Assembly: GCA_018650185.1 (NCBI GenBank)
Contig: JABIGL010000194.1
Span: 1-33,831 of the forward strand
DNA: 33,831 nucleotides
Origin: Chloroflexota bacterium
GTDB lineage: Bacteria; Chloroflexota; Dehalococcoidia; Lucifugimonadales; Lucifugimonadaceae
Direction of reading: 5' to 3'
This document shows positions 1-33,831 of the stretch, piece after piece. The translations under genes were made by a program, and so were the position numbers. The notes under the pieces were generated by a model. The model was not told where the DNA came from. It saw only the letters and a program-made list of their open reading frames with translations, and did not search any database. How positions within the stretch are numbered: the stretch's first letter is position 1; each line of letters begins with the position of its first letter.

Positions 1-430
1 AAACCGAGATATCCAGCGTGTCAGAAGATTTCAGCGCCCTGAATGCCCCGCCGTTATCCCTCAACTTTCCTCCCGGACCCGTGGGGAAGGCGTCTACAAA
101 TACAAGCTCGGTACTGTCTGGCAGCCCTGCCAACAACTCCCCAAACTTCTCCCACCCGGATGAGGACATCTGCGCAGAAGCGGCTCCTCCCCTCCCACGG
201 GTGGCGTTAGTGGCGTCCAACCGGCGCAATAACCCCCGGACCAGAACCAGCCGACGATCAGCCAGGAAAGGCACGGTACGGGCCGCAGCTTCAACCTCAC
301 CGGGCTTGAAGTTACGTCCCTCAAATTCAACGGTGTTGGACTCAGCGGCGTCCTCGCCAAGGGACAGGCGGATATTACGCACCGTTTCGTCGATGCCAAA
401 TTCATCGTCGCCGTGAAGTACCCGAATCAA
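1..430 (-). CDS. holA: DNA polymerase III delta subunit, HolA (5' part, runs off the left edge)
   Basis: The minus strand is open from a TTG at 430 to the window edge, giving about 143 residues that begin MIRVLHGDDEFGIDE. This matches the start of the HolA family, the clamp-loader delta subunit that opens the sliding clamp on DNA. Later segments such as RTVPFLADRRLVLVRGLL and LPDSTELVFVDA fit the family pattern of an AAA-like N-terminal domain without a functional P-loop. AGGGA lies about ten bases upstream of the TTG and supports that start. The C-terminal clamp-loader collar domain lies outside the window. It is divergent from the DUF1232 gene. The call rests on N-terminal similarity recognised by eye, and the fit is good. 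Confidence 0.8.
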   Translation of the reverse strand, partial: MIRVLHGDDEFGIDETVRNIRLSLGEDAAESNTVEFEGRNFKPGEVEAAARTVPFLADRRLVLVRGLLRRLDATNATRGRGGAASAQMSSSGWEKFGELLAGLPDSTELVFVDAFPTGPGGKLRDNGGAFRALKSSDTLDISV

Positions 431-595
431 ATGAGGCTGTTCCCTGATGGGATCTGAGATGGGGTGTGAAAAGAGAGTTTGATCGACCGATCGGCAGTTC
501 CAGTAATCGTCTTACTCACATCAAGAGTCGTCAGATAAACTGGATCCAGACTTTTCCGAAACGAACAGTTCTGTTCACCAGTCAAATTTTGCCCC

Positions 596-949
596 ATGCG
601 TGCCGTTCCACTTCTGAGGTATCTCTGGCTCATCCTGCCCGCCATTCGGCTGGCGTGGGGGCTGTTCCTGGATCGTCGCGTGCGAACGATCACCAAGGTT
701 CTGCCGATTCTCGCAGTCCTGTACGTGCTTTCGCCGTTAGACCTGCTACCGGACATAATACCGGTGGTCGGCTGGATGGACGACCTGATTGTGGCGGGCG
801 GTCTATTGCTGTTGTTTTTCATACTGGCCCCGACTGAAGTCGTTTTCGAGAGACTTCGGGGATCAACAAGTCGGAAAGAAACACAAAAACCCATTAGGGA
901 GACCATCGACGGAACGTTCCGGTACACCGACGAGGGCCCGCCCCGGTAG
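596..949 (+). CDS. DUF1232 (YkvA-type) small membrane protein
   Basis: This 117-residue protein has a hydrophobic N-terminal half and the segment LYVLSPLDLLPDIIPVVGWM around residues 42-61, the hallmark of the DUF1232 family. A second hydrophobic stretch (VAGGLLLLFFILAP) follows, so two or three membrane-associated helices are likely, with a charged C-terminal tail of about 40 residues. The family's biochemical role is unknown. No clear ribosome binding site precedes the ATG (the upstream bases are T/C-rich), so initiation may be leaderless or weak. It is divergent from holA, with about 165 bases between the starts. Confidence 0.75.
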   Translation: MRAVPLLRYLWLILPAIRLAWGLFLDRRVRTITKVLPILAVLYVLSPLDLLPDIIPVVGWMDDLIVAGGLLLLFFILAPTEVVFERLRGSTSRKETQKPIRETIDGTFRYTDEGPPR

Positions 950-1070
950 TTATCTGGCCCCAATTCCATAAACTTGAACACACGCGGCCATGAATTCGCG
1001 GCCGCCCACAAATCACAAGCAAATTAAATGGGCCAGTGGCCCCCCCCAACAATGAGGTAGTGCACGCGGA

Positions 1071-2168
1071 ATGCGCATAGGGATCATCGGACTACCGGCG
1101 AGCGGCAAAACAACGCTTTTTAACGCGCTCACACGCGGGCGAGCGGCGACGGGATTTGCCGCCGGTCGCGGGGCCAACATCGGGGTCGCACACGTCCCGG
1201 ACCACCGGTTGGACGCGCTTACGGAGCTTTACAAGCCGCAGCGCACCGTACCTGCAGAAGTCACCTATGTGGACCTGCCGGGACCGTCCGACTTTGACGG
1301 TCCAAAAGGCGGGATGTTCGCCGGTGAAGCGCTCACCCAACTACAAACGGTAGACGCTGTGCTAGTGGTCGTGCGTGCCTTTGATGACGACTCAGTTCCG
1401 CACGTTAAGGGTGAGACCAACTGGCGGCGTGACGTGGACGATCTCGCATTCGACCTTCTCTTCGCTGATATTGCGCTGCTGGACCGGCGTATTGAACGGA
1501 TCACGAAAGACTTGAAGGGGGCAAGCCAGGCCGATCGCGTCAAAATGAACGCCGATATCGAGTCCCTAAAAGAGCTTCAGGGAGAGCTGGAAGGCGGCAC
1601 CCCGCTGCGGGCGAGGGAGTTCACGGAGCAGGAACGTGGGGCTGTCCGGGATACGTTCCTGCTGTCCGCCTTGCCTTTTCTCGTCGCCATAAATATCGGC
1701 GAGGGCGATATCCCGAACTCCGACCAGATCTCGGCCGAGGGCTCCGAGTCCGTCGGGACCAAGCGTTCCGGTGCGGTCGCCGTTTGTGCTTCTCTTGAAG
1801 AAGAACTCGCCGGGATGAATGCGGAGGAAGAGGTCGATTTCCGGGAATCGATGGAAGCTGGTGAGTCCGGCCTCTCACGGATCATCAACCTTTCGTACGA
1901 CGTCCTGGGCCTGATCTCGTTCCTGACGGTCGGCGAAGACGAGGTCCGCGCCTGGACCGTTGAGCGAGACACACCGGCAGCCTCCGCCGCCGGTCAGATC
2001 CACTCCGACATCGAACGCGGCTTCATCCGCGGAGAGGTCGTCGCGTACGATGATCTCCTTGAATGTGGTAGCCAGGCAGAAGCGCGCAACCGCGGGTTGC
2101 TACGGTCTGAGGGCCGCGAATACCTGATGCAGGACGGAGACACCGTCAACTTCCTGTTCTCGGTCTAG
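1071..2168 (+). CDS. ychF: Obg-family NTPase YchF (OLA1-like)
   Basis: YchF is a ribosome-associated P-loop NTPase of the Obg family that often prefers ATP over GTP. The 365-residue length is the usual family size. Visible motifs are the P-loop GLPASGKT (residues 7-14), a G3-type DLPG near residue 69, and an NIGE sequence near residue 208 in place of the canonical NKxD, which is the YchF signature. The C-terminal part (about 280-365) has the family's TGS-like ending, including AWTVERDTPAASAAGQIHSDI, a GFIRGEV segment and the terminal DGDTVNFLFSV. The G3 reads DLPG rather than the more usual DIAGL. The next plus-strand gene starts about 60 bases downstream and may be co-transcribed. Confidence 0.88.
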   Translation: MRIGIIGLPASGKTTLFNALTRGRAATGFAAGRGANIGVAHVPDHRLDALTELYKPQRTVPAEVTYVDLPGPSDFDGPKGGMFAGEALTQLQTVDAVLVVVRAFDDDSVPHVKGETNWRRDVDDLAFDLLFADIALLDRRIERITKDLKGASQADRVKMNADIESLKELQGELEGGTPLRAREFTEQERGAVRDTFLLSALPFLVAINIGEGDIPNSDQISAEGSESVGTKRSGAVAVCASLEEELAGMNAEEEVDFRESMEAGESGLSRIINLSYDVLGLISFLTVGEDEVRAWTVERDTPAASAAGQIHSDIERGFIRGEVVAYDDLLECGSQAEARNRGLLRSEGREYLMQDGDTVNFLFSV

Positions 2169-2230
2169 AAGACACAACTAAGGTCGGCGACCCACCAGAC
2201 AGTGCTCGCCCACCCGGGAGAAGAGAATTA

Positions 2231-2986
2231 ATGGCTGAAGAACTCGGACGAATCAATAAGCCCGACGCCTCATCGGTGGTCGGCAAGCGCAAGGTGTACG
2301 TCGTCACGATGGTGTCGCCACTGCCCGGCGCACCCGAGGGGTACACCACCCGACTCAAGAACTACTGGGAGGCCGTCGACGCCAACGTAGGCCAACTTGA
2401 GGCGCGTGCGGGGATGGTCAACCGAATCTTCCACGAGGCCGTCTCGGTTTCAGGCGACCTTGGCCTGACCCTTGTATCGCAGGTGAACCAGCCAGCGTGG
2501 TCCATGATCAAGAGTCGGATGGAATCTGGTGCCTCGCTCGAAGCCTTCGACAACGACGACCTGTTTTCTCAGATAGTCGACTGGTCGAGATGTGCGCAGG
2601 TCGGTTTGACCAGTCAGGCAGTAGCTGACGTAATTCAAGAAAAGTACACCGAGGCGGCGCAGGCTCGATACGAACAAATGTCGAAGATCCTGGACGAGAA
2701 GCTTGGCGATTCCGAGTCGGCCATCCTGATCATGTCCTCAGCGCAGGGCATTACGATGCCCGAGGGTGCTGAGCAGTTCAACGTGATGCCGCCTGAGTTG
2801 GACGAACTGGCCCGGTGGACCCGCGAGATGAACGAAAAGATGATGGCGCAGGCTCAGGCACAGCAACAAGCCGCCGCTGCCGGGGCTGGGCCTAGTGTTG
2901 AACCCGGCCATGAAGGGCATTCTCACGGACCGGCTGGAGAGCCTGACGAAGGCGGGTCCGGGCTATGGACTCCGGGATCCAGCTAG
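2231..2986 (+). CDS. Conserved-looking protein of unknown function with His-rich tail
   Basis: I do not recognise this 251-residue protein. It is soluble-looking, with no signal peptide or membrane segment. The centre (about 55-190) is rich in predicted helix. A Gln/Ala-rich segment (QAQAQQQAAAAGAG) near residues 207-220 leads into a short tail with three histidines (HEGHSHG), suggesting a flexible, possibly metal-binding end. GGGAGAAGAGA just upstream of the ATG is a good ribosome binding site. Its 3' end overlaps the hemW start by 22 bases, so the two are probably translated from one message. Codon use looks like that of its neighbours, so it is a real gene despite the lack of a family call. 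Confidence 0.7.
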   Translation: MAEELGRINKPDASSVVGKRKVYVVTMVSPLPGAPEGYTTRLKNYWEAVDANVGQLEARAGMVNRIFHEAVSVSGDLGLTLVSQVNQPAWSMIKSRMESGASLEAFDNDDLFSQIVDWSRCAQVGLTSQAVADVIQEKYTEAAQARYEQMSKILDEKLGDSESAILIMSSAQGITMPEGAEQFNVMPPELDELARWTREMNEKMMAQAQAQQQAAAAGAGPSVEPGHEGHSHGPAGEPDEGGSGLWTPGSS

Positions 2987-4224
2987 AGGTCACAGGCGGC
3001 CCGTCTGAAATTACAGGCAGCCCGGACGGGCTGTCGCTGTACGTCCACATCCCGTTTTGTGAAACGAAGTGCCACTACTGCGACTTCAATACTTATGCGG
3101 GTATTGAGGCACTTATTCCCGGCTATCTGGGCGCGCTCGAAACCGAAATCCGATTCTGGGGTGAGCGGCTGAATCGACCGGTTGTGTCCACCGTTTTCTT
3201 CGGCGGAGGCACACCCTCTTACGTACCCATTGAGGGCATCGAAGCTATTTGTCGCGCCATATTCGAGGCGTTCAATGTGACGCCTGACGCCGAGGTGACG
3301 CTTGAATCGAATCCTGGTGACTACTCAAAGCGAGAACTCGGTCGATATCTAGAGGCCGGAATCAATCGGCTGAGTATCGGCGTGCAGAGCCTGGACGACG
3401 ATCTGCTGAAATCGCTGAGTAGACGGCATGACTCTGAGACCGCGGTAGGCGCGTACCGATCTGCCCGGGACGCGGGCTTTGACAATATCAATCTGGATTT
3501 GATGTTCGGGTTATCGGCCCAGACTGCCGACCAGTGGCGCTCGACCCTTGAACGGACTGTGGCGCTTAATCCGGAGCATCTGTCCCTCTACGCCCTGACG
3601 CTCGAACCTGAGACGCCGCTTGATGCAATGGTTCGCAGCGGTGAGGTGGAGGAACCTGACCCCGATCTGGCGGCCGAAATGTACCTCCATGCGGAGTCCG
3701 TTCTCGGCAACGCCGGTTTCGAACATTACGAGATCTCGAACTGGTCGCTCCCCGGTCGGGAAAGCAGACACAACCTCGCTTACTGGTTGAACGTCCCTTA
3801 TCTGGGGGTCGGGCCGGGCGCTCATTCGTTCCTACCGGGACGCCGTTTCTCTGCCTTGAGATCGCCTCGGCGGTATGTGGACTTGCTGTCTGGGACTATG
3901 CCTGACGGTGATCCTGTGGACGTACTCTCAGCGGTCGGATTGCTGGACTCAGTGGAGCCCGTAACGCCTGAGACAAAGCTAGCGGACACGATGATGATGG
4001 GGATGCGGCTGGCGCGTGGAATCCGGTCAGACGAGTTTCAGCAGCGGTTCGGGCTTGGGCTTGGTGAGGCGTTCGGGTCGCTGATCGAAGAGATGGTCGG
4101 TCTTGAACTGTTGGTGTCGGACAAAGACGGCATCAGGCTCAGCGACGGCGGACGTCTACTCGGCAACGAGGTTTTCGAACGCTTCGTAACAGCATCGGCC
4201 GAGGTTGAGCTGCCGGGCGATTAA
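2965..4224 (+). CDS. hemW: HemW-type radical SAM heme chaperone
   Basis: The 419-residue protein carries the radical SAM cluster motif CETKCHYCDF (Cys32, Cys36, Cys39), the GGGTPS motif at about 80-85 and the HNLAYW motif at 269-274. HNxxYW separates HemW, which binds heme and delivers it to respiratory enzymes, from true oxygen-independent coproporphyrinogen oxidase (HemN). The C-terminal HemN_C-like region (about 340-405) is present. The chosen ATG lies inside the 3' end of the preceding gene; no strong ribosome binding site is visible, so translational coupling is likely. Older annotation would call it coproporphyrinogen III oxidase-like; the HNxxYW motif argues against that activity. Confidence 0.87.
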   Translation: MDSGIQLEVTGGPSEITGSPDGLSLYVHIPFCETKCHYCDFNTYAGIEALIPGYLGALETEIRFWGERLNRPVVSTVFFGGGTPSYVPIEGIEAICRAIFEAFNVTPDAEVTLESNPGDYSKRELGRYLEAGINRLSIGVQSLDDDLLKSLSRRHDSETAVGAYRSARDAGFDNINLDLMFGLSAQTADQWRSTLERTVALNPEHLSLYALTLEPETPLDAMVRSGEVEEPDPDLAAEMYLHAESVLGNAGFEHYEISNWSLPGRESRHNLAYWLNVPYLGVGPGAHSFLPGRRFSALRSPRRYVDLLSGTMPDGDPVDVLSAVGLLDSVEPVTPETKLADTMMMGMRLARGIRSDEFQQRFGLGLGEAFGSLIEEMVGLELLVSDKDGIRLSDGGRLLGNEVFERFVTASAEVELPGD

Positions 4225-4739
4225 ATCTGATCCAGGGCACCCGGCGCGTATACCGGCACTGCCTCGATTCACAGGGCCGGGTTATTCGCGCGTCAACGCG
4301 AGGCGAAATATTACGGTTCCAGACGCATCCCTACTTAAGCATGTGTGATTTTCGGGGAGCAGAGTAGCTATCTCCGCAGAATTTCTTCCACAGGTCGATG
4401 AGATTGCTGTGCATCACATTCTTCAATGCCAGTTATTACTGTACGGGATGGGGGGGGTTGGTGATCGGGTCCGGACACGACGGCCGTAGCACAAACCCGG
4501 CAGTTATAAGCGCGTATCCACCATATTTCGCTAGTGTCAGGGACGAGTATGAGCAGGGACATACTGGTTGGAACCATGCCTCCTCTAACCCAATCGTCAA
4601 GACCGTTACAAAATGGATATTAGGGGGCATTTATTGCGCTTTTTGGAGAAAGGCTATAATCCTGTAACATCAAAGAAATCTCGTGCGACGAACGGATGTT
4701 CAGTTCTCCAATCCGTTTAACACGATATCGGGGTACGCA
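4225..4739. other. 515-base gene-poor stretch between hemW and the FG-GAP gene
   Basis: No convincing gene is visible here. By eye it is richer in A+T than the flanking genes and contains a run of eight G near 4450. An 89-codon frame at 4398-4667 has a composition unlike the neighbouring proteins and no family features. The hemW transcript must end somewhere here, but I see no clean hairpin with a T-run. A promoter-like element sits at the right end (4634-4660). Together with the downstream gene it resembles a small inserted island. Confidence 0.5.
4634..4660 (+). promoter_or_regulatory. Candidate sigma-70-type promoter for the FG-GAP gene
   Basis: A perfect TATAAT at 4655-4660 is preceded by TTGCGC at 4634-4639, a partial -35 match with a short 15-base spacer. 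It would start transcription about 70 bases before the preferred ATG at 4740. The -10 match is strong and the -35 is weak. Confidence 0.4.
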
Positions 4740-6131
4740 ATGAAGTTCACCATTTACATCACCGTATTCGCGTTTCTTGTTATTACGTTGGGGATCGGTG
4801 CATCTATTTCTCAGGCGATCGACTTGTCATTGTTAAGCGAACGCGTTTTCGAAGGTGACACAACCGTCACCCCAGAAGGGTTCGGCACAAAAATCGCCAT
4901 AGGCGATGTTAATGGCGATGGCATCGACGACCTTGTGGCCGGGGCTCCATTTTCCGACCACAAACTGAATGCGGGCACCGTTTATATCTGGTTTGGTCCA
5001 ATTTCAGAGGCCACGCAAGTAGCCTCGTCCGCAGATGTCATTATTCTGGGCGCAGATAGTCCTGATCAACTGGGGAGCGCTATCGCGGTCGGGGATCTTG
5101 ATCTCGATGGAACCAACGAGTTGATAATTGGTGCTCCCGAAACGCTCCCGCAAGGATCGGTATATATTTTTGAGGGCCCGATTTTGGGGACCTCTACCGG
5201 CCCAAAGATAATCGACATGAATTTGCCAGCGAATTACGCTGCGCGCATTATCGGGGGCCATTTGCCCAGCGGCTCCACTGGTGACAATACGGGTGGGGGA
5301 TTGGCTGTCGGCGAACTTACTGGAGACGCGTTCCCGGACATCGCAATCGGGGCGACAGGCCCGGACGTGAATGGCGAAAACTCTGGAGCCGTTTACGTGA
5401 TAGCTGGGAATGGCACACTGGACGCATTCGACGTGAATCTCAGCCTAGTACCCCCAGCTGGCGTGATTCTAGGCCCCTCATTCAAAGCAATTTTTGGGCG
5501 CGGTCTTGCGGTCGGAGACCTTGACGGTGACTCCCAATCAGATGTTGTTGTTGGTGCCCAGGACGCATTCCGGTCAGGAACCCGGCTAGGGGAAACGTAT
5601 GTAATCCAGGGTCCAATAACCGGGGTCATCGATCTGAGTTCATCACCTCCCGATCCGAAGGTTCTTTTACGCATTGATGGGGTCGACACTGAAGACGTCG
5701 CCGGAATCGCGCTCGCTATTGGAGATCTGGATTACGACGGGTCTCTCGATTTATTGATTGGTGCCGCCCATGCGGACATGTCGGACGGTGATAGCGCCGG
5801 GGAAGTTCACTTCTTGTCGAATCCGCTAAACGGAGCATTATCAAATCCGCACAGGCTTACCACCGCAACAATCGAGTTCATCGGGGAGCCGGGAGATGCC
5901 GCAGGGAGCGGACTAGCGGTGGGTGACGTCAACAATGATGGAAGGCAAAACCTGGCGATAGGTGCACCATCTATTGTGGGTGGTGCGGGAAAGGTGACCG
6001 CATTTTTCGACAATACGCCAGTGCCGACACCAACACCAGGGCCCCCATTCGATCCCCCGGGGCCACCTGATGATCCAGGGCCCCCTACGGATCCTGGACC
6101 GCCTATCGATCCCCCGGGGCGAGGAAGGTAG
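4740..6131 (+). CDS. Secreted FG-GAP (integrin-alpha type) beta-propeller repeat protein with Pro-rich tail
   Basis: From the ATG at 4740 the 463-residue product starts with a Sec signal peptide (MKFTIYITVFAFLVITLGIG, then ASISQA as a likely cleavage site). GGGGT a few bases upstream supports this start over an in-frame GTG at 4683. At least six FG-GAP repeats follow, each with a calcium-binding-type loop then a hydrophobic strand, for example DVNGDGIDDLVAGAP, DLDLDGTNELIIGAP, DLDYDGSLDLLIGAA and DVNNDGRQNLAIGAP. This is the pattern of a seven-bladed extracellular propeller. The last 35 residues are low-complexity Pro/Asp/Gly repeats (PTPTPGPPFDPPGPP). There is no sorting motif or C-terminal membrane anchor, so it is probably secreted. 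Its ligand is unknown. Base composition looks lower in G+C than its neighbours, hinting at transfer. Confidence 0.8.
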   Translation: MKFTIYITVFAFLVITLGIGASISQAIDLSLLSERVFEGDTTVTPEGFGTKIAIGDVNGDGIDDLVAGAPFSDHKLNAGTVYIWFGPISEATQVASSADVIILGADSPDQLGSAIAVGDLDLDGTNELIIGAPETLPQGSVYIFEGPILGTSTGPKIIDMNLPANYAARIIGGHLPSGSTGDNTGGGLAVGELTGDAFPDIAIGATGPDVNGENSGAVYVIAGNGTLDAFDVNLSLVPPAGVILGPSFKAIFGRGLAVGDLDGDSQSDVVVGAQDAFRSGTRLGETYVIQGPITGVIDLSSSPPDPKVLLRIDGVDTEDVAGIALAIGDLDYDGSLDLLIGAAHADMSDGDSAGEVHFLSNPLNGALSNPHRLTTATIEFIGEPGDAAGSGLAVGDVNNDGRQNLAIGAPSIVGGAGKVTAFFDNTPVPTPTPGPPFDPPGPPDDPGPPTDPGPPIDPPGRGR

Positions 6132-6135
6132 CGCA

Positions 6136-6166
6136 GCGAGTAGGACTGTAGGGCCCACCTACTCGC
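6136..6166. terminator. Hairpin between convergent genes
   Basis: GCGAGTAGG at 6136-6144 pairs perfectly with CCTACTCGC at 6158-6166, a 9-bp stem across the 27-base gap between the FG-GAP gene and nudC, overlapping the nudC stop codon. There is no T-run on either strand, so it may stall transcription or protect 3' ends in both directions rather than act as a classic terminator. Confidence 0.4.
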
Positions 6167-7151
6167 CGTTGGCCCAGGCTTTGATGATGTGGTGTGCTAT
6201 TGCAATCGGGCCAGGCACGCGGACACCTTCACCGCCCGGATCCTCCGTCAGCGAATAGTTCGGCGCGGACGCTATCTCGAGTGCCTCCAGCACCTCTTCG
6301 CGTGACACCCATCGGACATCCGTCATCTCCTCTGGATCGATCCGAATATCGGTCGTCGTCGCCTGCGCTATACAACCGATCATCAACGAAGACGGGAACG
6401 GCCACGGTTGCGAAGAGTGATACCGCACGTCGCCGACCCGGATACCACCTTCCTCCCACACTTCGCGCCGCACGGCTGCCTCGATTGATTCGCCCTGGTC
6501 AATGAAGCCGGCAAGCGCCGAGTAAAACCGGCTTCGACGCCGCGCACGTGTCTGCCCCAACAGGCATAACTCGCCTGAGGGATCCGTCACGGCCATGATC
6601 GCCACCGGGTCGGTACGCGGAAAGTGATGCGCCCCGCAAGAGTTACAGATCCGCTCCTTGCCACCCTTGGTCGAGTAGGTCGTGGCTCCGCAGTTCGGAC
6701 AGAACCCATGTCGCTGGTGCCAACCAACAACGGCCCGTGCGTGCGCCAGCGTCCCGGTCTCTTCGCCGGAAATCTCCGTGGCTACACCGCGAGCGTCTTC
6801 AAACGACGTGCCGCCTGGCAAGCCCAGCAGCTCTGCCGGATTCTCCTCGCCAGCACCGTCCACATCGGCAGCAACCTTGGCGCCGCCGGTCACGTCGAGC
6901 GCGAAGTGTGCGACGTCGTCTCTGATCCCAAGAAGAACTGGCTCAGCTTTCTCAGCCGCGTGCTCCAGGATGCTGTTGTCCTGCCAGGCAAGGCCCGGTG
7001 CATCGCCGTTGGTCGCCAGAGGATTAAGTCTCCAGAGCGGGAGAATACGGGAATCTGGGTTCGCAAGGCGTTCCTTGATCCACTGATCATCCCGGCGTTC
7101 TGCGTCCGCCCTGTCGAGGGGATCGCCGGCGAATATGTGCGTGAATGCCAA
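6159..7151 (-). CDS. nudC: NAD(H) pyrophosphatase / NAD-cap RNA hydrolase NudC
   Basis: NudC cleaves NAD(H) to NMN(H) and AMP and removes NAD caps from RNA 5' ends. The 330-residue protein has the expected architecture: an N-terminal domain (1-140), a four-Cys zinc ribbon (Cys151, Cys154, Cys169, Cys172), and a Nudix domain. The Nudix box runs from Gly215 to about Gly236 (GFIDQGES then RREVWEEGG). The NudC-specific SQPWPFPSS follows at about 247-255 and separates this family from other Nudix enzymes. The start is a TTG at 7151 with AGGAAGG nine bases upstream. It is convergent with the FG-GAP gene and divergent from selB. Confidence 0.92.
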   Translation of the reverse strand: MAFTHIFAGDPLDRADAERRDDQWIKERLANPDSRILPLWRLNPLATNGDAPGLAWQDNSILEHAAEKAEPVLLGIRDDVAHFALDVTGGAKVAADVDGAGEENPAELLGLPGGTSFEDARGVATEISGEETGTLAHARAVVGWHQRHGFCPNCGATTYSTKGGKERICNSCGAHHFPRTDPVAIMAVTDPSGELCLLGQTRARRRSRFYSALAGFIDQGESIEAAVRREVWEEGGIRVGDVRYHSSQPWPFPSSLMIGCIAQATTTDIRIDPEEMTDVRWVSREEVLEALEIASAPNYSLTEDPGGEGVRVPGPIAIAHHIIKAWANGE

Positions 7152-7272
7152 GCGGTGGTGCCTTCCTGTTACTGGCCTGATGTTTGGTCTGTTTTGTGGT
7201 CTGTTGCTGATCTGATGAGGTTCCTACTGGTCTAACGGGTTGCGATTGTACGTCCGCCCGGGGGTAGCCGTG

Positions 7273-7301
7273 GTGTCAGAAGGGTCGGGCGACGTTATAT
7301 G
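7273..7301 (+). promoter_or_regulatory. selB: Weak candidate promoter for selB
   Basis: GTGTCA (7273-7278) and TATATG (7296-7301) are 17 bases apart and each matches four of six consensus positions. They lie in the divergent nudC-selB gap about 115 bases before the preferred selB ATG. Matches this weak are expected by chance, so this is only a candidate. Confidence 0.2.
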
Positions 7302-7417
7302 GCCCGAATCCTGTGTTATCTTCCGAACCCTCGCGCCCGCGTGAGTCGGTCGGCAATCTAATGTCATCGCCTCAACCATTTAGACCGCATTCCAGTGATA
7401 GGGGCACCCTCCGGCCT

Positions 7418-9271
7418 ATGTTCGTGATCGGAACCGCCGGCCACGTCGACCACGGCAAGTCGACCCTTATCGAGGCCCTGACCGGGATCGATCCTGACCG
7501 CCTGCGCGAGGAGAAGTCGCGTGGCATGACCATCGAGCTTGGCTTTGCGTGGGTAACGCTGCCGGGCGGACGAGAGGTCAGCATCGTGGACGTGCCCGGA
7601 CACGAACGTTTCATCAAGACGATGCTCATGGGCGCGGGCGGCGTGGACCTCGCGCTGTTGATCGTGGCGGCCGACGAAGGCGTGATGCCGCAGACGCGTG
7701 AACACCTGGCGATCTTAGATTTACTTGGAATCGAACGCGGCATCGTTGCGCTCACCAAAAGCGATCTCGTTGAGCCGGACTGGATTGAGCTGGTCACAGC
7801 GGAGATCGAGGAGACGCTCGTCGGCACTTCGCTCGAAGGCGCGCCGGTGCTTCCGGTGTCCGCAGTTACAGGCGACGGCCTACCGGAACTGCTGTCCACG
7901 ATCGACTCGGCGCTCGACGAAATGCCGGACAAGCGTGATCTCGGACGTCCACGGCTACCCGTTGACCGATCATTCACCATCTCCGGCTTCGGCACCGTCG
8001 TGACAGGAACCCTGGTCGACGGGACGTTACGGGTCGGTCAGGAAGTTGAGCTGCTGCCTGAAGGGGTGAAGTGCAGGATTCGCGGTCTTCAGACGCATCA
8101 AACGTCGGAAGAGATCGCTTACCCCGGCACTCGGGTCGCAGTGAACCTGAGCGGTATTTCGCATGACGAGGTTTCGCGTGGCGACGTAGTCACGACACCC
8201 GGCTGGTTATCAGCCGGAGATGCAATCGACGTGTCTCTTCGGCTGATCCTGGATGCACCTCGTTCTATCAAGCACAACGCCACCGTCACTTTCCACGTGG
8301 GGGCGGCAGAAACACCGGCCCGCATCCGGTTGCTCGCCGTGGACGAAATGGCGCCCGGAGATAGCAGCTGGGCCCAGATCAAACTCCAGGACCCAATGCC
8401 GGTCGTGAAGGACGATCTCTTTGTCATCCGAGACTCGAACTACACCCTCGGTGGCGGCGTTGTTGTGGAGGCGCATGCGAAGCGCCACAGGCGCAATCAC
8501 CAACCGACATTGGACCGACTTGAGACCCTGCGCCAGGGATCTGATTCGGACGTCCTGCATTCTGCGTTGGCGTCCACTGAACCAGCAGCAGCGGGTGCAC
8601 TAGCACAGGCGGCCAACCTGCCTGAAAACGCCATCGATGAGCAACTTGCAGTGCTTGTCGAGGACGGCCTCGCCGTTCCGCTGGGCGAAGGTGCAGGCAC
8701 GGTGTTTTACTCTTCCGGTGGCTGGGCACGCGTAGCTGCAGAGGCCGCCACTACGATTAGTGGATATCACAGCGTATTCCCACTACGACAGGGGATGCCC
8801 CGGGAGGAGCTGCGCAGCCGACTCGAGATGCGTGCGGCGGTCTTCAATCTGGTTGTCGAGAGATTGGTCGCAGACTCAGCTATCGAGGACGATGGCTCCA
8901 CGGTACGTATCCCGGGGCACGCGCCTGAGTTGGACGACGCCCAGAAGCAGATCGTCGACGGCTATCTGAAGCAGCTTGGCCAGAATCCTTATTCACCCCC
9001 CACCGACCAGCCTATTGACCCTGAACTGGTGGCAGCGCTGGCCGAGCAGGGTGAGGTGATCCGTGCCTCTGAAGATGTCGTTTTCCTGAAATCAGCGTAC
9101 GACCAGATGCTTGACGGTGTCCGCAAGCAGGCGGCAGAGAGTGGACAGATCACCATCACGGACGTGCGTGAAATGTTTGGCACGAGCCGGAAGTACACGC
9201 TCGCCCTCCTGGAGTACATGGACCGTCAGCAGATCACGCGCCGCATGGGCGACGAACGGGTGCTCCGATGA
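7418..9271 (+). CDS. selB: Selenocysteine-specific elongation factor SelB
   Basis: SelB delivers selenocysteyl-tRNA to ribosomes at UGA codons marked by a downstream SECIS hairpin. From the ATG at 7418 the product is 617 residues, close to the E. coli length. Visible are G1 GHVDHGKST (8-16), G3 DVPGHE (58-63), G4 TKSD (113-116), a domain 2 segment SGFGTVVTGTLVDG, and a long C-terminal region (about 400-617) fitting the winged-helix repeats that bind SECIS RNA. In-frame starts at 7313 and 7361 would add a 35-residue Ser/Pro/Arg-rich lead unlike the family, so 7418 is preferred. No selA, selD, selC or obvious UGA-containing selenoprotein gene lies in the window. It overlaps the next gene by four bases (ATGA). 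Confidence 0.88.
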   Translation: MFVIGTAGHVDHGKSTLIEALTGIDPDRLREEKSRGMTIELGFAWVTLPGGREVSIVDVPGHERFIKTMLMGAGGVDLALLIVAADEGVMPQTREHLAILDLLGIERGIVALTKSDLVEPDWIELVTAEIEETLVGTSLEGAPVLPVSAVTGDGLPELLSTIDSALDEMPDKRDLGRPRLPVDRSFTISGFGTVVTGTLVDGTLRVGQEVELLPEGVKCRIRGLQTHQTSEEIAYPGTRVAVNLSGISHDEVSRGDVVTTPGWLSAGDAIDVSLRLILDAPRSIKHNATVTFHVGAAETPARIRLLAVDEMAPGDSSWAQIKLQDPMPVVKDDLFVIRDSNYTLGGGVVVEAHAKRHRRNHQPTLDRLETLRQGSDSDVLHSALASTEPAAAGALAQAANLPENAIDEQLAVLVEDGLAVPLGEGAGTVFYSSGGWARVAAEAATTISGYHSVFPLRQGMPREELRSRLEMRAAVFNLVVERLVADSAIEDDGSTVRIPGHAPELDDAQKQIVDGYLKQLGQNPYSPPTDQPIDPELVAALAEQGEVIRASEDVVFLKSAYDQMLDGVRKQAAESGQITITDVREMFGTSRKYTLALLEYMDRQQITRRMGDERVLR

Positions 9272-9756
9272 CAGCCGATTCGCTGATCCTGCGTCTTCCG
9301 TCATCGACACAGTCCGTGTCGGCATTCCACTCCCTCCTGCGAACCACCCAAGCCGCAGCACGTGAAGCGGCGCAGAGTTCGCCCGAAGGAGCTGCCGCGT
9401 TCGCTTCTTCTCCCGCGCCGCAGCTCATATTTGAGGTCACGGATGCATCAGATGATGGGCTATCTCTCGAATTTCGGTTTGCCGAGGCATCCGCTGAACA
9501 CGCCCCTCATCCGGTGTCGGCTATGGCGTTCGAGGCGTTCCTGGACGGGTTGTCCAGCTACATTAAATCCAGCCCTATGCGAACCCTGTGGGGTGATGTG
9601 CCGACTCGTGGGGAGCGGTCCGGACAGGAAAGCGGGCCGCTGGATGATCGGATGGAACAGGTGTTATCTGAGCTTGAGAGGCTCGGCGATATCGAACTAA
9701 GTTCTGGCGTACGACGAATTCGACTCACCAGCGGCGGCGTGGAGATCACGCCTTAA
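9268..9756 (+). CDS. Unknown protein translationally coupled to selB
   Basis: I do not recognise this 162-residue protein. Its ATG overlaps the selB stop in an ATGA, so translation is probably coupled to SelB. The sequence has no signal peptide or membrane segment. An Ala/Ser-rich N-terminal half (TQAAAREAAQSSPEGAAAF) is followed by a mixed helix-strand region and a basic end (SSGVRRIRLTSGGVEITP). A selenium-related role is possible from position alone, but nothing in the sequence shows it. It is followed after 26 bases by the first lactamase-fold gene, so all may be one operon. Confidence 0.65.
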   Translation: MTADSLILRLPSSTQSVSAFHSLLRTTQAAAREAAQSSPEGAAAFASSPAPQLIFEVTDASDDGLSLEFRFAEASAEHAPHPVSAMAFEAFLDGLSSYIKSSPMRTLWGDVPTRGERSGQESGPLDDRMEQVLSELERLGDIELSSGVRRIRLTSGGVEITP

Positions 9757-9782
9757 ACGTAACGGCTATCAACGGAGGAAAA

Positions 9783-10613
9783 ATGGCTTTATCGACAAAG
9801 ATCGGGCGCATCGAGATCGTAGCGATTTGCGACTTTATACCACCGCCCGCGCCGCCAACAGAGCCCTTTCCGGACATCCCGTTAGAAGCGTGGGAGCCTT
9901 ACAAAGAGTCATCACTCACACCAGATGGACTCTACCCCAGGAACTACGGCGTGTTCGTACTTCGGTCGGACGACTTCGTCGCAGTCGTGGACACAGGACT
10001 TGGCCCGGGACCACACGCAGCTCAAAACGGTGTTGAGGGGAAACTGCTCGAAAACCTTGCCGCTGTTGGCGTCCAGCCGTCCGACGTAGACGGGGTTATT
10101 AACACGCACATCCACCCGGACCACGTCGGCTGGAACATCGTCGACGGCAAGCCGACCTTCTCACGGGCGCGCTACACGATCTCTCGCAAAGACTGGGAGC
10201 ATTGGACCGCCCAGCAGGACGCACCCTCGTACGTCCCGGAACAGGTCGTGCCGCTGGAAGATCTCGAAGTGCTGGACCTTGTGGAGGACGACCAGGAACT
10301 CTTCATCGGCGTTCGGACGCTGGGCACGCCGGGACACACCCCGGGTCACCAATCGATCTTGATCGAGTCCGGCGGTGAATCGGCCGTGATCACCGGTGAC
10401 GTACTACATACACCGGCGCAGCTCCAGGAACCGGGCTGGTCGTTCCGGGCGGATATCGACAAGGCGGCCGCAATCGCATCACGCAAGATGCTCATAGAGA
10501 AGGCCATCCAGGACAAGTTGACCGTCGCCGCGGGACATCTCCGGTACGACGGTAATCTAGGTCACATCGTTGAGATAGAAGGACGGCGCTACTGGCAGGT
10601 GTTGGCGGACTAG
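9783..10613 (+). CDS. Metallo-beta-lactamase-fold hydrolase, paralog 1
   Basis: This 276-residue protein has the metal ligands of the metallo-beta-lactamase fold: THIHPDH (His109, His111, Asp113, His114), GHTPGH with His189, TGDVLH with Asp206, and a late AAGHL His near 255. The TGDV and GHTPGH context resembles lactonase and organophosphate-hydrolase-like members, so hydrolysis of a small ester or lactone is the likely chemistry; the substrate cannot be told. There is no signal peptide. The start has an excellent ribosome binding site (GGAGGAAAA). Its stop codon lies inside a long hairpin shared with the spacer before paralog 2. Confidence 0.85.
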   Translation: MALSTKIGRIEIVAICDFIPPPAPPTEPFPDIPLEAWEPYKESSLTPDGLYPRNYGVFVLRSDDFVAVVDTGLGPGPHAAQNGVEGKLLENLAAVGVQPSDVDGVINTHIHPDHVGWNIVDGKPTFSRARYTISRKDWEHWTAQQDAPSYVPEQVVPLEDLEVLDLVEDDQELFIGVRTLGTPGHTPGHQSILIESGGESAVITGDVLHTPAQLQEPGWSFRADIDKAAAIASRKMLIEKAIQDKLTVAAGHLRYDGNLGHIVEIEGRRYWQVLAD

Positions 10614-10641
10614 AGTCCCTTGCGGGATAGTCCGCCAACAC
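10599..10641. repeat. 14-bp inverted repeat between the two lactamase-fold paralogs
   Basis: GTGTTGGCGGACTA at 10599-10612 is perfectly complementary to TAGTCCGCCAACAC at 10628-10641, and the inner bases add a TCCC-TTGC-GGGA stem. The first arm includes the end and stop codon of paralog 1. There is no T-run, so it looks like an intercistronic RNA stabiliser, processing site or attenuator rather than a canonical terminator. Confidence 0.7.
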
Positions 10642-10671
10642 ATAATGTCACCTCATCAAGCGGAGGAGAGC

Positions 10672-11505
10672 ATGGCGAGATCAGCACGAATCGGGCGGGT
10701 CGAGATCCTCAATGTTGAGGACTACACACCGCCGCCGTTCAACCCACAGGACTTCTTCCCGGATGTTCCGTTGGACGCATGGGACGCACACCGCGCCCAC
10801 CATGCGCTGGATGAAAACGGTAAGTTCCGTGTTTCTTTCGGCGCGTTTGCTTTGATTTCTGACGACTTCGTCATAGTCGTGGATACGGGAATCGGGCCAT
10901 CCGTTCCTGAGATGTTCGGCGGTGGGGAAGGTCGGCTGGTTCCACGGTTGCGGGAGGCCGGTATTCAGCCGGATCAAGTGATGGCGGTGCTAAACACTCA
11001 CCTTCATCCGGACCATGTCGGCTGGAATATGACCGAAGGCGATCCGACTTTTAAGAACGCCCGTTATTACTTCTCGGCCGCCGATTACGAGTGGTGGACG
11101 AGTGAGGGTGTTATCGAAGAAGCTCCACAAATTCCAACACAGGCGCAGCCGTTAGAGGCACTGGGATTGCTTGAGTTGACCGGCGATGGTGATGAGATCG
11201 CACCCGGGATTCGAGCAATAGCAACGCCGGGTCACACGCCTGGACACCAATCGTTCCTGATCGATTCGGACGGAGCGAAAGGCGTCGTCACAGGTGACGT
11301 TCTTCACTCACGCGCCCAGTTCACGGAGCCGGAGTGGTGCGCAGGTTTTGACATGGATAAGCCAACTGCGATAGCCACCCGTAAGGCGTTGATCGAACGG
11401 ATCATGACGGAGCAAATGACCGTGGCGGCGAGTCATCTCGTGGTGGACTCAAACATCGGCCACGTGATTGAGGTAGAGAATCGGCGCTACTGGCAACCGC
11501 TCTAG
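10672..11505 (+). CDS. Metallo-beta-lactamase-fold hydrolase, paralog 2
   Basis: This 277-residue protein is clearly homologous along its full length to the preceding gene: GRVEILNVEDYTPPPF against GRIEIVAICDFIPPPA, THLHPDHVGWN against THIHPDHVGWN, ATPGHTPGHQSFLI against GTPGHTPGHQSILI, and TGDVLHSRAQ against TGDVLHTPAQ. All metal ligands are kept, so both copies should be active. The ATG at 10672 follows GGAGGAGAG at ideal spacing; an in-frame ATG at 10645 lacks one and would add nine residues. A tandem duplication followed by divergence is the simplest origin. Substrate unknown. Confidence 0.85.
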   Translation: MARSARIGRVEILNVEDYTPPPFNPQDFFPDVPLDAWDAHRAHHALDENGKFRVSFGAFALISDDFVIVVDTGIGPSVPEMFGGGEGRLVPRLREAGIQPDQVMAVLNTHLHPDHVGWNMTEGDPTFKNARYYFSAADYEWWTSEGVIEEAPQIPTQAQPLEALGLLELTGDGDEIAPGIRAIATPGHTPGHQSFLIDSDGAKGVVTGDVLHSRAQFTEPEWCAGFDMDKPTAIATRKALIERIMTEQMTVAASHLVVDSNIGHVIEVENRRYWQPL

Positions 11506-11607
11506 GGCTTTTGGGCGTAACGACCCATACACGATCGATTGATAACGGTCGTTGCCGACGAACACACTCGATGAGGGTGAGGAGTGTTCGAGTCCAACGA
11601 CTTCAAT

Positions 11608-11661
11608 TCTCCCTGTTGAAAACCCGGGAGATACTTCACATCGGCTCAGGATGACAGCCGA
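11608..11661. other. Hairpins in the convergent spacer after the lactamase-fold genes
   Basis: Between the plus-strand paralog and the minus-strand phosphodiesterase gene, TCTCCC (11608-11613) pairs with GGGAGA (11626-11631), and TCGGCT (11641-11646) pairs with AGCCGA (11656-11661). Neither is followed by a strong T-run. They may end transcription from either side, but support is modest. Confidence 0.3.
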
Positions 11662-11682
11662 CTCATGTTTAGAGATGGGCCT

Positions 11683-13131
11683 CTAATCCCGGCGAGCGTC
11701 ACCGTCGTCCAGGTACACCGTGTCTCCGACACGCGAGGTCCGGACGATTTGTCGGTACGTCCTCTTGAAGACCGTGCGACGCATCGTGTGGTGCTCTACG
11801 CTGACCTCCACTTGGTGGGGTGAAGGCCCTCCCACAATCGCTTCACTAATCTCCCGTCCGTCCATTTGTTCACCGCCGGGCAACTCCAGCAGGGCGAGGA
11901 CCGTCGGAGCAAGGTCGACGTTCCCGGTGGGCACTTCGCTCGACAGCCCGGATTTGAAGCTGGGTCCACCGGCGATAAGTGTGTTCCGAAGTTCATGTGG
12001 GCTCATGGATCCATGCTGACCGGCACCCGGTGCGCCTCCCGCTGAGAACGCATGTCCGGGTACACCCTGCTCATTCTCATCGTGGTTCCATGCGAAAGAC
12101 ATCGCAAGATCAGGACCACGTTCGCCATCGCCTCCCGCCAGTTCGAGTGGAAGCGTTCCAGCGATGCTCCCGGCGGCCTCGGACGATAGCAACGCACCGC
12201 ACCAGGGCTGCGTCATGAGCCATCGAGCGAGCCTGTCGGCGGTGGTCTCGTTTGGCGGGGTTGTGTAGAAGATGACCGACCCGCCGTTTGGCGCAACGAC
12301 CACCCCGTTATCTCCGGAGGCAGGGAACCCGGCGTCTCGGACCATGGCCTCGATCGGGATCACCTCTGAGATGGTCGAGTAACCGTGATCGGACAGCACG
12401 ATAACGTCCGTGTCCTCCAGGCGACCGTTTTCCGCAAGCCAGTCGAGTATCCGTCCAAATTCGGCATCGGCCATGGCGAGTGCACGCTTGCCGAGGTCTG
12501 AGTTGACGCCGTCCCTGTGCTGGGATTTGTCCGGTTCGGACGACCACAGCAGCGTCACATCCGGTTGGCGTTCCGACAGCACGTAGTCGGTGATGATCTT
12601 ACCAGCGTGCCGGACCCGGGCAGAGTTGGGGTACTCCTCGTCCGGCCATACACCGAATCGCTCGATAATTTCCGGGTGGAGATCATCCGGTAGGCAGAAC
12701 TCCGGGTGGATGGTCGCACCGTTTGAGAACTCAGGATGCGGATTGTGGACAAACGCGTTTCCGGAGGTCCCGACACCAACTGCAACGTACTGCTTGCCGT
12801 AGTGAGCGAGGATTTCGGCCAATGGCGGTGAGAGCAGAACGCGCCCGTCGTTGTGCGCAGCTAAACGACGAAGACCCGGCTCCAGTACAGGGAACTGCTC
12901 GCCGGGATCCATCTCACGAACGACCATCGTGTTACCGGCAAGTCCGTGTCCTCCCGGGTAGCGACCGGTCACCATGCTGGCGGCGTTAATCCGAGTAACC
13001 GTCGGAAATACAGGATGGTGCTTCTGAAATCGCACGCCTGAGTCGGCAAACGCCGATAACCGCGGCATCAACTCCGGGACGACCTGGGACGGCTGCAGAC
13101 CGTCGAACACCATGATGAATACTTGAGTCAC
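11683..13131 (-). CDS. Alkaline-phosphatase-superfamily type I phosphodiesterase / nucleotide pyrophosphatase
   Basis: The 482-residue protein has the two-metal site of the NPP-like branch of the alkaline phosphatase superfamily: Asp in MVFDGLQPS near residue 10, the nucleophile Thr in FPTVTRINAA, EPDKSQH (Asp and His), SDHGYS (Asp-His), and a late His in GQHGSMSPHELRN. It should hydrolyse phosphodiesters, pyrophosphates or related phosphoesters; the substrate is not evident. No signal peptide is visible, so it is probably cytoplasmic, unlike many relatives. The start is a GTG at 13131 with AGAGG just upstream. A spacer with palindromic repeats separates it from the metallopeptidase gene. Confidence 0.82.
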   Translation of the reverse strand: MTQVFIMVFDGLQPSQVVPELMPRLSAFADSGVRFQKHHPVFPTVTRINAASMVTGRYPGGHGLAGNTMVVREMDPGEQFPVLEPGLRRLAAHNDGRVLLSPPLAEILAHYGKQYVAVGVGTSGNAFVHNPHPEFSNGATIHPEFCLPDDLHPEIIERFGVWPDEEYPNSARVRHAGKIITDYVLSERQPDVTLLWSSEPDKSQHRDGVNSDLGKRALAMADAEFGRILDWLAENGRLEDTDVIVLSDHGYSTISEVIPIEAMVRDAGFPASGDNGVVVAPNGGSVIFYTTPPNETTADRLARWLMTQPWCGALLSSEAAGSIAGTLPLELAGGDGERGPDLAMSFAWNHDENEQGVPGHAFSAGGAPGAGQHGSMSPHELRNTLIAGGPSFKSGLSSEVPTGNVDLAPTVLALLELPGGEQMDGREISEAIVGGPSPHQVEVSVEHHTMRRTVFKRTYRQIVRTSRVGDTVYLDDGDARRD

Positions 13132-13186
13132 TGTGCCTCTTTGTTGTTTGGCGATGTGGTATTTGCTGAGATTGAAGGATGAACGT

Positions 13187-13261
13187 CTCCCTCACCCTAA
13201 CCCTCTCCCGCTAGGAGAGGGGAACCATATTTACAGTACGTACCCTTCGAGAGCCTCAGGG
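13187..13261. repeat. Two adjacent palindromic intergenic repeat units
   Basis: The first unit contains CCCTCACCCTAACCCTCTCC and folds CCCTCTCC (13201-13208) onto GGAGAGGG (13214-13221). The second, CCCTTCGAGAGCCTCAGGG at 13243-13261, pairs CCCT with AGGG and GAG with CTC. Units of both kinds are common, from general knowledge, as dispersed intergenic repeats in many environmental bacterial genomes. A relative of the second lies at 14787-14805. Confidence 0.6.
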
Positions 13262-13266
13262 TAGGT

Positions 13267-13638
13267 TTAATACCCGAGCTGGTGGAGTCGCTCGTCGTCT
13301 ATTCCGAAGTGGTGTGCGATCTCATGCACGACCGTGACCTGCACCTGGTAAATCAGGTCTTTTTCATCAGCGCAAATCTGCTCAAGCGGTCGTTTGAAGA
13401 TCGTAATTTTGTCCGGGAGCACCATGCCGTAACCCTCCCGTTCGGTCAATGCCACGCCTTCGTACAGGCCGAGTAGAGTTTCTCGCTGGGACAAACCGTG
13501 ATATTGACGTTGCTCGCCAGAAGGCCAGTCCTCACTCACGATCACCACGTTGTCGAGCCTATCCAGGAATTCGTCGGGAAGACCTTCAAGTGCGTCGGCC
13601 ACCAGCTCGTCAAACGCGTCGCGTGAAAGTGAACGCAT
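13267..13638 (-). CDS. Small zincin-like metallopeptidase
   Basis: The 123-residue product ends with VVHEIAHHFGIDDERLHQLGY, the HExxH...D zinc motif of the small predicted Zn metallopeptidase family (Zincin_1). The body matches the family pattern, with LPDEFLDRLDNVVIVSEDWP, a GLYEG segment and LPDKITIFKRPLE. Family members are single-domain proteins of about 115-140 residues with unknown substrates. The ATG at 13638, seven bases after the nfo stop, gives the family's usual start; a longer frame begins at 13677 inside nfo. The tight spacing suggests an operon with nfo. Confidence 0.82.
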   Translation of the reverse strand: MRSLSRDAFDELVADALEGLPDEFLDRLDNVVIVSEDWPSGEQRQYHGLSQRETLLGLYEGVALTEREGYGMVLPDKITIFKRPLEQICADEKDLIYQVQVTVVHEIAHHFGIDDERLHQLGY

Positions 13639-13645
13639 AGCCTGA

Positions 13646-14503
13646 CTAGCGGCTCGCTCCGGCGGCTTTTCGTGCATCTTTCATCAGGTCCACGTTTTTC
13701 TTGTCCGGCCCGCCCTTTTCGAAGCCAGGAACTTCCAGATACATGGGGACGTCTGCAAAAGCAGGGCGCGACATCATCAGCTCAAATCCCGCCACACCGA
13801 TCTCACCCTCACCGATGTTGTCATGCCGGTCCACGGCAGAACCAAGCGGCCGCATCGAGTCATTCGCGTGGATAGCGCTTAGCCGGTCGAGACCGATCTC
13901 TTTGTCGAACTCCGCCAACATCGCGTCCAGTTTCTCGGCGTCGTTCAACTCATAACCGGCCGCCCAGGCATGCTGTGTGTCCAGGCAGACGTGAACTCGT
14001 TCGCTTCCCACGTTCTTGATGATCGCCCCCAATTCGGAGAACTTCGACCCGATGTGATCTCCCGCACCGGCGCTGTTCTCCAGCATTAGAAGTGCGTCTC
14101 CGGGCGCAGCATCAAGTACCTTCTTGACGCCCTCAACGAACTGGTCCAGGACCGCTTCGAACCCGACACCCTTGTGGCTGGCCGGGTGAAATATCACGCC
14201 CAGGGCACCCGCACGTTCTGCGGTTTGGAGGTGGTTTGTTAGCGACTCTATACTCCGCTCCACAAGTGCCTCATCTTGCGAACCGAGGGCGCACAGATAG
14301 ATGCCGTGGAACACGGTCGGCCCCATGCCTGCTTCTTCGGACGCTTCTTTGAACTTCTCCACGAGCGCGTCTTCAGGGGATTTGAATCTCCATGCACGCG
14401 GGGATGACGCAAAGATCTGCATCGCCTCGGCCCCGATGTCCTGCGCCCTGCCGATCGCTTTTGGAAGGCCGCCCGCCGCCGATACGTGTGCGCCGATATG
14501 CAT
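13646..14503 (-). CDS. nfo: Endonuclease IV (AP endonuclease)
   Basis: Endonuclease IV cleaves DNA 5' of abasic sites in base excision repair. The 285-residue TIM-barrel protein begins MHIGAHVSAAGGL and carries the trinuclear zinc ligands in order: His in VFHGIYL, His in IFHPASHKG, Glu in LMLENSAG, Asp and His in CLDTQHAWAAGY, His in AIHANDS, Asp and His in VDRHDNIGEG, and Glu in YLEVPG. GGGAGGAAA upstream of the ATG at 14503 supports this start over a longer frame from 14548. The small metallopeptidase follows closely on the same strand. Confidence 0.95.
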   Translation of the reverse strand: MHIGAHVSAAGGLPKAIGRAQDIGAEAMQIFASSPRAWRFKSPEDALVEKFKEASEEAGMGPTVFHGIYLCALGSQDEALVERSIESLTNHLQTAERAGALGVIFHPASHKGVGFEAVLDQFVEGVKKVLDAAPGDALLMLENSAGAGDHIGSKFSELGAIIKNVGSERVHVCLDTQHAWAAGYELNDAEKLDAMLAEFDKEIGLDRLSAIHANDSMRPLGSAVDRHDNIGEGEIGVAGFELMMSRPAFADVPMYLEVPGFEKGGPDKKNVDLMKDARKAAGASR

Positions 14504-14742
14504 GGTATTTCCTCCCGACACTCGTGGAGTGCTCTTCGAGTAGAGCAACCCACGGGTAATTAATTCCAGTTGCGGTTCTGCACATTATGACGCTCTGAAC
14601 GAACCTCGTGGCACCTCGGCGACAGGAAATCCCAACGACTGGTCATCTCCGGTATGACGGATTAACCACATCTTGAGATTTCCGCAGTTGAACTAGTTTC
14701 TGGGGTCACCAGTGTCCGTGGGGCCGATCACCATCAGCCCTC

Positions 14743-14762
14743 GGGCGGACACGAATCCGCCC
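14743..14762. repeat. Palindromic repeat, GGGCG/CGCCC hairpin family
   Basis: GGGCGGA (14743-14749) pairs with TCCGCCC (14756-14762) around a six-base loop and is followed by CTACGGGG. It shares the design GGGCG-xx / xx-CGCCC then (C)TAC with the units at 14835 and 33573. Confidence 0.55.
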
Positions 14763-14786
14763 CTACGGGGTTGGCGAGTGACCCGG

Positions 14787-14805
14787 CCCTTCGAAAGTCT
14801 CAGGG
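14787..14805. repeat. Palindromic repeat of the CCCTTCGA...CTCAGGG type
   Basis: CCCTTCGAAAGTCTCAGGG is closely related to the unit at 13243-13261 (CCCTTCGAGAGCCTCAGGG), with 16 of 19 bases the same. It pairs CCCT with AGGG. Confidence 0.55.
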
Positions 14806-14834
14806 CACGACCGGCAGTTCTGCACGGAAGCGAA

Positions 14835-14854
14835 GGGCGTATTGCCATACGCCC
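14835..14854. repeat. Palindromic repeat, GGGCGTAT/ATACGCCC hairpin
   Basis: GGGCGTAT (14835-14842) pairs with ATACGCCC (14847-14854) around TGCC, followed by CTACA. The same 8-bp stem, with loop TCCC, recurs at 33573-33592 almost 19 kb away. Confidence 0.65.
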
Positions 14855-14880
14855 CTACAACGCTACCCGCCGATGGAACC

Positions 14881-15795
14881 TTAGCTCGCCTCGACGGCCT
14901 TTCGGCGACCGAATAGTCCCCGCTCTTCCCAGAAGACCAGTGCCTGCGCTGCAATGAAGATCGAGCTGTATGTTCCGACCACCACACCGGCCAGCAGGAC
15001 TAGCAGGAAGTCACGTAGCGTCTCGCCACCGAACAGCAGCATCGCCACAATCACCAGCGCCGTCGTGAACGACGTAGAGAGTGATCGCATGATCGATTCG
15101 TTCAGCGACTGGTTGACGACGGCCCTGAAGGACCGGCCTGTGCCAAGTCGGACGTTCTCGCGAATCCGGTCAAACACCACAATCGTGTCGTTCACGGAGT
15201 AACCGATGACGGTCAGTGTCCCGACGATGAACGAGGCGTTGACCTCTGCGTTGATCAGCTCGCCAAGGATGACGAACAGACCCAGTGTGAGAATCACGTC
15301 GTGCGCAAGGGCGATCACGGCGGCGAGTCCATATCGGTAAGCCGACGGGACTGCCCGGAATGCCCAGAACAGGAACAGGATGATGAATACGGCGGCTACG
15401 ACGATGGCGGTTATGGCGTTGGAGATCGTGTCATCTGCAACGCTCTTACCGACCGTCGTGACCTCAGTACGCTTCGCTGTCCCTGGATACGACCGGTTCA
15501 GCGCAGCTTCAACATCATCCTGGTCTGACTCACTCTGGACCGAAGTCCTGATGAAGAAGTTGCCTTCACCCGTGTTCTGGATGATGGCGTCAGCAAACCC
15601 GGCCTCTGCGAACACGGATCGCACATCATCCGTCTCGATCGTAACGTCATCGAACTGGATTGATGTCGAGGTACCGCCCGTGAAGTCGATGCCCTGATTA
15701 AGTCCGGGCCCGACCAAAAATAGAAGCCCGGACACAATGACCAGGATCACGGACAGGCCGATAAACCAGATGCGTTTTCCTACGAAATCGATCAT
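14881..15795 (-). CDS. secF: Protein translocase subunit SecF
   Basis: SecF forms the SecDF accessory complex that uses the proton-motive force to pull proteins through SecYEG. The 304-residue protein has six membrane segments: one at the N terminus (about 10-28) and five in the C-terminal half (about 130-295). The periplasmic domain opens with LNQGIDFTGGT, the family's F1 motif, and VNDTIVVFDRIREN is the conserved motif of the second half. It starts three bases after secD, with GGAGG overlapping the secD end, so it is translated with secD. It is the last gene of the long minus-strand run. Confidence 0.94.
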   Translation of the reverse strand: MIDFVGKRIWFIGLSVILVIVSGLLFLVGPGLNQGIDFTGGTSTSIQFDDVTIETDDVRSVFAEAGFADAIIQNTGEGNFFIRTSVQSESDQDDVEAALNRSYPGTAKRTEVTTVGKSVADDTISNAITAIVVAAVFIILFLFWAFRAVPSAYRYGLAAVIALAHDVILTLGLFVILGELINAEVNASFIVGTLTVIGYSVNDTIVVFDRIRENVRLGTGRSFRAVVNQSLNESIMRSLSTSFTTALVIVAMLLFGGETLRDFLLVLLAGVVVGTYSSIFIAAQALVFWEERGLFGRRKAVEAS

Positions 15796-15798
15796 CGC

Positions 15799-18039
15799 CT
15801 AGTCCTCCGCGCCGACGGCGCGCTCAAGGCCGACAGAGCCGACCGGAACGAATGATTCGATTCGTTTTCCGAGCGCCGTGCCTGCGATTGATCGCATGAT
15901 CACCCGGCTGGCAAAGAATGCGGTGAACATCGAAACGATGACACCGATCCCGAGCGTGAGCGCAAATCCCTGGATCAGGCTTGTACCAAGTCGGTCACCA
16001 AACCAGAACAGGACTACGCAGGTAATTATTGTTGATATGTTCCCGTCCCGGATGGACGGCCACGCGCGGTCGAAACCACTCGTGATCGAGGCCAGTAAGC
16101 CACGTCCCATGCGTAACTCTTCTTTAGTCCGCTCTGCGATCAGGATGTTGGCGTCAACCGCCAGACCTATCGACAGGATCAAGGCCGCTACACCCGAAAG
16201 CGTGAGCGTGACCGGGATAAGTTTGAAGATCGCCAGTAGGACGACCGCGTACAAGATCAGCGCCAGTGCGGCGACGAATCCCGGGACCTTGTAGTAGAGA
16301 ATCATGAATGCAAGTACGAGTACGAGACCGACGGCACCGGCAATTACGCTCTTCCTGAGCGAGTCAGAGCCGAGCGTGGCGTCCACGTTTCGTTCCTGGA
16401 TCAGCTCAAGGTCGACCGGGAGTGAACCCGACCGGAGCTGAATGGCAACCGTTCTTGCCCGTTCTGCGGTGAAATTACCGAAGATGAAGGCGCTGCCGTT
16501 ACAGATCGCCGCCTGTGCAGACGGTGCGACAAGCTCTTCGCCGTCAAGGTAAATGGCAAGAACGTCCTGGTTCGTGGCCCGGGAAATTCGTCCCGTGACG
16601 TCACAGAACTCGTCCGATCCGTGGTCGTTAAAGCTGATGTTCACGACCGGCCCAACAACCCCCGGCTGTGTACCGGCGAATGCGTCCGTCAGGTCAGAAC
16701 CCTGAATGTCAATGTCCTGTTCGCCGCCACCGAAGGGCGGGTTCCAGTAGGTCGAATCTGTGCAACGGACGTTTACCCACTCATCGATGGTAAGACCGTC
16801 CGGTGGCCATGCGTCGTCGATATTGGGTGGAGTAAGGCTTCCACATTTGCGCTCACGGAAGTCCAGTTGCGCCGTTTGTCCGATCAGGTGCTTGGCTTCC
16901 TGCACGCCCCCACCGACGGCGTAGAGGTTGATCTCCCCCGCGGTGGCAAACACGTCCAGAGGGCTGATCGCGTCGATAGCGTCCTGAACCTCATCAACAA
17001 GCGTGGGCTGCGCGTCGCCATTCTCGTCAATCACGACCTCGCGCACGCCCGTGATTGCTATTGACCAGAAGTTAGGAATCGCCGTTCCCGTGTTGTCTGC
17101 CACGGGCTCGACGAGTGCGTTGTCCAGGCCTAAGCCCGCAAGCGCTTCCTGGATCTGCTCGACAGTAATTTCCGGCACGACCGTAACCGGACCGGTGTCG
17201 ACAGGAGTATCACCATCGGTGGCATCACCGTCGTCCGGGACGGGCTCCGCCGTGGGCTCCGTCTGAACCGGTGTCACATCACCCGGGTCGCTTCCGTCTG
17301 CGGAAGGTGTGGCAGCGGGCTGCGGCACCGGTGTTGCCGTAGCGGTATCCGCGTCACCTGCGGGTTCGTCAGGGAGTCCCTCTTCCACAGGCACATCTTC
17401 CTCAACGACCGGAACCAGACCCGTTTCCGGGTCGACAGCGGCAAATGAAATAACGGCGGTAACCGGGAAGTTATCTTCCAGGGCCCGCCTTATGACGTCA
17501 CTCTCGGCCTCGGTAATAACCGTGCCGTCCACGTCACGAAGGGCTGGACGCAGTTCGTCCATCTGGGCGATTAACTGGTTGTCGTCGATCTCAACCGTAG
17601 TCTCCGGATGACCGATGATCTCGGATCGCATGAAGGCTTCCAGCTCTTCGACGGAAACTGTGTTGCCATCAAACCCGATAGCGACAGTCGCACCGCTGAG
17701 TACGGGAAGTTGGACGAGGATACGGTCTGCAGGTTGCCCGAGAAGCTGAATGGTTGGCTCTGCCAGACCGAAAGAGCTCACACGCTTCTCAAGAATCTTG
17801 CGGACGCCTTCAAGGTCTTCAGGGTCTGCGGGGCTGCCATCTTCTTTGGTGGCTTTGTATACCAGATGCGACCCGCCCTTGAGATCAAGGCCAAGCGACA
17901 ATCCGAGTACGTTCTCGTCGTCTCCACGATCCAGATCGAATACCGGCGTGTCGATTTCAAGTCTCGGCACTGCGATAACGACAACGCTCAGGGCGAATAG
18001 GATCGCGAGTAGAACCAGTCCTCTTCGAGGTCTTCTCAC
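15799..18039 (-). CDS. secD: Protein translocase subunit SecD with an acidic Pro/Thr insert
   Basis: This 746-residue SecD has an N-terminal membrane segment (7-24), LGLDLKGGSHLVY (about 49-61), the P1 periplasmic domain, and a C-terminal block of five membrane helices containing LSIGLAVDANILIAER, a motif with the Asp implicated in proton conduction. Residues about 210-290 are low-complexity Asp/Glu/Pro/Thr/Ala sequence (for example TATATPVPQPAATPSADGS) inside the periplasmic region. Many SecD proteins lack this insert. The GTG start follows immediately after the cca stop (TGA then GTG) with GGGAG just upstream, so it is translationally coupled. No frameshift is seen. Confidence 0.94.
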   Translation of the reverse strand: MRRPRRGLVLLAILFALSVVVIAVPRLEIDTPVFDLDRGDDENVLGLSLGLDLKGGSHLVYKATKEDGSPADPEDLEGVRKILEKRVSSFGLAEPTIQLLGQPADRILVQLPVLSGATVAIGFDGNTVSVEELEAFMRSEIIGHPETTVEIDDNQLIAQMDELRPALRDVDGTVITEAESDVIRRALEDNFPVTAVISFAAVDPETGLVPVVEEDVPVEEGLPDEPAGDADTATATPVPQPAATPSADGSDPGDVTPVQTEPTAEPVPDDGDATDGDTPVDTGPVTVVPEITVEQIQEALAGLGLDNALVEPVADNTGTAIPNFWSIAITGVREVVIDENGDAQPTLVDEVQDAIDAISPLDVFATAGEINLYAVGGGVQEAKHLIGQTAQLDFRERKCGSLTPPNIDDAWPPDGLTIDEWVNVRCTDSTYWNPPFGGGEQDIDIQGSDLTDAFAGTQPGVVGPVVNISFNDHGSDEFCDVTGRISRATNQDVLAIYLDGEELVAPSAQAAICNGSAFIFGNFTAERARTVAIQLRSGSLPVDLELIQERNVDATLGSDSLRKSVIAGAVGLVLVLAFMILYYKVPGFVAALALILYAVVLLAIFKLIPVTLTLSGVAALILSIGLAVDANILIAERTKEELRMGRGLLASITSGFDRAWPSIRDGNISTIITCVVLFWFGDRLGTSLIQGFALTLGIGVIVSMFTAFFASRVIMRSIAGTALGKRIESFVPVGSVGLERAVGAED

Positions 18040-19569
18040 TCAGAGTCTCCCGCGACGCGATGCTGCCCGCCCAAGAAGGCGGGCAAGCAGTTCATTGGCT
18101 TCTGCTTTTGTACGGACAACGCCCGACGACTCTCCGTCACGTAACGCGCCCAACAACCGACCGATCTCTGGTCCCGGTTGCAAACCGAAACGCTCCTGAA
18201 CCTGATGACCATTTAGTAGGAGGTCCTCAGTCGTGGAGTGCTGCGGTTCTGGCTCAAGGCCGCGGGTAAGTATATCACTGAGCATGGCCGAATAACGTTC
18301 AAAATTGGCCCCGTTTAAGAGCGGTCCGATGGTTGACGCGTAGTCACATACGCTGAGCATTACCGTGTCTACGGCGACAGGTGAAACGTCACGGAAGTAA
18401 CGAAAGATCGCTCTGCCCGTTGGAGGATCGGTGCCGTTGCTCATCTGAAACGGCCTGAGATGTTCCTCGATCATCAGCGAAACGTGGGCGATTGTGCGCC
18501 TGCTACATCGCAGCCGGGTGAGGAAATTCGTCGCCATCTGCGCGCCAAGCTCGCCATGTCCCAGGAACCGTATTTTCCCGTTTGGGGCTTTCTCTGAAGG
18601 CGATTCAATGGTCATCGTCCCCGGTTTCCCGATGTCGTGGAGCATTGCGACCGTCTTGACGAGTGTTGCCCGAGTTTGGCCATCGCCGACGATCTCCCGG
18701 AAGTACTCGTCGAATTCCGGGTGCCATGGGACGTGCTTAAGGAAAGGATCGGATGATCGACGTTCACCGTTCATAAGCCGTGCGCCGACGCACAGGGCGT
18801 GGAGCTCGTGCTCCATGACGTCGTAATAGTGCATCCCGCGCTGGGTAAATTCACGGCCCTCGGTCAGCTCCGGGAGCAGGACTTCCAGCAATCCCAGCCG
18901 ATCCATCTCCCGGATCCCCCAATCAGGCCGATGGCTGGCCATCATCTTGAAAAACTCGTCCCGGACTCGTTCCGGACTGGCCTCCGCCAACAGTTCCCCG
19001 TTGTCCGATACGACGGACGCGGTTGTTGGTTCGATCTCGAATTCAAGCTGCGTGGCGAAACGGACGGCCCTGAGTATCCGAATAGGGTCGTCCAGCAGGT
19101 TACCGGGGCTAGATTCCCGGATTATGGATTGGCGGAGATCGGTCATACCAGCGTTGAAGTCGATTACAGCGTCGTCTATGGGAGCGTCATCCGCGCGCGA
19201 AACCCAATCCTGCAACGGCACCGCCATCGCATTGATCGTGAAGTCACGGCGCGCCAGGTCAGCCTCGATATCGCCATAGGCAACAGCAAGATCCAGCCAC
19301 TTGTGCTCATCTGAGGGATCCACGAGCCGGACGAAACCGCGTTCATCGTCCAGCACGATGGCGGTGCTTCCGGTTTCGTCGGCAAGGGAATCTACTAGAG
19401 CGGCTACTGGAGAAGTCAGCAGAAGATCGATATCTTCAGAACCTGCGTCGGGTTGCACAGGAAGCGACAGAACCCGATCCCGCACTGCACCGCCAACGAC
19501 GTACGCGGCGATCCCGTGGGACTCCAGGAATCGGGCAGTTCGTGTAAGGAGGCTCGCGGACTGTGTCAT
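18040..19569 (-). CDS. cca: tRNA nucleotidyltransferase (CCA-adding type) with HD domain
   Basis: The 509-residue protein is a class II nucleotidyltransferase fused to an HD domain. The catalytic head shows YVVGGAVRDR (23-32), the metal-binding pair in EDIDLLL (Asp46, Asp48) and RRDFTINAMA (107-116). A neck region follows, then the HD motif in AMLHDIGKPG near residue 310. It should add or repair the 3' CCA of tRNAs; the HD domain may give phosphohydrolase activity. Poly(A) polymerase or an A-adding-only enzyme cannot be excluded from sequence alone. It begins six bases after def and abuts secD, so it sits in the middle of an operon. Confidence 0.88.
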   Translation of the reverse strand: MTQSASLLTRTARFLESHGIAAYVVGGAVRDRVLSLPVQPDAGSEDIDLLLTSPVAALVDSLADETGSTAIVLDDERGFVRLVDPSDEHKWLDLAVAYGDIEADLARRDFTINAMAVPLQDWVSRADDAPIDDAVIDFNAGMTDLRQSIIRESSPGNLLDDPIRILRAVRFATQLEFEIEPTTASVVSDNGELLAEASPERVRDEFFKMMASHRPDWGIREMDRLGLLEVLLPELTEGREFTQRGMHYYDVMEHELHALCVGARLMNGERRSSDPFLKHVPWHPEFDEYFREIVGDGQTRATLVKTVAMLHDIGKPGTMTIESPSEKAPNGKIRFLGHGELGAQMATNFLTRLRCSRRTIAHVSLMIEEHLRPFQMSNGTDPPTGRAIFRYFRDVSPVAVDTVMLSVCDYASTIGPLLNGANFERYSAMLSDILTRGLEPEPQHSTTEDLLLNGHQVQERFGLQPGPEIGRLLGALRDGESSGVVRTKAEANELLARLLGRAASRRGRL

Positions 19570-19575
19570 CGGGGC

Positions 19576-20229
19576 TTAGCCGCCGGACATCTCTTCCAAG
19601 TCTTGTTCGGTGGCCTCGACGATCTTCTCGTCTTTCACCTCGGCAACCCCGTCCTTCATGTCGCCGACCGTCAGCACACGCTTTTCGCCCCGACTTTCCA
19701 TCAAACCTTCGTCCTCTACCTCCACTTCGAAGTCGTGCTGGTGCTCTTCCTCTTCCAGTTTGCTGAGATCGATCAGGTCTTCGTGACTCTTGAGGTGATC
19801 CAGATAAAGAATGCCGTCCAGGTGATCGACCTCGTGTTCGAGTGCCTGCGCGAAGATCTGCTCAGCAGTCAATCGAAGCTTTGCGCCCCACTCATCGACC
19901 GCACGAGCCTTTACGCGCTCGGACCGCATGATGGTGCCCATGAAACCGGGAACGCTGAGACAACCCTCTTCGACCTCTCGCTCCCCGTCGCGACGGGTGA
20001 TCTCCGGGTTGACCAGGATTCGGGCGTCTTCCTCATCCGGGAGTTGGAGGACGATAAGCCGTTTCAACTCACCAACCTGCGGCGCGGCAAGTCCTACCCC
20101 GTGGGCTTCGTGCATGGTCGCGACCATGTTGTGCGCTAGCTCACGGATGGCGTCATCAACCTCACGAATCTTGCGCGATTTCCTGCGCAGGATCGGGTCA
20201 GGGACCGTTCGGATGTCGAGGAGTGTCAT
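19576..20229 (-). CDS. def: Peptide deformylase with acidic C-terminal extension
   Basis: Peptide deformylase removes the formyl group from new N-terminal methionines. Motif 1 is GVGLAAPQ (44-51), motif 2 EGCLS (88-92, metal ligand Cys90) and motif 3 HEVDH (132-136). The residue just before HEVDH is Glu, where Gln is usual. The core ends near residue 155; residues 158-217 form an unusual acidic, charged tail (LEEEEHQHDFEVEVEDEG and onward). The total of 217 residues exceeds the common 150-190. It lies between priA and cca on the same strand, matching the widespread priA-def pairing; fmt, often next, is replaced by cca. Confidence 0.92.
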   Translation of the reverse strand: MTLLDIRTVPDPILRRKSRKIREVDDAIRELAHNMVATMHEAHGVGLAAPQVGELKRLIVLQLPDEEDARILVNPEITRRDGEREVEEGCLSVPGFMGTIMRSERVKARAVDEWGAKLRLTAEQIFAQALEHEVDHLDGILYLDHLKSHEDLIDLSKLEEEEHQHDFEVEVEDEGLMESRGEKRVLTVGDMKDGVAEVKDEKIVEATEQDLEEMSGG

Positions 20230-20301
20230 TGTTTGGAAATAACCAGGGGTGAAGGAGAGATCTGAGTATAAGTATAGGTTCAGGCGACTGGTCCGCTCTA
20301 C

Positions 20302-22845
20302 CTAGGAAACCGATGCAGGATCCACGTCTACGGTCCAGTCACGGCCAAGCTGGACACGGTCGAGAAGTCGCTCCGGATATGGACCCTTAAGGATGATGTG
20401 CCAACGCGTCACCCCTCGCATACGAAACGGATAGCTGGGGCTTGGTCCGATGACCTCGGTCCCAGTATCCCCGGATGCGATCCGCTCATCGTTCAGGACA
20501 CCCGCCATCCGCTTAGCCTCTTCAAGCGCGGCCGCCGGGTCGTAATGCGAATGTCCTAGCCTGATTAGCCGGGTGAACGGCGGATTAGCATGTTCAGCCC
20601 GAAGACCGATTTCGATGTCGTAAAACGCCTCGAAATCCTGCGCTGCGGCAGCCTGAACCGCGTAGTGTTCAGGCTGAAATGTCTGGATGATTGCCGAACC
20701 ACCGTCAGGCCCACGCCCTACCCGACCCGCCACCTGCGTCAGTACCTGAAACGCACGTTCGCCCGCACGAAAGTCCGGGATGGACAGGCCGGTATCCGCG
20801 GAGATCACTCCGACGAGCGTCACCTCCGGGATGTCGAGGCCTTTGGCGACCATCTGCGTACCCACTAGCACCCGTGACTTGCCTTTAAGGAACTCGTCAA
20901 GCACCTCACCATGCGCCCTCGCGGTGCGCGCCACATCGCGGTCCCATCGCAACACGCCTACATCCGGGAATCGACGTTCCACCTCCGTTACCACGGCCTG
21001 CGTGCCGCTCCCCATCGGTCGCATGTTCTCGGCGTTACAGACACGGCACTTGTTACTGGGCCTCACTCGGTATCCACAGTAATGACAGACGAGGCTATCG
21101 ATGCCGTCCGGCATATCGGACCGATGCATCGTCAAAGAGGTGTCACATCGCCGACATGTCCGAACCGAGCCGCACTGACGGCATTGCACGTACGCCGCCG
21201 TACCTCGCCTGTTGAGGAATAAGATCACGCGCCCACCGGCGTCCAGCGATTCTTTGATGCCATCCAGCAATGCCCGACTAAACAACCCTGCGTTACCGGC
21301 CCGAAGTTCTTCCCGCATATCCACAATCCGGACACCCGCCTGCCCGGCACTTGTCCGCGCAGGTCCGGTGATAGGCGAAAGCGTCCCCGCCTCGTCATCA
21401 ATCCCGACCCGATCCGGTAGACGAAGCAGGCTGATCTCCGCTCTCTCGGCGCGTCTAAATGTCTCGATGTCCGGAGTGGCGCTTCCGACCACTAACACCG
21501 CGCCGTGTTCTGCGCAGAATCGCTCTGCGACTGCCCTTGCGTGGTAACGGGGAGCCGGGTCGTGCTGCTTGTAAGTCCACTCGTGCTCTTCGTCGATCAT
21601 CACGAGTCCAAGGTTGTCGATAGGAGCGAAGACTGCGCTGCGAGAGCCCAGAACTATCGGAAAGTCACCGTTCGATATTCGCCACCACTGGTCGAATCGT
21701 TCACCCGGTTGCAGGCCTGAGTGAAGCAACGCCACCTTTCCCGGGAATCGTGAAGCGAAACGCGCCAGAGTCTGTGGTGTGAGCGCAATTTCCGGGACAA
21801 GTATCAATACGGTTCGGCCAAGCTCCAGGCACTTCTCCGCCGCCCGAAGATAAACCTCCGTCTTGCCGCTACCGGTGACTCCGTACAGCAGGAACTTGCG
21901 TGGCGGACCAGACTCTTTCCGGGTGGTCCTCAGCGCGGACGTGATCGCACCGATAGCGCCCGCCTGCGCGGCTGTTGGGTCTAGCGGCATCGTGGTCTGG
22001 AACTGGTGTTCCCTGAGGGGGTTGCGGTCCACCTGTATCTCGTCGACGCGAAGCAATCCGGCCTTCTTGGCCCAGTCGACTCGTGAACGACCGAACTCTC
22101 TTGCAAGGTCCGCCTGTGTCTCAATCCCGGGCGCATCAATCACCCGGCGCAATAACGACGCACGCTCCAGTCCACGTGTGCCGGGTGCGGCGTCCAACTC
22201 GTCGGCTACTTTCTCCACCTCTTCCGATTCAACAGCTAACGAAAGTACACGCGCGTACCGGGGCTTCTGTCGTTGGTGCTCCCACTCGGTCCGGGTGATG
22301 AGAAGCTTTTTACGGATCAACCTGTCGACCACCGCCCCACCACCGCGTCCAAGTCGACGCGCCAGCGCGGGTCGACGCAGTTCGCCCGCGTCTTTGACCA
22401 TCCTCAGGGCGCGTTCGTCCCGGGTGTTCAGATCATCTGTAGAAGAATTGGCGGCCCGTTCTTCATCAAGGCTTACCCAGGTCCGAAGTCGGCTAGCGAA
22501 GCCCGGCGGCAACATCTGGACCGCTGCCATGAAAAGTCCGACCCGGTAGTATCCGGACATCCAGGTGGCGACATTAATCTGACGGCGGGACAGCAGCGGT
22601 TGCTCGTATGCAACCTGCTCGACGTCTCGGATCTCCTCGACCTGCGGGACATCTACCAATCCAAACACGATGCCCTGAACGGTGCGGGAGCCGAACGGCA
22701 CCCACACGAGATGCCCGGGAGCGATCTCCATCTCGGGAGGAATGCGGTAGGTGAAGGTCCTGTCCTGCCCGCCCGCGCCATCAACGGCGACCTGCGCGAA
22801 TCCACCGCTCAAATCCGCGGGCGTATGTTGTGGGCGCGCTTCCAT
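20302..22845 (-). CDS. priA: Primosomal protein N' (replication restart helicase PriA)
   Basis: PriA reloads the replisome at stalled forks. The 847-residue protein has the N-terminal 3'-DNA-binding domain (about 15-120), a winged-helix-like section, then the helicase core with Walker A GVTGSGKT (322-329) and the DEEH box (418-421) followed by WTYKQHDPAPRYHARA. Cysteine pairs in QCRQCGSVRTCRRC and VCHYCGYRV then CRVCN (about 555-620) form the zinc sites. Helicase motifs such as VAGRVGRG come later. No strong ribosome binding site is visible. About 100 bases separate it from rplS upstream, and def follows after 72 bases. Confidence 0.95.
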   Translation of the reverse strand: MEARPQHTPADLSGGFAQVAVDGAGGQDRTFTYRIPPEMEIAPGHLVWVPFGSRTVQGIVFGLVDVPQVEEIRDVEQVAYEQPLLSRRQINVATWMSGYYRVGLFMAAVQMLPPGFASRLRTWVSLDEERAANSSTDDLNTRDERALRMVKDAGELRRPALARRLGRGGGAVVDRLIRKKLLITRTEWEHQRQKPRYARVLSLAVESEEVEKVADELDAAPGTRGLERASLLRRVIDAPGIETQADLAREFGRSRVDWAKKAGLLRVDEIQVDRNPLREHQFQTTMPLDPTAAQAGAIGAITSALRTTRKESGPPRKFLLYGVTGSGKTEVYLRAAEKCLELGRTVLILVPEIALTPQTLARFASRFPGKVALLHSGLQPGERFDQWWRISNGDFPIVLGSRSAVFAPIDNLGLVMIDEEHEWTYKQHDPAPRYHARAVAERFCAEHGAVLVVGSATPDIETFRRAERAEISLLRLPDRVGIDDEAGTLSPITGPARTSAGQAGVRIVDMREELRAGNAGLFSRALLDGIKESLDAGGRVILFLNRRGTAAYVQCRQCGSVRTCRRCDTSLTMHRSDMPDGIDSLVCHYCGYRVRPSNKCRVCNAENMRPMGSGTQAVVTEVERRFPDVGVLRWDRDVARTARAHGEVLDEFLKGKSRVLVGTQMVAKGLDIPEVTLVGVISADTGLSIPDFRAGERAFQVLTQVAGRVGRGPDGGSAIIQTFQPEHYAVQAAAAQDFEAFYDIEIGLRAEHANPPFTRLIRLGHSHYDPAAALEEAKRMAGVLNDERIASGDTGTEVIGPSPSYPFRMRGVTRWHIILKGPYPERLLDRVQLGRDWTVDVDPASVS

Positions 22846-22945
22846 AGGGCGAGGGTACGCGAAATAAGCGTCAGCATGGGCTCCGCCTGTCGACCGGCGT
22901 CACGCCAGTTAGGCGCCGACACTATCCAAATAGCCGACCGGCTGG

Positions 22946-23299
22946 TTAGCGGCGCTCTTTGATCCGGGCGCTTCGGCCCGTCAGACCACGGAGGTAGTAG
23001 GCACGCGCCCTGCGGACCTTGCCCTTGCGGGTGACCTCGAGGGAGTCTACGAGCGGGGAGCAAAGGAGGAAAATCCTCTCGACGCCGACCCCGTAAGAAA
23101 CACGTCGTACGGTGAAGGTCACTCCGGGGGCAGGGGTGTCGCCTTTGCGGTAACGACCCTTGAGGACAACGCCCTCGAAAGCCTGGACACGCTGGCGGTC
23201 ACCTTCACGAATCATCACGTTGACACGAACGGTGTCACCGGTCTGAAATTCCTGGATGGCGTCGCGCGGAGTTGCTTCAACTAGCGTTCGGGCTTCCAT
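22946..23299 (-). CDS. rplS: 50S ribosomal protein L19
   Basis: The 117-residue protein has the L19 signature: [32 protein letters not shown] and the basic C-terminal [21 protein letters not shown]19 lies at the subunit interface of the ribosome. The ATG at 23299 follows AAGGGAA at good spacing; a longer frame to 23449 has no matching ribosome binding site and gives a non-family N-terminus. It is the last of the usual trmD-rplS pair, here separated from trmD by a lipoprotein gene, and has its own candidate promoter. Confidence 0.96.
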
Positions 23300-23321
23300 C
23301 GCCGTATTCCCTTTGTGCAAG

Positions 23322-23338
23322 CCGGAAAATGCTTCCGG
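23322..23338 (-). promoter_or_regulatory. rplS: Small hairpin in the rplS 5' leader
   Basis: On the transcribed strand CCGGAA-GCATT-TTCCGG forms a 6-bp hairpin ending about 10 bases before the AAGGGAA ribosome binding site. It could modulate rplS translation, but it is small and unproven. Confidence 0.3.
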
Positions 23339-23424
23339 TAGTGTGTTCTCTGCCGTGTCGGTCCCGATGTATTCAGAGTCGGGGGACGCGCGCGACGGCC
23401 GATATTTAACTAAGTGAGTCCCTG

Positions 23425-23454
23425 ATTGTAGGGCCGCGAGCCTACCCACGGCAA
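23425..23454 (-). promoter_or_regulatory. rplS: Candidate sigma-70-type promoter for rplS
   Basis: Reading the minus strand, TTGCCG (23454-23449) and TACAAT (23430-23425) are 18 bases apart, with four of six and five of six consensus matches. It would start transcription about 120 bases before rplS, in the 204-base gap after the lipoprotein gene, so rplS-priA-def-cca-secDF may have their own promoter. Confidence 0.4.
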
Positions 23455-23503
23455 CGGTTCAGGCCTTAATTAGGGCCGATTCATCGTATCCGGTTGCGGA
23501 GTC

Positions 23504-24268
23504 TCAACCTCCGGGCGGTGGTGCGATCTCTGGAATCACGATCCGTTCCGGCACGTTCCTGTCTGACACCACAAAGGCCCGTCGAGTCCCCTCAAGCCCT
23601 ATCTCCGGGTCTCGGTTGATAAACGAAACCACACTTTCGATGTGGAAGTCAGCTACTCGTATTACGAGCTCGTGGGTCTGGACAATGGGCTTGTCGATAC
23701 CCTCCAGGTCGAGATTTTCGGCCCCGGTGATCCGATAGAACTCACCGTCATCTGGGACATCCGGGTCTGTGAATTCAAAAATGTCCATGGCCGGGATGAG
23801 CTGACCGGATCCGATGCCAAGTGACTGGTCAAACTCAGTCTCAAGCCGCCATTCATTAGATTCCCGCTCGCGGTAAAGCAGTTGGCCATCAGCGACGATA
23901 AATTCGGCAATCGGGTCGTCCGGGCTATTCGACGCCGCTCGGTAACGTCCCGGCTGAGACCACTCTCCGCTGATGGTAGAGATCTGGATATCTTCGCCCC
24001 CGGTAACGACCGTTTCCGTAGTGAATCGGAACGACTCCAGGGTTGCCGAAATCTCACCGGCTCGTTGCAACACGTCAGCCGCCGAAAGGTTGCCCGCGCC
24101 CGTTGGCGCGAGATCGTTGGTCTCCGCGCGGGCGGTGGCCAACGCGATCTCCGCCGGAGTGAGTTTTGGCGCGTCATTTCCCGACTCTGAACCGCACGCG
24201 ACCGTCACCATAAGCACGGCGGCGAAAATCAAAAGCGAAATCCGCCCTGTCAAGAACCTCTGGTTCAA
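23504..24268 (-). CDS. Putative lipoprotein, LppX/LprG-like or LolA-like
   Basis: The 254-residue protein has a Sec/lipoprotein signal (RFLTGRISLLIFAAVLMVTVAC), with Cys25 as the likely lipidated residue followed by Gly-Ser; the lipobox is imperfect at -3. The mature part opens with a Thr/Ala-rich linker, then alternating strands with the pattern of lipid-carrier lipoproteins, for example SFRFTTETVVTGGEDIQIS, YRAASNSPDDPIAEFIV and WRLETEFDQSLGIG. That family moves or holds lipids at the cell envelope; this call is by fold-like pattern only. It lies five bases after trmD and splits it from rplS. Confidence 0.65.
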   Translation of the reverse strand: MNQRFLTGRISLLIFAAVLMVTVACGSESGNDAPKLTPAEIALATARAETNDLAPTGAGNLSAADVLQRAGEISATLESFRFTTETVVTGGEDIQISTISGEWSQPGRYRAASNSPDDPIAEFIVADGQLLYRERESNEWRLETEFDQSLGIGSGQLIPAMDIFEFTDPDVPDDGEFYRITGAENLDLEGIDKPIVQTHELVIRVADFHIESVVSFINRDPEIGLEGTRRAFVVSDRNVPERIVIPEIAPPPGG

Positions 24269-24273
24269 ATTTC

Positions 24274-24993
24274 TCAGTCCTCGTATTCGTTTTGTTGATT
24301 CAACAAATCAGGGCGACGCTCCCCGGTACGGGCATCAGACTGTTCTTTTCGCCACTTCTCTAACCGTGCGTGATCGCCTGAAAGCAGAATCTCCGGCACT
24401 TCCCGGCCGTCCCACTCCGGCGGCCGGGTATAGACCGGACCCTGCAACTTGCCATCGAGTCCGGTCGCAAAGGAATCCGACGGTGCGGAGTCCTGTGAAC
24501 CAAGTGCGCCCGGGATCAGCCGCGTAAGAGCATCTACGAGCACAATAGCCGCCGGTTCCCCACCTGATATTACGTAGTCACCGATCGATATCTCTTCATC
24601 GACACACGCCTCGATAAATCGTTCATCCACGCCCTCGTATCGACCGCAAACAATTATTAAAGATCCATGCGTGGAAAATTCACCGGCCACCCGCTGGTCC
24701 AGACGGCGCCCCTGCGGAGACATAAGAATCACGCGCGGATCCGGCTCGCCACTATTAGCGGCCTGTTGTTTGAGATCATCGACGGCGTCACCAAGCGTGT
24801 CTGGCTTCATCACCATCCCCGCGCCTCCGCCATAAGGCGTGTCGTCGACGGTCCGGTGTTTGTCCTTCGCGTAGTCGCGAAGTTGATGAGTAGTGATCTC
24901 AACAAGGCCGTCACGCGTGGCACGCGAAACAATGCTGGCCCCGAATGGTCCGTCAAACATCTCGGGAAATAGGGTGATGATTCGGATTCGCAA
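24274..24993 (-). CDS. trmD: tRNA (guanine-N1)-methyltransferase TrmD
   Basis: TrmD makes m1G37 in tRNAs, preventing +1 frameshifting. The 239-residue SPOUT enzyme starts [11 protein letters not shown] and has [30 protein letters not shown], the knot motif [14 protein letters not shown], and [19 protein letters not shown]. The C-terminal domain carries [20 protein letters not shown] and [10 protein letters not shown]. All are typical and complete. It sits three bases after the mogA-like gene (stop before start) and immediately before the lipoprotein gene. Confidence 0.96.
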
Positions 24994-24995
24994 TG

Positions 24996-25607
24996 TCAGG
25001 CTCTTCTGAAGCCTTCATCCGGGTGAGGACCGCGACGATCAGCGAGAATATCGATGGCGTGCCCGAGCACGGGGAGGATAACTTCAAGCGTCTCCCGAAC
25101 ACCGCGCGGACTGCCCGGTAGATTGACGATGAGGGTCCGCCCGCGGACACCCGCGACGGCACGACTGAGCATGGCCGCGTGCGTGGACGCTATCGACTGC
25201 GCACGCATCGTCTCGGCAATACCCGGGACTGTCATATCGATAACGTCGGTAGTGGCCTCCGGAGTCACGTCCCGCGGACCGAGTCCGGTACCACCGGTGG
25301 TCACAATCAGGTCCACCTCACCGCCATCCGACCAGTTTCGGAGTTGCTCAGAGATCTGGTCGCGCTCGTCCGGGACTATCACGCGATCCACCCGCGTAAA
25401 TCCAGCACCACCAAGCATCTCGTCGATGGCGTCGCCACTGGTGTCAGCGCGCTCACCTTTTGCCCCCGCATCGCTGCTCGTCAGGACGGCGAAATTTCGC
25501 CGTCCCTGCGCAGCCTCGTCATGGCCGTGGGAGTGGCCCTCCGCATGGCCATGGTGGTGGCCCTCGGATTTGTCAGGGGAGTTGTGGTGGTGTGCATCGT
25601 GAGTCAT
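24996..25607 (-). CDS. MogA/MoaB-family molybdenum cofactor protein with His-rich N-terminus
   Basis: The 203-residue protein has the MoCF-binding fold: [20 protein letters not shown], the [17 protein letters not shown] nucleotide/pterin-binding loop, and [17 protein letters not shown]. This family adenylylates molybdopterin (MogA) or is a close relative (MoaB); the two cannot be separated here, so no symbol is given. Residues 3-29 contain eleven histidines, resembling metal-binding or metallochaperone tails. The ATG at 25607 starts this tail but has no strong ribosome binding site; in-frame GTG codons up to 25649 are alternatives. It heads the long minus-strand run and is divergent from rsmH. 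No other molybdopterin gene is in the window. Confidence 0.82.
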
Positions 25608-25983
25608 CGGGAGAAAGATGCTAGCACGGCCCACCGGGCGGTTTCGCACCGGAGGCGTCCAGCGCGGCGAACGTTGGATGCGACGCGACTCAGCACGAAG
25701 TCACATAAATATGTCCAAACGCGTAATCCACTCCGCTAGCGAAAAAGTGCCGCGGATTGATACCTATTTACGGGTGCGGACGCGGAACAGTCAGAACACT
25801 TTCGCGACGTACCCAATTTGAAGTCCCGTTCCGAAGGGTTTCCGGCAAACAAATGAACAGGATCTGGCCCGCCAATTGACGCCCGTAACGCTTCCCATGC
25901 CTCGGTCAGCGACACAGCGATGTGCCGTTGCCGGAGCGCGTACGACCGCGGTGGCAGCCAATACCTACTCGGAGCTAGCCCCG
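25608..25983. other. Divergent spacer between the mogA-like gene and rsmH
   Basis: About 376 bases, or about 226 if the longest frames are used, separate the two starts. This must hold promoters for both the minus-strand housekeeping run and the division cluster, but no element is strong enough to mark. No mraZ gene or other coding region is visible; a short frame at 25618-25821 has no family features. Confidence 0.45.
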
Positions 25984-26928
25984 GTGCCTGAGCGACGCCA
26001 TATCCCGGTCATGCTGCCGGAAGTGCTCCGTGCCCTGGATGTCAAACCTGGCGGCGCATACGTCGACGCCAATCTTGGCGAAGGCGGACACACCGAGGCC
26101 ATTCTTCAGGCAAATGCCCCGGACGGCACGGTTCTCGGTATCGATGCCGATGCCGAAGCCATCACATCCGCCAGGGGCCGCCTCGCCGGGTCACCAGACC
26201 TGGCAGGTCGCATGACCACGGCGAACGCCAACTTCCGGGACATCGCAGACGTCTCGGCTGATCACGGCCACGCCGTCGGTTCCGTCGATGGGGTTCTTTT
26301 TGACCTGGGCCTCTCATCACTACAACTCGACACCGAGCAACGCGGGTTCAGCTTCCGACGACCGGACCCGCTGGATATGCGTTTTGACGTCAGGCAGTCG
26401 ATTACCGCTGGCGACATCGTCAACCGCTACGACCGGGACGATCTCGCCGACGTGATTTACCAGTACGGCGAAGAACGCTCATCCCGCCGCGTCGCCGCCG
26501 CGATAGTTGCCGCACGGCCGCTCCAGACCGCATCCCAACTTGCAGATGTGATCGCCAGTGCCATGCCACGACGAGGCGGACGAAGCCGCATCCACCCGGC
26601 GACTAAAACGTTCCAGGCGTTGCGTATCGCCGTCAACGACGAACTCGGCGCTCTTGAGGACGGTCTGAATCAGGCCATTTCTCTCCTCAAGCCCGGCGGC
26701 CGCGTTGTCGTGATCGCGTACCACTCTCTCGAAGATCGCATCGTCAAAAACCTGTTCCGACGTGAGGCGACCGACTGCATCTGCCCGCCGGAACGACCGA
26801 TATGTGACTGCGGTCATACCGCCTCGGTGACTCTCGTTTCTCGACGAGTCATTAAGCCATCTGAGGCAGAGATCGACGGCAACCCGCGGAGCCGGAGCGC
26901 CAGGCTCAGGGCGGTGGAACGGCTATGA
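25984..26928 (+). CDS. rsmH: 16S rRNA m4C1402 methyltransferase RsmH (MraW)
   Basis: RsmH methylates N4 of C1402 in 16S rRNA. The protein has the family start HIPVMLPEVLRALDV, the SAM-binding motif YVDANLGEGGHTEAIL, LFDLGLSSLQLD, RGFSFRRPDPLDMRFD, and the C-terminal HSLEDRIVKNLFRR. I prefer the GTG at 25984, which gives PERRHIPVM and has GGAG about ten bases upstream; the frame stays open to a TTG at 25876, which would add 36 residues of non-family sequence. It is the first gene of the shortened division cluster, and its stop overlaps the next small ORF (ATGA). Confidence 0.93.
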   Translation: MPERRHIPVMLPEVLRALDVKPGGAYVDANLGEGGHTEAILQANAPDGTVLGIDADAEAITSARGRLAGSPDLAGRMTTANANFRDIADVSADHGHAVGSVDGVLFDLGLSSLQLDTEQRGFSFRRPDPLDMRFDVRQSITAGDIVNRYDRDDLADVIYQYGEERSSRRVAAAIVAARPLQTASQLADVIASAMPRRGGRSRIHPATKTFQALRIAVNDELGALEDGLNQAISLLKPGGRVVVIAYHSLEDRIVKNLFRREATDCICPPERPICDCGHTASVTLVSRRVIKPSEAEIDGNPRSRSARLRAVERL

Positions 26929-27041
26929 GGATTTACATGATCCGCCGTTTCGCCCGTCCTCCTGATACGAGACGAGGCCCAGGGGTGGACCGAGCAACCA
27001 GTATTTTCGAACACGGGTATCTGACGGGGACAGACAAATGA
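26925..27041 (+). CDS. 38-residue ORF bridging rsmH and ftsA
   Basis: The ATG at 26925 overlaps the rsmH stop, and its own TGA at 27039-27041 overlaps the ftsA ATG at 27038, so it joins the two genes by four-base ATGA overlaps at both ends. The peptide is basic at the start (MRIYMIRRFARPPDTRRGPG) and has no membrane segment, so it is not FtsL, although it occupies the ftsL position. GGTGG lies about eight bases upstream. It may be a real small protein or only a device coupling ftsA translation to rsmH. Whether it is translated cannot be told. Confidence 0.4.
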   Translation: MRIYMIRRFARPPDTRRGPGVDRATSIFEHGYLTGTDK

Positions 27042-28333
27042 TCCAGGAAGATTACAGAGCGGCGATAGATGTGGGCACGACAAAGGTCGTGACCGTGATC
27101 GGCCGTGAACGTCCGGACGGGAGCGTTGAGATCGCCGGGGTTGGCGTTTCTCCTTGCAACGGGCTGAGCAAGGGCATGGTGCGGGACGACGCAGCCACGA
27201 CCCAGGCGATCAAATCATCTATAGCCGAAGCCTCCAAACAGGCCGGTGTTTCTATCAAGTCCGCCTACGTCGGCTTGTCCGGTAGCCACATTGAGTCCAG
27301 CAATCGCTGGGACCAGGTCCACGACAACCCGGCCGAAAGCGTAATCACTCAGGAAGTCCTGGACGCGTCGATGGCGACGGTGCATGACATGGCCTCCGAC
27401 AGCGGCGGCAAACTCCTGCACGTAATCCCCCGCGGTTACGCACTCGACAATCGACACCTCGTGCGAATGCCAATCGGCATGCACGCCCGGGAGATCCACG
27501 CCCACACCCACGTGGTGAAGGGCGACGAAGCAAGTATCGAGCGACTCAGGGCGGCGGCGGAATCCGCCGGTATCCATGTGGCTGACCTGATCGTTGAACC
27601 GATCGCATCCGCAGAAGCGGCACTCACCTCTACGGAGCGTGATGACGGCGTTGTCCTCCTGGACATCGGTGGCGGCACCACGGACATCGCCGTCTTCGTC
27701 GGCGGCCAAATCGTTCACAGCGCGGTCCTACCGGTCGGCGGATGGCAGTTCACAAACGACCTTGTAACCGCCTTCATGACTTCCTTTGAAGAGGCGGAAG
27801 AGATCAAGTGCGGGTCCGGTTCGGTTACTCCCGAAGTCGCCTCGATGCGTGAGGAGTTGTTCATCAACTCCCTCGCCGACAGCGTCGAAGGCCCAATCGC
27901 CGTGACCAAACGAGAGCTCGGGCAACTTCTCAAGGAACGTGCGCACGAGTTGTTCCGGTTGGTGAAGGGCAAACTCGCAACGCCACACCTCGCAAACGTC
28001 CCGATAGACCGCGTCGTTCTTACGGGCGGCGGGGCAAAGCTGGACGGTATGCAGGCGCTGGCCCGCTACGTATTCCAGGGTCGAGTCCGGACCTCCGGTC
28101 CACGACCCCTTGTAGGACTTGATGAGCAGTACCAGGACCCGGCGTACAGCGCGGGGATCGGGATGCTGATCTGGGGCCTGCGAAACCTGCCGAGCGGATC
28201 ACATCTGGGCGTATCAACTGTTAACGGAGCAGAGGTGCTGGGCGGCGGAAACCGCTGGTATGACGCTTTCACAGGATGGCGCAAGCGGGGAGAACGATCA
28301 GGCAACGAGACCCGAACGGGGGTTTCGGTGTGA
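27038..28333 (+). CDS. ftsA: Cell division protein FtsA
   Basis: FtsA is an actin-like ATPase that tethers FtsZ to the membrane. The 431-residue protein has phosphate-1 AAIDVGTTKV (8-17), phosphate-2 LLDIGGGTTDIAVF (207-220) and the adenosine motif VVLTGGGAKLDG (326-337), plus a 1C/SHS2-like insert (about 85-165). The last 27 residues include RWYDAFTGWRKRGER, which could form the amphipathic membrane-targeting helix, followed by a short polar tail. GGGGA lies before the ATG. It overlaps the 38-residue ORF by four bases and precedes ftsZ by 177 bases. Confidence 0.93.
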   Translation: MIQEDYRAAIDVGTTKVVTVIGRERPDGSVEIAGVGVSPCNGLSKGMVRDDAATTQAIKSSIAEASKQAGVSIKSAYVGLSGSHIESSNRWDQVHDNPAESVITQEVLDASMATVHDMASDSGGKLLHVIPRGYALDNRHLVRMPIGMHAREIHAHTHVVKGDEASIERLRAAAESAGIHVADLIVEPIASAEAALTSTERDDGVVLLDIGGGTTDIAVFVGGQIVHSAVLPVGGWQFTNDLVTAFMTSFEEAEEIKCGSGSVTPEVASMREELFINSLADSVEGPIAVTKRELGQLLKERAHELFRLVKGKLATPHLANVPIDRVVLTGGGAKLDGMQALARYVFQGRVRTSGPRPLVGLDEQYQDPAYSAGIGMLIWGLRNLPSGSHLGVSTVNGAEVLGGGNRWYDAFTGWRKRGERSGNETRTGVSV

Positions 28334-28382
28334 GCAAACGGAATCCGTCCGGGGACCGTTACAGGGTCCAACGGGCGGCTCG

Positions 28383-28514
28383 ATGAATCACTCAAAACCC
28401 TCGGCCAGGGCATCGGCCAACAAACCCCGAACATTTTGGGACCAAAGGGCACATCGGACAGCGATCCAGATAGCCGAAGGCCCGCAGATGTGCCAGGAGA
28501 CTAGAACAATATGA
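28383..28514 (+). CDS. Possible 43-residue ORF between ftsA and ftsZ
   Basis: An ATG at 28383 (frame open back to 28260, inside ftsA) leads to a TGA at 28512-28514 that overlaps the ftsZ ATG at 28511 as ATGA. The peptide is polar and unremarkable (MNHSKPSARASANKPRTF at the start). It uses several codons rare in neighbouring genes (AGA, AGG, ATA), which argues against strong selection as protein. It is listed because it repeats the ATGA arrangement seen before ftsA. It may be spurious. Confidence 0.22.
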   Translation: MNHSKPSARASANKPRTFWDQRAHRTAIQIAEGPQMCQETRTI

Positions 28515-29611
28515 ACGCAAAAATCGAAGCCACCCCGGACAACATCGGAGTAGCGAAAATCAAAGTCGTCGGTGTCGGCGGTGGTGGCTCTAACGCCGTC
28601 TCCCGCATGTACCGTGACCGACTTCCCGAGGTCGAGTACATCACCGTAAATACGGACGCGCAGGCACTCGTGCGTAGCGATGTCCCCATCCGGTTGCGGA
28701 TTGGTGACGACACCGCTCGTGGTCTTGGCGTAGGTGGCGACCCCGAGAAGGGTCAGGCGTGTGCAGAGGAAAGTCGGGACGAGGTCCGAGAGGTCCTCGA
28801 GGGCGCAGACATGGTGTTCATCGCTGCCGGAATGGGCGGCGGCACCGGCACCGGCGCAGCGCCGATCGTGGCCGAGACGGCTCGCGAGATGGGCGCACTG
28901 ACCGTTGGCGTCGTGACCCAGCCTTTCGCATTTGAAGGCCGACGACGCATGAAGCATGCCGAGGAAGGCGTCGCCCGGCTCAAGGACAAGGTCGACACCC
29001 TCATCACGATCCCGAACGACCGTCTCCTCATCATCTGTGATGAAGAGGTAACGATGGAGTCCGGGTTCCGCATGGCCGATAACATCCTCCGACAGGGTGT
29101 GCAGTCCATCGCAGAGCTGGTGACCGTAGCCGGTGAGATCAACCTGGACTTTGCTGACATCAAGGCCGTCATGAGCAACGCCGGACCGGCGTGGATGGCT
29201 ATCGGCTCAGGCAGCGGCGACAACAGGGCCATCCAGGCCGCAGAGGAAGCAATTCAGAGTCCTCTGCTGGATGTCTCTCTTGAGGGTGCCCGCGGCGTGA
29301 TCTTCAACATCACGGGCGGAAGTGACCTGACGATTAACGAGGTCCACCAGGCCTCCGAGGTGATCTCCGGCGTCGTAGACCCGGAGGCGAACATCATCTT
29401 CGGTATGGTGACCGACATGAAGATGGAGAACGAGGTCAAGTTGACCATCATCGCCACCGGCTTCCCGGCCGAGGACGGTTCGATCAACCTGGCGGACGCC
29501 GAGACGGTGAGCGCGGATTCACCCGACCTCGACATCCCGCCGTTCCTCCGACACCACCCGGCAGCACGACGCCGCATGCGTGGTGCAACTGCCGCAACGG
29601 CAATGGACTAA
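28511..29611 (+). CDS. ftsZ: Cell division GTPase FtsZ
   Basis: The 366-residue tubulin homologue has [10 protein letters not shown] (21-30), the signature GGGTGTG (109-115) and the T7 loop NLDFADIK (211-218), so polymerisation and GTP hydrolysis should be intact. The C-terminal conserved peptide is LDIPPFLR (from about 340), which normally ends the protein and binds FtsA; here about 19 more residues follow, including [11 protein letters not shown], an Arg-rich extension. AGGAGA lies about ten bases before the ATG. The transcript ends in a strong hairpin at 29668-29699. Confidence 0.96.
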
Positions 29612-29667
29612 GACCCGCTTCGGGCATAACAGCCCGGGCATTTGTAGACGGTTCTACAGGCGAATTG

Positions 29668-29699
29668 AAAGGCCCCCGGCATTCGTGCCGGGGGCCTTT
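29668..29699 (+). terminator. Strong hairpin terminator after ftsZ
   Basis: AAAGGCCCCCGGCA (29668-29681) pairs perfectly with TGCCGGGGGCCTTT (29686-29699) around the stable TTCG loop, a 14-bp stem. The T-run is short and part of the stem. It should end the rsmH-ftsA-ftsZ transcript. Confidence 0.85.
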
Positions 29700-29796
29700 G
29701 CGCGTGGCGAGATTATCCGGTTTCTCTCGGGGTACCAATACATGTCCAACTCCCCCGAATCACGTTCAAAAATGGTAAAATAAGAGCCTGTTTTGA

Positions 29797-29818
29797 GGCG
29801 TTCATACGCCCCGTTCGC
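29797..29818 (+). promoter_or_regulatory. Hairpin followed by GCCCCGTTCGC
   Basis: GGCGT (29797-29801) pairs with ACGCC (29806-29810), and GCCCCGTTCGC occupies 29808-29818. A hairpin followed by the near-identical GCCCCGTTTGC recurs at 30732-30767 before nrdJ. Function unknown. Confidence 0.25.
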
Positions 29819-29881
29819 TATGTCTCCTGCGGATGCTGTACTCAGACCTAAGATCGGTCCCAAATCGGTCAACCTCAAGTC

Positions 29882-29910
29882 TTGACACCCCCCAACGGAT
29901 AGTGCATGCT
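29882..29910 (+). promoter_or_regulatory. nrdR: Candidate nrdR promoter
   Basis: A perfect TTGACA -35 lies at 29882-29887. At 17-base spacing the -10 would be CATGCT (29905-29910), a poor match. The position is supported mainly by the two NrdR-box-like sites, which would overlap the spacer and the start region. Confidence 0.35.
29890..29905 (+). promoter_or_regulatory. Candidate NrdR box 1
   Basis: CCCCAACGGATAGTGC agrees with about 10 of 16 positions of the NrdR box consensus as I recall it (ACACWATATATWGTGT). It starts exactly 32 bases before box 2, matching the typical tandem spacing of about three helical turns. Confidence 0.35.
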
Positions 29911-29921
29911 CTGCGGCTCAC

Positions 29922-29937
29922 GCACCATATATAGGGG
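29922..29937 (+). promoter_or_regulatory. Candidate NrdR box 2
   Basis: GCACCATATATAGGGG agrees with about 12 of 16 positions of the NrdR consensus, including the ATATATAG core. Its place upstream of nrdR-nrdJ fits NrdR repression of its own operon and the reductase when dATP is high. Confidence 0.55.
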
Positions 29938-30021
29938 TTGCCGACAGTAGACCACTAGATCGTGTGTGACCCTTCTCACAAGGGATTGGCGTACTAATTC
30001 GGGAGGGTCGGAGGCTCAAAC

Positions 30022-30573
30022 GTGCAGTGCCCGTTTTGCGGCCATGACGACTCAAAGGTAATCGACTCACGGGAAGCCCCCGACGGAGTTCGACGCCGAC
30101 GAGAATGCACGGGATGTGGACTGCGGTTCACGACCTACGAGCGGGTGCACACCACGCCGCTGCTTCTCGCCAAGTCGGACGGTCGCAGGGAACCATTCTC
30201 CACGGAGAAACTTGAGCGATCCCTTCGATTAGCATGCGCCAAACGCCCCTTAGAGGTAGGAGCGATTGGGAAGATAGTTACGGATATCGATTCCGAGTTG
30301 CACCGTCTCGGCAAGGCTGAGGTTGAAAGTCGGGTCATCGGCGAGATGGTGATGGAGCGGTTGCGGGAGTTGGACCGGGTGGCGTACATCCGATACGCCT
30401 CGGTATACAGGGACTTTGAGGACCTGGATACCTTCGCCCAGGAGGTCGAGGCGCTTCGAGATGAAACGTCAGACGGCCCCAAACCGCAGCTCAGGCTGAT
30501 CGAGGATGACGTACCGAGACTTGCCAATCGAGGAAGAAGACGAAGGACTCGCAGGGCGGCCTCAGGAAACTAA
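30022..30573 (+). CDS. nrdR: Transcriptional repressor NrdR
   Basis: NrdR senses ATP/dATP with an ATP-cone and represses ribonucleotide reductase genes. The 183-residue protein has the zinc ribbon (Cys3, Cys6, Cys29, Cys32) with SREAPDGVRRRRECTGCGLRF between and around them, and an ATP-cone from about 46 to 136. Typical NrdR is about 150 residues; here about 30 extra C-terminal residues end in a basic run (RGRRRRTRRAASGN). It begins with GTG, with GGAGG eight bases upstream. nrdJ lies 309 bases downstream on the same strand. Confidence 0.95.
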   Translation: MQCPFCGHDDSKVIDSREAPDGVRRRRECTGCGLRFTTYERVHTTPLLLAKSDGRREPFSTEKLERSLRLACAKRPLEVGAIGKIVTDIDSELHRLGKAEVESRVIGEMVMERLRELDRVAYIRYASVYRDFEDLDTFAQEVEALRDETSDGPKPQLRLIEDDVPRLANRGRRRRTRRAASGN

Positions 30574-30648
30574 GGCTTCAGAACTGCAAAATAAACCGCT
30601 CCCGGTCGTGGGAGCCCGAGATCGAGAACAACGAGAAAGGAGGATCCG

Positions 30649-30756
30649 ATGCGCTTAGCGCGATGCCGGTCTACCGGCTCAACATCATTTTGGCGCGATC
30701 GGTTCCTCAGTGTTCCCGATGCGCCACGCGGACGAGGGCTTCTAAAGCTCTCGTAG
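30649..30756 (+). CDS. Possible 35-residue leader ORF upstream of nrdJ
   Basis: AAAGGAGG ends five bases before the ATG, one of the best ribosome binding sites in the window. The peptide is Arg-rich (MRLARCRSTG at the start, LLKLS at the end) with no family features. Its stop codon begins at the last base of the 30732-30754 hairpin, so translating ribosomes would disrupt two leader stems, as in attenuation-type control. Translation is unproven. Confidence 0.35.
   Translation: MRLARCRSTGSTSFWRDRFLSVPDAPRGRGLLKLS
30732..30754 (+). promoter_or_regulatory. Leader hairpin over the small ORF stop
   Basis: ACGAGGGCTT (30732-30741) pairs with AAGCTCTCGT (30745-30754) with one G-U pair and a three-base loop. 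The sequence after it, AGGCCCCG, has no T-run. Confidence 0.55.
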
Positions 30757-30761
30757 GCCCC

Positions 30762-30788
30762 GTTTGCGACCGATGATCGGTCACAAAC
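30762..30788 (+). promoter_or_regulatory. Last leader hairpin before nrdJ
   Basis: GTTTG (30762-30766) pairs with CAAAC (30784-30788) and GACCGA (30768-30773) with TCGGTC (30777-30782), with one C-A mismatch and a TGA loop. It lies about 95 bases before the nrdJ start. Confidence 0.55.
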
Positions 30789-30882
30789 CATTTACCGCCC
30801 ACCAGATTTAACCGATGGTGTTCCCGCCCTGCGAGAGCTATACCCATCACTAGACCCCAGATTCAGACAACAGGATTCGCGA

Positions 30883-33423
30883 ATGAGCACGGACACCACC
30901 CGTAACGGCCACGACAACACTGCAGCAACCACCGAGATCCTCACGGCGTTGAAAGATCGTGGTCTCATTCAAAACATTACAGAGGCGGCGACCCTGCTCG
31001 GAATAGCCGGAGCGGCCGACAACGCACCTGTAGATGGTGAGTTCGTTCCTGCCACCATCACGGATAACGCAAATGTGGTGCTAGAGAAGCGTTATCTGGA
31101 TAAGGACAACGACGGGGTTATCAAAGAAGACCCGCAGGGAATGTTCCGGCGGGTGGCCGGGACACTTGCGGCGGCCGACCGTGCGTACGGACAGACGGAT
31201 GCGCAGATTGATGCAACGGCCGAAGAGTTCTACCAGATAATGTCGTCATTGGAGTTCCTGCCGAACTCGCCGACGATGATGAACGCCGGAACCGGGGCGG
31301 GAACGCTCTCGGCCTGCTTTGTACTTCCTCTTAAAGACAGTATGGAAGGCATCATGGGCGCGGCACATGATGCCGCCATGGTGCAAAAATTCGGCGGCGG
31401 TACCGGATTCGCTCTGACGGACATCCGGGCCAAGGGCACGCCCATCCAGTCGACCCACGGCAGGGCCTGTGGTCCTATCGCCGTACTTCGACACCTGTCT
31501 TCCGTCTCCACACTCGTGACACAAGGCGGTAAGCGAGACGGCGCAAACATGGCCGTTATGAACGTGCACCACCCGGACATCCTGGAGTTCATCGACTGCA
31601 AGACGGTCGAGGGTGAAATCCACAACTTCAACATCTCCGTCGGCGCGACCGACGAGTTCATGCAGGCCGTTAAGGACGGCACCTCCTACGCGCTCAAGTC
31701 CAAAGAGGACCCGGCAGTCGCAGACAGTCCGATGGTCGAAGTCGGTCAGTTGGACGCACGCGAAGTATTCTCAAAAATTGTCCACGGCGCGTGGCGTAAC
31801 GGTGAGCCGGGCATGATCTTCCTGGACGAGGTGAACCGGAACAGCCCGGTGCTTCACCTCGGCGAGATCACTGCGACAAACCCATGCGGTGAGCAGCCTC
31901 TTCTGCCGAACGAGTCCTGCAACCTGGGTTCAATCGACGTTGCCAAATTCATCGTAGAAGATGCCGACGGCAATAAGGAGATCGACTACGACCACCTCCG
32001 GAAGGTGACACGCCTGAGCGTTCACTTCCTGGACAACGTCATCGACGCCAACAAGTACGCCGTTCCGGCCATCGAAGAGATGGCCAACTTCACCCGCAAG
32101 ATCGGGCTCGGAGTCATGGGCTTCGCAGACATGCTGGTGGAGCTGGGCGTTCCGTACGACAGCGACGAAGCCATCGAGATCGGACGGGCGCTGATGGCGT
32201 TCATCCGTGACGAGTCCGACCAGGCGTCTATCGACCTGGCAGCAGAGCGAGGACCTTTCCCGGCCTTCGCAGGCAGCAAGTGGGACGAGAACGGCGACCC
32301 GGACATCCGGAACGCCTGCCGACTGACCGTGGCGCCGACCGGAACGATCTCGATGATCGCCGGTTGCTCCAGCGGTATTGAGCCGATCTTCTCGCTGGCA
32401 TTCCGCAAGCAGAACATTCTTGAGGGCCAGACGCTCTTCTACGTGGACAAGAACTTTGAACGGATCGCCCGGGAGCGTGGCTTCTACAGCGAAGAGCTGC
32501 TCGAGCACCTTTCAGACGGCGGTTCTCTCCAGGACCGGGAAGATGTACCGGAGGATGTGAAACGTCTGTTCCACGTGGCCTCTGACATCAACCCGGAGTA
32601 CCACGTACGGATGCAGGCCGCTTTCCAGGAGAGCGTGGACGCCGGTATCTCTAAGACGATTAACTTCCCGAACGATGCGACCGTAGAGGACGTCGAGACG
32701 ACCTACATGAGCGCCTGGGAGTTGAAGTGCAAAGGCATCACGGTCTACCGTGCAGGCAGTCGTGAGAAAGAGGTTCTGACCACCGGTACAACGAACACTG
32801 CGAACGGATCAGCCGAGGCCGCCGAGCCACAGGTCATCCCGCAGTTCTCCGTGCCGCGTGATCGCCCCGCTTCTCTGCAAGGTGTAACCAACAGGGTTCG
32901 CACCGGACGCGGCCCGTTGTACGTGACGGTCAATGTGGCCGCCGACGGACGTCCGTTCGAGATGTTCGCGACGCTGGGCAAGGCCGGTGGAAATGATGCG
33001 GCGATGTCAGAAGGCATGTCCCGGCTGGCCTCGCTATCGCTCCGCTCTGGCGTCGACCCGGAAGAGATAATCAAGCAGCTACGTGGGATCACAGACGTTC
33101 CGGTATGGGACAACGGAGACCTGATTCGGTCGGTGCCGGATGCCATTTCGCTTGTGCTTGATCGTGTCTCAAACGCCGGACCTATGTCGGCGGGTGCTAT
33201 CGGTGATTCCGAGACGGCGCAGATCGGCATGTTTGAGCCGCCGGAGCCGGGAGACATCGGATTGATCTCGACCCGTGCAGCGGAAGCGACCGAGGTTACG
33301 AGTTCGGCCAGCCAGAGCATGGTCGAGGCACTCTCCACAGAGCTATGCCCGGACTGCAATTCAAGCCTAGCCCATGAAGAGGGCTGCGCTAAGTGTTATT
33401 CCTGCGGTTACAGCAGGTGCTGA
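30883..33423 (+). CDS. nrdJ: Vitamin B12-dependent (class II) ribonucleotide reductase NrdJ
   Basis: NrdJ uses adenosylcobalamin to make a thiyl radical and reduce ribonucleotides, with or without oxygen. The 846-residue protein has reductant Cys145 (in SACFVLPL), the catalytic NPCGE motif (Asn333, thiyl Cys335, Glu337), second reductant Cys346 (ESCNLGS), and GGKRDGANMAVMNVHHPDI in between. The C-terminus has a Cys-rich end (CPDC, then CAKCYSCGYSRC) that should relay electrons from thioredoxin. No ATP-cone is visible at the N-terminus, so overall-activity feedback by dATP is probably absent and control may fall to NrdR. It is preceded by a structured leader and followed by a strong terminator. 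Confidence 0.96.
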   Translation: MSTDTTRNGHDNTAATTEILTALKDRGLIQNITEAATLLGIAGAADNAPVDGEFVPATITDNANVVLEKRYLDKDNDGVIKEDPQGMFRRVAGTLAAADRAYGQTDAQIDATAEEFYQIMSSLEFLPNSPTMMNAGTGAGTLSACFVLPLKDSMEGIMGAAHDAAMVQKFGGGTGFALTDIRAKGTPIQSTHGRACGPIAVLRHLSSVSTLVTQGGKRDGANMAVMNVHHPDILEFIDCKTVEGEIHNFNISVGATDEFMQAVKDGTSYALKSKEDPAVADSPMVEVGQLDAREVFSKIVHGAWRNGEPGMIFLDEVNRNSPVLHLGEITATNPCGEQPLLPNESCNLGSIDVAKFIVEDADGNKEIDYDHLRKVTRLSVHFLDNVIDANKYAVPAIEEMANFTRKIGLGVMGFADMLVELGVPYDSDEAIEIGRALMAFIRDESDQASIDLAAERGPFPAFAGSKWDENGDPDIRNACRLTVAPTGTISMIAGCSSGIEPIFSLAFRKQNILEGQTLFYVDKNFERIARERGFYSEELLEHLSDGGSLQDREDVPEDVKRLFHVASDINPEYHVRMQAAFQESVDAGISKTINFPNDATVEDVETTYMSAWELKCKGITVYRAGSREKEVLTTGTTNTANGSAEAAEPQVIPQFSVPRDRPASLQGVTNRVRTGRGPLYVTVNVAADGRPFEMFATLGKAGGNDAAMSEGMSRLASLSLRSGVDPEEIIKQLRGITDVPVWDNGDLIRSVPDAISLVLDRVSNAGPMSAGAIGDSETAQIGMFEPPEPGDIGLISTRAAEATEVTSSASQSMVEALSTELCPDCNSSLAHEEGCAKCYSCGYSRC

Positions 33424-33494
33424 TGGCCTGAGAGCGGTGACCCTCCAGCAATCCGCTCTCCCTAATAAGGCCGACACGCCTGAGCCGCAACATC

Positions 33495-33531
33495 AAAGCC
33501 CCGGAGGATCCCCACCATCCTCCGGGGCTTT
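33495..33531 (+). terminator. Strong hairpin terminator after nrdJ
   Basis: AAAGCCCCGGAGGAT (33495-33509) pairs perfectly with ATCCTCCGGGGCTTT (33517-33531) around a seven-base loop, a 15-bp stem ending in T's. It lies 70 bases after the nrdJ stop. Confidence 0.88.
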
Positions 33532-33572
33532 GTCTTACAACAAACCGTGGAGGCGGTGCTTGCCCCGCCGAT

Positions 33573-33592
33573 GGGCGTATTCCCATACGCCC
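33573..33592. repeat. Palindromic repeat, GGGCGTAT/ATACGCCC hairpin
   Basis: The 8-bp stem is identical to that at 14835-14854, differing only in the loop (TCCC against TGCC) and followed by TACA. A neighbouring GGCGG/CCGCC arm lies just upstream. Confidence 0.65.
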
Positions 33593-33670
33593 TACATTGT
33601 GGATTGCGCCCCCGCTGCTGCATCACAGGTGATGTCTGGGAACCGATAGCCTCTGGTTTCAGGTCCGTAA

Positions 33671-33831
<161 letters not shown>

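What the first reader, a model, noticed from the sequence alone, without database searches (positions are those of the whole stretch)
30598..30788. Five hairpins in a row form a structured RNA between nrdR and nrdJ
Five stems of 5 to 11 bp can be drawn in 190 bases without overlap, far denser than other spacers here. The gene controlled is a B12-dependent enzyme, yet the B12-box of cobalamin riboswitches is absent. This could be an unclassified cis-regulatory RNA or a small RNA.
Basis: partly seen in the sequence, partly recalled or inferred. Interest (0 to 1): 0.6.

Follow-up and report, generated by a model that had tools for sequence, protein, structure and literature searches.

The report
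Structured leader RNA before nrdJ
Between two genes for DNA-building-block synthesis, one genus of uncultured marine Chloroflexota keeps a folded stretch of messenger RNA that hides the start signal of a tiny reading frame, so it is probably an uncatalogued RNA control element for the vitamin-B12-dependent ribonucleotide reductase.

Summary
The hairpins are real: the 191-nt spacer folds better than all 200 shuffles (z -3.8). Only part of them is conserved. All 8 sequenced members of the genus carry one copy of a ~122-nt block (window 30635-30756), always between nrdR and nrdJ. It is absent from 68 other genomes of the family and matches no Rfam family.

Its core is a long stem-loop (30640-30708) that folds in 8/8 genomes (mean z -3.6). 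It buries a perfect Shine-Dalgarno (AAAGGAGG) and the ATG of a 35-codon ORF that ends where the conserved block ends. The block is conserved as nucleic acid rather than as protein: pN/pS 1.1, pS 0.19, against pS 0.53 and pN/pS 0.19 in nrdJ. A second conserved helix shares the stem's 3' arm, so the two are mutually exclusive.

Most likely it is a genus-specific cis-regulatory leader with an occluded upstream ORF that sets nrdJ expression relative to nrdR. The coupling mechanism is inferred. Compensatory changes are nearly absent because the stem arms are invariant, so covariation does not prove the structure. It is not a known cobalamin riboswitch. The outer hairpins (30598-30615, 30762-30788) are kept only in some species.

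The parts
29921..29968 (+). pair of NrdR-box-like sites (29921-29937 and 29952-29968, 31 bp apart) upstream of nrdR; presumed promoter-level control of the nrdR-nrdJ operon
   Evidence: conserved in the 7 genus members with sequence upstream of nrdR; box spacing and role as described for NrdR in PMC9110341
30022..30573 (+). nrdR, transcriptional repressor of ribonucleotide reductases
   Evidence: TIGR00244 E 4e-53, Pfam Zn_ribbon_NrdR + ATP-cone
30598..30615 (+). hairpin H1 between nrdR stop and the block; a stem is drawn here in most genus members but in varying form, absent in G004
   Evidence: (mean z of the 60 nt before the block -1.3), alignment
30635..30756 (+). conserved block, from the Shine-Dalgarno to the stop codon of the 35-codon ORF; 58% of columns invariant versus 21% of nrdJ third codon positions
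   Evidence: RNA model R1 finds it once in each of 8 genus genomes and nowhere else in the family
30636..30643 (+). perfect Shine-Dalgarno AAAGGAGG, 5 nt before the ATG; invariant in 8/8, its GGAGG predicted paired with probability about 0.8-0.99
30640..30708 (+). central stem-loop: P1 = 30640-30650 with 30698-30708 (98.8% of cells paired), enclosing P2 (30651-30654 with 30658-30661) and P3 (30665-30669 with 30674-30678); covers SD and start codon
30692..30725 (+). alternative helix, mutually exclusive with P1: 30692-30702 with 30716-30725 (second copy of CCGAUGCGC); would free the SD
   Evidence: 91% of cells paired versus 22-60% when slid; energies -9.5 to -16.6 kcal/mol
30649..30756 (+). 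35-codon ORF (MRLARCRSTGSTSFWRDRFLSVPDAPRGRGLLKLS); open and the same length in 7 of 8 genomes, frameshifted near the end in G002
   Evidence: no Pfam/NCBIfam match
30734..30752 (+). hairpin H4 at the end of the ORF (92% of cells paired, broken in G007; not more stable than shuffles on average)
30762..30788 (+). hairpin H5 just after the ORF stop; strong in the window, recognisable in G005 and G004 and perhaps G003, not in the rest
30883..33423 (+). nrdJ, adenosylcobalamin-dependent class II ribonucleotide reductase
   Evidence: NF006417 E 3e-294, TIGR02504 E 2e-206

Best explanation
The nrdR-nrdJ spacer of this genus holds a cis-acting structured mRNA leader. A long stem-loop (P1) pairs the Shine-Dalgarno and start codon of a 35-codon upstream ORF with a segment inside that ORF, so by default the ORF is closed. 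A second conserved helix uses the same 3' arm and would leave the Shine-Dalgarno free, so the RNA can exist in two states. Whether ribosomes enter the upstream ORF, or some signal or protein favours one state, then sets how much of the nrdR transcript continues into, or is translated as, nrdJ. Transcription attenuation or altered message stability are the likely links, because the ORF stop is 122-151 nt before nrdJ, too far for simple termination-reinitiation. Shown: conserved nucleotide-level block, stable predicted SD-occluding fold in all members, two mutually exclusive helices, ORF kept open in 7 of 8, one copy per genome always before nrdJ. Inferred: that the ORF is translated, that the two states interconvert, and that nrdJ output responds.
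For: Block present once in 8/8 genus genomes, always nrdR-nrdJ. Nucleotide-level constraint: pS 0.19 and pN/pS 1.12 in the ORF versus pS 0.53 and pN/pS 0.19 in nrdJ. Positions paired in single-sequence folds are enriched in invariant columns (p < 0.02 in 6 of 7 sequences, p 0.07 in the seventh). The central stem-loop has z -2.7 to -4.6 in all 8. SD and ATG predicted paired in all 8. P1 98.8% and P3 100% of cells paired, against 31-49% for the whole structure when slid; one compensatory change in P2. Alternative helix 91% paired. One indel event in the block versus a flank rate that predicts about 11 in the same comparisons (2 per 146 substitutions, both the same event, versus 29 per 397). The conserved block starts at the SD and ends at the stop codon. 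Precedent for SD-led uORFs in B12 riboswitch leaders controlling the next gene: M. tuberculosis ppe2 and metE (PMC11260477).
Against: Almost no covariation, since the arms are invariant, so structure rests on folding energy and on the paired/invariant overlap. Only 8 related genomes. Tests for coding or open-frame selection are weak (p about 0.1-0.2). One of 8 genomes has a frameshift in the ORF. No expression data. P1 (-30 to -38 kcal/mol) is far more stable than the alternative helix (-9.5 to -16.6), so switching would need a ribosome or factor.
Confidence: 0.5

Rival explanations
1. RNase III processing or stability element: the long stem-loop is a cleavage site or roadblock that separates nrdR from nrdJ messages so that repressor and enzyme are made at different levels. 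The ORF is incidental.
For: Long imperfect stem in an intra-operonic spacer; nucleotide-level, not protein-level, conservation; SD-like GGAGGA also serves as a stem arm.
Against: Does not explain why a full SD (including the bases before P1), the ATG and the stop codon are kept in 7 of 8, nor why the block ends at the stop codon.
Confidence: 0.2
2. A ligand-binding riboswitch of an unknown class, with P1-P2-P3 as the aptamer, sensing for example adenosylcobalamin or a nucleotide.
For: Three-way-junction-like fold with adjoining P1/P2; mutually exclusive alternative helix; location before an AdoCbl- and nucleotide-dependent enzyme.
Against: Restricted to one genus and one locus, unlike most riboswitches; no Rfam match; no other ribonucleotide reductase class was found here, so shutting nrdJ off with B12 would make little sense.
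Confidence: 0.12
3. A gene for a functional 35-residue basic protein.
For: Strong SD, ATG, fixed length, conserved stop; codons 22-35 show pN/pS 0.64 with a third-position excess.
Against: pN/pS 1.12 overall, no third-position excess, non-conservative changes at many codons; BLOSUM test p 0.11; no family match; frameshift in one species.
Confidence: 0.1
4. A trans-acting small RNA transcribed from the spacer on either strand.
For: Compact structured block; on the - strand H1 plus TTTATTTT looks like an intrinsic terminator.
Against: No promoter-like site in the region on either strand; terminator-like sites are near chance level (2 found versus 1.1 expected) and the T tail is not kept in relatives; always locked to nrdJ.
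Confidence: 0.05
5. Mostly chance structure in G+C-rich DNA, with the conservation due to something else at DNA level.
For: Full-core z-scores are only -0.2 to -2.5.
Against: Central stem-loop z below -2.6 in 8/8; paired positions preferentially invariant; pS nearly threefold below nrdJ.
Confidence: 0.03

Closest known systems
M. tuberculosis ppe2 and metE B12-riboswitch leaders with translated upstream ORFs (PMC11260477)
   Same: Structured leader containing a short SD-led ORF whose translation controls the next gene; linked to B12 biology
   Different: Those contain a B12 aptamer; ppe2's uORF overlaps the gene (AUGA), while here the ORF stop lies 122-151 nt before nrdJ and no known aptamer is found
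Cobalamin riboswitch (Rfam RF00174)
   Same: Cis-regulatory leader of B12-related genes; one copy sits elsewhere in this genome before btuC/btuF-like transporter genes
   Different: No match at the nrdJ spacer; different size and architecture
Ribosome-mediated attenuators with leader ORFs (general class, from general knowledge)
   Same: Leader ORF plus mutually exclusive helices, one occluding a ribosome-binding site
   Different: Here the occluded site is the leader ORF's own, and no regulatory codon run or U-tailed terminator is seen
Class II RNR operon nrdRJ of Actinobacteria (P. acnes, PMC3848588)
   Same: nrdR-nrdJ operon with NrdR boxes, without a cobalamin riboswitch annotated
   Different: No corresponding structured spacer is described in the passages read; its sequence was not examined here

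Membership tests
Cobalamin riboswitch (RF00174 and relatives) | covariance-model match at or above the curated score | tested here: not met
   no Rfam match in the window or in 7 relatives' loci at this place; positive control: RF00174 found elsewhere in the same genome at 73.5 bits
Any curated Rfam family | match above gathering score | tested here: not met
Conserved structured cis-regulatory RNA (generic) | conserved position upstream of the same gene | tested here: met
   8/8 genus genomes, one copy each, before nrdJ
Conserved structured cis-regulatory RNA (generic) | conserved, more-stable-than-chance fold | tested here: met
   central stem-loop z -2.7 to -4.6 in 8/8; cells paired 98%
Conserved structured cis-regulatory RNA (generic) | compensatory base changes beyond chance | tested here: inconclusive
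   one double change; 71 of 500 shuffles reach it; arms invariant
Leader ORF (uORF) attenuator | SD, start codon and open frame conserved | tested here: met
   SD and ATG in 8/8, 35-codon frame in 7/8
Leader ORF (uORF) attenuator | ORF is translated and its translation changes downstream expression | not testable with these tools
   needs ribosome profiling and reporters
Leader ORF (uORF) attenuator | mutually exclusive helices | tested here: met
   P1 and alternative helix share 30698-30702; interconversion not shown
Small-protein gene | purifying selection on the amino-acid sequence | tested here: not met
   pN/pS 1.12, no third-position excess; BLOSUM test p 0.11

The most novel reading that the evidence does not exclude
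A new class of regulatory RNA in marine Chloroflexota that controls class II ribonucleotide reductase by a two-state fold opening and closing an upstream ORF, possibly sensing adenosylcobalamin or nucleotide levels directly.
Probability: 0.12. Interest if true: 0.75.

Novelty: new member of a known kind. Interest (0 to 1): 0.4.

Why it matters
No class I small subunit or class III ribonucleotide reductase was found in this genome, so control of nrdJ bears on DNA synthesis in an uncultured lineage that seems to import B12. A second, RNA-level control beneath the NrdR repressor would be a new layer for class II enzymes. It is restricted to one genus, which limits its reach.

Tried and rejected
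Small-protein gene: looked strong at first (SD, ATG, fixed length), but codon statistics do not show protein-level selection. The first alignment mixed strands and was redone. Search of the ORF protein in the family: only genus members score clearly; the next hit (G075, E 0.003) lies inside a longer, unrelated ORF, and that genome's nrdJ is on another contig. RNA model in 294 class genomes: two weak matches (E about 0.05); the stretches fetched around them hold no convincing nrdR or nrdJ. H5 covariation: three double changes were counted, but no better than shuffles with 4 sequences, and G003 was in the wrong register. A structure with the wrong register for P3 was replaced. Minus-strand terminator at H1: near chance level and its T tail not conserved. 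Rho-type attenuation: the last 95 nt before nrdJ are richer in C than G (C/G 1.2-2.1), suggestive only. Literature searches for an nrdJ leader RNA found none in the held library. A whole-window z-scan timed out and was rerun coarser.

Full report
What is there. The window is one contig (C32) of a Chloroflexota genome assembly (G000; its relatives in the public collection are labelled Dehalococcoidia or Chloroflexi MAGs). nrdR (30022-30573) and nrdJ (30883-33423) are confirmed by curated models. They lie head to tail, with a pair of NrdR-box-like sites upstream of nrdR that is conserved in the genus (29921-29968). Among other ribonucleotide reductases, the class I small subunit and the class III enzyme were searched in the assembly (94% complete) and not found.

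The observation. The 191-nt stretch 30598-30788 folds at z -3.8, with none of 200 shuffles as stable. It contains three of the 13 lowest-z windows among 845 in the window. Rfam has no match at any reasonable score, in the window or at this place in relatives. So the structure density is above chance.

Comparison across relatives. The genus has 8 genomes held. All carry a block of about 122 nt (window 30635-30756) between nrdR and nrdJ, without gaps apart from one 1-nt insertion in G002. A covariance model of the block finds it once in each of these 8 genomes and in none of the other 68 genomes of the family. It finds no convincing match in 294 genomes of the class. The nrdR-nrdJ pair itself is family-wide, usually with a short spacer.

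RNA or protein? The block contains AAAGGAGG, a 5-nt gap, ATG and 35 codons, and it ends at the stop codon. It first looked like a small gene. The codon statistics say otherwise. Pairwise differences are spread evenly over codon positions (168/143/152). pN/pS is 1.12, and pS (0.19) is far below that of nrdJ (0.53), where pN/pS is 0.19. Tests for amino-acid similarity and for avoidance of stops give p about 0.1-0.2. The 5' part, which forms the stem-loop, has third positions more conserved than the others (pN/pS 1.74), as expected when the RNA is under constraint. The 3' part leans slightly the other way (0.71 for codons 21-35, 0.64 for 22-35). The frame is nonetheless open in 7 of 8 genomes, and indels are rarer than in the flanks.

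Structure. Bases paired in each sequence's own minimum-energy fold are enriched for invariant columns (p < 0.02 in 6 of 7, p 0.07 in G004). The stem-loop 30640-30708 has z between -2.7 and -4.6 in all 8 genomes, while the rest of the spacer is not consistently structured. Helix P1 (30640-30650 with 30698-30708) is 98.8% paired. Within its arms the position that varies most is the internal mismatch; the only broken pair is one in G004. P2 has one compensatory change in G001, and P3 is 100% paired. The arms barely vary, so covariation cannot prove the structure. The SD and ATG are predicted to be paired in all 8. A second helix (30692-30702 with 30716-30725) reuses the P1 3' arm with a repeated CCGAUGCGC and is 91% paired. 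It is much weaker than P1.

Outer hairpins. H1 (30598-30615) takes different forms in relatives and is missing in G004. H4 (30734-30752) is broken in G007. H5 (30762-30788) is clear in three or four species only. 'Five hairpins in a row' is therefore a feature of this genome, not of the genus.

Mechanism. The best reading is a cis-acting leader that occludes its own upstream ORF and sets nrdJ output, by attenuation or message stability. Translation of the ORF and any effect on nrdJ are inferred. A published parallel is the uORFs in M. tuberculosis B12-riboswitch leaders (PMC11260477). [quoted passage not shown] In P. acnes, which has the same nrdRJ operon, no cobalamin riboswitch is annotated before nrdRJ (PMC3848588). 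In the present genome the one cobalamin riboswitch precedes btuC/btuF-like genes (gene names from the look of the translations, not from a family search), so B12 control appears to be placed on uptake, not on nrdJ.

Limits. Eight related genomes, no expression data, no metagenome scan available, and E-values from a briefly calibrated model. The literature search covers only the open-licence library. From memory, an 'nrdJ motif' RNA was described in other bacteria; I could not find it in the held papers, and no Rfam model matched.

Noticed in passing
L077 (G020) and L112 (G074), nrdR-nrdJ spacer: In two relatives of other genera the nrdR-nrdJ spacer carries inserted small genes: in G074 an HNH-like ORF and a small basic ORF, in G020 a different small basic ORF. 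The spacer may be an insertion hot spot.
   Followed up: no
L127 (G000:C9:12720-12862, - strand): The genome's single cobalamin riboswitch (73.5 bits) precedes btuC/btuF-like B12 uptake genes.
   Followed up: partly
window 29921-29968: Two NrdR-box-like sites about three helical turns apart upstream of nrdR, conserved in the genus.
   Followed up: partly
window 7313-9271: selB-like gene (selenocysteine-specific elongation factor, TIGR00475 E 3e-100); no tRNA was found in the window, and selenoproteins were not sought.
   Followed up: no
window 26889, 29649 and 33489: Very stable hairpins (z -4.6 to -6.1) at or just after the ends of the rsmH, ftsZ and nrdJ genes, probably terminators.
   Followed up: no
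L006/L020 (G002), about 80 nt into the block: A 1-nt insertion shifts the 35-codon frame in one species; either an assembly error at low coverage or real loss of the frame.
   Followed up: no
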